Shown: in pieces, positions 1-64,000 of the stretch
Numbering within the stretch: position 1 is the stretch's first letter
Layout of the letters: each line of letters starts with the position of its first letter
NCBI GenBank assembly: GCA_038087015.1
Contig: JASBNA010000112.1
Coordinates: forward strand, 1-64,000
Length of the DNA stretch: 64,000 bases
Origin: Cerrena zonata
Lineage: Eukaryota > Basidiomycota > Agaricomycetes > Polyporales > Cerrenaceae
Reading direction: 5' to 3'
Notes under the pieces: generated by a model
Told to the model about the DNA's origin: nothing
What the model saw: only the letters and a program-made list of their open reading frames with translations
Database searches by the model: none
Made by a program: the position numbers and the translations under genes

Positions 1-2
1 CA

Positions 3-221
3 AACATTGCAGCCATGAATTCGGTCAATCAACCACCTCATCATCAAAATTTTGATCACAGAAGACAATTAAGTAACCTCCCTGAAAATGCTAGTTCATC
101 CAATTTCAATCTTCGAGCAGTTAACAGCATGATTGATTTACAACACCATCATAATTCTGGTAATAATGATGCAAATACTAATTTACCCCAGGCATTATCA
201 AATCAATTTGGATTAAGCTGA
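3..221 (+). CDS. 3' end of an unidentified protein-coding gene (5' partial)
   Basis: The reading frame is open from the first bases of the window to a TGA at 219-221, and the first ATG at 15 has open codons before it, so this is probably the C-terminal tail of a longer gene that starts outside the window. The visible residues are low-complexity and rich in Asn, Gln, His and Ser (for example a short His run in LQHHHNSGNN). That composition is common in disordered tails of yeast regulators, but no domain is visible and I do not recognise the family. It converges on a small minus-strand ORF ending at 229. Confidence 0.45.
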   Translation, partial: NIAAMNSVNQPPHHQNFDHRRQLSNLPENASSSNFNLRAVNSMIDLQHHHNSGNNDANTNLPQALSNQFGLS

Positions 222-228
222 TTTATCA

Positions 229-495
229 TCAAACGGTTTTTGATTTCTCGTCATCCTCCTGTAGATTTGAACTGTTATCATGTTGATTGATTTGAGGTTG
301 ATTGTCGGATTTATTAGGTTTTTTGAGCACTGCTTCAATAGATGGTCTGCTTCCTCCGTCTTCAACTGCAGTCGGCGAAAGATCAGGTTTCTCCTCTTTC
401 TTTGAATCAGTTTTTTCATCATCATTGAATTCTAGTTTATTATCTTTGATTGCATTTTCGAATGTATTCTTTTCAATATATTCCAGCGACTTCAT
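229..495 (-). CDS. Small hypothetical protein, 88 aa
   Basis: An ATG-started frame of 88 codons. An upstream in-frame GTG at 501 is not a plausible yeast start. The product is hydrophilic and highly charged (many Asp, Glu, Lys), with a possible short helix at the N-terminus and a disordered acidic remainder; there is no signal peptide or membrane segment. I do not recognise it. It lies tail-to-tail with the gene ending at 221, only 7 bp away, a normal spacing for convergent yeast genes. It could be the last exon of a longer gene or a chance ORF. Confidence 0.3.
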   Translation of the reverse strand: MKSLEYIEKNTFENAIKDNKLEFNDDEKTDSKKEEKPDLSPTAVEDGGSRPSIEAVLKKPNKSDNQPQINQHDNSSNLQEDDEKSKTV

Positions 496-501
496 TTTCA
501 C

Positions 502-1657
502 TTCTTTTATCTTTATTCCTTTTTTCTTATTACTCCTTTTGTATATATCAGCTCAAAATTTGGGCCTTTTATATGTATTCTAGATATTTCAAACCCTGTG
601 TTCAAGTATGATGTATTAGCAATATTTGCTTTGAACTAGCAATTATACTACTTTTGCAACCGAAAAACCAGGTAAGCTGTCACGATTCGAGTCTTGAAAC
701 ATGCTGCTTACATGCTTACTTACACCAGTCTTTTCTACGCTCATTGATCATTTTCCGTTCAGGCTCGATGCTGTACTTCTATCTACTCTTACGTTACAAT
801 GTAGGCCCAGAAGCTGACCTGGAGGCTCATAATTCTGATTGGCCAACGCTTCAAAGGCTCCCTGCACCCCTTCCAGCAATGCCTTTACTCTTTTTGCCTT
901 CGAAGCATCTAATCTAGCTATACCTCGATCAGTGTACTTACTTACTCACTAATGGCATCAGCCATCTCTTGTAGTTTAAGTCTTCAAACAACCGCGCCCT
1001 TTTCGATTTGTTTGTTTTCGAAATGTCACGCTCTCAAAACAAAAAAAATACTGTTTTTGATCTCGATCTCGAGGTAATTTGTCCCAATATCTATTACTTC
1101 ATTAGTGAATGCAGGTATTACTTCTAATAAATACTTTGTGATAACATTTTACCAAAACTCGATCCTCTGGTCTCTTAGCTGTCGTTGGAAAAGCCTGGAC
1201 CGTTGTATTTGTCTGTCTGTTCTTCAATTATTTGTTTTTTTTTCCTGCTTTGGTTTTGTTCGTTTGTCAAAAATAACACATAGTTGGAATTTTAATAGGG
1301 ATTTTTTTCTTTACACGCTCAAAAATCACTGGTGGAAAGCTAGGCTAATAAATATTAAGTTAGTTTGAAGAAAGGTTGAAAAAATAGCAGTTGAAAGAGT
1401 AATTCAGTTAAAATTGTTGTTCAAACTTAGTTTTTTAAAAGGAAAAAAACAAAAGTGATCTAGTATAACCCTTATTGTCTGCTTTTGTTTAACTCCAATC
1501 ACTTGAGAGAAGTTATTTGGTGCTTTGTTTCCCTCTCTCTCTCGTCTATTTGTCTTCCCCAGCCGGTTGATGAAGTATACCCTTTTATAACAGAGTCACA
1601 TTGATTATTTTTTTCACCCATCATAATTGGACACTAGAATAAGGGATTACTTGAATA
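502..1657. other. Intergenic region upstream of MSB1
   Basis: About 1.15 kb without a convincing gene. Short frames at 654-917 and 1105-1368 have no recognisable product and no yeast-like codon bias. A CT-rich stretch (about 1530-1560) and T/A-rich patches near 1240 and 1430-1450 look like ordinary promoter and leader sequence for MSB1. I see no tRNA or repeat. Confidence 0.5.
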
Positions 1658-4600
1658 ATGGTGTCTCATAATCGTTCAGGTGATTCGGTTGATTTACAAC
1701 TTCCCAGTTTACCAAATTCATCCACCAAATCAACATCGTCTTCTGAATCCATAATTAATCCTCATCATTTAACTAGAAAGAAGCTAAAACTTATATTGCA
1801 TTTGATTACTGCCGAATTGAAACATCGTGGTACTAAAACTCCTCATATTTTCTTACCATTTAGATCTAGAATTGATGATACTAAATTAGAAATTTTTCTA
1901 AGAAGAATATTTCCAAATGGTGATTTAATCCCCATTAATAATAAAGATGATGAGCATAATGTTAAAAAAAAATTGAAAAATTTCGATGAATTCACTTTGA
2001 TTTGTAGTTTGAAATATTTATGGAGTAGATTACCAAATAATGAAATCATTGGTTGGGATGTTTACTTAGAATATAAAAGAAGAGAAAAAGAAGCAGGTTA
2101 CCCTAGGAATGCATTTTTAAGTATAATGCCAAAATGTTTATCATCTCCTGCTCATGCATCAATTGTTTATGATTTCTTAGATATATTGATCAGTATCGCT
2201 TCAAATTCTCAATATAATTACTTAAGTGGTCGTAAAATAGCTAAAATGTCGAGTTTATGGGCTTTCAATGGTTATTCAAAACATTTCAAATCAGCCTTTT
2301 TCGATGCTACTTTGGATAAAGAATTTAATTTCATTGAAGGTTTGGAATCTTGGAAATCTTCAAGTGATGCTCTATTTCATTTATTACTTTCCTTTTTAAG
2401 AGCAATGTTACCTGATAATGAAGCTGATACTTTAAAATTACCGAAAACTTTACAATCTTTATTAATTACAAATTCTTATCCTCCAGCACAAAATTCAGAT
2501 TCGATTAAATCAATCATTACCATTCCTTGTGTTTGTGTCAAATCAACTAAAAGATCTAAAAATGCTTATGATCTTTTATCAAAAGTTAAAAAAACTTTAT
2601 CATTCGATAAAAAAGACTCGTTCCTTTCAATTGAAAATTATACAATCTTGAAAAATATTTTCAGAAAAGACTCTACTGATGAGATTGTTGACACTTTAAC
2701 AGAGGAATCAAGAAGAATTTTGAATAGAATTACCGCCGACCCAATCGATTCTGAATATGGCTTATATCCAGGTTGGGCTAAACCTCCAGCTAATGATGAG
2801 GTTGATGATGATTCAGAAAATATTCCTCTTTACTCACAAATCTCAATTCATGATGTATCATTACAAGATTACTATATTTGGACTTGGCTTTCTTCTTTAG
2901 GCTCAGATCAAACTAGTCATATCAAAAGATTATTTGGTAGGTCTTTGGTAGTTGAGGCCGGTTTGAGAGGGTTCCAAAAATGGTTGATTGTAACTGAAGA
3001 ACAAATGTCTCCAGATGAATATATTCGCCATTTTAAAACTGTCGAAAATGATCATCCTAACTATCATCCAAGTAATCGTGAATTTAGACCAAGCGTTCCT
3101 GAAAAAGATAGAGCAGTCTCTAATGGATCTTACAAGGATATGCCTTTACCTCCACCTCCATTACCTTCAAAAGATGATAATAGTTTATTACCGAATTACG
3201 AATTCGATGAAACAGATCATAGAATTGATGTTGGTGAAATGGCAGCTGCCAACAATGGAGCTGAAGAAGACGAAGAAGATTACTATGTTTATCCAAGTCA
3301 AGTAAATGGGGAAGCATCTGATGATTACACCAAATATTTACAAGGTTTAAATGAACAGCAAGATGAAAGCTTGGCCAACGCTTTTAATCAGAAAGCTTCT
3401 TTAACCCATACTAAATCTACGAGTTCGCGTCATAGACGTCCCCCTCCTCCTATGGACCTTCAGGAACCTCCTCAACCTCCAGTTGCCTCTAACGATTATC
3501 ATCCCGAACCTCCTGTCCCAGAGAAAACACCTTTCTATTCTACCTCTTCAGGAGGAGATGCGTTCAAAGAACCTTATGAAGATTATGAAACAGATGCCGA
3601 AAAAGCTGCTAGGCTTAAACAACTGCAAGTTTCAGAAGAACCTTTCGATAATTACTATATTCCTGGTATAGCTACAAAAAATGACCATAAACAGCAACCA
3701 TCTAATCCTCTTCCATCTCACGAAGAATATCAACCGGGTACTGCTGGCGAACAATACTTACCTCCTGTGGCGAATGAAACACTTTCCCCACAACGAGATA
3801 TTCAAGATGGTGCCAACCTTTCTGCAACTTCCCCTGAAACCAGCGCTTCATCACCAATGAAAGATGAAGAGAAAGAAGAAAGAAGAAGAAAAAGGAAAGA
3901 AAAGAAGGAAAGAAAGAGAAGAGAAGAAGCTGAACAGGCTGCTATGTATCCGTATAACCAGTTTGGTTATTTTCCTCAAGGACCTCCACCTGGATATCCA
4001 CCAATTATGGATCCAAATGGGTCTTTTGATAATATGGGTCTTCCACCACCTGGGTTCCTTTCAACGGGAATGCCTTCACAAATGGGTATGGGTGATTATG
4101 GAGGAATGAATATGCCTGGTGAAGAGTCAACCTCCCCTAAAAAGTCAAAGGATCCTAATAGAAAGAAAGACAAAAAAAAGAAGAAGAAGGACGGTTACTC
4201 TACTGAATCTTCTCCAGAAAAACCGTTTGCAAATACAGCTACATCTCCTCACCAACATAAAGATACTCTTCCCCCTATTCCCTCGGAGATGGCTGAACAC
4301 GATTTATCGTATCACGAGCAACAATCTCATGTTCCAGCACTTACTGTTACTGATCCAGCCCATGAGACTTCACCAATCCATGAAACCCCTGTCTCGCCCC
4401 CAACAGCTCAGAGCCAGTCTTATGCTAATGATTATGGTTATAATGAGCCTGTCTATCATAATACATTACCACCTGCTCCTGCCCCTGTACATAATCTGTC
4501 AAGAGGTCCTTCGCCTCATCCAATTCAAACCCAAAACACACATTATGATCAGGGCCCAACCTCTGCTCCTGTGAACACCTATCCTAATGTGGTACATTCA

Positions 4601-5218
4601 CCAACTGGTTCAGCTGCTTATCATGGGCAAGAATATTCAAATCAACCAACCGCTCAGACTCCATCAGCTAATTTAAGACAATCTGCTCCAGTTAAAGCAT
4701 CAGCTCAAGGATATTCTCCTCAACCATTCATGTCACCTCCGGCTCAGCTGCAGGAATTATTTCATCCTAATCAACAGTACTATGGATATCCACAATATCA
4801 GCAGCAACCGCAGTATCAACACCCACAGCATCTTCCAGGGCAAATGCAATATTCAAATCAACCTGGTTATGCTCCTCAACAATATGGCAAACCGGCTCCC
4901 TATGGACAATCAATGCCGCAAAATCAAGCGCCAATAGGAAACCCTTATATGGGACAACAACCAATGGCACCAATGGGATTTCAACCTATTGCCCCAATGG
5001 GAGGCGGCATGCCACCAATGGCTGGAGGAATGCCACCAATGGCTGGGGGTATGCCACCAATGGCTGGGGGTATGCCACCAAGAGCCAGACCCCAACCAAC
5101 CACTAGTGATTTAGCCATGATGAACATGCCGTCAATTTCAGCGAAGCATGGTAAAAATGCCAAACCTAATAAAGCAAATTTGAGAGCTGCATTGAATCAA
5201 GGTGGTTTTGGTATTTAA
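1658..5218 (+). CDS. MSB1: Msb1/Mug8-type morphogenesis (cell polarity) scaffold
   Basis: 1186 aa, about the size of budding yeast Msb1 (1137 aa). Residues about 35-470 form the conserved globular Msb1/Mug8 region (motifs such as RKKLKLILHLITAELKHRG, IGWDVYLEY and LQDYYIWTWLSSLG). The rest is disordered: proline-rich runs (LPPPPLPSK, RRPPPPMD) and lysine-rich patches around 735-765 and 820-845. Near the C-terminus, at about 1115-1141, is a tandem repeat of the heptad GGMPPMA. Family knowledge: Msb1 works with Cdc42/Rho1 signalling and formins at sites of polarised growth and at the septum. The start is the first ATG of the open frame. The gene converges on the YAT2-like gene 350 bp away. Confidence 0.8.
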   Translation: MVSHNRSGDSVDLQLPSLPNSSTKSTSSSESIINPHHLTRKKLKLILHLITAELKHRGTKTPHIFLPFRSRIDDTKLEIFLRRIFPNGDLIPINNKDDEHNVKKKLKNFDEFTLICSLKYLWSRLPNNEIIGWDVYLEYKRREKEAGYPRNAFLSIMPKCLSSPAHASIVYDFLDILISIASNSQYNYLSGRKIAKMSSLWAFNGYSKHFKSAFFDATLDKEFNFIEGLESWKSSSDALFHLLLSFLRAMLPDNEADTLKLPKTLQSLLITNSYPPAQNSDSIKSIITIPCVCVKSTKRSKNAYDLLSKVKKTLSFDKKDSFLSIENYTILKNIFRKDSTDEIVDTLTEESRRILNRITADPIDSEYGLYPGWAKPPANDEVDDDSENIPLYSQISIHDVSLQDYYIWTWLSSLGSDQTSHIKRLFGRSLVVEAGLRGFQKWLIVTEEQMSPDEYIRHFKTVENDHPNYHPSNREFRPSVPEKDRAVSNGSYKDMPLPPPPLPSKDDNSLLPNYEFDETDHRIDVGEMAAANNGAEEDEEDYYVYPSQVNGEASDDYTKYLQGLNEQQDESLANAFNQKASLTHTKSTSSRHRRPPPPMDLQEPPQPPVASNDYHPEPPVPEKTPFYSTSSGGDAFKEPYEDYETDAEKAARLKQLQVSEEPFDNYYIPGIATKNDHKQQPSNPLPSHEEYQPGTAGEQYLPPVANETLSPQRDIQDGANLSATSPETSASSPMKDEEKEERRRKRKEKKERKRREEAEQAAMYPYNQFGYFPQGPPPGYPPIMDPNGSFDNMGLPPPGFLSTGMPSQMGMGDYGGMNMPGEESTSPKKSKDPNRKKDKKKKKKDGYSTESSPEKPFANTATSPHQHKDTLPPIPSEMAEHDLSYHEQQSHVPALTVTDPAHETSPIHETPVSPPTAQSQSYANDYGYNEPVYHNTLPPAPAPVHNLSRGPSPHPIQTQNTHYDQGPTSAPVNTYPNVVHSPTGSAAYHGQEYSNQPTAQTPSANLRQSAPVKASAQGYSPQPFMSPPAQLQELFHPNQQYYGYPQYQQQPQYQHPQHLPGQMQYSNQPGYAPQQYGKPAPYGQSMPQNQAPIGNPYMGQQPMAPMGFQPIAPMGGGMPPMAGGMPPMAGGMPPMAGGMPPRARPQPTTSDLAMMNMPSISAKHGKNAKPNKANLRAALNQGGFGI
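5003..5083 (+). repeat. In-frame 21-bp tandem repeat in MSB1 (GGMPPMA heptads)
   Basis: Four copies, the last diverged (GGMPPRA), of a 21-bp unit encoding GGMPPMA. The copies differ only at a few synonymous positions, so the array is recent or homogenised and likely to vary in copy number between strains. Confidence 0.85.
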
Positions 5219-5566
5219 TATGTACTTATTTGTCTTTGTAGAATTTACGCTTTAATGATCAACCTTTTTTGATATTATTTATTAATAAACTTTCATATTA
5301 TATACTTTTTAATGTTTTTTAGTAGAAAAGAAAGTAAGGAGTTGAAAAAAAAAAATCCATATTTCTCATTTTTATATTTTTGCGAGAATTTTTACTTTTT
5401 TGCAGTAAAACATCAACTAAAGAGTAGTCGAAGATTACGCATGTTTTATAAAAACACATTTATTCAATAAATAGATATTTAAGAGAATTGAAGTCATATA
5501 AACGCTCATTCATCATGCAAGAATTAGTGTGGTTAAAGATGGCTTATCTTTTTCCGTTTTTGTCCT
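5219..5566. other. Convergent 3' intergenic region (MSB1 / YAT2-like)
   Basis: About 350 bp of very AT-rich sequence between two convergent stop codons. It holds AATAAA-like and TA-rich stretches consistent with two poly(A) signals. Nothing else is visible. Confidence 0.5.
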
Positions 5567-8017
5567 TTAATATTCAGATAATCTTAGTTTTTTACCGATT
5601 TCTCTGATGGAAAATCCACTATTATTTCTATTCAAGAATGGAGGTTCAGGACTTGGGCCTCTTGATTTGATGTCCTCTTCACCCATATCAAAGTAGCCAT
5701 ATCCACCCAATAAAGTGCTTAAAGAAGAAGAATTGTCAGCATTTGCTTTAGCTGAAGGTCTGACAGGTAATGGATTTTTAGGCAACAAAGCTTCAGCCTT
5801 AGCACCAGAAGATGTTCTGAGCTTGGTATCAATTGGAGCTGTAGCAGCGGCCGAATCATTATCTTGATGGACTAGTTTGAATATTCTATATATTTCATCT
5901 AAATAAGATTCCAAAGTAACCAAGAATCTTTCAGTTTGTCTGTGTTTCGAAGCTGCACAGATGGAAATTGAGTCATCTTTGATAATATAACCTAAACCAA
6001 AACCGTTAGCAGAGACAGGACCGAAACCAAAAAGACGCAAAGCAGGGTTACCACAGTTTGAAGTTGAAAGTACGGTATTATTCAATTTGTCCCAACCAGC
6101 ATCAGCAAAAATTTCTGGAATTTGTTTTAAATGATCACGAATACCAATACTACTTGAACGAGGTTTGGTTATGGCCGCATGTTCAATGTCATTACCAATG
6201 GTATTATCTGAAGAATGGCTAACGTCATCATCAATCAAGGTCAGTACTGAAGCACGCTGTTGATCTGAGTTTTCCTCTTCAGGGGCAAAATCATCAGGAA
6301 GTCTAGTGATGCTATTACGATGATCGATAATGATGGTATCACTTTTTTCCATTTCGGAAGAGGAGTGATCATTGGAATTTGGTTTTTCAATATTAACAAT
6401 TCCATCATTATCATCAAAAGCACCAACATATCTTTTCCAAATACAAAACAAAGCATACATATGTCTATCAATACCTTGACCAGCAGAGCATTGTTTAGTT
6501 TGACCTGAATGTTGAGTACAAGCATCGGATAAATATTTTAATTTATCAACATTTGAAACTGAAGAATCAAAGAATTTACGAACAAATAAATTTGATTCTT
6601 GACTAACAGTACGAATAGCTTCTGTACGACCATGGAAAAAATGTTTTGTCATGGCCGGTTCATAAGTACATTCAACTTTCCCGTATAATGCATAATAAGT
6701 AGCTTGGAAAGCCATTTGAACAAAAGCATCTGGACTAAATTTCATCTTTTTAATAGTAGAAGAGCCGTAATTTTTAAATTCCAAATGTTTAAATTCATTT
6801 TGATTAATCAAGTCGGATAATCTAGTTTCACCAAATCTCAAAGCCAAAGATAAATCAGGAGTTAAATCCCATTCCAATTTTCTTGGGATAGTCACTAAAG
6901 ATTCTTGATTAGAAGATTTTGAATTTGAAGAATTATTCCATAAAGAAGGAGTATGACTATTAATTGATTGAGCAAAAGATAGAATTGAATCGGTATAGAT
7001 ATCACTTATGAATCTTAAAACCGTATGGCCATCAACACCAGTATGTTCGAAATTAATACCAGCCTTACCATTTTGAGTAATGATGATTTGTAATTTATCA
7101 TACCATCTATTAGTACAAGTCCCAACCTGAACCCCTTTGTCTAAAATGGATAAACCACACAACATATTTTTTGACAAATCAGATAAGTCATTTAATTTAA
7201 TATCATCCAAGCAAATGACAAATAAAGCCGAATCAATCAATGATAAAATCTCATTATTATTTTCATTATTAACAATTGTAGGAGAATGTCTAATTTTTGA
7301 CCAAATTCTTCTATTTTCAGTAGTTAACACCCCAAAGGAAGACTTGGCAATTTCACTGATTGGAGTGCTAAGAGAGTCATGAATGATTGAAGTGAAATTA
7401 ACGATTAAATCCTGTTCCAGCATAATCAATTCATTATTTGAATCCAAGACATCAAACCAATAGAATTGCGACTTACTCATAACCACGATATGATTGGAAC
7501 TAGCATCCGATTGCATGATACATCCATCATCGGTTGGGATTCTGGCAGCACCAAATAACTTTGAGTATTGGTACATACATAAAGGTTGACCATTTTTCAA
7601 TTTATCCACCGGTAATGTTTCATTTTTCAAAGCTTTGATAAACTTGAGCGAAGATAAGGTTAAAGTAGCAGCTCTTTTAACTTGGGGATTGACACACATG
7701 GTTTCATTATTGAAAGGATCATCTTCTAAAAGAAAAAAGGGATTCAAGTTTAAAACAACCGGAGAATCATGGTTAAGATACGAATCATACCAAAACTGTT
7801 CAATAAAACTATTTCTCGATTCGGCATAGCTTCTCAATTCAGAATCAAGATACTTACCCGTACCATCTTTTATGAATTTCTCGACTGCCTCAATAGTCTT
7901 AGCATGTTCCTTTTCAGTTTGAAGCGGCTTCAATACTTTCAAGTATTGCTGACATGTTTGAACAAAATCAGGAATAGGAAGTTTTTGTAGCTTATCCTGG
8001 TATTCAAACGTGGACAT
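5567..8017 (-). CDS. YAT2: Carnitine O-acetyltransferase, Yat2/Ctn3-like
   Basis: 816 aa choline/carnitine acyltransferase. It transfers acetyl groups between CoA and carnitine so that acetyl units can cross organelle membranes during growth on acetate, ethanol or fatty acids. The N-terminal fold starts LPIPDFVQTCQQYLKVLKPL. The catalytic motif FEHTGVDG is at residues 323-330, with predicted catalytic His325. The C-terminal CoA/carnitine motif is FGFGPVSANGFGLGYIIKDD. A long low-complexity acidic/Ser insertion lies at about 530-620, before the C-terminal motifs, and the C-terminus is extended. This large size and insertion resemble Yat2 rather than the shorter Cat2. There is no mitochondrial presequence and no SKL-type peroxisomal ending, so a cytosolic location is inferred. 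The start is the first ATG. The promoter carries a 72-bp tandem repeat. Confidence 0.85.
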   Translation of the reverse strand: MSTFEYQDKLQKLPIPDFVQTCQQYLKVLKPLQTEKEHAKTIEAVEKFIKDGTGKYLDSELRSYAESRNSFIEQFWYDSYLNHDSPVVLNLNPFFLLEDDPFNNETMCVNPQVKRAATLTLSSLKFIKALKNETLPVDKLKNGQPLCMYQYSKLFGAARIPTDDGCIMQSDASSNHIVVMSKSQFYWFDVLDSNNELIMLEQDLIVNFTSIIHDSLSTPISEIAKSSFGVLTTENRRIWSKIRHSPTIVNNENNNEILSLIDSALFVICLDDIKLNDLSDLSKNMLCGLSILDKGVQVGTCTNRWYDKLQIIITQNGKAGINFEHTGVDGHTVLRFISDIYTDSILSFAQSINSHTPSLWNNSSNSKSSNQESLVTIPRKLEWDLTPDLSLALRFGETRLSDLINQNEFKHLEFKNYGSSTIKKMKFSPDAFVQMAFQATYYALYGKVECTYEPAMTKHFFHGRTEAIRTVSQESNLFVRKFFDSSVSNVDKLKYLSDACTQHSGQTKQCSAGQGIDRHMYALFCIWKRYVGAFDDNDGIVNIEKPNSNDHSSSEMEKSDTIIIDHRNSITRLPDDFAPEEENSDQQRASVLTLIDDDVSHSSDNTIGNDIEHAAITKPRSSSIGIRDHLKQIPEIFADAGWDKLNNTVLSTSNCGNPALRLFGFGPVSANGFGLGYIIKDDSISICAASKHRQTERFLVTLESYLDEIYRIFKLVHQDNDSAAATAPIDTKLRTSSGAKAEALLPKNPLPVRPSAKANADNSSSLSTLLGGYGYFDMGEEDIKSRGPSPEPPFLNRNNSGFSIREIGKKLRLSEY

Positions 8018-8061
8018 AATATAATGAAAATAAGTTGATAAGAATAAATTAATAAGAATAA

Positions 8062-8133
8062 GTTAAATAAGTTAAATAAGTTAAATAAGTTAAATAAGTT
8101 AAATAAGTTAAATAAGTTAAATAAGTTAAATAA
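8062..8133. repeat. Eight perfect copies of a 9-bp tandem repeat in the YAT2-like promoter
   Basis: The unit GTTAAATAA is repeated eight times without mismatch over 72 bp. It lies 45 bp upstream of the start codon of the minus-strand carnitine acetyltransferase gene, so it falls in the 5' leader or core promoter. A perfect short array is expected to vary in length between strains. Confidence 0.95.
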
Positions 8134-8816
8134 ATAGAATAAATAAGGAAACTATAACAAAACGTAAACTTTTGGAAAATTCAACTCAGGCTCCCGACAA
8201 GGAAATGACCTGACTTATATACAATTCGGACTTGTGAAGTTCCTCCCCATCAAGAACTCCGAAGTTACATTAAATTTCTTGAAATCTGGGGAAATTATTT
8301 ATTGTATCTCTATCCCTTTTTTTTTTTTTTCGTTTTGTTAGTTGATTTATGACCAAATCGTCCTGCACGCAACCGACTTAACAATCCACCCCCACAAAAA
8401 ACAATCAAAGTAGCATAAAACTCCGAAATCTATGAGATAATCTCAGACTTCCAGCGAGTCTTGGGGAGGATATGCCCCTAGGATGGGGATACGGAGCAGA
8501 CATGGTGGGAGTATCCATGGAACAGTCGACCAGCTGGAAGGCATGGCCAAAGGCGCAAGGGAAACGGGAAGGGCGAGACAGCGGTGGATTATCATTAGAA
8601 TCAGCACTTAACTCCAGCTCCCTTTCGTCCCGCTACTCCGTGCTCCGTACTCCGATACCGTTAACCAATGAAATCAGGTCCAAAGGATCAATTACACTGC
8701 TTATCCGGCTATTGGATTTACAAGTATTTATTAGTAGGTAGAAACGAATTTTTCGGATTAATGGTGCATCAGATAAGAGTCATAGATAGTGATAGAGACA
8801 AGAGTCAAGTAGCCGT
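8134..8816. other. YAT2-like upstream region and ECM38 3' flank
   Basis: About 680 bp between the promoter repeat and the ECM38 stop codon. It holds a T/C tract near 8320-8335 and a moderately GC-rich patch at about 8450-8660. A plus-strand open frame at 8472-8741 has no recognisable product and yeast-atypical composition, so I leave it uncalled. No RNA gene is visible. Confidence 0.45.
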
Positions 8817-10946
8817 TTAATAGCCATCAGCAGCACCTCGTTTGCGCCAGTAGTCGCTAACTCCATTCCAGCCAAAACTCTCATTACTCTTGCTAATTGC
8901 ATTCATTACCGTTAGTGCACCCAGTTGGGCAAACCCGTGACCCAACGCTTTAGTCATGGTATCGATTACTGAAGCGTTTTGGTGAGGAATAGAGTCTTCG
9001 AAAATGTCAAAGTCCTCCACCATGGCGTATTCAGGAATGAGCTGGTGGTGCAAGCGAGGATAGCTTATAGTGTTTAGTAAGGACTCGTTATTGTAGAAAA
9101 AACGGACGATACCTTGGAATACTGCGGTTGAAATCCTTGATCCTCCTGCGGCTCCAATGATCAATTTGATTTGATTTTGAGAGTCCTTGATGATCAGGGG
9201 AGTCATGGAGGATAATGGTCTTTTGTAAGGATGGATGTAGTTATGGATGGACGGGGTTAAATTGAATGCATTTCTAGTGAAAGGTAATGAGAAGTCGTCC
9301 ATTTCATCATTTAATATGATTCCCGTGTTATTATCATAAACCATACTACCAAATAATAAATTAACAGTAGTGGTCATGGATACTGCACCACCTTCCGAGT
9401 CGACAATAGAAAAATGTGAGGTGCCATGGGGTTTATTCAGTTCGAACTCTGGTTCATAATGTTTCCAAGGAAATGTTTGAAAATCACTATATTTATTATT
9501 TTCTAGTAAATTAGTCGACCATTCTTCTCCACTGAATTTTTCAACTAATTTATTGAAGTAGGTGCTGTTCAAATCACCCAAGTAAGTTCGAGTTGATGAA
9601 ATCCATTTCATTGATTCGATTATGCGATGGACTTCAAGGATTTCTTTGGTGACTTTTTTAGGTAATGATTTAATTTGATCAATTGGAAATTTTTTTTGTA
9701 GATTTGAATAATAATTGATCCCACTAATCAAAGATAACCCCGAGCTAGTACCCAGACTTGTATATATGGTCAAGTTTTGATTTGATAATTCAAAGTTGTA
9801 TTTTATAGCAGATGTAATATTAGTTTTATATGCTGCAAAATCATCTTTAGTAAGAATACCACCTAATTTTTGAGAAGTTTCAACTAGGGATTTAGCAATT
9901 GGACCATTGGGATCATAGAAAATATCACTTGACCCATTCTCAGCAATTAGTCTCAAAGTTGAAGCTAAATTGGGTCTTTTGATGATATCGCCAGTTTCTA
10001 CCAAGTCCCGATGCTTGATTGGATCATTATAGATGAAATCCCAATTTTCTTCTAATACAGAGGCAATTGGGAATACAAGAGAAGTCATTTTATTCAAGCT
10101 TCTAATCCAAATTTCACTTGCTTCCCAGCCTTTCATATTCAATTCAATTACTGGATCAAGCAATTGTTTCCAGCTCAAGATTCCACTTCCATGAAGGTTA
10201 TATAAATCGTTTAGTCCTTTTAATTCCCCAGGAATTGCATTGGCCAATCCGCCAAACTGGGCCAACAAAGGATAATGATCAAACATGTTCTTATATGCTT
10301 TCGACGGAGCCATTTCTCTGGCGTCGATACTGATGGTATCGTTTTGTTGCAGACTCACAATATAAGCCCCTCCTCCAATTCCGGACAGATGCAGATTAAC
10401 ACTACCTATACATAAGGCCACTGTTATAGCAGCATCAGCAGCGTTCCCTCCTTTGATCAAAATTTCTTTACCCATTGAAGAACAGATGGGGACGTCACTA
10501 GAAACCATGGCATTCGCACCATAACGAGAATGGTTCTTATCGGGAGCCAAGCTCGGTCTACCTATTTTGTCACCCACGGGATCAGTATAATCATTAATCA
10601 GAAAATTGAATCCCGATTCAAAATTCTGATAATTAAAACTAAATTTATAATCAATGTTTAAGAAAAATGGGTAGATTGTAAATGCAATCGCCAATAAAAA
10701 TATACCGTATCCTAGTATCACCATGGTCTTCCTAACAAACCTATTGGGTAAATGCTGTGTCGGAGGTGGTTTTGGTATGGCGTATTCATCTCGGTGGAAA
10801 TCATCCAATTTAGAGTACATCTCTCCATCCAATTTGGAGTACATATCCAAGATCGAGTAATCATCGACTGAATCTTCTTCAAGCTTAGAATAGTCCATTT
10901 TGGTTCCCATCTTGCAATCGACTAGCCACCATTTACCAAACACCAT
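8817..10946 (-). CDS. ECM38: Gamma-glutamyltranspeptidase (glutathione hydrolase), membrane-anchored
   Basis: 709 aa. Removes the gamma-glutamyl group of glutathione, a step in vacuolar glutathione and sulfur recycling. Residues 74-96 form one membrane anchor (type II topology), followed by the lumenal enzyme. The conserved large-subunit start SDVPICSSMGKEILIKGGNA is at about 150-169. The autoprocessing and catalytic threonine is predicted at Thr509 in HGTSHFSIVD. The downstream NDEMDDFS and IGAAGGSRI motifs are present, so the enzyme looks intact. The cytoplasmic tail has three YSKL-type repeats (about 19-48). The annotated ATG lies only 4 bp downstream of a TATATATATA element, so translation may really begin at Met13 (10910) or Met17 (10898). 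TCACGTGA lies about 120 bp upstream and suggests Cbf1-type sulfur control. Confidence 0.9.
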   Translation of the reverse strand: MVFGKWWLVDCKMGTKMDYSKLEEDSVDDYSILDMYSKLDGEMYSKLDDFHRDEYAIPKPPPTQHLPNRFVRKTMVILGYGIFLLAIAFTIYPFFLNIDYKFSFNYQNFESGFNFLINDYTDPVGDKIGRPSLAPDKNHSRYGANAMVSSDVPICSSMGKEILIKGGNAADAAITVALCIGSVNLHLSGIGGGAYIVSLQQNDTISIDAREMAPSKAYKNMFDHYPLLAQFGGLANAIPGELKGLNDLYNLHGSGILSWKQLLDPVIELNMKGWEASEIWIRSLNKMTSLVFPIASVLEENWDFIYNDPIKHRDLVETGDIIKRPNLASTLRLIAENGSSDIFYDPNGPIAKSLVETSQKLGGILTKDDFAAYKTNITSAIKYNFELSNQNLTIYTSLGTSSGLSLISGINYYSNLQKKFPIDQIKSLPKKVTKEILEVHRIIESMKWISSTRTYLGDLNSTYFNKLVEKFSGEEWSTNLLENNKYSDFQTFPWKHYEPEFELNKPHGTSHFSIVDSEGGAVSMTTTVNLLFGSMVYDNNTGIILNDEMDDFSLPFTRNAFNLTPSIHNYIHPYKRPLSSMTPLIIKDSQNQIKLIIGAAGGSRISTAVFQGIVRFFYNNESLLNTISYPRLHHQLIPEYAMVEDFDIFEDSIPHQNASVIDTMTKALGHGFAQLGALTVMNAISKSNESFGWNGVSDYWRKRGAADGY

Positions 10947-10950
10947 TCCT

Positions 10951-10960
10951 TATATATATA
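10951..10960 (-). promoter_or_regulatory. TATA element abutting the first ECM38 ATG
   Basis: A perfect (TA)5 stretch ends 4 bp before the first ATG. If it is the functional TATA box, the mRNA would start inside the annotated reading frame and favour an internal start codon. Confidence 0.5.
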
Positions 10961-11062
10961 GGTGTTGCTAACTATTGATGAAATGGTTATCAGCAGTGTG
11001 GATTAGCAATAGGCGACTCCACGGCTCGGTTGTACTGTGAAACATTCAGATAAGATAAACGG

Positions 11063-11070
11063 TCACGTGA
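11063..11070. promoter_or_regulatory. Palindromic TCACGTGA (Cbf1-type) site upstream of ECM38
   Basis: Perfect palindrome with the CACGTG core recognised by Cbf1/E-box factors; flanking T and A fit the sulfur-gene version. It sits in the divergent ECM38/BUL1-like intergenic region, about 120 bp from the ECM38 ATG. Regulation of ECM38 by sulfur status is inferred. Confidence 0.55.
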
Positions 11071-11082
11071 TCAACAACAAAA

Positions 11083-11094
11083 ATGTACGGGTGT
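11083..11094 (-). promoter_or_regulatory. Rap1-consensus-like element
   Basis: The minus strand reads ACACCCGTACAT, which matches the budding-yeast Rap1 consensus ACACCCRTACAY. It lies 13 bp from the TCACGTGA palindrome. Binding in this species is not shown by sequence alone. Confidence 0.4.
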
Positions 11095-11503
11095 ATCTCC
11101 TCGAACAAACACCCCGACACCACAGAAAAAAATGTACTGGTCTTTGAGATTTGTTTTTACGGCAATTTACTGCGAAAATTTGTCGTATTGCCCCAAAAAC
11201 TCACAAAAGCTGAAAAGAATGGGAAAATAGTTGTGAAAAAAAAGAAAGAATGTCAAAAAAATGCCTTATGATTGAACCACTACAGTGGATGCCATACTTT
11301 TGTCTGAACAAAGGCTTGCCGCGTAGCTGTTGATTGTTTAAGATAATTAGAGCAGATCCCAGTTTAGACCGTGGGTGTGCGTGTGGACTAGGCCCAACCG
11401 TTTGTAATCTCATCTCATCGCCAGACCATCTAACCTTTCCACGGTGTTGATACTTTACTGCAGTGGAGTTTGGAGTGCAGTTGGTATTACGGTGTCCTAC
11501 AGT

Positions 11504-11543
11504 ATTGCGAGTTTGTATTACAGGATTGCGAGTTTGTATTACA
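11504..11543. repeat. 19-bp direct repeat pair upstream of the first BUL1-like gene
   Basis: ATTGCGAGTTTGTATTACA occurs twice (11504-11522 and 11525-11543), exactly repeated with a 2-bp spacer. This is a recent 21-bp duplication in the divergent promoter region (10947-11964). That region otherwise holds only a T26 tract at 11799-11824 and short chance ORFs. Confidence 0.85.
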
Positions 11544-11798
11544 ATATTGCAATGGAGTAAACGAGGACTATTGTGTATTATGCTTGATAATGCAACACCA
11601 ACTGACTGTTTATCCTTCTTTCCTTCTTTCTTTTCTTTTCATTGTCCTTTTGTTATGTCTCTGGAAAGCTTAATATCTTTTTATGTAACCGGTCTTGTTC
11701 AGCACACCTCTTAAATTGCGTGCATCCCGTTAACCGCTTGTGGTATTGATTTTTCACTTTGATTAGTGAATCCGATTTTGATACTTCATTTCATTTCC

Positions 11799-11824
11799 TT
11801 TTTTTTTTTTTTTTTTTTTTTTTT
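11799..11824. promoter_or_regulatory. Poly(dT) tract, 26 nt
   Basis: Uninterrupted T26 about 140 bp upstream of the BUL1-like ATG at 11965. Such tracts usually mark nucleosome-depleted yeast promoters. Confidence 0.6.
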
Positions 11825-11964
11825 CAGTCTAATTTTTTTTTTTCTTTTCTCTTTTCTGCTTGTCTGATTCTTCTTATTCGTCTTTATTGGTCTTTATCTT
11901 TCTTTATCTTATCCGTCAATTCGAATTTATAGGAGCTGGTACAAAAGAGGTGGAAGTATATATA

Positions 11965-14526
11965 ATGCCTTTGATATCCAAGGAAGAGAAACAACGTCTC
12001 TTGAAAGACTTGAAACCTTTAGAAAATCATCAAAGAAATCGTGATAATCAACTAATCAATAATATCTTACCATCTTACCATATGTTTGAGTCTACTATTC
12101 TGAAAAGTATGACCCCTTCTGATGAAAACTACCGGGTCGATCCTCCAGTTTATGAAGTGACTCCAGTCTCTTCTAATGTAAATACTCCTTCTCCATTATC
12201 GCCAATGCATTCAGCCAATGATGGCCATCCCCAAATGCCACCGAACAGCCTTGGTGGAATACGGTCCGATACGCCCTTATCAGATGGCTACCCTTTCCCA
12301 AACCTTCAATCAAACCCTTCTTCTATTAATGTGCAAGGTTCTGATTTACAGCCACAAAATTCAACTACTAATTCAGTTCTTTCAACTTTTAATGAAGAAC
12401 TGGCAGAAATTTGGGAAAATACCGTTTTGGCCAATGCCCATAAACTACCCAATCTCTCTGATTCTGATAATGGCTTTTCAAAAAATTTAAAACTTGACAT
12501 TAAAGTTACTGAATCCGTTTGTCAAAAGGGAGAAGAACCAACTATAATTGATCCTCAACAATACGAGTATAAACAGGGGGATTACATTCATGGTTATGTA
12601 ACTATTCAAAATACTTCTTCTGAACCAATACCCTTTGATATGGTTTATGTGGTATTTGAAGGTGCTCTTGTTGTTTTAGACAATAACATGGGGTTGATTG
12701 ATAGTCAGCATCCTTTAACTGTTTATAAATTTTTGAATATGCTTGATCTTTTCGCCTCCTGGTCTTATGCTAATATCGATCGTTTGGTTACCGATAATGG
12801 AGATCCTCATGATTGGTGTTTAGATGAAATCGATCCTTATGATAATACCGCTTTATCAATTGATGTTAAGCGATTTTTCCAACCAAATATAACTTATAAA
12901 AGATTTTTCTCTTTTAGAATCCCAGAAAAATTATTAGATGACTCTTGTGAAGTTCATAATTTTACAAAACATACCGAAATCCCTCCAAGTATTGGTGTTC
13001 TGAGAAATTTAACTTCAATTCCTTTAATGTATTTATCAAATACTGCCGATAAGAATGATCGTAAGTTGAAAGATTTTTCCTTTATTGATACTTATATCAA
13101 TTATAGTGTTGATGCTAGAATAATTGGTAAAGCTTCAGAGTATAAATTTAAACCGAAAAGACCTTCAAAATTTAGAGATCAATACGTTATTGCTAAAGAA
13201 CTTCAATGTCCAATAAGAGTTATTCCAAATGCTTATCGTACAATTGATCAAATTGGTTCTAAAAATGAACAAGTTAGTTTGTTCTATCGTGCTTTTGTCG
13301 ATAGTATTAAAAATAAAATTTCTTATGGTATGGAATCTTTAGCTAATATTGATTCAAATAGACAAGTTATTTCCCCTTGGGATTCTTCAAATAATAGCAA
13401 TTCAACTCCAAATACTACCATGGATGACTTAAACACTAGTTTTTCATCATTAACCCCTCATTCATCATCAAATACTAGATTAAAACAATTATACGTGGTG
13501 GCTGACCATACTAATAAAGAAAATTTTAAAAAACAATTTAAAAAATTGCATCTTCAACGCTCTGAAAATAAAACCAACAACTCTAGTGGGTTAAATGATA
13601 ATGATTACGATGATAACGTGTATCAATACTTAACTCCTTACAAAAAAAAATCATTAACTGGTTCAACTAAAGTTATGGGAGTACTTTCCTTAACTACCCC
13701 AAAACAAGAATATACTACCCTCTATGTACCACCCATAAAATTTAGAAATCCCAATCAAAATTATGATACCAACTTATCAATACCTTTAGAAGTTGCATTT
13801 TTCTATGAACATGGGAATATCAAAGGTAAAAATAGTCCTCCAGAAATTAAAAATATCGATTGCGAATTAGTGGTACTTACCTTAAGATCTAAAAAACACG
13901 CTATTCCAGTCGAATTTAACCATGAAATGTGCTTCAAGGATAAAGTTATAATAAGTAGTGATAATGATGGTCACTCAACTAACATCCTCCTGAATTTTGC
14001 ATCTAATCATAATAAAAAAGATCCTGATACAAATAACTTTGATCAGATTGTCATTAAACCAATGCAAGATTATTATAAACAGATTTCTGACTTGATCAAA
14101 AAATTTGGCGAAGACCCAACTTTCAGAGTCGAAAGTCAATTATTCAAAGATTTGAAAGCTTTAGCCTTTTTACAATCAAAATATATCAATCTACCAATCT
14201 CCGATGTCAAATTTTATTCTCAAACTCAATCAAATCGTGGTGTTTATACAAATTTTTCAAATATTCCTTGGGATCATAGTAAATCAGAAACTAACGTAAA
14301 CTATTCAATTTATCAAAAGAAATTCGATATTGCAATTGACTTATCAAAATGCCATCCAAAGGGAACAGAACCCCTTAAAAATGGCAAATCTTGTTTCGAT
14401 AACTTTACTCTTGTTCCTAGTTTCCAAAATTGTCTCATGGCTAGATTCTACTACATCAAAGTTAACGTCAAAATGATTAATGGTGCCATTCTCACCTTGA
14501 ATGTTCCTTTGAATATCGAAAACTAA
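11965..14526 (+). CDS. Bul1-family arrestin-like adaptor of Rsp5 ubiquitin ligase, paralogue A
   Basis: 853 aa from the first ATG; the open frame reaches back to 11860 only through a TTG. Bul1-type proteins bind the HECT ligase Rsp5 through a PPxY motif and direct ubiquitylation and endocytic sorting of permeases. Here the PY motif is PPVY at residues 60-63, after a conserved ILPSYxMxxSTI block. The arrestin-like N domain includes QGDYIHGYVTIQN and FLNMLDLFASWSY, and the C-terminal Bul domain ends FTLVPSFQNCLMARFYYIKV. CTG at codon 46 aligns with Ser in both paralogues downstream. It is divergent from ECM38 and in tandem with paralogue B 0.9 kb away. Confidence 0.85.
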   Translation: MPLISKEEKQRLLKDLKPLENHQRNRDNQLINNILPSYHMFESTILKSMTPSDENYRVDPPVYEVTPVSSNVNTPSPLSPMHSANDGHPQMPPNSLGGIRSDTPLSDGYPFPNLQSNPSSINVQGSDLQPQNSTTNSVLSTFNEELAEIWENTVLANAHKLPNLSDSDNGFSKNLKLDIKVTESVCQKGEEPTIIDPQQYEYKQGDYIHGYVTIQNTSSEPIPFDMVYVVFEGALVVLDNNMGLIDSQHPLTVYKFLNMLDLFASWSYANIDRLVTDNGDPHDWCLDEIDPYDNTALSIDVKRFFQPNITYKRFFSFRIPEKLLDDSCEVHNFTKHTEIPPSIGVLRNLTSIPLMYLSNTADKNDRKLKDFSFIDTYINYSVDARIIGKASEYKFKPKRPSKFRDQYVIAKELQCPIRVIPNAYRTIDQIGSKNEQVSLFYRAFVDSIKNKISYGMESLANIDSNRQVISPWDSSNNSNSTPNTTMDDLNTSFSSLTPHSSSNTRLKQLYVVADHTNKENFKKQFKKLHLQRSENKTNNSSGLNDNDYDDNVYQYLTPYKKKSLTGSTKVMGVLSLTTPKQEYTTLYVPPIKFRNPNQNYDTNLSIPLEVAFFYEHGNIKGKNSPPEIKNIDCELVVLTLRSKKHAIPVEFNHEMCFKDKVIISSDNDGHSTNILLNFASNHNKKDPDTNNFDQIVIKPMQDYYKQISDLIKKFGEDPTFRVESQLFKDLKALAFLQSKYINLPISDVKFYSQTQSNRGVYTNFSNIPWDHSKSETNVNYSIYQKKFDIAIDLSKCHPKGTEPLKNGKSCFDNFTLVPSFQNCLMARFYYIKVNVKMINGAILTLNVPLNIEN

Positions 14527-15429
14527 TCCTACTCATACCCTTATTATACCTTCAATTCTTGTCTTGTATTCTGTTTTGTATATATTTATAATTTTTTAGC
14601 AGCCATTATTGTAGAACAGTCAAAAATATACCTCCGTACATTTTTGCTTTGAAAATAAAGGGTATCATGAGATTCATCCGTAGGTCATTCTGCGAAATGC
14701 CGTTACACCGTCTTTTCGATGCCTAAACAGAATAATCATTCACTTAAACCAACCTGCCCTTTATTAACTCTCAGACTCAAAGCTAAGTATAGACCCAAGC
14801 TCCCTCCTATCCTTACAGATCCGAAACCCGTCTCAACAACTCATTGAGTGAGGAAATTCGTTGTCGACTTCCCCAGCTTACTTGACGCCGAATACACTTT
14901 CAAAAGCATTCCTTTATTTACGCAACCAGTTGTGCTCTGTTATTCCTTATTTCGTCACAGAAACCACCATATTAGTGGTGAATCAATTCTCGTTAGAACA
15001 CATGGACTAAAGGCTGTCAACACTCTTTCAAGTATTTCAAAGAATCTTCATTTTTTCTTTTTTTTTTTTTTGCTTCTGTCGCTGGAATACTTCTTGCTCC
15101 CATAGGGACTTCTTTGAGACTCGTTTTTGATAAACTTCAATTCGAGCCGGTGTAGCTTTTTGATCCCATCAAATTCCCCTATTTTCAAGGTCTAGGGTTG
15201 TTATTTGTGGAAAACACAATACCATAGCAAAAAAAAAAAAATACACCAAAACGAACAAATCAACAAAAAAAAAAAAAAAAACTATATTGGGAAAGGACAG
15301 ACCTTCACTATATCAAGAAGCTTACAAATTGCGGTTATTAGTCTCAATTATTTCACCTTTTCCCTAAGTCAAATTTTTTTTTGCATAATTGGGTCAGGTA
15401 CCTAAGACCTAAATCCTAGAATTACACAA
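14527..15429. other. Intergenic region between BUL1-like paralogues A and B
   Basis: About 900 bp. The first 150 bp hold TA-rich sequence likely to be the terminator of paralogue A, and two poly(A) tracts (about 15229-15241 and 15264-15280) mark the promoter of paralogue B. ORFs at 14848-15105 and 15205-15405 are unlikely to be genes. No tRNA-like structure was found. Confidence 0.5.
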
Positions 15430-18034
15430 ATGAATAACCGTGGCTCAAATAGGTTCAACTTGAAGCTATCACATCTTTCACTTGATGACGGAAACCTGGA
15501 TAATCCAGTTCCTGCTTATGAAACGATCGATAATTTTACAAGCCCACTGTCTAAAAATGATCAAAAAAAGAAAGATGAAGAAGAAATCATCAATATATTA
15601 CCTTCTTATCAAATGTATCAGTCTACCATCTCAAAAAATATCACCCCATCTACTGAAGACTTAAGAACAGAACCTCCGCGCTATGAACTAACTCCACAAG
15701 CTTCTCAAGTTTCAACAGGCGGTTCTAGTGGTGAATATTTTGCCAGTGGTGGATCCGGTACATCTTTCCCAAGCTCCCCCGATCTTCCTTCTTCAAGGCG
15801 TCCATTTGAAACATCTCCTCATGATGATACAGTGGATGATTTCACTCGTTGGGAAGATACAATTTTGGCTAACTCCCATAAATTGAAAAGGCTCCCTTCT
15901 ATTAATAAAGAGGTTTCAAGATTAATTACCGTAAAGATTCATCTTACTGAACATATCGGTAAAATTGGTATTCCTCCCAATATACTAGACCCTTTGTCGG
16001 TGGAGTTCAAACAAGGTGATTGCATTTATGGATTTGTTACTGTAACAAATAATACTGAAAACCCCATTCCCTTTGATATGTTTAGTGTTGTTTTAGAAGG
16101 ATCCATAACATTTGGTGACAATCACCTCTCCACAATGAATCAACAGCCTCAAATGAGAAAATTTCTCAACATGTTTGATTTTAATGCATCTTGGAATGAT
16201 GGATGTTTGGATCGTTTGACTACAGATCATAATAACCCTCATTTCATTTATGGAAATATTATAGATCCAATCGATGGAACCTACACTCAGTTAGATCATC
16301 GTAAAATTTTCGAACCTTATAAAACATACAAAAAATTTTTCACTTTTAGACTTCCTGAAAAACTACTTGATAGTTCTTGTGAACATGGATTTGTGAAACA
16401 TCTTCAAATACCCCAAACATTGGGAACCTCTAAAAATGAAATTATAAGCAATTTACGTCAGAAATGGAAAGACGGTAATTATGATTCGCATTCATACTCA
16501 CATTCACATTTACATTCGAACCCCCTTTCTCAAACTCATTCACGTACGAATTCCCATACCAATTCCGCTGTTACTTCTCCAGCTTTATCTCCTTATCAAT
16601 CACCTAGTCATTCAACATTACCTTCCACTAACAACTCATCTGATCACTTATCAGCACTTCCTAGTAAAGTTGATGAACTAATGAAGCATGAATCCCATAA
16701 ACAAAAGCAAAAATACTCTTCAATAACTCAGGATTTTGCTTTCCCTGATGCCTCTATATCTTACTGTATTGGAGCCAGAGTCATTGGGAAAGCTTCGGAA
16801 TATGAAAGCTTATTTATGAAAAATTCTCATCCTCATCTTAACCCTGAACATGATGAATACGTTGTTGCAAATGAAGATAATGCATATCTTCGAGCTATTT
16901 TTACTACTCATTCTTCATTCGAGCTCAATAGATCTATGATTAATGAAGAAGCCAGGTTAATTTATGCTAATATGGTAAACAAGATTAATAATAAAATTGC
17001 TTTGGGTAGAGAATTATCATCTCGTCCTAGCGATGAAAGGACACCTTACAGTTCTGAAGGCAACTCTCTTCACAGTTCATCTTCGTTTTCATCACTCCAT
17101 CCAACACTGAGCGGTGCTGAATTATCAAAGATGCAACAGTCTTATTATACTAAGATAAGAAATTTGGATAGAGAAACTCATGCAGATCACCGAGAAAATG
17201 TTTATGAGGTTTTTTTACCTTATAAAAAGAAAACTATTATCGGATCCTCAAAAGTGATTGGTCTCGCTGCATTATCAACCCCTAAGACAGAATATATGAT
17301 AAATTATTTCCCATTACCCCAGTTTCGAAACCCTGAGGGTCCATTACCAAATACAAAAGTCACCATTCCTTTTGATTTGACTTTTCTTTATACGGATGGT
17401 CATCATCACACCGTTCCTGATTTCCGTAAAATATCAGTAGAGTTGGTTGCCCTCACCATCAAATCTAGAAGTATACCTATTCCAGTTGTGTTCCATCCAG
17501 ATATGTTGTTTGAAAATAAAAGTAGAGGAATCGATAATTTTGACATGGTTACAATTAAAAAGTTTCAAAAATACGCTGGTGAACTCTCTAAACTTATGAA
17601 GGAAGTAGGACCTGAGTCTCTTGAATTAGATAGAGATATTTTCCTTGATATTAAATCTTTGGCTAATCTTGCCTCTAAGTATGATCATCTCAAAATTCCC
17701 TAATTGCTCTGTTTCGAAGCCTCACTCTCATGATTGCGTATCTCATTTGAATCAGTTGGATTGGGAAACCGAATCAATCAAAACCACCGGTCATAATGGA
17801 GCTATTGAAGAGCAGTTAAAATTCAGTAAAAAATTTGATCTTCATGTCGATATTAAAGACGCTGTTTTGAATGGCCCTACGCCCCATGATTTCTGCCTTG
17901 TTCCAGATTTCCAATATTGCTTGATGTCCAGATTGTATTACTTGAAAGTTGATCTCAAATGCCCTAATGGAGATAAAGTGACTATTAAGATTCCACTTGT
18001 TTTGCAACGTCAAAGACAGCTAAGCGAAGAGTGA
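15430..18034 (+). CDS. Bul1-family Rsp5 adaptor, paralogue B (frame broken once)
   Basis: Frame 1 runs from ATG 15430 to a TAA at 17701-17703. The conserved C-terminal Bul domain (HDFCLVPDFQYCLMSRLYYL) continues in the +1 frame to 18034, giving about 867 aa in total. The PY motif is PPRY at residues 82-85. The arrestin-like core has QGDCIYGFVTVTN and FLNMFDFNASWND. A His/Ser-rich insertion (about residues 353-380) is unique to this copy. The break can be resolved by one surplus C in CCC at 17698-17700. Since the downstream frame is conserved over 110 codons, I read this as one functional gene with a sequence error rather than a pseudogene, though a recent mutation is possible. Confidence 0.75.
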
Positions 18035-18360
18035 GTGATCTTTCCTTGACTTCTATTCGTCAATGCTTTTTTTTTTTATTTCCCTTTGTTTACTTGTTTT
18101 CTTCTTTTTTTTTTTACGAAATAATGACACTATATAGATCTTTTCATTGATAAACCATTTATCGCTTATTTATTACTATCTTCACGTTTTTTGTAGTAGT
18201 ATTTCCTTAATTTTTTTGCAATTATTTTCTCTGATCGAAACACGACCCGAATTAGGAAAGTTCATGGCATCGCAGAGTTTTTTGAAAGATGTAAGACCGA
18301 TTGGTCAACAGATCTATGAAAGAAAGTTTATAAGGACTTTTAAAAGTTGATACTATAAAG
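18035..18360. other. Short intergenic region upstream of CNS1
   Basis: About 325 bp, T-rich on the plus strand with several T8-T9 tracts; serves as terminator of the preceding gene and promoter of CNS1. A 67-codon frame ending at 18350 has no recognisable product. Confidence 0.5.
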
Positions 18361-19510
18361 ATGGATGAATTAATATCAGAATGGGATAGAAGGAGATACA
18401 TACCTAAACCTGGTGAACCAGATTTGCCTCCACAATTATCTGATATGGCTGAAAAAACATCTGAAGATATCATGAAGGAGTTAAATCGTTTACCATTTTT
18501 CATGACAGAACTTGATGAAACAGACGGAGATGGTGGTGAAAATACAAATTTGGAAGCCTTGAAAAGTTTAGCATACGATGGAGAGCCCGATGAAATCGCC
18601 ACAAACTTCAAAAATCAAGGTAATGACTGTTTCAAAGCTAAACAATATAAGAATGCTATCACATACTACACTCAAGGTATTGAAGTGGAACACAACGTTA
18701 CTTCCTTAAAAGTTGCATTGCTTGTAAATAGAGCTGCTTGTAATTTGGAATTGAAAAATTTCAGAAGATGTATAGAAGATTGCAAACAAGTTTTATTATT
18801 AGATGATAAGAATGTGAAAGCTTGTTATAGATCCGGTAAAGCCTTCTTAGCAGTTTCAAGATTTGAAGAAGCAAAAGCCATTTTAGAATATGGTTTGGCA
18901 ATTGATCCAGAAAACAAACCAATGAAAGATACTTTGGACCAAACAATCAAGAAACAAAAGCAAATTAATGATGCCATAGAACGTAAAGAGCGTGAGGACT
19001 AAAGAAGCCGAGATGAAGAAGACGATTTTGGTCAATGCTGTTAAATTGAGACACATGCGTGTTTTAAAAGCTTCTAGACCTGCTGAACTACTCGAAGAAG
19101 CTGAAATACGATTGGAAGATCCCCTTGACCATGAATCCCAATTAATATTCCCAGCCATGATATTATATCCTACTATTGATGAGTTTGATTTTGTTGCAGA
19201 AATCAGTGAATTATCTACTCCTCAAGAAATTTTAGAATTAATAATGAATAGACCTAAAGAATGGTTTGAAAATCCAAAACATAAGAGTTTTGCTCTTGTC
19301 AAAAAACTTCAATGCTTTATGGAAACAGAAGCAGGTGGCTTGGTGAAGATTGGTAAGAATGCTCCAATAAACAATGCTTTGATGTCTGACAAAGCCAAGG
19401 CCCCTCTTTTTGATAATGCATTGAGATTATACGTTGTTCCAAAAGACGACGTTGAAGGTTGGTTGAAAACCTGGAATAAAGAGGCTGCTTTGAAGAAACG
19501 TAATTTATAA
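18361..19510 (+). CDS. CNS1: Cns1 TPR co-chaperone of Hsp90/Hsp70 (frame broken once)
   Basis: Two abutting frames together give about 382 aa, matching the length of budding-yeast Cns1 (385 aa). The N-terminal part holds a three-TPR domain at about residues 80-200 (NFKNQGNDCFKAKQYKNAI, LLVNRAACNLELKNFRRCI, VKACYRSGKAFLAVSRFEEA). The C-terminal wheel domain, ending WLKTWNKEAALKKRNL, is in the +1 frame. The first frame stops at TAA 19000-19002. Removing one base, for example from GG at 18996-18997, restores a lysine/glutamate-rich linker. Family knowledge: Cns1 is essential, binds the Hsp90 C-terminus and supports eEF2 folding, so a real null allele is unlikely. Confidence 0.85.
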
Positions 19511-19582
19511 GTAATGAAAATAATATATTTATAATACAATGATAATATACAGAGATTAAAATGAAATTTATCACACAAAATA

Positions 19583-22500
19583 TTAAGGAGTTTGGTTTGG
19601 CGAAGCTCTGCCACGAAATCTGGATGCTTGAGACTCAAAAATCTCATCCATATTCAAAGGTGGAACTTCACCAAAAATCGAAATTGGATCAACATTCCGT
19701 TTTTCATCCAATATCCTTTGTAATTCAGGTGTCGCTGCCCAATTTTTGAAATATTTTCTATCACGTTGATTAGTGTCATCATCAGAGGGAATATCTGGTA
19801 AATTATCCGCAGTATAGGGCTCGTCTTTCGTAGGTGTTCGTGGAAGTTCATCTAAAATAGACTCAGTAGACACTGGATTTGCTGAAGGCACGACATGACG
19901 GGGTTTTTTTGGGTTCGGAAGAATGTAATCAGTATTCTTAATTTTACGACGTGGATTAGCAATAGTCGAAGATGATATGGGCTTCCGATCCCTGGTAAAC
20001 TTTCCTCCACGAGCCGCATCTGGTAATGGAACAGCATTCCCTCTCCTTGTAGAATGTGATTCTGCAGAAGCTAACATTTCATTGGGCTTATTCGTTGGTT
20101 TTAGGTTAACTTCTTTCAAGCTGAGTTTTGCTGCTGGCTCGAGTTTGTTCTTCTGGGTTGACTGAGGAATTTCACCATTCTTATCTTGTTGGCGGTTCAC
20201 ATTCAAAGCAGTCGAGGAAGTTAACGAAAGACCCTTTGTTGGTGCTTTTGCAGGTCTTTTCTTATCTGCTAATCTTACTGTACTAGGAGATTGCAACTTG
20301 TGAGGTACTAAGTTAGTCTGTTTGAGATCAGATTTATGACTGCTAGAAAGAACCAACTTCTGTTTGGTCCGATGTGCCGCTGCTTCATTTCTTTCTGCCA
20401 TTAATGATTTTTTATGATTAAATCTGGTCTTGGGAGCTCTGGTGTTTGTAGTTTCATCGTTATCTGGTAGGGTGTTATGCTTCTTATTGGTTGAATCTAA
20501 AGATACAGGAGTTCCGTTTGTCGAATTGATGTGACTTGTGAGCTTTTCATTACCTGAATTATCTAGAACAGGATTATCCAACGCTGAACCTAATTTACGT
20601 TCAGTATCTACTTTCAGATTTTTCAATGGACTCTTAACAATTTTTGCAGCGCTAGAGGTAGTTGGCGTTAAAAGCCTGCTAACAACTTCGGCTTCCCTAT
20701 TTTCACTTAGTCTTTTCAGTTTGCTCAATCGTAATCCAGTACTATAATCAGTTGGAGAACCCCTAATTTGCTCACTGGTTTCAGCTCGGGTGCTATACCT
20801 GGTGGGTGATCGGGATTCTGACTTTGACGTAGAGGCAGTTGAAATTCTTCTTATAGGAGATCTTGTCCTTCTAGGAGACTTTGATTTTGATATTGAAAAA
20901 TTAGTTTTCATACTTGATTTTGCCCTAGTTGGAGAACTTGCTCTGACGGAAGTTGCATTTACCGGTGACAATTTCCTAGGAGAAGGTCCCTTCTTTGAAT
21001 CAAGGGTAGGCTTCCTCAGATACAGTGGTTTATACTGAGAGTAGTCACGAGTAGGTGACCTGAGTCCATAAGCTGAGGATGAACGAGTTTTTGAATCTGT
21101 TTTCTGTAAAGATTGAAACGGTCTTTCGACGTGTGATACTTTCGAGTCAGATGCTTTGTCAGTTGTTTCATGTTCTAAACTTGAATATGCTTGATAATTT
21201 TTGTCATTTTTGTAGGACTGCAAACCACCTTGAGAGAATCTCAGTTCATTATTCATGAAAACATTTCTTGAGCGCCTAAGGAAGTCATTTACGGAAGAAG
21301 ACGAAGCATTTTTATTTTGAGGAAGGATCAGTGATTCTCTCGGAGTAAATAGGTTTTGTCGTAAGATAGAGGCCGTTTGATAGTTTTTATCATGGAGATT
21401 AGTATTTTTATCTTCTTTATCAGCGGTAGAGACCTCTGATTTTTGTTGTTTAGGTATAAGTTTATTGTCTTCAGGTTTTGGTTCAAAAATCAAGTTTTTC
21501 ATAGAAGCACGTCCTTTCATGCTATGACGAATATAGTTCGAATCTATTATAGAAGGGTGAATAGAATTTTTCTTATGAGAATCTGGATTAGGATTGTCTT
21601 CTGATATAAGTTTATCTCTTTTGGAATCCTCAAGGTTTTCAAAAAGCTTAACCGAAGAATTGAGGCTCTTACCATTAGACCTATGCACAATTGAAGCAGA
21701 AAACCCTGAGAGCGGTTCTCGAGATGGTAAGGAAACATACCCAGAAGAACGTTTTGGGGTTCTATTCATATTTGATATTGTTTGACGAGCTTCATGTGAT
21801 CTTTTATTATTGAAAGAAGAAGTGGGAATATTACCAATTGAACCGCTGTGTTTATCATCATAACGAGAAGAAGGGTTTCCCGAGTCATTGGAGTCTATAT
21901 TATTTTTCGAGTCCGAGGATAGTGGTTTGGAGATATTTCCAAGAGATACTTTCCCGGCAAAGCTTTTCCTTATTGCAGAACTGATGGCTTGAAAAGAGTT
22001 ATCCAAGTCATCACTGTAATCATCATCATTGCCATTAGGATTATGTTTTGAATCGGAACTAAGTATGCTAGGTTTTTTCATTTCAATTTTTGTAGAATCG
22101 TTTTGACTTACTGAGGATAATCTCGGTAGTAAACTAGTTGATGCATGCTTAGGATTATGCTTGGAGAGAATCACGGATGACGAAGGAGATGCAGAAGATT
22201 TTGTAATTGCTTTATTTGGATTTATGGTGCTGGCTATAGGGATAAAAGATAAATCAACGTTAGGAGATGTAGTGGGTAAGTTATCATTGCGGGATTCTTT
22301 TGCTGGAGAAGACGAGGAAAGTGGTAGTGTTGCAGGGGGTACTGGGTATTCTGAGGACTCGTTAACGTTTTCATGATCAGTTTTAGAAGCTGGACTGCTT
22401 GGATTTCGTAAAGAGGATTGTATTCTTTGATTTCGACGTTGGATTAGTCTTGCTTCAGTAGGGGGACTACTATGGTGATTATACTTGAGGGTTCCCGGTT

Positions 22501-22873
22501 TATCCTTGACTTGCTTCTCCTCAGAAGACTGATTAGAAGAAGGAGGTCGACTTTTCAATTCCCCCAAAGGGTCTGATTGGTTGTTTATCGACAGTAGATG
22601 ATGTGAAGCCTCATCATCAGCGGCTAGTTGGTTCAATTCGACTTCTTTCAAGTCAAGCAAATGGCCCCAGACCGACTCCCTTGACGAACCCTCCAGTATC
22701 TTTTCTCGTAGTAGATTCAAATGGTCTATATGCGAAGAAACCGATTCATAGATACTTTTTGAATTATCTAGCGACGCCATGGTTGATATTTTCAATTCAT
22801 TCTGGAAAAACCCCGACGTGCCGGGCGCCACGTCCTTCTGCCTGGACCTGGCTGCATTAATGGCCCACGACAT
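19583..22873 (-). CDS. SLI15: Sli15/INCENP, chromosomal passenger scaffold of Aurora B (Ipl1)
   Basis: 1096 aa from ATG 22873. The N-terminus MSWAINAARSRQK matches the start of budding-yeast Sli15 (MDWAIKAAR), which fixes the start codon even though the frame stays open for another 140 GC-rich codons. The middle is a long disordered basic, Ser/Thr-rich region with many SP/TP and RRxS-like sites (for example KSKSPRRTRSPIRRIS), as expected for Cdk and Ipl1 phosphorylation and microtubule binding. The C-terminal IN-box is intact: NLPDIPSDDD, then NWAATPELQRILDEKRNVDP and IFGEVPPLNMDEIF. It is the activator and scaffold of Ipl1 with Bir1 and Nbl1 at centromeres and the spindle midzone. It converges on CNS1 with only 72 bp between stop codons. 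Confidence 0.88.
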   Translation of the reverse strand: MSWAINAARSRQKDVAPGTSGFFQNELKISTMASLDNSKSIYESVSSHIDHLNLLREKILEGSSRESVWGHLLDLKEVELNQLAADDEASHHLLSINNQSDPLGELKSRPPSSNQSSEEKQVKDKPGTLKYNHHSSPPTEARLIQRRNQRIQSSLRNPSSPASKTDHENVNESSEYPVPPATLPLSSSSPAKESRNDNLPTTSPNVDLSFIPIASTINPNKAITKSSASPSSSVILSKHNPKHASTSLLPRLSSVSQNDSTKIEMKKPSILSSDSKHNPNGNDDDYSDDLDNSFQAISSAIRKSFAGKVSLGNISKPLSSDSKNNIDSNDSGNPSSRYDDKHSGSIGNIPTSSFNNKRSHEARQTISNMNRTPKRSSGYVSLPSREPLSGFSASIVHRSNGKSLNSSVKLFENLEDSKRDKLISEDNPNPDSHKKNSIHPSIIDSNYIRHSMKGRASMKNLIFEPKPEDNKLIPKQQKSEVSTADKEDKNTNLHDKNYQTASILRQNLFTPRESLILPQNKNASSSSVNDFLRRSRNVFMNNELRFSQGGLQSYKNDKNYQAYSSLEHETTDKASDSKVSHVERPFQSLQKTDSKTRSSSAYGLRSPTRDYSQYKPLYLRKPTLDSKKGPSPRKLSPVNATSVRASSPTRAKSSMKTNFSISKSKSPRRTRSPIRRISTASTSKSESRSPTRYSTRAETSEQIRGSPTDYSTGLRLSKLKRLSENREAEVVSRLLTPTTSSAAKIVKSPLKNLKVDTERKLGSALDNPVLDNSGNEKLTSHINSTNGTPVSLDSTNKKHNTLPDNDETTNTRAPKTRFNHKKSLMAERNEAAAHRTKQKLVLSSSHKSDLKQTNLVPHKLQSPSTVRLADKKRPAKAPTKGLSLTSSTALNVNRQQDKNGEIPQSTQKNKLEPAAKLSLKEVNLKPTNKPNEMLASAESHSTRRGNAVPLPDAARGGKFTRDRKPISSSTIANPRRKIKNTDYILPNPKKPRHVVPSANPVSTESILDELPRTPTKDEPYTADNLPDIPSDDDTNQRDRKYFKNWAATPELQRILDEKRNVDPISIFGEVPPLNMDEIFESQASRFRGRASPNQTP

Positions 22874-23961
22874 GATGATTCTGAATCTATAAACGACCTT
22901 TACAAGAAGACTTGATCTTATAACTATCAACAAAATCAAAATACACCGCTTACACGCTCTACGCGCCGTAACCCCTGGTGCACCCGTGCACCGGCAAACA
23001 AACCTCCAAACACCAGCATACCCGAAGTAGTACCACAAGCACCCCGGGAAGGTCGACAAAACCACAGTTTTGCAGCTACTCCCGCCCCATAGGCGACACT
23101 GGAAGCGCAATCCAGTCCATTCGCTCCTACAGTTGACTAGACAATCGGGGAAGATGAAACGTTCCACGGGGAGCACTGGTAAACTGGTGCTACGTCTTTG
23201 CAACCACTCGACCGAAACCGCCCCCCCTCGACCAGCTTCAGCCTTGTTCGCTCTGCCCAACAATCGGCCCACCCGTCGCAGCAGCTTTCGCACCCACCCA
23301 ACCCACTCTGGCGGGGGCCTCCACCGGGCTCTGCCAATCGAACATTATCAGAAACATTTTCGGGAAAATTACTAAGATGCTCCCAACCACACTAAGGCGA
23401 AAAAAAGAAAAAGAGGAACAAAAAAAAACAAAAAAAAACGTCAAAAGCCCAATAAAAAAGAAAAAAAAAACAATGACGGAAATATAAGATCTCATACTTC
23501 AACATTAATCATAGGGAATTTTTTAAAAAGTCAACCACCAGACTTACCAGACCAGACTTAGTAGAGCTTAGGAATCATTGAATTCTGAAAGTAGTAGAGC
23601 CTGGGATACTAGTTCTGTGATTGACTTCGATTAGGTTGAGATCCGTCTAACTTTGGTCACGTTGCCCCCTTTATTGGTTGAACGATCAAGATAAAAAATA
23701 AAAACATCCCCCCAGAGATTACCGTTGATTTTACGCCATAAATTGGATAGAAAATATACTAATATTAATACCTTGGGTTGACAATTCGATTTGGGAAATA
23801 GTTCATCTTGCTATTTTAACGCCTTTTATAGTTGTCATTATAATTACTCGTGATTAGAATTACTCGTTTATAAGTTTTTATAAAAAAAGGGCTAGAAAAC
23901 AGGAAAACCCAGCAGATACAATAAGAATTTATTATCAAGCCAGATTCAGTGATTACATATA
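22874..23961. other. Divergent promoter region SLI15 / BUL1-like paralogue C
   Basis: About 1.1 kb. The first 480 bp next to SLI15 are unusually GC-rich for this genome and contain long chance ORFs on both strands, including an in-frame extension of SLI15. A poly(A)-rich segment follows at about 23400-23470. Elements such as TACGCGCC and CCGTGCACC are visible near 22960-22995. No RNA gene is seen. Confidence 0.45.
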
Positions 23962-26538
23962 ATGAAATTTTTTGGGCTTGCGAATAATCAAAAGAAACCC
24001 GTTAGATCATCTACTCCCCTGCTGTCATCTAGTGCTTCATCGAATGTTAATTCGACAGCAAACCGTGAAGATACAAACATCCATAATCTATCTTTGAATG
24101 ATCAAAATGAAAAACCCAGAGACATTAGAAATACCATAAGTGATGATATGACGCTTCAGCCGTTGGTATCACCAGCCTATGAAGATGTCCCCATGTGGAA
24201 TATCCTTCCCTCTTATCAATTGTATCAATCAACTTTTTCTAAAAACATTCGACCTTCAGATGAAGATAGGAGAACCAAGCCTCCCACTTATGAAACTTCT
24301 TCTCCTTTAGAATCTCCCAATTATGCCGCAGGCCCCCCCGGGGCCGGTGCCGGGTCTTACTTTCCTTCGATTGAAAGCTCAGGCGAATCATCAGAAGCTT
24401 CTAGCGAACAACTCACTCCTCAGGATACAAGTCTTCAAGAGCATTTACAATCGCATCCCTTTGATGGTTTGACTAATCCTCCTTCTCCTCCTCCTCCTCC
24501 CCACATTAGTGAAGATGATAATCCAACCCGTTGGGAAAATAGTATTTTGGCAAATACTCACCGCATGAAAAAATTAGTTGATGTTCATAGTAGTATTTCA
24601 AATAAGTTGAAAATTGATATTCAAAATACGGATAAACCTTGTCAAAGAGGGGTTAAACCAACTATAATAGACACTCAACAGTATGAATATCAACAGGGAG
24701 ATTCCGTTCATGGGTTTATCACCGTGGTTAACACGTCTGATGAACCATTACCCTTTGATATGCTTTCGGTTGTCTTTGAAGGGAAAGTTTCCGTAATGGG
24801 AGAATCCGCCGACCTGAGACGCCCAATTGTTTTTTTCAAATTCTTAAACATGTTTGATTATTCTGCATCTTGGACCCCGGTTGATTTTGATGATTCAATT
24901 GTCTCGGGTATAGATGCTATTGATCCAATTGATAACTCTCATCTTCGGTTCAACGTCGAAAAAGTGATTCAGCCAAAAGTTGTTTATAAGAAATTCTTCA
25001 ATTTTACAATCCCAGAAAGATTATTAGATTGTGCTTGTGAATTTCATAATTTATCAAGTCATTGTGAGGCTCAACCTACCATTGGTTTAGAACGTGATGA
25101 ATTCTTGAAAAAATTACGTAAAATAAGAGAAAGTAATAGTAAAAAAGGAACTACTCAGAATAGTGCCAATTCAAGTAAAGTTGATTTTCAAATTGCTCCT
25201 AGTACTCCACAACCATCTCCTCATAGAAGAAAACAAGGCCTTAATGGGATTTTTAATAAGCGTATTAAAGATTTATCCTTCCCAGATACTGCTCTTAGTT
25301 ATAGTGTTGAAGCTAGAATTATTAGTAAAACAACCGACTATGAAAAATATTTCCCCTCAGCCAAAGAAAAGGAAGAATTTATCATTGTTAATGAAGCTAG
25401 TTCTTTTGTAAGAGTTATACCTCATGAAAGAATCAGTATGGCTCTTGATCCAGTTGCTTTAAAACGTGATTCCGAATTGATTTATAAAAATCTTATTACT
25501 AGAATTAAAGATAAAATTGAATTAGGTAATGAGTTATTAAATGCAAGTGGCTACAATATAGCGCCAATAGCGTCTAAATCCCCTTCACCCACTCCTTCAC
25601 CAAATACTAATCTAGCAAGAACTCCTTCCACCGTCAAGAGAAGACAATTATATGAACCAGAGGCTTTCAGATCTTATCATATCTCTGAAACTCACCAACG
25701 TTATTTTGATTCTTCCGAATATGAAATGTTTCTTCCCTTTAAAAAGAAAACCATTGGTTCTCCTCCCAAAATTATCGGTATATTAGGGGCTAAAACCCCA
25801 AAAGTTGATTATATCATAAAATACACTCCTCCGTACAATATGAAACCTTTCAACGGTAAAGATAATAAACAACTACCAACCAAAATCGACGTTCCAATTG
25901 AAATTAGCTTCAAATATAGTGGTGATGTGCATTCCAAAAGTCATAGACCACCAGAAATAAAATCAGTTTCTGCAGAATTAGTTGTGGCAACATACAGATC
26001 GAAAAAATTCCCTATTCCAATTGAAATCATGAACGATTTGAAATTCAGAAATATCGCCAATGAAAATGATAATTTGGAAACTTACGTTATTAACCCTTTC
26101 AAAAAATATGTTGATGAAATTTCCCGCGTCACTAGTTTCTTGGGTTCAGAAGTTCTCAACATTGATAGTCAGTTCATCATGGATATCAAAGCTTTGGCAA
26201 ATCTTTCTGTGAAATACAATAATTTAAAATTTGACCATGTCAAATCTCAATGTAAACAAGGTTTGGCAAATTGGGGCCAACCAACTACTGTTATGAATGA
26301 GACAAAAAATCAAGAAACAATGTACCACAAGTCAATGATTGTATCAGTTGACATTGAAAACTTACTACTCAGAGATAGTTCGGGTTCCAGTGAAGATTTA
26401 AGTTCTGACTCCTATGCTTTGGTTCCTAATTTCCAAAGTTGCATTATTGGTAGATACTACTACTTGAAAATTCAAATTAAACTCCACAATCACGATTCCA
26501 TGTTCGTCAAAGTCCCTGTCACCATTCGTAAATTATAA
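23962..26538 (+). CDS. Bul1-family Rsp5 adaptor, paralogue C
   Basis: 858 aa, intact. The conserved ILPSYQLYQSTFSKNIRPSD block leads to the PY motif PPTY at residues 107-110, then a proline- and serine-rich linker. The arrestin-like core includes QGDSVHGFITVVN and FLNMFDYSASW, and the C-terminal Bul domain is YALVPNFQSCIIGRYYYLKI. A pair of CTG codons in the N-terminal Ser-rich run fits decoding as Ser. It is separated from paralogues A and B by CNS1 and SLI15, so the family expanded locally. Substrate permeases cannot be told from sequence. Confidence 0.85.
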   Translation: MKFFGLANNQKKPVRSSTPLLSSSASSNVNSTANREDTNIHNLSLNDQNEKPRDIRNTISDDMTLQPLVSPAYEDVPMWNILPSYQLYQSTFSKNIRPSDEDRRTKPPTYETSSPLESPNYAAGPPGAGAGSYFPSIESSGESSEASSEQLTPQDTSLQEHLQSHPFDGLTNPPSPPPPPHISEDDNPTRWENSILANTHRMKKLVDVHSSISNKLKIDIQNTDKPCQRGVKPTIIDTQQYEYQQGDSVHGFITVVNTSDEPLPFDMLSVVFEGKVSVMGESADLRRPIVFFKFLNMFDYSASWTPVDFDDSIVSGIDAIDPIDNSHLRFNVEKVIQPKVVYKKFFNFTIPERLLDCACEFHNLSSHCEAQPTIGLERDEFLKKLRKIRESNSKKGTTQNSANSSKVDFQIAPSTPQPSPHRRKQGLNGIFNKRIKDLSFPDTALSYSVEARIISKTTDYEKYFPSAKEKEEFIIVNEASSFVRVIPHERISMALDPVALKRDSELIYKNLITRIKDKIELGNELLNASGYNIAPIASKSPSPTPSPNTNLARTPSTVKRRQLYEPEAFRSYHISETHQRYFDSSEYEMFLPFKKKTIGSPPKIIGILGAKTPKVDYIIKYTPPYNMKPFNGKDNKQLPTKIDVPIEISFKYSGDVHSKSHRPPEIKSVSAELVVATYRSKKFPIPIEIMNDLKFRNIANENDNLETYVINPFKKYVDEISRVTSFLGSEVLNIDSQFIMDIKALANLSVKYNNLKFDHVKSQCKQGLANWGQPTTVMNETKNQETMYHKSMIVSVDIENLLLRDSSGSSEDLSSDSYALVPNFQSCIIGRYYYLKIQIKLHNHDSMFVKVPVTIRKL

Positions 26539-26667
26539 CCTCTACTCTAATTGTATAGAATCCTAATGACTTACGTTTGTATGTTTAAACCTCTGTAAAT
26601 ATGATGCAAAATTTCAATCGCTGCCAGGTAATGTGCAGGACAAGATAGATTATCTCAAAATCTAAGG

Positions 26668-27657
26668 ATGTCATTTAAAAATGTGAGCCCCACGCGTAAT
26701 AATACTTCTTACTCTAGTTCAGTCCATTATCTAGCCAAAATGAATTCAATGAATGACTTCTCCATCTTCTTGTCTACCAGAGATGAGGATATCAACCAAT
26801 GCTCCGTCTTTGAAGGCGCCAGCACGGTCAATTTGGTTTTCCTGTTGCTTATAACCTTGGGGATCTTCATAAGTTATTTACCTCAATATCACCGTATTTA
26901 CTCCAAAAAAACTTCTGAGGGTCTATCGGTAAATTTCTTGCTTTTGGGATCATGTTCATCTATCTTTACTTTAACAAATATCATCTTAGTTAGTGGTAGA
27001 GCTAGAGACTGTTGCCGCACTAGGGCAATTAATACATTTAATTGTATTAACTCTCAATTGAATTTACTACAAATTGGTGTTCAATGTACTTGTGCCATTT
27101 TCATTCTTATATTTGTTTTAGTATTAACCAAGAATTCGATTAAACAAGACAAAACAGAGTATGCTGAAATTATCAAAGTTGGACACTTTGTTTTAATCCA
27201 CGGGTTGGCTTCAGTAATCCAAATTATCATTGCTCTTTTAACAAATCATAAAGTTTTAATATTCATTGCAAACATAAACGGGTTGCTTTCAACTTTATTG
27301 ACCGTTATCAAATATGTTCCACAAATTTTCACAACTTATAAATTGAAACACCCTGGAACACTCTCCATAGGAATGATGTGTATTCAAACACCCGGTGGAT
27401 TTATTTTCACAGCTACCTTGTTCTTCACCAAAGGTTCACATTGGAGCTCCTGGATCTCTTATCTCTTTGCTGCATTGTTACAAGGAACGTTATTGTCCTT
27501 ATGTATATATTACGAGTATTTCAGAAACGAAGGTATTAATGCAAGCTTGAATGAACAGCGTGAAATCGGGAGAATTGTGGATGAAAACATTGGAGCTGAA
27601 AGATCCGATGATCTTGAACGTGATGCATCTCGTGAAAATACTCCATTATTAACTTAA
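26668..27657 (+). CDS. PQ-loop repeat multi-pass membrane protein
   Basis: 329 aa with about seven hydrophobic segments. Two PQ-loop signatures are visible: YLPQYHRIYSKKTSEGLS at about residues 71-88 and YVPQIFTTYKLKHPGTLS at about 223-240. The C-terminus ends in an acidic dileucine-like signal (ENTPLLT), often used for vacuolar or endosomal sorting. PQ-loop proteins include lysosomal/vacuolar amino-acid exporters and scramblase-related proteins. This one resembles the uncharacterised fungal YDR090C-like group, but orthology and substrate are uncertain. Met25 is an alternative start. Confidence 0.7.
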   Translation: MSFKNVSPTRNNTSYSSSVHYLAKMNSMNDFSIFLSTRDEDINQCSVFEGASTVNLVFLLLITLGIFISYLPQYHRIYSKKTSEGLSVNFLLLGSCSSIFTLTNIILVSGRARDCCRTRAINTFNCINSQLNLLQIGVQCTCAIFILIFVLVLTKNSIKQDKTEYAEIIKVGHFVLIHGLASVIQIIIALLTNHKVLIFIANINGLLSTLLTVIKYVPQIFTTYKLKHPGTLSIGMMCIQTPGGFIFTATLFFTKGSHWSSWISYLFAALLQGTLLSLCIYYEYFRNEGINASLNEQREIGRIVDENIGAERSDDLERDASRENTPLLT

Positions 27658-27697
27658 ATAAAAGATTTTTTACTTATTTATAACCTGTAGTTTAAAA

Positions 27698-28417
27698 TTA
27701 GTCACTATCGTCGAAAAAAGTTGCAAATTTTGGTTTGGTTTTTTCTTCTACTAGCTTATCATCATTCAGCTTTTCTGATTTTTCTTCATCTGATTCCCAA
27801 TCGCTTTCCCATTCTTCACTGTCCAGCAGTTCGAACACTACTTCCATCTTATCACGTAAGTTTTGCATAACGTTATCAGCCTCATCTAGAAAATCTGTAT
27901 CTTTAAACTTCTCGTTACTTTTCCCGTTGAGTATACCTTCATAATATTCGATAGCTTTTTTCAATTTTGCTTGTTTCTTATCAAGTTTTTCTTTGGCTTC
28001 TTGACTATGTTCCTGCTGTTTTTGAAGCACCTCACTAGCCTTCTGTAGTCTATTCAAATCTTTTATCCTGACCCCCGTCTTCAAATCCTTCGAGAAGGCT
28101 TTAGAATCTTCAGTGGGCTTTTTCTTTTGCTTATTACCTTTATTAGATCTGAGGTTGTTTCCAAACCCCCCTTTACCTCCGTTTAGTGGTAATAAAGCTT
28201 GGACCACGCATAATCCATTATGGGTGATTTCCGACAATGTTTGATACAGTTGAAGCGGTTTATTCGATGAGCAGACTCGAAACCTCAAACTGCAAACACT
28301 GGAATACTGAGTTAAAAGGGTTTTTTGAAGTTCGGAAATAGATAGACTTCGAGAAACATTTTCCAAACGCAATGGTGACCCCCAACTACTCTTGCATATG
28401 ACCGTCAAGTTTTTCAT
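27698..28417 (-). CDS. SDE2: Sde2-like protein with cleavable ubiquitin-like leader
   Basis: 239 aa. Residues 1-81 form a ubiquitin-like fold ending in the processing signal GG|KGGFGNNLR (cut expected after Gly81). The released protein would start with KGGFG and contains a lysine-rich stretch, a coiled coil (about 125-160) and an acidic C-terminus (EEWESDWESDEE). Family knowledge: in fission yeast and humans, Sde2 is activated by deubiquitinase cleavage, joins the spliceosome and affects splicing of selected introns, telomeric silencing and replication stress. It converges on the PQ-loop gene with 40 bp between stops. Confidence 0.8.
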   Translation of the reverse strand: MKNLTVICKSSWGSPLRLENVSRSLSISELQKTLLTQYSSVCSLRFRVCSSNKPLQLYQTLSEITHNGLCVVQALLPLNGGKGGFGNNLRSNKGNKQKKKPTEDSKAFSKDLKTGVRIKDLNRLQKASEVLQKQQEHSQEAKEKLDKKQAKLKKAIEYYEGILNGKSNEKFKDTDFLDEADNVMQNLRDKMEVVFELLDSEEWESDWESDEEKSEKLNDDKLVEEKTKPKFATFFDDSD

Positions 28418-28941
28418 GATTATATGTATAAGAAGTGAAGTTCATGTACAAAGGAAAATAGCTGAAAAAATCGATGGGCTCACATAAATTCTCCATTTTG
28501 TTACATAATCTCAACACAAGAAAATGGTTTTACTCAAAAGAAGACTCCATATATCCAAGACCACCTATGGAACAGCTCAGTTCTCTCCTTAGCACTGTGA
28601 AGATACTATTCGGACTACTTAAAATACTTTTGTATGTGATCAAAACCTCAAGGTATATTACAAGTTTCTTCTCGTCATTCTTTATTTAGATAGCTATATC
28701 ATAAAGTTCGCTCCAGAATCATCGACTACTCAAGTTCCAAATCTCTATCTCGAACATAAGGGATACGGTGTTTGAAGTAAGATGCAAAGACCATACTTTT
28801 ACTAAAGCGAAGTAAACCTCCATACCCCAATGTAGTGTAATCAACAAATTTCCAGACAAATCAATTCTCATTAGTTTTCAAAGCTTTTCACCAGGCCATA
28901 AACCTCTCTTCTTTCATTGAACCAATAGAATCAAGCTCAAG
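28418..28941. other. Intergenic region between SDE2 and the truncated TUF1 copy
   Basis: About 520 bp. An open frame at 28474-28689 (71 codons) has no recognisable product. No conserved element stands out. Confidence 0.4.
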
Positions 28942-29268
28942 ATGTTTAAAAATCTCTCCGGTGCTTTCCGTTTATCTAGTCATTCTATCGCAAAAGCTCG
29001 TCCAAGTTTGGTCAGAACTTATGCTGATTTCGACCGTTCTAAACCTCATGTTTATATTGGTACTATTGGTCATGACGATCAAGGCAAAACCACTTTAACT
29101 GCCGCTATTACCAAAGTTTTAGCAGAAAAAGGTGGTGCCGACTCCTTGGATTATGGTTCTATCGATAAAGCCCCAAAAGAAAGAACCAGGGGTAAAGCCA
29201 TTTCTTCTGCTCCCGTTGAATATGAAACTGACAAAAGGCACTATTCCCATGTTAATATAAGTCACTAG
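28942..29268 (+). pseudogene. Truncated, decayed TUF1 copy (N-terminal GTPase fragment only)
   Basis: A 108-codon frame whose first 105 residues align without gaps to the intact TUF1 N-terminus at 30208 (81 identical by my count). The mitochondrial presequence-like start is kept, but GTPase motifs are damaged: the G1 loop reads GHDDQGKTT instead of GHVDHGKTT, and the G2 element RGITIS reads RGKAIS. Similarity ends at HVN, where intact TUF1 has HVD followed by the intein; three unrelated residues and a TAG follow. It cannot be a working EF-Tu. It may be a relic or an expressed targeting peptide; I favour a relic. Confidence 0.75.
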
Positions 29269-30207
29269 CGTTCCACATTTTACCTACACCCACCCTCACC
29301 ACTGTGGCCAACTCCACCATTCTCACTCCGTATTTGAAATGTGTGTAAATAGGTCACTTAGCTTTTGATTGTGACACCATTAGAAGAAGCCAAAGTCTAT
29401 TGCATTATCAGGTTGGTTTGTAGGAAAAGTGCACGCAGAGGGTCTATTTGACTTAGATCGTAAATAACTCAAATACTTTGTAACCTGTTTTTTCTTTCAT
29501 TATAGTCCTCACAAAACTTATAGACTACCTTGCAAACGAACAGGTGTTCTACTCTTCAAAAACCGAAATGACGTTGAATACAATTGACAGCTAGAATCTA
29601 CGGCAATGTACGCATATCTGCGATAGTGAATCGCTTCTTCAGGATATTTCCGAAAAGTTGTGTAGACTTGCACTAAGGACTCAAGTTGTAGATAATACTC
29701 AAAAAATCTTGATTTGAGCTTTTAGCTACAGTCTTGATTAATCTTATGCTTGATTTTCGAAACACTTTATATCACTAAAGTAACCTCTACGAATTGAAAA
29801 GTCGATGTATGATATCAAAGGTAGCAATGACTTTACGGTCTCTTAAAACATCATAACGTACCTTATATTTCAAAAAGCTGAAGAGATGTTGCTGCAAAAA
29901 CGAGAAAGCGTAATCCTACTCTAAGTTCAAGTATAGTTTATCTAATATAATGTTTGTCTCAGATGTTTGCAACCTATCCGTAGTGCCAAAGATATTCGTG
30001 TTCTAACCGTAGAAGGTGTACGTGCACGAACCACTAATCTTTGGTAATCTGATTCTTACATAATTGCTTACATAATCGGTTTCTAGTAACGAATCAAATT
30101 ACCGCGCATTACCAACAAATTGTCAAATTTTCAAAACTTTTCAAGAGAATTCTTTTCTTAATTCTTTTCTTGAAAAATTCAATCAACCCAGTTAATCGAA
30201 CCACAAA
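29269..30207. other. Spacer between the truncated and intact TUF1 copies
   Basis: About 940 bp with frequent stops in all frames. I see no recognisable remainder of TUF1 or of the intein, no tRNA and no transposon ends. The last 100 bp, T/C-rich with two TTCTTTTCTT-like motifs, look like the TUF1 promoter and leader. Confidence 0.45.
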
Positions 30208-31970
30208 ATGTTTAAAAGCTTCTCTGGTGCTTTACGTCTTGGTGGACGTACTATCACTAAGGCTCGTCCAACTTTGGCAAGATCTTATGCTGCCTTTGAC
30301 CGTTCCAAACCTCATGTTAATGTTGGTACCATTGGTCATGTTGATCACGGTAAAACCACTTTAACTGCCGCTATTACTAAAGTTTTAGCTGAAAAAGGTG
30401 GTGCCGATTTCTTGGATTACGGCTCCATCGATAAAGCTCCAGAAGAAAGAGCCAGAGGTATCACTATTTCTTCTGCTCACGTTGAATATGAAACTGATAA
30501 AAGACATTATGCTCACGTTGATTGTCTCAGTGAAGATATGAGAATTTTAACTGACCAAGGTTACTTATACCTTGATCAAGTTCAAAAAGACTTTGTTGAT
30601 CTCAAAATTGCTCAATACAATCGTGATACTAAAGAAATTGAATATGTTGCTGGTGAAGAATTTATCTTAAAAGAAGCTGCTAACCATAAAATGGTTGAAT
30701 TCACTAACCAAGATGGTGTTTCTTTACTTGTTACCGAAGGTCATGATATGTTTGTTCAAACCGGTGAAGCTCCTCACGATAAAGTTAAAGCTAAAGCTTT
30801 AGTCAACGAATCTAAACCAGTTAATATGATCAAAGTTGCTGAATCCGGTGCTCAATCATCCACTGTTCTCTCTGCTTCCCAAGAAATCAAAGCTGTTAAC
30901 GATTACCAAGGCCGTGTTTGGTGTGTTCGTGTTCCATCAGGTTTAATTGTTGCTCAAAGAGTTCTTGGTGAATCTGTTTCTGAATCTGTTATCATTGGTA
31001 ACTGTCCAGGTCACGCCTGACTATATTAAAAATATGATTACTGGTGCTGCTCAAATGGATGGTGCTATTATTGTTGTTGCTGCTTCTGATGGTCAAATGC
31101 CTCAAACTAGAGAACATTTATTATTAGCTAGACAAGTTGGTGTTCAAAACTTAGTTGTCTTCGTTAACAAAGGTCGATGCTGTTGATGATCCAGAAATGT
31201 TGGAATTAGTCGAAATGGAAATGAGAGAATTATTGACTCAATACGGTTTCGATGGTGATAACACTCCAGTTATCATGGGTTCTGCTTTATGTGCTTTGGA
31301 AAACAAACAACCAGAAATTGGTGTCCAATCCATTGAAAAATTATTAGACGCTGTCGATGAACACATTCCAACCCCTCAACGTGATTTAGAACAATCTTTT
31401 GTTTTACCAATTGAAGATGTTTTCTCCATCTCCGGTAGAGGTACTGTCGTTACTGGTAGAGTTGAAAGAGGTAGTTTAAAGAAGGGTGAAGAAGTTGAAA
31501 TCGTTGGTGGTTTCGACAAACCATTCAAAACTACTGTTACCGGTATTGAAATGTTCAAAAAAGATTTAGATTCTGCTATGGCTGGTGATAACTGTGGTAT
31601 CTTATTAAGAGGTGTTAGAAGAGACCAACTTCACCGTGGTATGGTTCTTGCCAAACCAAACACCATTACTTCCCACACTAAAATCTTGGCTTCATTATAT
31701 ATCTTATCTAAAGAAGAAGGTGGCCGTCACTCTCCATTCAGTGAACACTACAAACCTCAATTATTCGTTAGAACTACCGATGTTACCGGTTCTTTAAGTT
31801 TCCCACCAGGTGAAGGTGTTGATCACTCTCAACAAGTCATGCCAGGTGACAACGTCGAAATGATTATTGACTTCATTAGAAAAACTCCAATTGAAGTTAA
31901 CCAACGTTTCAACATTAGAGAAGGTGGTAGAACTGTCGGTACCGGTTTAGTCACCAGAATTATTGAATAA
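30208..31970 (+). CDS. TUF1: Mitochondrial elongation factor Tu, interrupted by a mini-intein (two frame breaks)
   Basis: Without the intein the product is about 426 aa, close to yeast Tuf1 (437 aa). Delivers aminoacyl-tRNA to the mitochondrial ribosome. The presequence is rich in Arg and Ser. G1 GHVDHGKT is at 43-50 and G2 RGITIS at 83-88. The G3 motif DCPGH is split between Asp105 and Cys by the intein (30523-31002). G4 is NKVD. Domains 2 and 3 are intact to [13 protein letters not shown]. As given, the frame breaks twice, each +1: at GCC-TGA 31015-31020 (surplus C or T) and at AAA-GGT near 31172 (surplus G). Both sites are fixed by homology. The remaining sequence is highly conserved, so I take it as a live gene with sequence errors, with a decaying gene as the alternative. 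Confidence 0.85.
30523..31002 (+). mobile_element. Mini-intein (Hint domain, 160 aa) in TUF1
   Basis: An in-frame 480-bp insertion between Asp and Cys of DCPGH. Block A begins with Cys1 ([20 protein letters not shown]). Block B is [11 protein letters not shown] with the TxxH signature (Thr71, His74). Block F is [17 protein letters not shown], with Cys where many inteins have Asp. Block G is VIIGN, giving a terminal Asn160 but Gly instead of the usual penultimate His. The +1 residue is the host's own Cys, the expected splice nucleophile. At 160 aa there is no room for a homing endonuclease. It has no intron signals, and its codon use matches the host gene, suggesting long residence. Splicing is inferred, not shown. 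Confidence 0.85.
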
Positions 31971-32231
31971 GCGATTTATGTTGCCGTTTAATTCAACGTA
32001 AATTCTGATTCTCCTATCTGTATATAGCTTTCAAATGTTTCAAATGCAAGTATATAATCGAATATCGATAATAAATTATCATTTTAAAATATTTTTTTTT
32101 TTTTGAAAAACTCATTTTACGCGCTGTAATTGTGAAACTTCTAATTTCTGCTGTGTTTTGATCTAAACTATTATTTGAAATCTACTTCCTATTAAGCTCC
32201 ATCGAAGGTTTCCGGGTTTCAATTGTCAAAC

Positions 32232-35200
32232 ATGATCACTCTGCCGGCCTTTGATTTGCGGAATGATATAACCCATCCATACTCTGGGGCCCTAGGATAT
32301 AAGACATCCATATATTCAAACAATCGACAGTTGTTGGTTAGTAAAAGAGAAGTGATCTTAATCAAGGGTTCAACAGTTTCAAAGAAACTTACATATGACG
32401 AGGATGTTGTAACATCGACCTACACAACTTTCAGCAACTCTGACTCTGATGCATTGGTTGTCTGCTTAAAAAAATCAGCATATTTATATTTTCCCGATGG
32501 CACTTCATATGTGGTGAGTTTTCCATTTGTTCTAAAGAAGGCATTTCCATTTGAATCAGGATTGATCCTTGAGAAAGATCAATCTCAACCCAATGTGAAT
32601 AACTTTGGACATGTGGACTCTCCCCCAATTTAATGCTGCTAAATTTTTAACTTTAGTTGATCCAATAGATGACTTCAAGATTGTGACTACTTCATCCACC
32701 TCGATAATATCTCCTCTTGAAGAAATGATGTGGTTTCCAAAAGCCAAAATGACTTCAATATGTGCAACATATAATCCACACGACAAATCAATTATACTAT
32801 ACCATATTAGAAATTCTAGGAGTGCTAAAAAATCAACTAGCACCAAGTATCAGAAGCATCAAAAATCTCTCATAACAACACCTAATCCTTCCCGTATATT
32901 AGAAGATGACAATGGAGCCATTGATGCCACTCATATCACAAGTGGAAGCCAGCCAGCTCTTTCTCTCAACATGGATAAAAAAAGAACTAGTACACTATTA
33001 TCAGGTGTTTCATCAATGGCAAGAATGGGGTCCGAACCCGGTTTCACAGAGCCTACTAAGAGTAAATCATCCTTTAACGCTTTAGAGTTTAGTGCATTCA
33101 GAAAAGATATGATTTTGACTAGGGTTGATACATTACATCCCAAGGCTAGAAAATCTCAACTTACAGTATATGGAATTTCATATGAGGACCAAGAAGCCAT
33201 TATTGTTTCTAATAGATCAGTTAAAGAAACCTATGTATATATATTCAGCCATTCTTCAACTTCCCTGATCCCTCGCTACCGATCATGTTATACTTTTAGA
33301 TGTAATCATGCAATCCCTCTTAATAACATTAACCATCCCGGTTGGTTGCTTGTCTTGAAAAATGATCATATGTTGTGCATGGTACATCCATTTTTGGATA
33401 TTCACTCTCCTAGTATCGATCTATCAGGTAACTATCCTGGGATCACTACATTATTAAGCTCATATGACGATGAGTTGGCTATATTAACTAATAGTGGCAA
33501 GACTTACATCGTGACCTTGGTTCTTGAACCATCCTCTGCATTAGTTCAAAGATGTATGCAAGTCTTCAAGTATCTTTCCGGATCTAAACTTGACCAAACT
33601 GTATGGGCAATGTGGCGCTCATCCCTTATGTTAGATGGGAATAAAAATGATTGGAAAGCATTTACATCTACTCTTCTTGCAATAACGTATGATTTTCAAA
33701 AGGGTACACATTGCGTTCGAAATGAAGTTACTGAATTGTTACCTCAAGCCAAAAAGTTGAGCGAAGCTTTTAATTTAAACTATTCATTTACTGACCTAAT
33801 TCCTTACATTGTTCTTTCTTTGCACTTAATATATGAAGAAATGAAGTTAGATGCATTGGCAGAAAAAAGCATGAATCAGGTGGGGGTTCTACTCACACAA
33901 TATATCATATGGATGGGATGGCATGATAAATGGGCAAAATATTATATGATCGACCATCAAGTTATGGATAAAGAAGTTAGATTTCTACTGGTTCTCGTTC
34001 TTGAATTTCCTCCTAACTTATTAGAATCCTTAACTAGCCTTTTCACTCATAAAATTATCAGGTATCTTACATTTTCCCAACTAGTTGAAGAGAGTGACTC
34101 CGTGGATGAATTAATCACCCCAAGAACTCATAAAATTCTTAAGTTATTTGAACTTATAGTGTCCCCTGACTTTGGCCCGAGCGATGTGGTGGATTTAATG
34201 TGTGAGTTTGGAATAACCATGAGTGATCTTGAAACCTATCCGGCTGGTATATACGTGCCCCTTAAGGAGTGTATACTGATTTGCCAGGAAAACCCTGCAT
34301 TTGAATGGAATAGTAAGACTTTAGAACTTGTGGGCCGAAAAGATTTAAGTATGCTTTTGAATTCAAAGTCTCAGCCAGTACCTTTATATAATAACTTTTC
34401 CAATGCTGCAAATTATGCCACACGAAGAGACGTTAATAATATCGTGGCAAACATCTTGGATAAAAATGATTACGTCGTTGCTTGGGACGGTCAGTCCGAA
34501 GCTGATAGAATCAACATCACTAAGCTTATATTTGATCAAGACAGAAGATACTACGAGATCACAACTCTCTTGCATCAAACAAGGACTCAAACTGCAACTT
34601 TGGTTACTGAAGAAAACATTGGTGAATATGACATTGTCTTGCTACAAAGAGAACTAGCTGCTTTGGTAGCTCTCAGGACTTTATCAATTCCAATGGGTAG
34701 GGCTGCATTATTTTTCGCAGGAAGAATGCCACTTTTAACAGAGAAATTCCCCATTCCCAAGTTCAATCTCAACACGTTAATCGTTCCCACAATGACGAAT
34801 ATCATTTTATCTGAAGGAACTATTAATGAAGGTATCAATGAGTGGGGTTACTTTCACAATGGAGTTTCCTCAGGATTGAGTATTAGTAAGGAGTCCAAAG
34901 GTATTTCTGGTAGCTGGATTATATTCAACAAGCCTCCCGAACTTAATTCTCAACATGCTGGTTTCTTGTTGGGTTTAGGACTCAATGGGCATTTGAAGAA
35001 ACTAGAAGAATGGCATATTTATAATTATCTAGGACCGAAACATCCATTAACGAGTGTGGGATTATTAATAGGTATGGCTGCAAGTTTAAAAGGATCCATG
35101 GACAATAAATTAACAAAAGTGTTATCTGTCCATGCTGTTGCTCTTTTGCCTCAAGGAGCTAATGATTTGAACGTCCCGATAATGGTTCAAACGGCTGGAT

Positions 35201-36870
35201 TAATTGGTATAGGGTTATTGTACTTAGAAACTCAGCATCGACGCATGAGTGAAATTTTACTTTCACAACTTCATGGATCCGTGTTTCAAAATGATAATGA
35301 AGAAATTCATGAAGGTTATAGATTATCTGCTGGTCTAGCGCTTGGATTCGTAAATTTAGGAAAGGGTGATGACTTAAGGGGGTTGAATGATACACACGTA
35401 ATCGATAAGTTACTTTCCTTAGGGACCTCGATGAAGGATTATCAACCAGTACAAGAATTGGACAAATCAAGCTCAGGGGCTCTTTTAGCTTTAGGTTTTA
35501 TCTACATGAAGACCGAAAATAAAATAATTGCTAATAAGCTAAAAGTTCCAGCTTCTGAGCAATTGTTAGATTATGTTAGATCTGATTTGTTATTATTAAG
35601 ATGTGTTGCTAAGAATCTTATAATGTGGGAGTCTATAGGTGAAACAATCGAGTGGGTTGAAAGCGAAATACCAGAATCCTTACTTAAGAAATATTCATTA
35701 GGAGTAATTGAAGTCTTGGATAGTGATCAGTTACCATACTTTAATATATTAGGAGGTGCCTGTTTATCAATGGCTGTTAAGTATGCGTCGAGTCATAACA
35801 TAAAAGCCAGAGATACTCTATTACACTTCTTAGACGTAATGATGGTTATTTCGATGTCGCCAGCCAATAATTACGATCAAAAAACTGCTTATAACAGTGC
35901 TAGCAATATACAAAACTTATTGGCATTATGTCTTTCATTAGTTATGGCAGGTAGTGGAGACTTGGAAACTTTCAGAAGATTAAGAATTTTGCACTCGGAA
36001 ACGCATAAAGAAATGGGATACGGTAATTACCAAGCTATAAATATGGCATTAGGTTTCTTATTTCTTGGTGGGGGTCAATATGCTTTTGCTAATTCGAATT
36101 TTGCAATTGCATGTCTATTAATTTCATTATACCCGGTGTATCCAAACGAAAATACTGATTACGAAATACATTTACAAGCTTTAAGACATTTTTGGGCATT
36201 ATCAGCGGAACCAAGATGTCTAGTCATTAGAGATGTTAATACCAGGAAAGCATCAAAGATTCCCGTTATAATGCATTTGAAAAATGGCGAAGTGATTGAA
36301 ACACTATCACCGTGCTTATTACCCCATTTAGATGAAATCATTAGCATTAGCACAAAATCACCAGATCACTTTAATGTCAAAGTTGATTTTGAACTTAATT
36401 CCGAATATCTTGAAATCTTCAAAAAATCCTTAACTATATTCGTGTATAAAAGACGCAATTACCAATTGCTCAAATCATCAGTGAATGAACTTTTGAATAA
36501 TGAAAACAAATTACTTCAAATACAAAATGGAGAAATTCGAGTTAATTCAGATGTTTTCAAGTTTCTTAACTTGAATTTGATGAAAAATTCAAATGATTTT
36601 GAAAAACAAGTTTTCCTTTATGAAAGTATAAGTGATCATTCCGAATCTGATCCCCAAGTCAATTCCTCAGGGTTGTCAATCTTTAACATCATTGATAACA
36701 AAATTGAACTCGAAAGAATGGCTACAAAACCGAAAAGCATACAAGATCTTTGGAACATAAAGCTATTATTCGCCTTCAGTGATCGATTATTAAATGATCA
36801 ACTACATTACGTTAGTCTAGATTTTATCGAACAACTCAAGCAACAAGTCTGGGATCTAGCTAATAATTAA
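32232..36870 (+). CDS. APC1: Anaphase-promoting complex subunit 1 (frame broken once)
   Basis: About 1545 aa once both frames are joined. Largest scaffold of the APC/C ubiquitin ligase, which targets securin and cyclins. The N-terminal beta-propeller part starts MITLPAFDLRNDI (ATG 32232; an upstream in-frame TTG at 32223 is not a likely start). The central proteasome/cyclosome repeats are clear: GLLIGMAASLKGSMDNKLTK and VQTAGLIGIGLLYLETQHRR at about residues 940-1000, and GALLALGFIYMKTENK later. The first frame ends at TAA 32631-32633. One surplus C in the C5 run 32622-32626 would restore VDSPQFNAAKF. All other sequence is intact, so a real knockout is unlikely. Confidence 0.88.
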
Positions 36871-37512
36871 TCGGTCTAAACTACATTCATCCCAAACTGT
36901 ATATATAACCACTCTAATAGAAGTTGCATTTCCTTTATGGTCCCAGTACTGCCAGGTCTCTAAAATGTAAGTAATAGGAGAGGTATTAACAATAGTCACT
37001 TGATTGAACTTGAAAGTGTATCACATGCTTAGCATTTTTCATATCACAATAGCGTTAGACCGTAGTTCATTGGCATTGGCACACGATCGTCCACAGTATA
37101 TTGTTTATTTCCCTCGTACTTCTGTGCAAAAATTTTTTTGATTTTCACCGCGTATACTTTTTAGTGAGATTTTTTTTTTTTTTTTTTTTTCACCTCAGTT
37201 ACTTGGAGTTACCACTGTATAGCTGAACTTACAACCGATACAAACACAGTCGAGCATTGCGTTTCCTGCTCTGTGTAAAGTGAATTGATTGCATTCAGTG
37301 CTTAGAGTTGACCATATAGCATTGCGTTGTTGGTAGGTTTCTTTGTTGGAGTTATTTTGTTCTTTTGTTTTCCTTTTTGTTTTTTTGTTTTTAGTATCTC
37401 AAAGGTGGTTAGGTTTTAAAAAGTCATAAACGACGTCTTTTAGAATCTTAAGAAATTCGGAAAATAGACCAGAGAGCCAATAGAGTTTAGAATAAAAATA
37501 TAGTTGCCCAAA
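36871..37512. other. APC1 3' flank and PSD1 promoter
   Basis: About 640 bp. A T21 tract (37170-37190) and several T-rich tracts near 37370-37395 are typical promoter poly(dA:dT). Nothing else is recognised. Confidence 0.5.
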
Positions 37513-39393
37513 ATGGCGTTCAAGCCCTCTCCTTTCAACGCATCGGCCCATATGAGACATAAGGTAAGGTATAACTCAACCAATCTCAAATTCGGACCTC
37601 AAATTATGAATATTAGCCAACCATTGTCAAGGGCTACATCTGTAGCTGAAATTAGTCTTCAAAGACAATATCAACAGTCTAGTGCTAATATTTCCCAACC
37701 TCAGCAACAAGCCAGGTATTTCAGCTCATATTATTATAAATTTCCCAAGATTCCCAGACCTAAAAGAAGTGCCTTATATTATTCTACTTGGTCCAAAGGT
37801 TCAAGTGGATTAATCGGTGAAGGTAAAAGAAATTTGAGGTTACCTCAGATCAAATTATCCAAACGACTGTTTTCAACTGCAAATCAAAAAATTAAAACTA
37901 AAACTAGGAATATCCATAAAAGATTTTTCTCAGCTGAAGCTCGTAAGAGAAGACAGGAACGTAGAAAGTTTGTTAAATGGTGGACTTTAACTACTTTAAC
38001 CGTTGTTTTAGGGGGTGTAGCTGCCAAAATTGGATATGATCGTGGGTATGATAATATTGACGACGAAGATGAAGATATTTTCCCTTTGAATCAGTACTCA
38101 ATCAAACCTCAATCATGGCATTTATATGCATATTCCACCTTACCATTGAAATCCATCTCAAGGTTATGGGGCCAGTTTAATTCGATTACTTTACCAGTTT
38201 GGCTAAGAAGTCCATCTTTCAAATTATACTCCGCCATCTTTGGAGTTAATTTGAACGAAATGGAAGAACGTGAATTACATACTTACTCAAATTTATCAGA
38301 ATTTTTTTACCGTAAATTGAGACCTGGGGTTAGACCAATTGCAAATAGTGATTTGGTTTCACCATCTGATGGTAAGGTGTTGAAATTTGGTGTTATTGAT
38401 AATGGTGAAATAGAACAGGTTAAAGGTATGACTTATTCTGTTGATGCTTTATTAGGTTTAAGTACTAAAAGATTGGCGGCACCCCGTCACTCTCTTGAAT
38501 TTGATCACCAAGCTAACGATTTGTCTGTTTTACAGAGAGATCAAGAATTTGCTAAAATTAATGGTATTTCCTATTCGGTTGATGATATTATTGGAGGTGA
38601 AAATCAATCAACTTATCATATGAATGATATGGAATATACTGATAAAGGTGACAAGACAGCTCCTGATTCTAAAACTAGTTTAGCCAAAGAATTAAGTGTA
38701 GCCCAAAACTTGGCTCCAACTCCTTTAGAAAGACTTCATTTAAGTGGTCATAAACAATTATATTTTGCGGTTATTTATTTGGCACCCGGTGATTATCATA
38801 GATATCACTCACCAACTAATTGGGTTACCACATTAAGACGTCATTTTATTGGTGAATTATTTTCAGTTGCGCCATTTTTCCAAAAGACTTTACAAGGGTT
38901 ATTCGTTTTAAATGAAAGAGTTGCTTTATTGGGTTACTGGAAACATGGGTTTTTTTCAATGATTCCAGTTGGAGCTACTAACGTTGGTAGTATTGTTGTC
39001 AACTTTGATAAAGATTTGAAAACAAACGATGTTTATGAACATGAGAGTTACCTGAGAAGTAATAGTAGCCGGGAAGATCTTGATGAAAATACTCCATTAT
39101 TAAAAGGTAGCGACAGCGCTGCTGGTGCCACCAATAGTTTTGATATAGAGTCTGAAGGTATGGTTAAACCGAAACAACCTAAAAAGTATAAGAAAAATAC
39201 TGTTTATGAAGCTACTTATACTAATGCTAGTAGACTTTTAGGAGGGTATCCATTAACAAAAGGCTCTGAGGTTGGAGGATTCAAACTTGGGTCTACAGTT
39301 GTTTTGGCCTTCGAGGCTCCAGATAACTTCAAATTTGATTTAGAACTTGGTCAAAAAATCAAAATGGGTGAATCTTTAGGTCACTTTGAATAA
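37513..39393 (+). CDS. PSD1: Mitochondrial phosphatidylserine decarboxylase
   Basis: 626 aa from ATG 37513 (an upstream in-frame TTG at 37504 is ignored). Converts phosphatidylserine to phosphatidylethanolamine in the inner mitochondrial membrane. A long basic presequence is followed by one membrane segment (about residues 158-176, WWTLTTLTVVLGGVAAKIGY). The decarboxylase domain has FFYRKLRPGVRPI, SPSDGKVLKFG and GDYHRYHSP. The autocatalytic LGST motif is at about 592-595; cleavage before its Ser makes the pyruvoyl group of the alpha subunit. A lineage-specific disordered insertion lies at about 520-560. A YSVD segment occurs twice (about 314-318 and 356-360). Confidence 0.93.
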   Translation: MAFKPSPFNASAHMRHKVRYNSTNLKFGPQIMNISQPLSRATSVAEISLQRQYQQSSANISQPQQQARYFSSYYYKFPKIPRPKRSALYYSTWSKGSSGLIGEGKRNLRLPQIKLSKRLFSTANQKIKTKTRNIHKRFFSAEARKRRQERRKFVKWWTLTTLTVVLGGVAAKIGYDRGYDNIDDEDEDIFPLNQYSIKPQSWHLYAYSTLPLKSISRLWGQFNSITLPVWLRSPSFKLYSAIFGVNLNEMEERELHTYSNLSEFFYRKLRPGVRPIANSDLVSPSDGKVLKFGVIDNGEIEQVKGMTYSVDALLGLSTKRLAAPRHSLEFDHQANDLSVLQRDQEFAKINGISYSVDDIIGGENQSTYHMNDMEYTDKGDKTAPDSKTSLAKELSVAQNLAPTPLERLHLSGHKQLYFAVIYLAPGDYHRYHSPTNWVTTLRRHFIGELFSVAPFFQKTLQGLFVLNERVALLGYWKHGFFSMIPVGATNVGSIVVNFDKDLKTNDVYEHESYLRSNSSREDLDENTPLLKGSDSAAGATNSFDIESEGMVKPKQPKKYKKNTVYEATYTNASRLLGGYPLTKGSEVGGFKLGSTVVLAFEAPDNFKFDLELGQKIKMGESLGHFE

Positions 39394-40418
39394 GCAAATC
39401 AGGTCAAAGGGTGAAATCTTTTTTAACATAAGCAACTACAAAAAAAAAAAATATAGAAAAAACGATAAAAACTTGTATACTAGATTATTTTAATTCAACT
39501 TAATTATAATTTTTCTTTTTCACCTATTACTTTGGCTCATATTTTGGAAAACTAACATAAAATCTTCATTTCTTCAACAATATTTGGTGTTGATTTGCTC
39601 TTTGACTTGGTTTCTTAACTCTACTCTATTTAGATCTATCCAATTTACTTTTACTACATTCTGACCCCATATTTTGTAATTGAACTAAGTTTTTTCCTGA
39701 TTCGTGTAGTTAAGTACATGATTTTACAGTCTTTGTACCTTATACCTCTTCGTGTCCGACACTCTACGTCAACACCTATTCCCCTTTATCGTATTTGAAC
39801 TGTTCAATAAACACTAAACACCATTATAACATGCCCCTTTTCGTGTGGACCTGAATCAGAAATTTCACAGTAGTAGTCTTTGTTCGCTTTGTCTTAGAGA
39901 ATTTTGTATAGAGAACAAAGAAGCAAAACGAACTGACAAAAAAAAAAAAAAAAAAAAGAGAGAAAACATCAACACAGTTTTGATCCTGAAAATCTTTGAT
40001 TTCGAGTCCTTTTTTCCCTTTTTTTTTTTATGAGTCGCTGTTCTTCTTTTACTTGAAGTCTTTGAAACAAATTATATCAACACAAAGGGTATCCCACGTT
40101 CCTTTATATTTTCCAAACTGAACCCTAAGTATTGAAGAAAGATTTGTCGTCTGTTTCGTTTTAAACTAGTGTTTTTGTTTTGATTTTGTTCCTCATTCTC
40201 TGGTTCTGAATCTGTTTTACGGTTTATGTTGAATTCCAGTACTCCTTGATTGGTGATCATCAAAGTTTCCCTTTTGATTGTACTACTCGCTACCATTCAC
40301 AGATCATAGCAGTTCCTGTTCCGTTTTCTATTAGCTGGTCTAGTCATTTTTCATACATTTTTCATATTTTTTTTTTTTTTTTTTCGTTTCTTCTTTTCAT
40401 ATTCATCATCGACGTACA
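39394..40418. other. PSD1 3' flank and long MOB2 upstream region
   Basis: About 1 kb, very AT-rich. It contains an A20 tract at 39938-39957 and a T18 tract at 40367-40384, only 35 bp before the MOB2 ATG. Short frames in this region have no recognisable products. The long leader-like sequence would suit a regulated gene, but no specific site can be supported. Confidence 0.45.
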
Positions 40419-41426
40419 ATGTCATTTTTAAATACCATTAGAGGTTTGGCTAGAAGTGCTAAGAAGTCCAAGAAAGACGAGCCATCTAGTTCTAATGGCT
40501 ATAGTGCCCCTGGCTCACCATTAAGAAGAACACAATCACCTACCAAACTTTCACCAACAAAACAACAAAGAATCGGTAACCAACAACCTTTTTCAAATAA
40601 CCAACTTAGCCAACCACAGTCGAGATCACCTACAAGAAGAAGTCATATAAACCAAAGTCCAAACCGTTCACCCCAACGCCAACAAGGTAACGCTTTTTCT
40701 CGTTCCAATCAATTACAACAACAATCACAGCAATCACAGCAATCTATCCAGACCAACCGAACCCAATCTTCTCAAGGTAATCAGCTTCAGCAGCTGCAAC
40801 AATCCACTCAAACCATTCAAAATGATGGATTGGATGAACCTTTACCCCTTTTCTTATGTGAACCATTTGTTAAAACTGCATTAGTTAAAGGTTCTTTTAA
40901 AACAATAGTTCAATTACCAAAATATGTGGACTATGGCGAGTGGATTGCCTTGAATATCTTTGAGTTGTTTAATAACCTCAACCAATGTTATGGAGTTATA
41001 GCAGATTATGTTACTCCTGAAGAATATCCAACAATGAATGCTGGACCAAGAACTAATTATCTTTGGGTTGATAGTAATGGTCAAGCAGTCAATTTACCTG
41101 CATGTCAATATATTGATTATGTTTTAACTTGGATTTCCAATAAAGTTAATGATCAATCGGTTTTCCCAACTAAAAGTGGAGGTGCTTTCCCACCAAATTT
41201 CTTAAAAGACTGTAAAAACATATCAAGACAAATGTTTCGAATTTTTGCTCATATTTATCATAATCATTTTGATAAATTCGTCCACTTATCTTTGGAAGCC
41301 CATTGGAACTCGTTTTTTGCACATTTCATTAGTTTGATTAAAGAATATAATCTACTTGATAGATCGGAATTAGAACCTTTATTACCTCTCATTGAGAATC
41401 TTGAAGCCCAAGGGAAAATTATATAA
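40419..41426 (+). CDS. MOB2: Mob2, co-activator of the NDR kinase Cbk1
   Basis: 335 aa. The Mob domain occupies about residues 140-335 (FLCEPFVKTALVKGSFKTIV, YVDYGEWIALNIFELFN, YPTMNAGPRTNYLW, RIFAHIYHNHFDKFVHLSLE) and matches Mob2 rather than Mob1. Mob2 binds and activates Cbk1 in the RAM network, which controls polarised growth, septum degradation and Ace2. The disordered N-terminus has six full Cdk consensus sites (SPxK/R at Ser33, 40, 45, 70, 80, 84) and a Gln-rich run. Cdk phosphorylation of Mob2 is known to matter for hyphal growth in Candida albicans. No intron is seen. Confidence 0.93.
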   Translation: MSFLNTIRGLARSAKKSKKDEPSSSNGYSAPGSPLRRTQSPTKLSPTKQQRIGNQQPFSNNQLSQPQSRSPTRRSHINQSPNRSPQRQQGNAFSRSNQLQQQSQQSQQSIQTNRTQSSQGNQLQQLQQSTQTIQNDGLDEPLPLFLCEPFVKTALVKGSFKTIVQLPKYVDYGEWIALNIFELFNNLNQCYGVIADYVTPEEYPTMNAGPRTNYLWVDSNGQAVNLPACQYIDYVLTWISNKVNDQSVFPTKSGGAFPPNFLKDCKNISRQMFRIFAHIYHNHFDKFVHLSLEAHWNSFFAHFISLIKEYNLLDRSELEPLLPLIENLEAQGKII

Positions 41427-41634
41427 TAACATTCTAAGTTATAGTTTACAGATTCTAAAATCATTTACACTTAAATCAATAATTATTTAATCTTACAAAA
41501 AACCATTTTTTATGTACAATGTCGTTTTATTATCGTAAATCAAACCTATTAACAAGTAAATATATCTATATATACAAAAGAAAAGAAAAAATGCAATTTA
41601 TTTTATGTGGATATCAGTCATAAGTCATTTCCAT

Positions 41635-44600
41635 CTAAGAAAAGAAGTATTGTGAGTTCTTAACTTCAGCAACATCAAATTGTCCTTTTGGTGGTATTTC
41701 TGGGAAATTCAATGGTACCAAAACTTGAATAGACTTATTAGACGATTTACATATTAAATCTTCTATATTTTTGCCTTCACAAACACTAATTGTAGTAACC
41801 ATCTCCTTACCCATTTCGACCTCTTTTGGATCCGATGATGAAAGTAATTGGCGTCTTTTATTTTCTAAATACATTTCATCTGAAAATGTAAGCCCCCTAC
41901 CTAAATTTTTGACAATACTTCTTCTAACACTTCTGATTTCTTTAGCAAGGTCACTATCATTCTTGATATATGCAACCTGTAAAAATCCTTTATAACGGTG
42001 TTCAAATTCGTCCTTCAATTTGGTAACTAAATTATCTTGATGCAATTTGACAAATTGATTTCTTATATGATAATTCATCGTATCCACGTCTGACGCATGT
42101 GTCCAATAAGAATCATGGACTGAAGCAAAATTTAAATTATCATCACCACAAGCTTTAGAGGTCATTAACATATGGGTTGCATCTAAAGAGTGGACGAAGT
42201 TAGGAGGAAATGCTGTTTGTTGTCTTCTTGCATCAACTTGACTACCACTAAATGGATCATGAATTGAAATGTCTTGTAAATTTGTTCTGATAAGTTGAGT
42301 CTTTAAAACTCTATATGGTTGCACACATGGTAAACCTAATGGTGTCGTCCAAATAACCGAAGATGAATGATTTGGTTTGTTTGCTTCGTTATCTTGATTT
42401 GAAAAGGTGTCAAGACGAACTGATTTACTGATTCGTTTAGCAGCTTCAGCCAACCAATCTTGAATTAAATGGGCACCTTCGAATAATTCCCTCACAGAGT
42501 CAAAAACTAGAGATGTCAAATATTTGGTGAATTTTTTGGCCTTTTCATCTTCATCTTTACCAAAATGATGAATAACTTGTTTTTTGATTTGAGCAAGAGC
42601 ACCAACAAAGGTGACACCATAAACATTGGTCATAACAGTTTGTTTAACTACTTTTCTCGTAATTTTGTCTTCGAAGAAAATTGCCATTTCGTTTCCTGCT
42701 TCAGCATCAGCTTTAACTCTTTTGATGACTAATCCAGCAACATAAGTATAAACATCTTGAGGTCTATCAGCTGGTTTCAAATTCACTTGGCGTGCACCTT
42801 CAACATCACCACCTAAAGCTGCATAATGTTGAAGACCATTACAGGTACCATCTTGATGTACTGGGAAGTGAGATACAAATTTAGTTGGATCTTCTAAAGT
42901 ATAAGCTTCAGCAAGTTCATAACAAATACCTAAAATTTGCCAGGGTTTATCACCTTTAATCCACCATTGGTTTTGATAAGGATCTTTGGCAACTGCTTTG
43001 ATATTTTCCATGTTTTTATTAGCGAATTCAATTCTATCTTTTAATGGAACTTTATCATAACCGTAAACGTTCGATAAATGTATCTTTAACCAATCCAATC
43101 CTTTTTCTCCAACTTCTTTCCCATTCCAGAATAAGAAAAGAGAACGAGTTAAATCATTCCCTAAATGATTTAAATGAGGAGAAAGTGGATAAGCTCTACC
43201 TCTAAAATCAATGTTATGAGGGAAAAAGAGCTTTTCACCTAAAAATCCTCTAGCGATTTCTAACTTGTAATTGGTATCACATCTTTGAGAATTCATAGCA
43301 GAGGCTTCTAATACTGCTTGCTTGAGTTTCTTTTGGTATTCTTTTTTAGCTTCGGGTTCAGCATTGAAAGCAACCGGTTCCGGGTATTTAATCTCTTCAC
43401 TTACTGGGGGTATATCCAAAAATTGTTTCCCGGTATTCCAGTAATGAGTAATAACTTCAAAAACTTTGCGATTGATAGTCCATGGTGTTTCACCTAAAAC
43501 GTTCAAACCATCATAAACCCCACTGATACGATTAGACGATGCTTTTAAATACGCTAAGGTTTCAGAAGAATCTTTCGTTCTAATTAAGCCAGTTTGAGAA
43601 TATAAATAACCACCATTATTGTGACCACACCAAGGACGAGGACTGACCTAACATTGGAAGTAACTGTGGTTGCACAGAGTTTTCAACAGATCTACTGCCT
43701 AATTGACGAATCAAGCTTTTATGAAGTTTTAATACACCTAATTTTTGTCCCATGATGAATTGGTAAGTATGATGGAATGCTGGTTGTAATGCTTTCACAG
43801 TTTTACCAGTAGTTGGATCAGTACCGGTGACGGGAATTTTGGCAATGTGAACTAATAAAGAAGTCAATACACCACCAACCTTAACATGGATAGGAGCATC
43901 CCACTCCCTAGAAGCACCTGGATCTCTTGACAGATAATCTCTTTGTCTTATTAACTTTTTCCACTCATTGGCATTTCTTTTCTTTTTGGAAAAAGACTTA
44001 CCTTCTTGTTGAACCAAACTTTGGGATCTATATTCCAATTCGATAGCTTTACCAACAGACACCACAGCTCTACCAATCCTCATACCATCAATAATACCAC
44101 CGGTTGAGTTCAATTTCAACAACTCCAAAATGGTTATAACGGTCATTTTCTCTGGAGGAACAAGGACAAAAAACGGGGGCATAAAATGATCTATCTTCAG
44201 TTGTATTTAATGCACTTTTACGTTTTTCCTGTCCTTCAAAAGAATTTTCATTGATGATGCTTTGACATTTCTGATATTCTTCTTGTACTAAAGGTAACAA
44301 TTCTTTATACCAAACATATAATTGAGAATTTAAACTTTTATCTAAAGGAACACTACCGCCTCTTTTCTGCAATTCTTCGAATTCATGTTGCCATCTACCT
44401 CTAGCAGCATCGAGCCCCTTTGCTTCTAATGCACGTTCTCTTATTTCGTTAAAACTATCCAAAGCTTCATTGAATCTCGAGCGTATTTGCTCATCTTTGA
44501 TTGATTTGTTTATTTCAAAGAAATCAGTTCTTGTATTTGAAGGTTTGATGACATTAGTATCAGCTTCGGCATAAAAATTTTTAATGAAATTGTCTAACTC

Positions 44601-45585
44601 TTGGCTTTGTTCATTCGATTGTAAACCTAATAAGGTATGTCTGATAACTCTCAACCCGAAAGCATCTACTGATTTCAACGTCTCTGCATCCTTCTCTAAA
44701 ATAGGAACTTCACCTCCTTCATCGGTGAAATAATCTGGTAATTCGTTGAACAGATCAGCACTAAAATTTGCATTGTCTTTATTGGATTCAAGGCTTTGTC
44801 TTGTTTGTTTAAACATTTGAATCAAATCTCTAGGTACGTGAACTTCGGATAAAATATTATCTTGAAAGATAGTAGTTAATGCATCAGCACCCAAAACATC
44901 TATATGATTCAAAGTTTTTCTTGTAAGATAGACGTCTTTCTTTATTGAGTGTAAAAGTTTTTCGTAATCTTCATGCTGTTGGCTTTTCAACGACTTTTGC
45001 TAAAAATATAGCGTATGTACGATCGTTGGTAAAATTTTCACCATATCTAGATTCTAACTGTCTGACATACTGTTTCATCTCCAGAAAGGAAATGTTTTCA
45101 TGTTCACCCCAGGCCTCTAAGTACTTATTTAATGAAAAGATGAAGTGGTCTATGGAGTTTGATAATGGATAGATAGCTCTTAATATACTATCTGCACGGT
45201 CAAAATTCCCACTGGCTATTAAGGCATCGAGTAAAGACTGCAAATGGTAGATGTCTTTTGCAAATCTAGCCCTTGAGACAGGATCGTAATCTGAAGTCCA
45301 AGCAGTATCAGTAGCTTGACTTTTAAATTGATCCAATGAGTCTGCATTTATATCATTGAAGGCTCTTAAATAAGTCTTGGGTTCTTTTTCCAGGGGACCT
45401 TGATCTTTGTTCGACTTCAAGCGTTCTAGGAACCCATCATAAACAGATGAAAACCCATTCTTGTCTTCGTTTGGAGTCACTGATGTAGAATATCTCACTT
45501 GGGACCTTATTGATGAAGCAGATTGACAAACATATTTCCTAGTCAACTCCCTTATTTTCCCGTTTTTCGAAACTTGTCTAAACAT
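41635..45585 (-). CDS. RPO41: Mitochondrial RNA polymerase (frame broken three times)
   Basis: About 1315 aa across four frame segments in order on the minus strand. T7-phage-type single-subunit polymerase that transcribes mitochondrial DNA. The start chosen is ATG 45585 (MFRQVSKNGKIRELTRKYVC, a plausible presequence); the frame reaches 45624 only through TTG. Catalytic motifs in the last segment are intact: DFRGRAYPLSPHLN, HQDGTCNGLQHYAALGGD (motif A), KVVKQTVMTNVYGVTFVGA (motif B) and SVHDSYWTHASD (motif C). The breaks are all +1: near the run at 44984-44987, the G5 at 44175-44179 and CC at 43647-43648. Each disappears if one homopolymer base is removed, restoring FYAPFFVLVPPEK and MLVSPRPWCGHNNGGY. 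Confidence 0.9.
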
Positions 45586-45741
45586 ACTCGTTTTCGTAGT
45601 ACAATCGCCTAAGGAAGAGATCAAAGTATCAAGTTATTAAGTGAAAAATCGGTATTCTTTAGTATAAGATGAACTGACTTTAAGAAAGAGAAACGAAAGG
45701 AAAAAAAAAAAAAAAAAATTTACTGCATCTCACTAACAAAA

Positions 45742-45775
<34 letters not shown>

Positions 45776-46077
45776 AAAAATAGCCAGAGGCACAAGATAG
45801 AAAAAAGCACTAATTTATGGTAATTGGCTGAAACCAAGTTTAACTACAACAGTGACTAAGAAGTAATCTATGAGGATGTGTAGATATATATAAAGGAACC
45901 AATTGCGTAAGTAACATTATAAGGCTGTCGTGAATAGAGGAAAGGAAGAAAAGGAAAGCAAACTAAAATGACAACATTAAATAAAATGAAATAAAATAAA
46001 ATAAAATAGAATAGAAAAGAAAAGTATCAAAAGAAAATTAAAACAAAACACCATACCCAATAAGATACATTGGCAAA
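45586..46077. other. RPO41 promoter and SNF7 3' flank
   Basis: About 490 bp containing an A31 homopolymer at 45743-45773, a second A tract of about 17 nt near 45700-45718, and a degenerate AAATA pentanucleotide array at about 45980-46010. No gene is visible. Confidence 0.6.
45743..45773. repeat. A31 homopolymer in the RPO41 promoter
   Basis: Thirty-one consecutive A on the plus strand, the longest homopolymer in the window, about 160 bp upstream of the RPO41 ATG. Its length is likely to be imprecise in the assembly and polymorphic. Confidence 0.9.
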
Positions 46078-46758
46078 CTATAATCCCATTTCAGCTTGTA
46101 ATGCTTTCAATGCTTCTTCATCTTCATCATCTTCAGTTTGAGGTTTAGCTTGAGGTTTATTTTTACTAACCGATGGGAAGTCTGGTAGTTGTTGAGCATT
46201 TTCTTGGGATTGTTTTTGAGCAGGAGCAGCTTGTTGTTGATGGGATTCTTTTTCTTCTTGTTGTAAAGCAGCCAATTCTTCATCTAATTCGTCTTCGTCT
46301 ACGTATTCGGTACCAACTGGTCTTGATATAGCATCCGAGATTTCATCAGCCAATTCAACTTGTTCTCTAATATCATCCATGGTGGTTTCGACTTTATCAA
46401 CATCGTATTCTCCATGAATTTGTTTCATTGCTTGAGCACCTTGTTTCATAGCTTTCATAGTTTCTAAATTCAAATTAGCACCTTCAATTGCGGTTAATTC
46501 ATTTTCTAATGTATCAATTTGATTTTCAATTTTGATTAAATTATTTTCATAGCCCTTCTTTCTTTTCAATGCATTTTTAGCTAAATTTTTATTGGTTGTT
46601 ATATGTTTTCTTGCTAAAGCGTCTTGATCACTAATTTGTTGTTCTAAATGAGAGCGTTTCTTATTCAACATTTGAATATGTTCACGTAATTCGATGATTG
46701 CCTTCTTGGGCAATTCTTTCTTCTGTTGTTTATTACCTCCAAATAAGTAATTCCACAT
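46078..46758 (-). CDS. SNF7: ESCRT-III subunit Snf7/Vps32
   Basis: 226 aa, charged coiled-coil protein. The N-terminal MWNYLFGG segment is the membrane-inserting amphipathic start, then helices of the basic core (residues about 15-140) and an acidic C-terminal half with a Gln-rich linker. It ends in an acidic helix [14 protein letters not shown], fitting the MIM1 motif that recruits Vps4 and the site for Bro1/Rim20. It polymerises on endosomes to form multivesicular-body vesicles, and in fungi also works in Rim101 pH signalling. No intron. Confidence 0.92.
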
Positions 46759-47151
46759 GATGAGTTATTGGTTGATAGTTGATTAAAAATAAAAATCCAA
46801 AAGATAAGTAATGAATCTTTAGATAAGTTAGTATTGGGAATACTAGAAAAATTGAATCGTTTAATGAACAATTCCCCAATGCAACATACAATTAAAGACA
46901 GCAGTATAGCAATCCAGATAGTTAGAAGTGCCTAGTAGGATATATTAGATCACTTATCAAGTGGAATAATAGTTGAATTGGGTCACTCCTAGATTAATCT
47001 TTTATCACCACCTAAAAAAAGAGAGAGAAATAAAGAGAGAACTGGCCAAACATATCGGTGCGCACACGACTACGATAATTGCCCCTTATACTATTAGAAT
47101 AGCATTTATATATATATAATGACAGTAGTATACAGAGAGATAAGGAAAGGG
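46759..47151. other. SNF7 promoter and SED5 3' flank
   Basis: About 390 bp, AT-rich, with an AGAG-rich patch near 47020-47040 and a TATATATATA stretch near 47108-47120. No gene is recognised. Confidence 0.45.
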
Positions 47152-48135
47152 TTAGCTTACGAGGACCCATAATAGGAAGAAAGCGATTAAAACCCCGAAA
47201 ATTTTGAGGAAAAGCCAACGATTATTTGAAATATGGGTATAGTATTTTAATAATTCTCTTTGAGCCCCATTTATATTAAGAGAAATGTCATCGACGTTTT
47301 GGTCGATTCTTTGAATTGTTTCACCTTGTTCACTAACCATGGTGGCCAATTGCTGGAATAAGTTACCCACTTCATTAATGGTTGATTCTATAGTTTCCAC
47401 TGCACTATTACGTTGTTGTAAATAAGAGTTTGATTGTTCTTCCATTAATAGTAATTGTCTAGTTTGATCGGGGATTGATAAAAATTCCCCATTTGAATTA
47501 GGAACTGAAGTGTCAGGGTCTAAATCGGGATTATAAGGTTGGGGAGATTGGGAATTTAAAGCAGATAATAAGTAAGGATTTTCACCTAAATTCAAGTTAC
47601 CATTTTGCTTATTATCTAATAACGGAGAAGCTGAATTACTTTGACGATGATTTGTGGTGGAAGAAAGAAAGTTTTCCGTTCTTGATTTATTCAATAATTC
47701 ATTTTGTTGTCTTAACTCTAAAACGTTTTTAAATTCTCCACTGATATTTTTCATTTTAGAATTCAACAAAGTCAACACATTTTTAGAGTACTGGTTAATC
47801 TGACTATCGATTTGAATCGAGTTTTCTCCCTTTATAAATTTTTGTAATAATTGAATATTCTGTTCAATCTTAAATATATCTTGTTTGATAACATAGGTCA
47901 ATTCGCCGATTTCAACCGGCTTATCATCAAACAACGGTTTCCTTTTCGCTAACAACGCCAACTTAGTCAATAACTCGGTAGTATGGGCAATATCTCTGGC
48001 AATAACACTGGCCTGCTGGCCGAATTTGGATTTCTGTTTCCTCGGGTTGGCCTGGTGAACCGGCTTCTTGTTTATCTTGTCAAAGGACGTCACACATTGC
48101 TGGAACTCAAACGTTCTGTTTTGAAGTGTCGACAT
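47152..48135 (-). CDS. SED5: Golgi syntaxin Sed5 (Qa-SNARE)
   Basis: 327 aa. The N-terminal peptide (NRTFEFQQCV) is of the type that binds the Sly1 SM protein. The Habc bundle spans about residues 40-150, followed by a Ser/Asn-rich linker. The Qa-SNARE helix is about 238-300 (ETIESTINEVGNLFQQLATM with the ionic-layer Gln), and one C-terminal membrane anchor is at about 307-326 (WLFLKIFGVLIAFFLLWVLV). It drives fusion of ER-derived vesicles at the cis-Golgi and intra-Golgi traffic. Head-to-head with TUB2, 590 bp apart. Confidence 0.92.
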   Translation of the reverse strand: MSTLQNRTFEFQQCVTSFDKINKKPVHQANPRKQKSKFGQQASVIARDIAHTTELLTKLALLAKRKPLFDDKPVEIGELTYVIKQDIFKIEQNIQLLQKFIKGENSIQIDSQINQYSKNVLTLLNSKMKNISGEFKNVLELRQQNELLNKSRTENFLSSTTNHRQSNSASPLLDNKQNGNLNLGENPYLLSALNSQSPQPYNPDLDPDTSVPNSNGEFLSIPDQTRQLLLMEEQSNSYLQQRNSAVETIESTINEVGNLFQQLATMVSEQGETIQRIDQNVDDISLNINGAQRELLKYYTHISNNRWLFLKIFGVLIAFFLLWVLVS

Positions 48136-48722
48136 GATGCAAGACTGGGGATGTTCGACCAGATGGTGCTTTCAAGTAGTTGATAACAGCAAAGAATTTT
48201 GATGGTCAATTCAAAATCCCAACCTCCGTACACCACACCTAAACCTCCGTACACCATTCGCCCTTGTTACATCCGTGCACCAGCATGTTATCGCAAAACA
48301 AAAGAAAAAAGTGTTACGCGAATTAGTTCCATGCCCTACCAATCGACATAACTACTGCCAGTCAGCTGCCAGTGGACAGACAACGGACCGCCAGGTCAGT
48401 CGGCTCTGATAGACCATGCTAACCACACAGGCCACCCACCCCGGGCACTGGCCAGCGGCCAGCGAATGCTCCAGCACTGAGGAAGGACCCGTCGCCCTGC
48501 ACAGAGCCCTCGTCTAAATCGCACTAACAAAACGAAAAAAACTGATAGAAAAATGAAAAGGTAAACAAATCCTCACACACACAAAAAAACCAAAAAAAAA
48601 AAACAACAACAACAACTTGTCAGCGTCTAATGAGAAAGAGAAAATTTTTAGGATAAACCTTTTCTTTCTTCTTGGTTCAGCATACACTCCGCTTTTAGAA
48701 CTTATAGTAACTAGTAATTAGA
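48136..48722. promoter_or_regulatory. Divergent SED5/TUB2 promoter with repeated CCGTACACC elements
   Basis: Contains AACCTCCGTACACCA at 48221-48235 and again at 48242-48256, plus a degenerate third copy (ATCCGTGCACCAG) near 48271-48283. On the minus strand these read TGTACGG, resembling half of a Rap1 site. A GC-rich block follows (about 48340-48520), then A-rich tracts up to TUB2. Confidence 0.45.
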
Positions 48723-50226
48723 ATGAGAGAAATTGTATGTATTGGAAGAGGCCAGTTGGAAGGGGCGCCGGCTGGAATTGAATTGATACGCGCCGATTGG
48801 GATCAGGGAGTGGGAGATGATGAATGGGGGTTGATCTGATTTGATCCGGGCGGTTAAGCTATTAGTATATACTAACGAGATATAGATTCATTTGTCTACC
48901 GGTCAATGTGGTAATCAAATTGGTGCAGCTTTTTGGGAAACCATTAACGGTGAACATGGATTAGATAATGATGGGAATTATCACGGTACTGACGAACTTC
49001 AAAAATCCAAATTGAATGTTTATTATAATGAAGCATCTTCTGGTAAGTACGTTCCAAGAGCTGTTTTGGTTGATTTGGAACCAGGTACCATTGATAGTGT
49101 TAAATCATCCCATATTGGTAATTTATTTAGACCAGACAATTTTATTTTTGGACAATCCTCTGCCGGTAATGTTTGGGCAAAAGGTCATTATACTGAAGGG
49201 GCTGAATTGGTTGATTCTGTTTTGGATGTAGTTAGAAGAGAAGCTGAAGGTTGTGATTCTTTACAAGGTTTCCAAATTACCCATTCTTTAGGTGGGGGTA
49301 CTGGTTCTGGTATGGGGACTTTACTTATTTCTAAAATTAGAGAAGAATTCCCAGATAGAATGATGGCTACTTTTTCAGTTGTTCCTTCTCCAAAAGTTAG
49401 TGATACTGTTATTGAACCTTATAATGCTACTTTATCTGTTCATCAATTAGTTGAAAATTCCGATGAAACTTTCTGTATTGATAATGAAGCTTTATATAAT
49501 ATCTGTCAAAAAACTTTGAAATTACCAACTCCAAATTATGCTCAATTGAATAGTTTGGTTTCAAGTGTTATGTCTGGGGTTACTACTTCTTTACGTTATC
49601 CTGGTCAATTAAATTCTGATTTAAGAAAATTGGCAGTTAATTTAGTTCCTTTCCCAAGATTACATTTCTTCATGGTTGGTTATGCTCCTTTAACTGCTCT
49701 TGGTTCTACTTCTTTTAGATCTTTAACCGTTCCCGAATTAACTCAACAAATGTTTGATTCTAAAAATATGATGGCTGCTTCTGATCCAAGAAATGGTCGT
49801 TATTTAACTGTGGCTGCTTTCTTTAGAGGTAAGGTTTCAGTTAAAGAAGTTGATGATGAAATGCATAAAGTTCAAACTAGAAACGCTGATTATTTCGTTG
49901 AATGGATTCCAAATAATGTTCAAACCGCCGTTTGTTCTGTTCCTCCAAAAGATTTAGATATGTCTGCTACTTTTATCGGTAATTCTACTTCTATTCAAGA
50001 ATTATTCAAAAGAGTCGGTGATCAATTTAGCGCAATGTTTAGAAGAAAAGCTTTCTTGCATTGGTATACTTCCGAAGGTATGGATGAAATGGAATTCACC
50101 GAAGCTGAATCAAATATGAATGATTTAGTTAGTGAATATCAACAATATCAAGAAGCTGCTGTTGAAGATGAAGAAGAATTGGATTACGGTGTTGATGAAG
50201 CTCCATTACCTGATAACATGGAATAA
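48723..50226 (+). CDS. TUB2: Beta-tubulin, one intron after codon 4
   Basis: Exon 1 is 48723-48734 (ATG AGA GAA ATT = MREI). The intron is 48735-48885 (151 nt) with donor GTATGT, branch site TACTAAC at 48870-48876 and acceptor TATAG only 9 nt further on. Exon 2 is 48886-50226. The product is 450 aa and reads [20 protein letters not shown] at the junction. The GTP-binding tubulin signature GGGTGSG is present, and the acidic tail [18 protein letters not shown] is typical. Forms microtubules with alpha-tubulin. An intron at codon 4 is known from beta-tubulin genes of related yeasts. Confidence 0.95.
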
Positions 50227-50751
50227 TTATCTTAATGGGATGATTTGTTTTCTTTCTTCCGTTTGCTTATTTTGTTTTTGATTTTTTTTTTTTCTCTCTC
50301 TTTAATTATCTCTCTTTAGCTATGGCTCTTGCAATCCTTTTTTTAATTCTTGATGTTGATATATATGTATCTACTATTCCTTCTTTTATAACTTGAATAC
50401 CATCTTACTCTATTTTTTTTTTTTTTTACCAAAAAAATACCTAATAATAACAATATATATATATATGTATATAACAATATATATATGTATATCTAATTTT
50501 AAGCCTGAGTTTTTGCAACAATCCCTGGTTATACCCTTCTTCACATAGATATAATACTTTTCACTTATTTCAAAGGTAGCTTACATGATAACTTGATATA
50601 AATGCGAATTAAAGAATATATTTGATGAAACTATAGAACAATTTTTTTTTTTTTTTAATTTATCATGAAAGAAGAAAAGAAGAAAAGGAATAAATAATCT
50701 AGGGTTGAGGTTATACCTCACTCAAGTAAATGCAATTATTTTAAAAGTAAT
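50227..50751. other. Convergent 3' intergenic region (TUB2 / complex I subunit)
   Basis: About 525 bp of AT-rich sequence with T-tracts and a duplicated CAATATATATA...GTATAT block at about 50451-50492. Likely terminators of both genes. No ORF is supported. Confidence 0.5.
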
Positions 50752-51117
50752 TTAATTACCTCTTAAGAAGTTCTTAACAAAATCATTTTTATCAACAGCT
50801 CCGTATTGGTCTTGATCTTCAAAATATCTTAAAACATGACATTGTTGTTTCCAGAAATTCATTAGTTCTTGATATTCCATTTGTCCCTTCATATATAAAA
50901 CATTGCTGACTTCTAAATCTTTAACAAATCTTTGTCTTTCAAATTCTTGTCTAATCTTAGTCTTAACATTTGAAACTGGCATATCTAATTCATAAAGATC
51001 ACAAAATTCTCTTGAACTTCTGATATATTTACGGTATAAGTGTAAGACTCTTTTTCTCATGTCAGCACTAGTGGCTGAACGACGAGTAGTTTCGGCAAAT
51101 TCTGTAGCTAAGGTCAT
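50752..51117 (-). CDS. LYR-family accessory subunit of mitochondrial complex I (NDUFA6/NB4M)
   Basis: 121 aa from ATG 51117. It has the LYR tripeptide in VLHLYRKYIRSSREF and the conserved MPVSNVKTKIRQEFERQRFV and MEYQELMNFWKQQ segments of the NADH:ubiquinone oxidoreductase NB4M/NDUFA6 subunit. That subunit docks the acyl-carrier protein on the peripheral arm. The frame continues upstream to 51192, but only to a TTG; starting at MTLATEFAETTRRS matches the usual 120-125 aa length. Its presence implies a proton-pumping complex I, as in CUG-clade yeasts but not Saccharomyces. Confidence 0.85.
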   Translation of the reverse strand: MTLATEFAETTRRSATSADMRKRVLHLYRKYIRSSREFCDLYELDMPVSNVKTKIRQEFERQRFVKDLEVSNVLYMKGQMEYQELMNFWKQQCHVLRYFEDQDQYGAVDKNDFVKNFLRGN

Positions 51118-51281
51118 CTTTCCTGGATGTAAATTGATTAAACTACTAACGGTGGTTTTATCAAGATGTTTTTCTTTTTTCTCTAGAGCCAAACGTAATT
51201 TTGAAAAGGTTCATTTTGGTTGGCTATAAAAAGGTCGTGCGTGGTGCGAATATATTTTAATTATTGCAAAAAAAAAGTACG

Positions 51282-54200
51282 TTATTTATTTAAGGTGTTC
51301 TTAATTGACTTTAATAGCTTATTGCTAGGGTCTAATAGTTTGATAAAACGACAGAGCTCGAAGCAGGAGTCCCATTTGGCTGAGTCGTCCAACATTTGAA
51401 TGATAGTTAGAATGATTTTCTCATCGTCGTTGTCTAGATCGTTATTAGAATCAAGTTCAAAATCGTCATCGAATTCTTTTTTAAAGTTTAAGTAGACAAT
51501 TAAGAAATTGTAACATAACTCAACATCTTGAGACTCAATCAACCTGTTCATGTACTCGACTGGAGATAAGTTCAATGTCTCGAAGAATTGGTGCCAATAT
51601 CCTACTTCAACTTTTCTCAAGCAGTTTATATAGATTGAATCCGATTTAACATCTTCAATTAAGTTCATGATTTTCTTCAAGTCTTCATCGATGGTTGAAT
51701 TGTCACTCATTTGGTCGAGTTTCTCATCAGTACTAGTCAATTGATTGAATAAAATCAATTCCAAACAGTATTTGAAATTTTGGAATTTCTCATACTTTGT
51801 AATTATTTTTTCATTAGATAATTGGGCGTTATATAAATCATATTCGATAAAATTATTAAGAATTAATTGATGATTTATATTATGTTTGAGATAAAAGACG
51901 TTGCTTTTCAAAATGGGAGAAACTTCAAGTCCAAGCAATTCAATAGATTCTGATATTTTATCATGGGTCAGATTATTCATAGATAATGGATAATTATTAT
52001 TGAATGTTTTAATATCAATTGGATCAATCACGTTCTTCTGTGCATTGATTCCTATTTGATCTGAATCGTCTAATCCATCATCATTATAGTTAGAATTATC
52101 AAATGCTGATTCTATCATATCGAATAAATTATAAATTAATAATGAATCTCCATTGAATAATGAGATAACAGTTGCGAAATTTTCTAAACTCTTAATTTGA
52201 AAGTATTCAACTGACTCTTGTATTTTGATCAAATCATACATATTATTGTTTGGTCTTAATAGATCTATTGGATTCTTATTATTACTCTTACTTTCGGAAG
52301 TATCTTCGACTTGAGTTTGATTTCTTAATAAATAAAAATCACCATTTCGTAATAGTAGCAAAAAGTGTTTACCTTCGATCATAGATACTTGTTGAATTAG
52401 ATTTAATTCTATTTTATGTTGAATACTTGACAAATGAATACGCTTATTGACACCAATGAAAATTCGATACTGTTTATTTGTCTTTGGATTGATTTTATCC
52501 TTTGATAACTCAACGATGATAATCTTCATATCATTCCCAATGATTGTCAAGTTTTTAACTTGATGATTTTTCGTTTCACTTAGTTCATGACTTAAGATCT
52601 GATTATTAAAGTTATGTCTCCAAATAATTAAATCACTATCAAAGATAAAATTTTTTGAACCCCCATGTCCATATTTTGATAAGGTAGTATCAAGGACAAT
52701 TAATTCATCGATTAGTATTTCTTCGTCTTTGACAAACCTGTTGATCAATATCAAATAATCATCATACCAGAAATGATCGATGATATTTAAAGTTTCCATA
52801 TAATAATCATGGAAATTAAACCATAGAACATGATTCAATTTAAACCCATCATTTGTAGGAGTTGAAACCGAAACATGATTTCCAAAACTCATACCTATTT
52901 GATTAAATTTATTATAAGATATTTTGAAGTTACCATTTAAATTTTTCAATTGATCATCATTTTTGGATCCATTCAAAAACTCAATGTTTGTTAATATTTT
53001 TTTAAGACTAGAGGAGATCGGGAATCGGTTCATATTATCATCTAGACTTGGTTGACTTATATAGTCTTTATTATATAGTAAGACATTTTGATTTCCAAAT
53101 CCATTAGACTTAAGTAAATTGATAAGGTATAAAGAAGTTTGATCCCTATTAAGTATATACAATTGTAAAGAATTAGGAGATATTAATATTTTTGAAGCTT
53201 TTAGGAAATCAAGGGCATCATTTTCATGATCAGTCAATTCATTCAAGATGTTGAAAGAATCAAAGGATGAGTTACCAAATTTTGAATAAATGTTCCAAAA
53301 CCCATTTAAGGGTATTAATGAAAATGAGATATTCTCCACAGGGAGACCATTTAATATCTAAATGCCAGCAATTTTTCGAATCATGAATAATTTTTTGAAA
53401 TTTGAAATGACGAATTTTGTTTAAGGTTTCTAATTTAAATAATTGACAAGATGAATTGAATTGAATTAGAATTAAAGGTAACTGAGGGTTGAAAATGATA
53501 TTACAAAAATCGAAGTCATTCGTCAAAGTGAATAAGTGTTCACCTAAGATCAGAGGTTTTGAATCAAGGGTTGATTCAATATTCCCAAACCAAACTTCAT
53601 TCCATTGATTAATTAAAATAAAATAATTATGAAACACGTTGTAGTTGAAACGATTTAATTTGCCAGTCCTGGCCAAACCATTCCAATTCTTTCAAGTTCC
53701 AGACCTGATTATGAAAGGTATTCAAGTTTATAATTTGAAATTCAAAGTTATTTAGTATGATTAAGTTATGAGAATTTGATCTTACCCAAAATTTGTCTAT
53801 ACCGATACTAATTTTCAAAACTTTAAAGATTGAAAGCTTTACATAAGGGAGGTTATCACCGGGTTTATCTTCTATTGGCCCATTATTAAAATGTTCGATA
53901 TTTTCCAAATTGACGTGATTTTCATTCCCCAGCATGATTGTTTTCGTAGCAGACTTGATTAGATTGGTCAAGCTAAACAGCGAGCTAGGTATCAGACAAG
54001 GGTAAGGAATTTTGTAACAATTCACCATTTGATTTATTATAAACTTCAAATAAGGATTTATTGTAATTGATAAAGACTTGATAAATGATCAAGTAATTCA
54101 GATCGGTTTGAATGAAAAGATTAATGGTCAGGACTTTCACCAATTGAGCGGTATCCACCGAGACATGTTTCACCTTGATATCAAGGTTATACCCCTGATT

Positions 54201-54392
54201 GTTCAAAGAAGTTTCCAGCCGGTTATGACAAGTTAAAGGTAATAAAGTAGATTGATGATAGATCAAAACAGAAGTCTTTGTCAAGGCAATCACCAAGGGA
54301 GTATGCGGAGCATGAATTAGTTTGATGACCGGTTCTTCATCGTTCAACGGTATTGGAACTTCACTCACCGGGGCCGACTCTACCCAAACCAT
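51282..54392 (-). CDS. RIC1: Ric1, subunit of the Ypt6/Rab6 exchange factor (frame broken three times)
   Basis: About 1035 aa over four frame segments; start ATG 54392 (MVWVESAPVSEVPIPLND). With Rgp1, Ric1 activates the Golgi Rab Ypt6 for endosome-to-Golgi traffic. The N-terminal part has beta-propeller-like repeats including IKWSPCGEYLIFIN joined to NGFWNIYSKFGN. The C-terminal RIC1 domain ends CFELCRFIKLLDPSNKLLKS. The breaks are all +1, at or near homopolymer runs at 54010-54013, 53654-53656 and 53305-53307. The last is fixed by the conserved WNIYSKFG; for the first two the exact position is ambiguous over 10-15 codons. Confidence 0.8.
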
Positions 54393-54654
54393 AATGACAA
54401 AGATCAATATCTATCAATAACAAGTTGTCTTTAACCGCCCGCCGAAAAAAAGTTAGCGCTCCCCAAAATATAAGCGCTCCCCAAAAATACAAACCAAAAC
54501 ATCAAAATACAATTACAAACACTTGATAAACGTGATTTATTTATACATTAGATAAAAAGAGGTTGATATGGGAAATATATAATTAAACCTTTAAAGAAAA
54601 ACCTATAAAAGGATGAATTAATATATGATTGAAATGAAAAGAAAAATAACTTTC

Positions 54655-55378
54655 TTAACGGTAAGATTTTTGGAATCTGGCTCTGGCACCACGACCACCG
54701 AATTTCTTTGGTTCCATTCTTCTTGAATCAGCAACTAATAAGGTCTTGTCGTAAGCAGCAAAAACTTTCTTTAATTCGTTTTTAGAAGCTTCGTCAACGA
54801 ATTTTTGGTGGTAAGCAATTAAACCTTTAGCAATGGCTTGTCTAATGGCGTAAACTTGGGAAACGTGACCACCACCGGTAACTTTAACTCTAATGTCAAT
54901 GTTTTGGAATTTATCTAAACCAACTAAAGTTAATGGTTCGTAAACTTTGAAACGTAAAATTTCTGGTTCAACCAAGGTGATTGGAGAACCGTTAACTTTA
55001 ATTAAACCTTTACCGGCCTTGACATGGGCAACGGCAGTGGCAGTCTTCTTTTTACCAAAAGTCTATATTAAATGGTTAGTATTTGATCTAAAAGTGATCC
55101 GAATCGGCATCCAAGTCTTGCTTCATATCGCCCTGCTGCCCCCGGCTAATCATTCAATCCCCTATTCTATCTTCTTCAATGTTCATCTATTCAATACTTC
55201 ATATTCAAAACACATTCAAACTATTCAAACTATTCAAAAATCGGCATAAACAGTACCCATCTTCAAACGACTGATTTCAAGCAGACATCAAAGCACGATT
55301 CAGTATTCACGACTCGCATTCACGACTCGTATTCACGACTCAGTAATTATTACATACTTGGACAGATGGAGTGGACAT
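54655..55378 (-). CDS. RPS16: 40S ribosomal protein S16 (uS9), one intron
   Basis: Exon 1 is 55358-55378 (MSTPSVQ). The intron is 55063-55357 (295 nt) with donor GTATGT, branch site TACTAAC at 55075-55081 and acceptor ATATAG 12 nt on. Exon 2 is 54655-55062, continuing [19 protein letters not shown] and ending in the family's universal C-terminus RARFQKSYR, whose final residues contact P-site tRNA. The product is 142 aa (yeast Rps16 is 143). I see no snoRNA in the intron, although it holds a triple CTATTCAAA-like repeat. Head-to-head with RPL13. Confidence 0.95.
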
Positions 55379-55894
55379 GTTGTTTGGTTGACTATAGTAA
55401 AAAGATTAGAAGTAGCTAACTTTTTTCAAAAATTTTTTTTTTTCAATACTAGAATTGTGAAGGAGAAAAAAAAAAGAGTGAGAAAACTACTCAGTAAAGC
55501 GTCCTGCCGGTCACGTGAACACAGGCCAAACCCGCACTGCACACACCGCCGCCCGCGATGCCGTTGCCAGCACTGAGGTTCCCGCGAGCCGCGCACGCCC
55601 CTCCCGGCCTTTTTGTTTGTTAGTGCGGTGCTGTACGCGCGCGTGCCCAGATGTGCAGCACTGCGGAAGGGCCGTGTCACGTGCCGTGTGACCACGGTTT
55701 TTATGTACAGTACCCGCGCTTTTCAAACTGAAAAATTTTTCTTTTTCGCATTTGTATGGTGAAAAAAGTGAGGGAATGAGTGTTGATGCCTGAGTGGGAA
55801 GGGAAAAAAAAAAAAACTTACCCTTGGATATAATTCTCTTTTATTTGAACCTTTTATTACATCTTCTTAAAGTTCATCCTTTAATTTAGTAACA
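55379..55894. promoter_or_regulatory. Divergent RPS16/RPL13 promoter with two CACGTG sites
   Basis: About 515 bp. TCACGTGA is at 55511-55518 and CACGTG at 55678-55683, flanking a markedly GC-rich block (about 55500-55700) in an AT-rich genome. In Candida albicans, ribosomal-protein promoters use Cbf1 (CACGTG) with Tbf1, so these are probable shared control sites for the pair. Confidence 0.6.
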
Positions 55895-56503
55895 ATGGCT
55901 ATCTCTAAGAACTTACCATTATTGAAGAATCACTTCAGAAAACACTGGCAAGAACGTGTTAAGGTCCACTTAGACCAAGCTGGTAAAAAAGCTTCAAGAA
56001 GACAACATAGAGCATCTAAAGCTGCTTCTATTGCCCCAAGACCATTAGATGCTTTAAGACCAGTTGTTAGAGCTCCAACTATCAAATATAACAGAAAAGT
56101 TAGAGCTGGTAGAGGTTTCACTTTAGCTGAATTAAAAGCTGTTGGATACTCTGCTAAATACGCTAGAACCATTGGTATTGCTGTTGATCACAGAAGACAA
56201 AACAAAGCTCAAGAAACTTTTGATGCTAATGTTGCTAGATTACAAGAATACAAATCTAAATTAGTTGTCTTTGACAGAAAGACCAAGGCTTCTGAAGCTG
56301 CTACTTTTGAACAAGTTTCTACTCCAGCTGTTTTCCCAGTTGTTCAAGCTCAACCAGAATCTGCTCCAAGAGCCGTTGAAGTTCCAGAACAAACTGCTTT
56401 CAGAACTTTAAGATTAGCTAAATCTGATAAAAAATACAAAGGTATCAGAGAAAAACGTGCTAAAGAAAAGGCTGAAGCTGAAGCTGACAAGAAGAAGAAA
56501 TAA
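55895..56503 (+). CDS. RPL13: 60S ribosomal protein L13 (eL13)
   Basis: 202 aa, full length for eL13. It begins [20 protein letters not shown] and contains [40 protein letters not shown] and the conserved [10 protein letters not shown] helix. The C-terminus is Lys-rich (EADKKKK). Structural protein of the large subunit. The frame is uninterrupted from the ATG, so unlike Saccharomyces no intron near the start codon is needed. Codon use is strongly biased, as for highly expressed genes. Confidence 0.95.
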
Positions 56504-56842
56504 TCTAGTTAGTTTCATTATATCAACTCCACTTTTAATAAACATAAAATCAAAAATTTATAATACATTTTTAATTATTTAGTCATTCATTGTAAAATTT
56601 GAATTGAAAAGTGTTTCTCATCTGTTATATATTGTATCTATCTAGGTCTAATCAATTTGTACATGTATTAATTATTGTAGTAACTACCTTAATGTAGTAT
56701 ATAATGTAGTAATTTTTTACAATTAAAATAATGTTTTGCTTTTTATTTAATTGATTATATAAACTAAAGTATACAAATAAAAGAAAATGATCTCATTAAA
56801 ATTCTCCTAATTAGTTATTACATATATATTAGAATATTAAAT
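56504..56842. other. Convergent 3' intergenic region (RPL13 / RPP1)
   Basis: About 340 bp, extremely AT-rich, with TAGT-rich sequence near 56680-56715. Terminators of two highly expressed genes are expected here; nothing else is seen. Confidence 0.5.
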
Positions 56843-57170
56843 CTAATCAAATAAACCGAAACCCATATCATCATCGGATTCTTCTTTAGCTTCTTCTTCT
56901 TTCTTTTCTTCAGCGGCACCAGCATCACCTTCAGCGGCAGCAGCACCACCAGCGGCAGCAGCAGCACCAGGCAGCTGGAGCAGCAGAGATGTTGAAGAAT
57001 AATTCTTTCAAATCTTTACCTTCTAAAGCTTTAGCATAGATATCAGTCCAGATAGATTCAACTTCAACATTAGCTTTAGCAGTTAATTGAGCTAATTTTT
57101 CAGCACTGATTTCAATATCAGAATCAGCCAAGATTAAGGCAGCGTAGGATAAGGAGGTTTCAATAGACAT
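56843..57170 (-). CDS. RPP1: Acidic ribosomal stalk protein P1 (frame broken once)
   Basis: About 108 aa once the frame is restored. The N-terminal dimerisation domain is [20 protein letters not shown] onward, then an Ala/Gly hinge and the universal stalk tail ending [12 protein letters not shown] (stop TAG at 56843-56845). It recruits translation GTPases to the ribosome. As given, the frame shifts +1 in the Ala/Gly hinge at GCC-TGG (GG at 56970-56971 on the plus strand), turning Ala-Gly codons into a Trp/Cys run that stops at 56931. Removing one base restores AAGAAAAAGG. The CACGTG at 57418 is a likely Cbf1 site. Confidence 0.9.
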
Positions 57171-57993
57171 CTTTCAATATACTTGGGTAGGAACTAGAGA
57201 TAATCAATTTAAGCTTTTTACTAAATTGCAGACTATTTCTTAGTTTTGACTTAGTGTAGAGTAAAACTGAAGTAAGTAACTCTTGAATTTTCAAAAGTTT
57301 TTTTTCCTTCCTTGACGGAGTCTGAGTTTGCAATGCTTTTTTTTTTTTTTTTCATGGCTAGTAGAATAATGGGGTACGGGTGCGCAGAGCGCAGGAGCCT
57401 AGGTCTGGTGCCCTAGTCACGTGGACACTCAAAATGGTTGCAAATACCATTTTCGTCTCCGTATATAGTGATGGAACAGTGTAAGATGGCCGAGGACCTG
57501 CTGAAGGGCAGCTTATGAGTGTTCACGAAACGAGCACCACTACCAAGGGAGTGACTAAGACTGTCGAGACTTTGATTATTACTCAAGCACTTTCATAAAC
57601 ACTCAGATCAACCCTTCGTACGAGACTCTGGTCAAAGCTTCAAGTAGACTCTGAACAACGTTTCGATTAAGACTTTAGTTGAGGGCTTTTGTAAGATGAT
57701 GGTTTGATAGAGTATAGTTGTGAGTGTTCTAATCAGAATCCGTTGGTAAAGGTGATGTTGTTCACATGTTTGCTCAGAATTTGTAGAATCCAGAACAAAA
57801 ATATCTAGAAATCAACACCAACATAAATGATTATCTAATACAATCCCTACATTTGATGGAGTATAACTTTAGCAAAATAGATGATTATTTGATGTTTATG
57901 GGTATACCCAGGCAAGCGACGAAACTAGGAGTGGGCAATTTTTTTGCAGCCGAAAAAGTGAGTAAAAATTAAATTAACTATACACCAGGTTGT
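57171..57993. other. RPP1 promoter and HOL1-like 3' flank
   Basis: About 820 bp. The proximal part has a T16-type tract at about 57338-57353 and GTCACGTGG (CACGTG at 57418-57423) next to CCCTAG. The distal part holds loosely repeated GACT-rich sequence (about 57550-57680) with no coding potential that I can support. Confidence 0.5.
57418..57423. promoter_or_regulatory. CACGTG (Cbf1-type) site in the RPP1 promoter
   Basis: E-box core 248 bp upstream of the RPP1 ATG, immediately beside CCCTAG. The same core occurs twice in the RPS16/RPL13 promoter, consistent with a ribosomal-protein regulon site. Confidence 0.5.
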
Positions 57994-59706
57994 TTAAAAC
58001 CCATCTCTAACATTTATATAATCAACGTACCAAGCCTTGGTATATTTCCTGATTCTTTTACCATGGATAATCAAAGGTAAAGCACACATCATAAGAAGAA
58101 ACTCAAGTACACCTAAAATGATAAAAATATTTGTATTAGACATTTTATCTAACCATAAACTACAAGTGAAGGTAAAAACACAACTCATGTAATTATTAAT
58201 GATTGAAACCCCACACATCATTTCAATAATCATTTCAGGGTAAGCGTCCATTAGATAAGCAAGTCCTACATCCCCCAGGCAAGCAAAACCATAACCAATC
58301 AAACCAAGAGCAAAATAAGTAACTCTCCAATTCCATAATTTATCGGTTGAAACTGCGAAAAGAATGAAGCCAAGCGGAGCCAAAATACCTGGAACGAATA
58401 AAAAGTATAGTCTAAACTCTGCTTCCATAACCCCATTATTTCTTTTTGCCATCCAAACTGTAAACCAATCACTTAAAGGCCCAGCATACATACAACCAAT
58501 GATAGCACCAATGACACAAGGCATGTTCATCATTGCCACTCTATTAGTGCTATAATTGAAAGGAGCATTATAATATTGATCATCTTCCACCGTTAAATAA
58601 AAGGTAAGAAGGGAGTCTTGCATACCCCAAAGTAACCCCCCATAAATTACTGGGATGAAAAGGAAAACTTTAGTCATTAATTTTAATTGGGTTAAGTATT
58701 GTTTGAAACCAGTTCCTTTTAGGTTTGGATTTTTGGTGATTGGTTTAATTTGTTGTAAATAAGATTTTTTCAGTTCATTATAACCAGTATCTGAATTTAA
58801 AGAAGAGTGTTGTACGTTAATAACCTGATCAATTTTTTCATTTTTATTACCAAGTAATTTTTTAATGAATTTTTTTTCATCAACATCATCAAGATGATCA
58901 TGGCTTCTTACAGAATTGATAACCCCCGAGAATTTATGTCTATCGAATCTAGTTTCATGTAAACCAAAGATGATTGTAATGAGGAGCCCAGTAGCGATGA
59001 AGACCCCAAGCCAACCCACCCATCTAAACCCCATGGATTCTACAATAAACCCAGCAATCAAGGGACCTAAATAAGTCCCCACCGAGGTGGCCAACATATA
59101 AAGGGTTAAAGTAGAACCTAATTGATGTTGGAAGAATAGAGCACTTATACTTTGTTGAACATGAGCTTCAGCACAAGCTTCACTCCAACCGACAAAAAAT
59201 TGATTGATAATTGCATCGGCGGTATTCTTCTGTAAAGCAAAATAAAGTGATCCCATTAAGCCAACAAAAATACAGATTATATAACTTATTTTATGACCGT
59301 ATAGATTTGCGAATGGAGCCATTAAAAAGGTACCTGTCCCAATGGCAATGAAAAGCACTCCAGCACCAGTATTCATTGAAGCATAACTGATACCATATAA
59401 TTCATTAAGAGAATCTTCCGTGGAACCAGCATCGTTTGAAACCCCAGCAGTAAATCCAGTAATCACCAATAAGATGATTAAATTCCAAATTTTTTTACCA
59501 AAAGACCAATTTAGTGGATCGTTTGGAGAATCCGTTGGCTGAGGAACAAGAATAATATTATCGTGAGTTTTCAACCCAGAAGCAGTAATCTGATTTGAAT
59601 TTGGATCATTTTCATTATCCGAATACGAATCTTTTGCTTCGGTTGAATAGATATTGATAGTACCGGGAATGAATGAATCATTCGATAGAGTTTTTTCCAA
59701 CTTCAT
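57994..59706 (-). CDS. HOL1: MFS transporter, Hol1-like (DHA1 family)
   Basis: 570 aa from ATG 59706 (the frame's upstream GTG is ignored). It resembles budding-yeast Hol1 along its length: PGTINIYS at the N-terminus, VPQPTDSPNDPLNWSFGKK before the first membrane helix, SNDAGSTEDSLNELYGISYA, GWSEACAEAHVQQSISALFF, FNYSTNRVAMMNMPCVIGAI and a C-terminus ending INVRDGF. About 12 membrane segments with a central hydrophilic loop (about residues 255-330). Hol1 is a plasma-membrane high-affinity polyamine transporter in Saccharomyces; CUG-clade yeasts have several paralogues, so the substrate is uncertain. Two tiny ATG-stop frames precede the start. Confidence 0.85.
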   Translation of the reverse strand: MKLEKTLSNDSFIPGTINIYSTEAKDSYSDNENDPNSNQITASGLKTHDNIILVPQPTDSPNDPLNWSFGKKIWNLIILLVITGFTAGVSNDAGSTEDSLNELYGISYASMNTGAGVLFIAIGTGTFLMAPFANLYGHKISYIICIFVGLMGSLYFALQKNTADAIINQFFVGWSEACAEAHVQQSISALFFQHQLGSTLTLYMLATSVGTYLGPLIAGFIVESMGFRWVGWLGVFIATGLLITIIFGLHETRFDRHKFSGVINSVRSHDHLDDVDEKKFIKKLLGNKNEKIDQVINVQHSSLNSDTGYNELKKSYLQQIKPITKNPNLKGTGFKQYLTQLKLMTKVFLFIPVIYGGLLWGMQDSLLTFYLTVEDDQYYNAPFNYSTNRVAMMNMPCVIGAIIGCMYAGPLSDWFTVWMAKRNNGVMEAEFRLYFLFVPGILAPLGFILFAVSTDKLWNWRVTYFALGLIGYGFACLGDVGLAYLMDAYPEMIIEMMCGVSIINNYMSCVFTFTCSLWLDKMSNTNIFIILGVLEFLLMMCALPLIIHGKRIRKYTKAWYVDYINVRDGF

Positions 59707-59711
59707 CACGT

Positions 59712-59746
59712 CTACATACCATACATCCTACACTTTCTATTTACAT
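59712..59746 (-). promoter_or_regulatory. Two minimal upstream ORFs before HOL1-like
   Basis: On the minus strand, ATG-TAA occurs at 59746-59741 and a five-codon frame (Met-Tyr-Gly-Met-stop) at 59726-59712, ending 5 nt before the main ATG at 59706. A TATATATA element at 59760-59767 lies so close that these frames may or may not be in the mRNA. Confidence 0.35.
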
Positions 59747-60164
59747 CTATGTTTGAGCGTATATATACTCAAATCCAGTTATTAAAGCAAGATCAAGATA
59801 AGCACATCGTTATCAAGTGTCGAACTTCCAAATGGGGCAAAGCTGCAAAAGTGTCAACCAAACCTGCAACCCAAATTCCGTCCCGGCCAACCTGCAGTAT
59901 AGAGCCGCAAAGCTGCAAAGGCGAACCAGAACACCTCTTGCGGGAACCAGCAGCTGAAAAGTCGGTATTTATATTTTTTTTTCACATATATGGATCGGGA
60001 GTAAGGCACCGATGCTGCAAAATCAAACAAAAAATAACCAAGGAGACACCTGCGCAATAATATGGCAGCCTTGCTCCAATGCATCTCGTTTGCAGCTCAA
60101 AAAGAGGTTGTGAATTGTTCATGACTATCACCGTGCTTGAGCTTGCGCTGTCACGGTATTTCTG

Positions 60165-60375
60165 TCGTTTCATTCATTCCTTCAGTCGTTTCATTCATTT
60201 CCTCGGTCGTCACTCATTCATTTCTTTACTTCAGTTGTTCCATACTTCAGTTGTTCCATACTTCAGTTGATTCCTTTCACACTTCAGTCGTTCCATACTT
60301 CAGTTGATTCCTTCCACACTTCAGTCGTTCCATACTTCGGTCGATTTCTTCATTTCTTCAGTCGTCACTCATTCC
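60165..60375. repeat. Degenerate tandem array of a CTTCAGT(T/C)GTTCCAT-type unit
   Basis: Many copies of a roughly 15-18 bp unit around CTTCAGTYG followed by TTCCATA, TTCATT or ATTCCTT. Within it is a higher-order 37-bp unit, repeated twice with one mismatch at about 60262-60335. The sequence is pyrimidine-rich on the plus strand. Confidence 0.8.
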
Positions 60376-61001
60376 ATATTCCCGTCTCCGTCTACTACGT
60401 CTCCAGCCTATTTTCGACCAGTTCACAAATGAAATTTCCTTGTTTACTTGTATCCTCTGGAGATATTTATAAAGGAGGGGAGGGAGGTACGGGGCTGTTG
60501 CGAGCGCGTGCCTGCCGTATTCGGAATTCCCCTAAGCATTCCCTAAGCACTCCCTAATCCTCATCCTCAGAACGCTAACAATGGCTGTAACCTCAATGAT
60601 GAGTGATACAAAACTCCCCCTGGCTTGTCTGAGGGTACACCAGTGTGGGGAATAGCCAACCATACTTGGTCTCGCACCAAGCGATGGATCCTTGACCAAC
60701 AAGAATACCTGGTGACATTAAGAAAAATAGAAATTCTTATCAATGTTTATAATCATGAATACTGTACCTTCTTTAAATGGACTCATCGAAGAAAAAGAAA
60801 GTGTACTAAGAATTGCCCTCCCCACTAGGGTGCTTTGATTGTTCAAAGGCTCAATTCCTAGTTACCAATTTCAGAGATGTTATTCCTGTTTCAATCTTGT
60901 ATCGAACTACTTGGTAACTCCCATTCTTCTGCGAATAATAGAGTGCTGGGTCCCACCCCAATTATAAACACATGTCTGCTACAATACGTATTGCCATATA
61001 T

Positions 61002-61005
<4 letters not shown>

Positions 61006-61035
<30 letters not shown>
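61006..61035. repeat. (AT)15 microsatellite
   Basis: Thirty bases of perfect AT dinucleotide repeat, 285 bp upstream of the EXG1 ATG. Confidence 0.9.
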
Positions 61036-61040
<5 letters not shown>

Positions 61041-61320
61041 TAAACATGTAGAAGTTCAAGCCGGACACAAATAAACCATCCCTTCTTTTTTACTTTGTTG
61101 AGAAACAGAAGAAAAAAATTACACAAATACACCAAAACATTGGTTACGCCCTTTATCCAGTGCACCCTTTTTGCTCTTGCAATTGAAATTCTAGTTTCGC
61201 ATCAATCAGTACAATAAAGTATTTATATATATACATATATATATTAACACATATAACCTATATATATATAGATTTGGCAAACTGGTTGGTATTTTTTTAT
61301 TTTTTTCCCATTAAACCATC

Positions 61321-62646
61321 ATGAAGTTAATATCATTAATTGAATTATTGATATTTGTCACATTAACCAATGCATTACCCACGGTTCCATTAGGTAAAAG
61401 CTCTAGTGGTGTTCAGTTATATAAAAAAAACTTGAAATGGGATTACCAAAATGATAAAGTCCGTGGGGTCAACTTGGGGGGATGGTTTGTCATTGAACCA
61501 TTTATCACCCCAAGTCTTTTCGACGTGTGGTCTAAACCAAATGACGATTCTCAAGTTCCCGTCGATGAATACCACTATACTCAAAAATTGGGTAAAGAAG
61601 TTGCTAAACAACGATTGGAAACTCACTGGAAAACCTGGATCACCCAAGATGATATTTCTAAAATTAAACAATTGGGATTAAACTTTGTTCGTATTCCAAT
61701 TGGGTACTGGGCTTTCCAATTATTAGATGACGATCCTTATGTTCAAGGTCAAGAAGAATACTTGGATAAAGTTCTTGATTGGTGTCGTGATGAAGGTCTT
61801 TATGCTTGGATTGATTTGCATGGGGCCCCCGGATCTCAAAATGGTTTCGACAATTCCGGGTTGAGAGACTCTTATAAATTTCAAGACGGTAATAATACCC
61901 AAGTCACTTTACAAGTTTTGGATAAAATCTCCAGTAAATATGGCGTTGATGATTATGATGATGTTGTTGCTGGAATTGAACTTTTAAATGAACCTCTTGG
62001 TACCATTCTTGATATGAATAAATTAAAATACGACTATTACGATAAAGGCTATCAATTCGTTAGACACGGTAATGACGACGGTAACGACGGGGGTTATCCT
62101 GGTAGTGACCAAGCAGTGGTTATCCACGATGCCTTCCAAGATATGGGTTACTGGGATGATTTTTTCAATCTTCCTGATTATTATAACGTTGTTGTTGATC
62201 ATCATCATTATCAAGTTTTCAGTGGAGAAGAATTGGAAAGATCAATCGATGACCATATCAGTGTTGCTTGTAACTGGGGGTCTGCTGCTAAATCAGAATC
62301 TCATTGGAATCTTGTTGGTGAATGGTCTGCTGCCTTAACCGATTGTGCTAGATGGTTAAATGGGGTTGGTAAAGGTGCTAGATGGTCCGGGGATTTAGAT
62401 GGGGTTTCTAAAATTGGCTCTTGTCAACCTTACTTAAGTTATGGCAGCTGGCCTGATTCTTACCGTACTGACGTACGTAAATACATTGAAGCTCAATTAG
62501 ATGCATACGAACAAGCCGCTGGTTGGATTTATTGGACTTGGAAAACTGAAGATGCCGTCGAATGGGATTTCCAAAGATTGACCAAAGCAGGAATCTTCCC
62601 TAGCCCAGTCACTGATCGTACTTATCCAAATCAATGTAACTATTAA
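61321..62646 (+). CDS. EXG1: Secreted exo-1,3-beta-glucanase (GH5)
   Basis: 441 aa. A signal peptide of about 19 residues ([18 protein letters not shown]) precedes a short propeptide with a dibasic KK at about 35-36; Kex2-type processing is likely but the site is not the usual KR. The mature enzyme begins near [20 protein letters not shown]. Catalytic residues are Glu224 (acid/base, in ELLNEPLG) and Glu334 (nucleophile, in [10 protein letters not shown]). It is close to Candida Xog1 (438 aa), including [17 protein letters not shown] and the C-terminal RTYPNQCNY. It trims cell-wall beta-1,3-glucan during wall remodelling. The TA-rich promoter lies immediately upstream. Confidence 0.95.
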
Positions 62647-62790
62647 TTTTTTTTTTTTTTCAAAAAAAAAAAAAAATATTTTCTTCTTTAATTCGGTCCT
62701 TCATTTTTTCGTTTATCAAAATTTACATAGATGTTTAATTTTAATTATTCTTTCAAGTTAATTATTACTTCTTTAAGTTGTAAATTAAAA

Positions 62791-64000
62791 TTACTTATTT
62801 AAGCTTTTAAAAAAATTATCAAATATCTCTAATATAACCCTACTTGCATACTCGTATTCATGCAATTCGTTATATATTTGACAGGAAAATCGGGCAAATA
62901 TTTTACCGTTGTGATAAATCATTGGCACATACGTATTATACTGCCTAATCATTGCCCCGTATACATACTCTTCACACTGTTTAACCATCGTGGCATCGTC
63001 AAATAATCGGGGATTGGCCATTGGAACTTCAACGGTGACTAATGCACCCGAAATCCCTAAAACCTCAACGTCCCCCCATATTTCCTTGACTCGCTTGGCT
63101 ACTTGTTCACTTAACCCTAAACAGTACTCATAGATTGCCCGTTCTCCTCCACAGACCCCTTTTCTGAACTCGATGGCGCTTTCAATGCATGCGATTGATG
63201 CGTAGTTCTTCGACCCAATAAATGTAAACTTATCGACAAGATTATCACTGGTGTAACTATGACTTATTGGAAGCGTTTGTACTTTGTCATGATGCTTTGT
63301 ATCAACATATAACATTGCACATCCTCGAGGTACAAATAACCATTTATGTAAATTGGAAATGAAAAAATCAGGCTTGAAGTCACCAAAATCAAATGGTATC
63401 AACCCAATACAATGGGCACCATCTACTAATGAAAGCACTTGATACTTCTTACACAACTTGACCATTTTTTCAAATGGGAATCGAATCCCCGGCATCGAAG
63501 TTATAGTATCAAACATACACATTTTAACCAGCTGGGTTTTAAAAATCTCTTCTATTTTATCAACAATCTCGTCATCCTGGACCGGGTAATTGATTTCAAC
63601 AACTTGATACTCAATCCCTTTGTATTCTTTCAAGAACTTGACGGTGTTCCCACATGATCCATAAACTGTACTCATCATCAACACCTTATCACCTTTCTCA
63701 AAAGGAAAGGATCTTAATACAGTATTAATCCCAGTGGTGGCATTATCAACAAGTGCTAAATCTCGATAATCACAATTCACAAACTCGCCAACACTCTTTA
63801 AGGCCCCAACATACTTGCCTGGAAGATCATATCTAATATATCTATCTGGATACTCAGCTTCTTTGGAAAGGGTTCGAACATACTCCTCATGCACTGGCTG
63901 CGGTGTTAACCCATAACTTCCATGGTTTAATGGATATGCTTCCTTATCAAGATTCGGGAAATATTTATCCCGAAATTTCTTACCAAAGGGAACAAGAGGA
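62791..64000 (-). CDS. PLP-dependent class V aminotransferase-fold enzyme (5' partial)
   Basis: At least 402 aa; the frame runs off the right edge of the window, so the start is outside. The visible part begins near PLVPFGKKFRDKYFPNLDKE and then YPLNHGSYGLTPQPVHEEY, a hallmark of isopenicillin-N-epimerase/cysteine-desulfurase-like proteins. Cofactor-site motifs are present: DNATTGINTVLRS, SLVDGAHCIGLIPFDF (Asp binds the pyridine ring) and SNLHKWLFVPRGCAMLY (Lys forms the Schiff base). The family includes ergothioneine C-S lyase (Egt2) and uncharacterised fungal members, so the substrate cannot be assigned. An internal GTG at 63894 is not the start. Confidence 0.85.
   Translation of the reverse strand, partial: PLVPFGKKFRDKYFPNLDKEAYPLNHGSYGLTPQPVHEEYVRTLSKEAEYPDRYIRYDLPGKYVGALKSVGEFVNCDYRDLALVDNATTGINTVLRSFPFEKGDKVLMMSTVYGSCGNTVKFLKEYKGIEYQVVEINYPVQDDEIVDKIEEIFKTQLVKMCMFDTITSMPGIRFPFEKMVKLCKKYQVLSLVDGAHCIGLIPFDFGDFKPDFFISNLHKWLFVPRGCAMLYVDTKHHDKVQTLPISHSYTSDNLVDKFTFIGSKNYASIACIESAIEFRKGVCGGERAIYEYCLGLSEQVAKRVKEIWGDVEVLGISGALVTVEVPMANPRLFDDATMVKQCEEYVYGAMIRQYNTYVPMIYHNGKIFARFSCQIYNELHEYEYASRVILEIFDNFFKSLNK

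Follow-up and report, generated by a model that had tools for sequence, protein, structure and literature searches.

The TUF1 Locus

The window, by which we mean the whole 64,000-nucleotide stretch of DNA analysed here (35.5% GC), lies within a 71-kb contig of a 55.5-Mb assembly comprising 171 contigs, and it carries nuclear TUF1, the gene for mitochondrial EF-Tu. In translation, the open reading frame at 30208-31020 reads MFKS...HYAHVD, is then interrupted by an in-frame insert of 160 amino acids (480 bp), and resumes with CPGHA. An earlier sequence-only reading had proposed that a mini-intein at 30523..31002 splits DCPGH of the G3 motif between Asp and Cys; these coordinates proved exact, and D[C/A/T]PGH is uninterrupted in 110 of the best 120 of 8000 scored EF-Tu relatives. 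The features considered here are the following.

28942..29268, + strand: half copy of TUF1 lying upstream (open over 108 codons, 105 of them TUF1-like)
30208..30522, + strand: TUF1 N-extein, from the start codon to the Asp of DCPGH (NCBIfam EF-Tu TIGR00485, E 4e-41)
30523..31002, + strand: very likely mini-intein, 160 aa, without endonuclease domain (TIGR01445, relatives, predicted fold)
30523..30525, + strand: Cys1, N-terminal nucleophile, block A (invariant in 12/12 aligned inteins)
30530..31009, + strand: GT-AG stretch of 480 nt, removal of which as an "intron" gives the DCLSH of record P0002
30733..30744, + strand: block B TxxH, T71 E G H74 (H74 in 12/12; T71 in 11/12, Ser in P0129)
30856..30867, + strand: approximate place of a LAGLIDADG-type insert in some relatives, absent in the window (alignment)
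30910..30960, + strand: block with GRVWCV and VP-x-GLI (both invariant in 12/12 aligned inteins)
30997..31002, + strand: C-terminal Gly-Asn (GN in 12/12 aligned inteins)
31003..31014, + strand: CPGH, first C-extein codons, with Cys as +1 nucleophile (ORF translation, alignment)
31003..31970, + strand: TUF1 C-extein, with two +1 frameshifts in the window assembly (frames intact in P0002 and P0122)

The splicing blocks named by the sequence-only reading (Cys1, TxxH, VWCV, and terminal Asn) are present together with the host +1 Cys, and they are conserved across the 12 aligned inteins, a set that includes both the window copy and that of P0122, near-identical to each other. The insert ends in Gly-Asn, and the usual His-Asn is not present, which counts against the intein reading; a penultimate His is usual, not required, in inteins. 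The Ceu ClpP intein, which has a Gly-Asn end, reportedly splices poorly in E. coli. Such ends are described for the ThrRS and Ceu ClpP inteins in a section of PMC1635734.

Identity of the Insert

The expectation that the insert would match intein models held for NCBIfam TIGR01445 (intein_Nterm), which matched from position 1 with 27.5 bits (E 4.7e-6) and places the insert above chance level because this score exceeds the cut-off of 24.5; it did not hold for Pfam Hint, where the match was weak (15.5 bits, E 0.014) and under the cut-off of 29.7. An AF2 model of the intein reached a pLDDT of 92.6 and shows the Hint fold, and its best matches in structure comparison were inteins; a model made without relatives (pLDDT 34) was set aside. 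Searching PDB sequences with the intein alone gave no match, and a profile search of the PDB that used the alignment of the whole protein returned EF-Tu and then, last among the best 60 of 189 rows, one ThrRS chain, and is thus uninformative on the intein. The splicing-domain alignment found 22 pattern stretches in viral genomes and 37 in prokaryote genomes, with no confirmed relatives in either.

An in-frame insert at a conserved site of an otherwise unbroken protein, an N-terminal Cys or Ser, TxxH, a terminal Asn, a +1 Cys, Ser, or Thr, and a Hint fold are the marks of a class 1 mini-intein, and all are found here, with Cys at both nucleophile positions and the fold as predicted, whereas the LAGLIDADG endonuclease domain of a homing intein is missing from the 160-aa insert in the alignment. 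Profile, predicted fold, relatives, and residue conservation agree in supporting a mini-intein in TUF1 G3 as the best reading, as had been proposed, and on these grounds the insert is very likely a class 1-type mini-intein within nuclear TUF1 that would splice. It is barely credible that EF-Tu retains the insert as an extra unspliced domain; the insert is indeed open and in frame, but it would interrupt the nucleotide-contact motif, and its catalytic splicing residues are kept.

The window EF-Tu has as its closest relative P0002 from Hyphopichia burtonii NRRL Y-1933 (99% identity across an alignment covering 40% of the query), a 426-aa record that reads HVDCLSHADY, in which CLS is the intein start. 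Removal of 480 nt from GT at 30530 to AG at 31009 gives exactly the P0002 sequence, and the insert is therefore very probably also present in the Y-1933 type strain, where it would be annotated as an intron. Taken literally, that record implies that the spliceosome removes the 480 nt from TUF1 mRNA, and the frames of P0026, P0028, and P0071 (frame-shifted), which end at this place, likewise suggest an intron in the Asp codon. We consider such splicing in the window extremely unlikely. Its product would have DCLSH instead of DCPGH and would lose the G3 glycine. The donor is GTGAAG, there is no TACTAAC, and even with one mismatch allowed the nearest branch point is 303 nt away from the acceptor; neither a consensus donor and branch point nor a function-restoring removal was found. 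Canonical intron patterns occur four times elsewhere in the window and not once in the insert. Nor does an intron need an open frame, an in-frame length, or an intein fold.

The C-extein carries +1 frameshifts near 31015-31020 (a TGA stop) and near 31165-31175. Were these real in the window strain, the insert would be a dead intein in a pseudogene, a view to which the EF-Tu gene on another contig (C2) lends some substance but which is very unlikely. P0122, a record from another source, is a complete open 586-aa precursor with an intein 99% identical to that of the window, and because neither it nor P0002 shows a frameshift, the two in the window are probably assembly errors; programmed frameshifting in TUF1 is ruled out by P0122, which reads without a shift. 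Names being taken from the translations, a CNS1-like gene at 18361-19510 (+) and an RPO41-like gene at 41635-45624 (-) are, like TUF1, each broken up among several frames. THS1 on contig C79 likewise looks broken, and such breaks point to assembly errors of the indel type. With 44-53% identity, the C2 gene lies in several pieces in a region of 47% GC and probably belongs to another organism in a mixed assembly.

For the mini-intein, the anatomy of the insert leads us to infer translation of a precursor, autocatalytic splicing, and ligation. The ribosome would yield a 586-aa TUF1 precursor, in which an N-S shift would begin at Cys1, the N-extein would pass to the +1 Cys of CPGH, and cyclisation of Asn160 followed by extein ligation would restore HVDCPGHADY. 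The product, an EF-Tu of 426 residues counted with its presequence, would have its G3 motif intact and HYAHVDCPGHADYIK as the spliced junction peptide, and mitochondrial translation would depend on protein splicing. Having lost its endonuclease domain, the TUF1 intein is no longer self-homing, and it has probably been retained because losing it imprecisely would destroy EF-Tu. An intein here would sit in a protein that requires mitochondrial import, and the case connects protein splicing with an imported mitochondrial GTPase.

Related Inteins in EF-Tu and ThrRS

A first protein search with the intein alone, in which candidates were limited to 0.55-1.75 times the query length, gave no match; when the full-length protein served as the query and the intein was given as the region of interest, this limit fell away and there were 14 matches, of which 11 were examined and P0133-P0135 (E 1e-4 to 0.2) left out. 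Of these 11, seven (P0122, P0131, and five from Coemansia) have the intein in EF-Tu at exactly the TUF1 position, three (P0124, P0126, and P0130) have it in ThrRS with the junctions MN/C...GN/CPGH, and the last, P0129, is an intein with a LAGLIDADG domain whose host continues CDDVED.

The Candida ThrRS inteins (P0124 from C. metapsilosis, P0130 from C. maltosa, and P0126) share with TUF1 the CLSED start, the Gly-Asn end, and the CPGH that follows, and P0124 is 46% identical to the TUF1 intein over the whole intein. They differ in that their host, threonyl-tRNA synthetase, is non-homologous to EF-Tu and in having Asn instead of Asp at -1. The C. metapsilosis intein is listed as 172 aa in the relevant part of PMC5056185. 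Fungal PRP8 and VMA1 inteins, in other hosts and at other sites, are 11% and 10% identical to the TUF1 intein, respectively.

Coemansia, a very distant fungal genus, belongs to the Kickxellomycotina. Its EF-Tu inteins (P0123, P0125, P0127, P0128, and P0132), with P0131, share host and identical site with TUF1 and are 51-55% identical to its intein in the splicing domain, but they are 290-455 aa long, with a LAGLIDADG region that is full-looking (P0132) or decayed. In the exteins, P0122 of H. burtonii is 70% identical to two of the Coemansia records. P0125 and P0132 are named threonyl-tRNA synthetase, yet they are EF-Tu sequences with an intein, and the misnaming probably stems from intein similarity. 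The sequence-only reading knew of no intein in EF-Tu; the literature agrees, in that titles and abstracts of the open-licence papers matched by literature searches show no report of one, but the sequence databases contain these Coemansia relatives. Sections of two surveys name PRP8, VMA1, RNA polymerases, ThrRS, GLT, CHS, and eIF5B as nuclear intein hosts, and "elongation factor" is absent from both main texts (PMC5784728, PMC5056185).

By eye in the alignment, both acidic LAGLIDADG motifs (LGDG and ADGD) are kept in P0132, P0129, and P0130, altered in P0131 and the four remaining Coemansia copies, and absent in H. burtonii, P0124, and P0126; intact, altered, and absent forms correspond to the stages expected of a homing cycle. 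Pfam LAGLIDADG_3 scored above its cut-off for P0129 and below it for P0132, with no match reported for P0131 and P0123; the motifs of P0130 are read from the alignment alone. In Ascoidea rubescens EF-Tu (P0073), the ASRPVIIGN before CPGHADY resembles the C-terminal end of an intein inserted at the TUF1 position, and the gene model is without the rest of the presumed intein, so that P0073 is likely a second hidden case. The Hyphopichia (P0002) and Ascoidea (P0073) records suggest that inteins can be concealed in gene models as false introns, and eukaryotic inteins may therefore be undercounted. In the EF-Tu of Candida parapsilosis (P0057), SDLPGHS replaces the VDCPGHA of nearly all others listed, and this protein thus is without the Cys that the intein needs.

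The intein tree is unrooted and has 12 rows and long branches; in it the H. burtonii copy groups with P0129 (93/91) on the ThrRS side, apart from the Coemansia copies and P0131 (94/94), and a tree constraining all eight EF-Tu inteins together was not rejected (AU p 0.09). With P0129 removed, the H. burtonii copy still falls on the ThrRS side (95/94), and a split (93/92) separates the three ThrRS rows from the full set of eight EF-Tu rows.

A Shared Site and Possible Movement between Genes

Intein colonisation of new genes is rare. Here, related inteins occur in two unrelated genes that share the same four downstream residues and a 13-nt core, which bears on how inteins spread. It is conceivable, at a little short of even chances, that one intein lineage moved between ThrRS and EF-Tu genes via the shared (N/D)CPGH-coding junction; a homing endonuclease would have recognised the common core ATTGTCCAGGTCA and cut the ectopic site, into which the intein would have been copied. 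This core is found in the empty yeast THS1 of the assembly and in the TUF1 flanks, and AT/TGTCCAGGTCA (13 nt) is common to the TUF1 flanks and the THS1-like gene on C79. That low-GC gene shares 81% identity with C. metapsilosis ThrRS and presumably comes from the same yeast as the window; no insert breaks it at the site, nor does one break a gene resembling mitochondrial ThrRS at C112:68693, on the contig of the window itself. Across the 55.5 Mb there are 14 occurrences of the 15-nt class RAYTGYCCNGGNCAY and seven of the reversed control, and one of the 14, on C60, has the exact 15 nt of the joined TUF1 site in a gene that reads as eIF2-gamma-like, with the intein absent.

Ectopic movement of the ThrRS and Cre RPB2 inteins has been suspected without obvious flank similarity, according to part of Goodwin et al. 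2006 (PMC1635734); if movement as proposed here is true, the ThrRS/EF-Tu flank similarity is of the kind that those authors did not see in other non-allelic pairs. Endonuclease motifs are apparently intact in P0132, P0129, and P0130, and the ectopic-cutting idea is therefore directly testable.

Assembly Composition and Neighbourhood

The assembly probably combines DNA of two or more fungi, as suggested by several diverged copies of genes that are usually single-copy and by differing GC (C2, C91, and C94 versus C112); a search with the RPO41-like protein found homologous but diverged loci on three contigs, C112, C91, and C94. The published value for H. burtonii is 12.4, taken as Mb, in an excerpt of PMC5499181. 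In this mixed-looking assembly, no second TUF1 was found besides the C2 gene and the upstream half copy.

The half copy is 81% identical in DNA to the 5' part of TUF1 over 28913-29256, and the similarity stops at the base matching the intein insertion point, with no further TUF1 or intein similarity between it and TUF1. Its G1 (GHDDQGKT) and switch I residues are altered, and its dN/dS of 0.24 (dN 0.12, dS 0.51, 105 codons) fits neither a long-dead copy nor, given these alterations, a clearly functional one. Cutting at the insertion site may have left it as a scar; alternatively, it may be a remnant whose end marks a former exon boundary, since an intron seems to lie inside the Asp codon in relatives. 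Judged from their protein letters, P0026, P0028, and P0071, all from related yeasts, leave the open frame at this codon in the manner of an intron starting with GTATGT, a single base away from the intein junction; if real, it would split a homing target.

Elsewhere in the window, the open reading frames at 11860-14526, 15430-17703, and 23962-26538 share, by eye, a motif resembling NILPSYxMYxSTISKxxxPS and apparently form a small local gene family.
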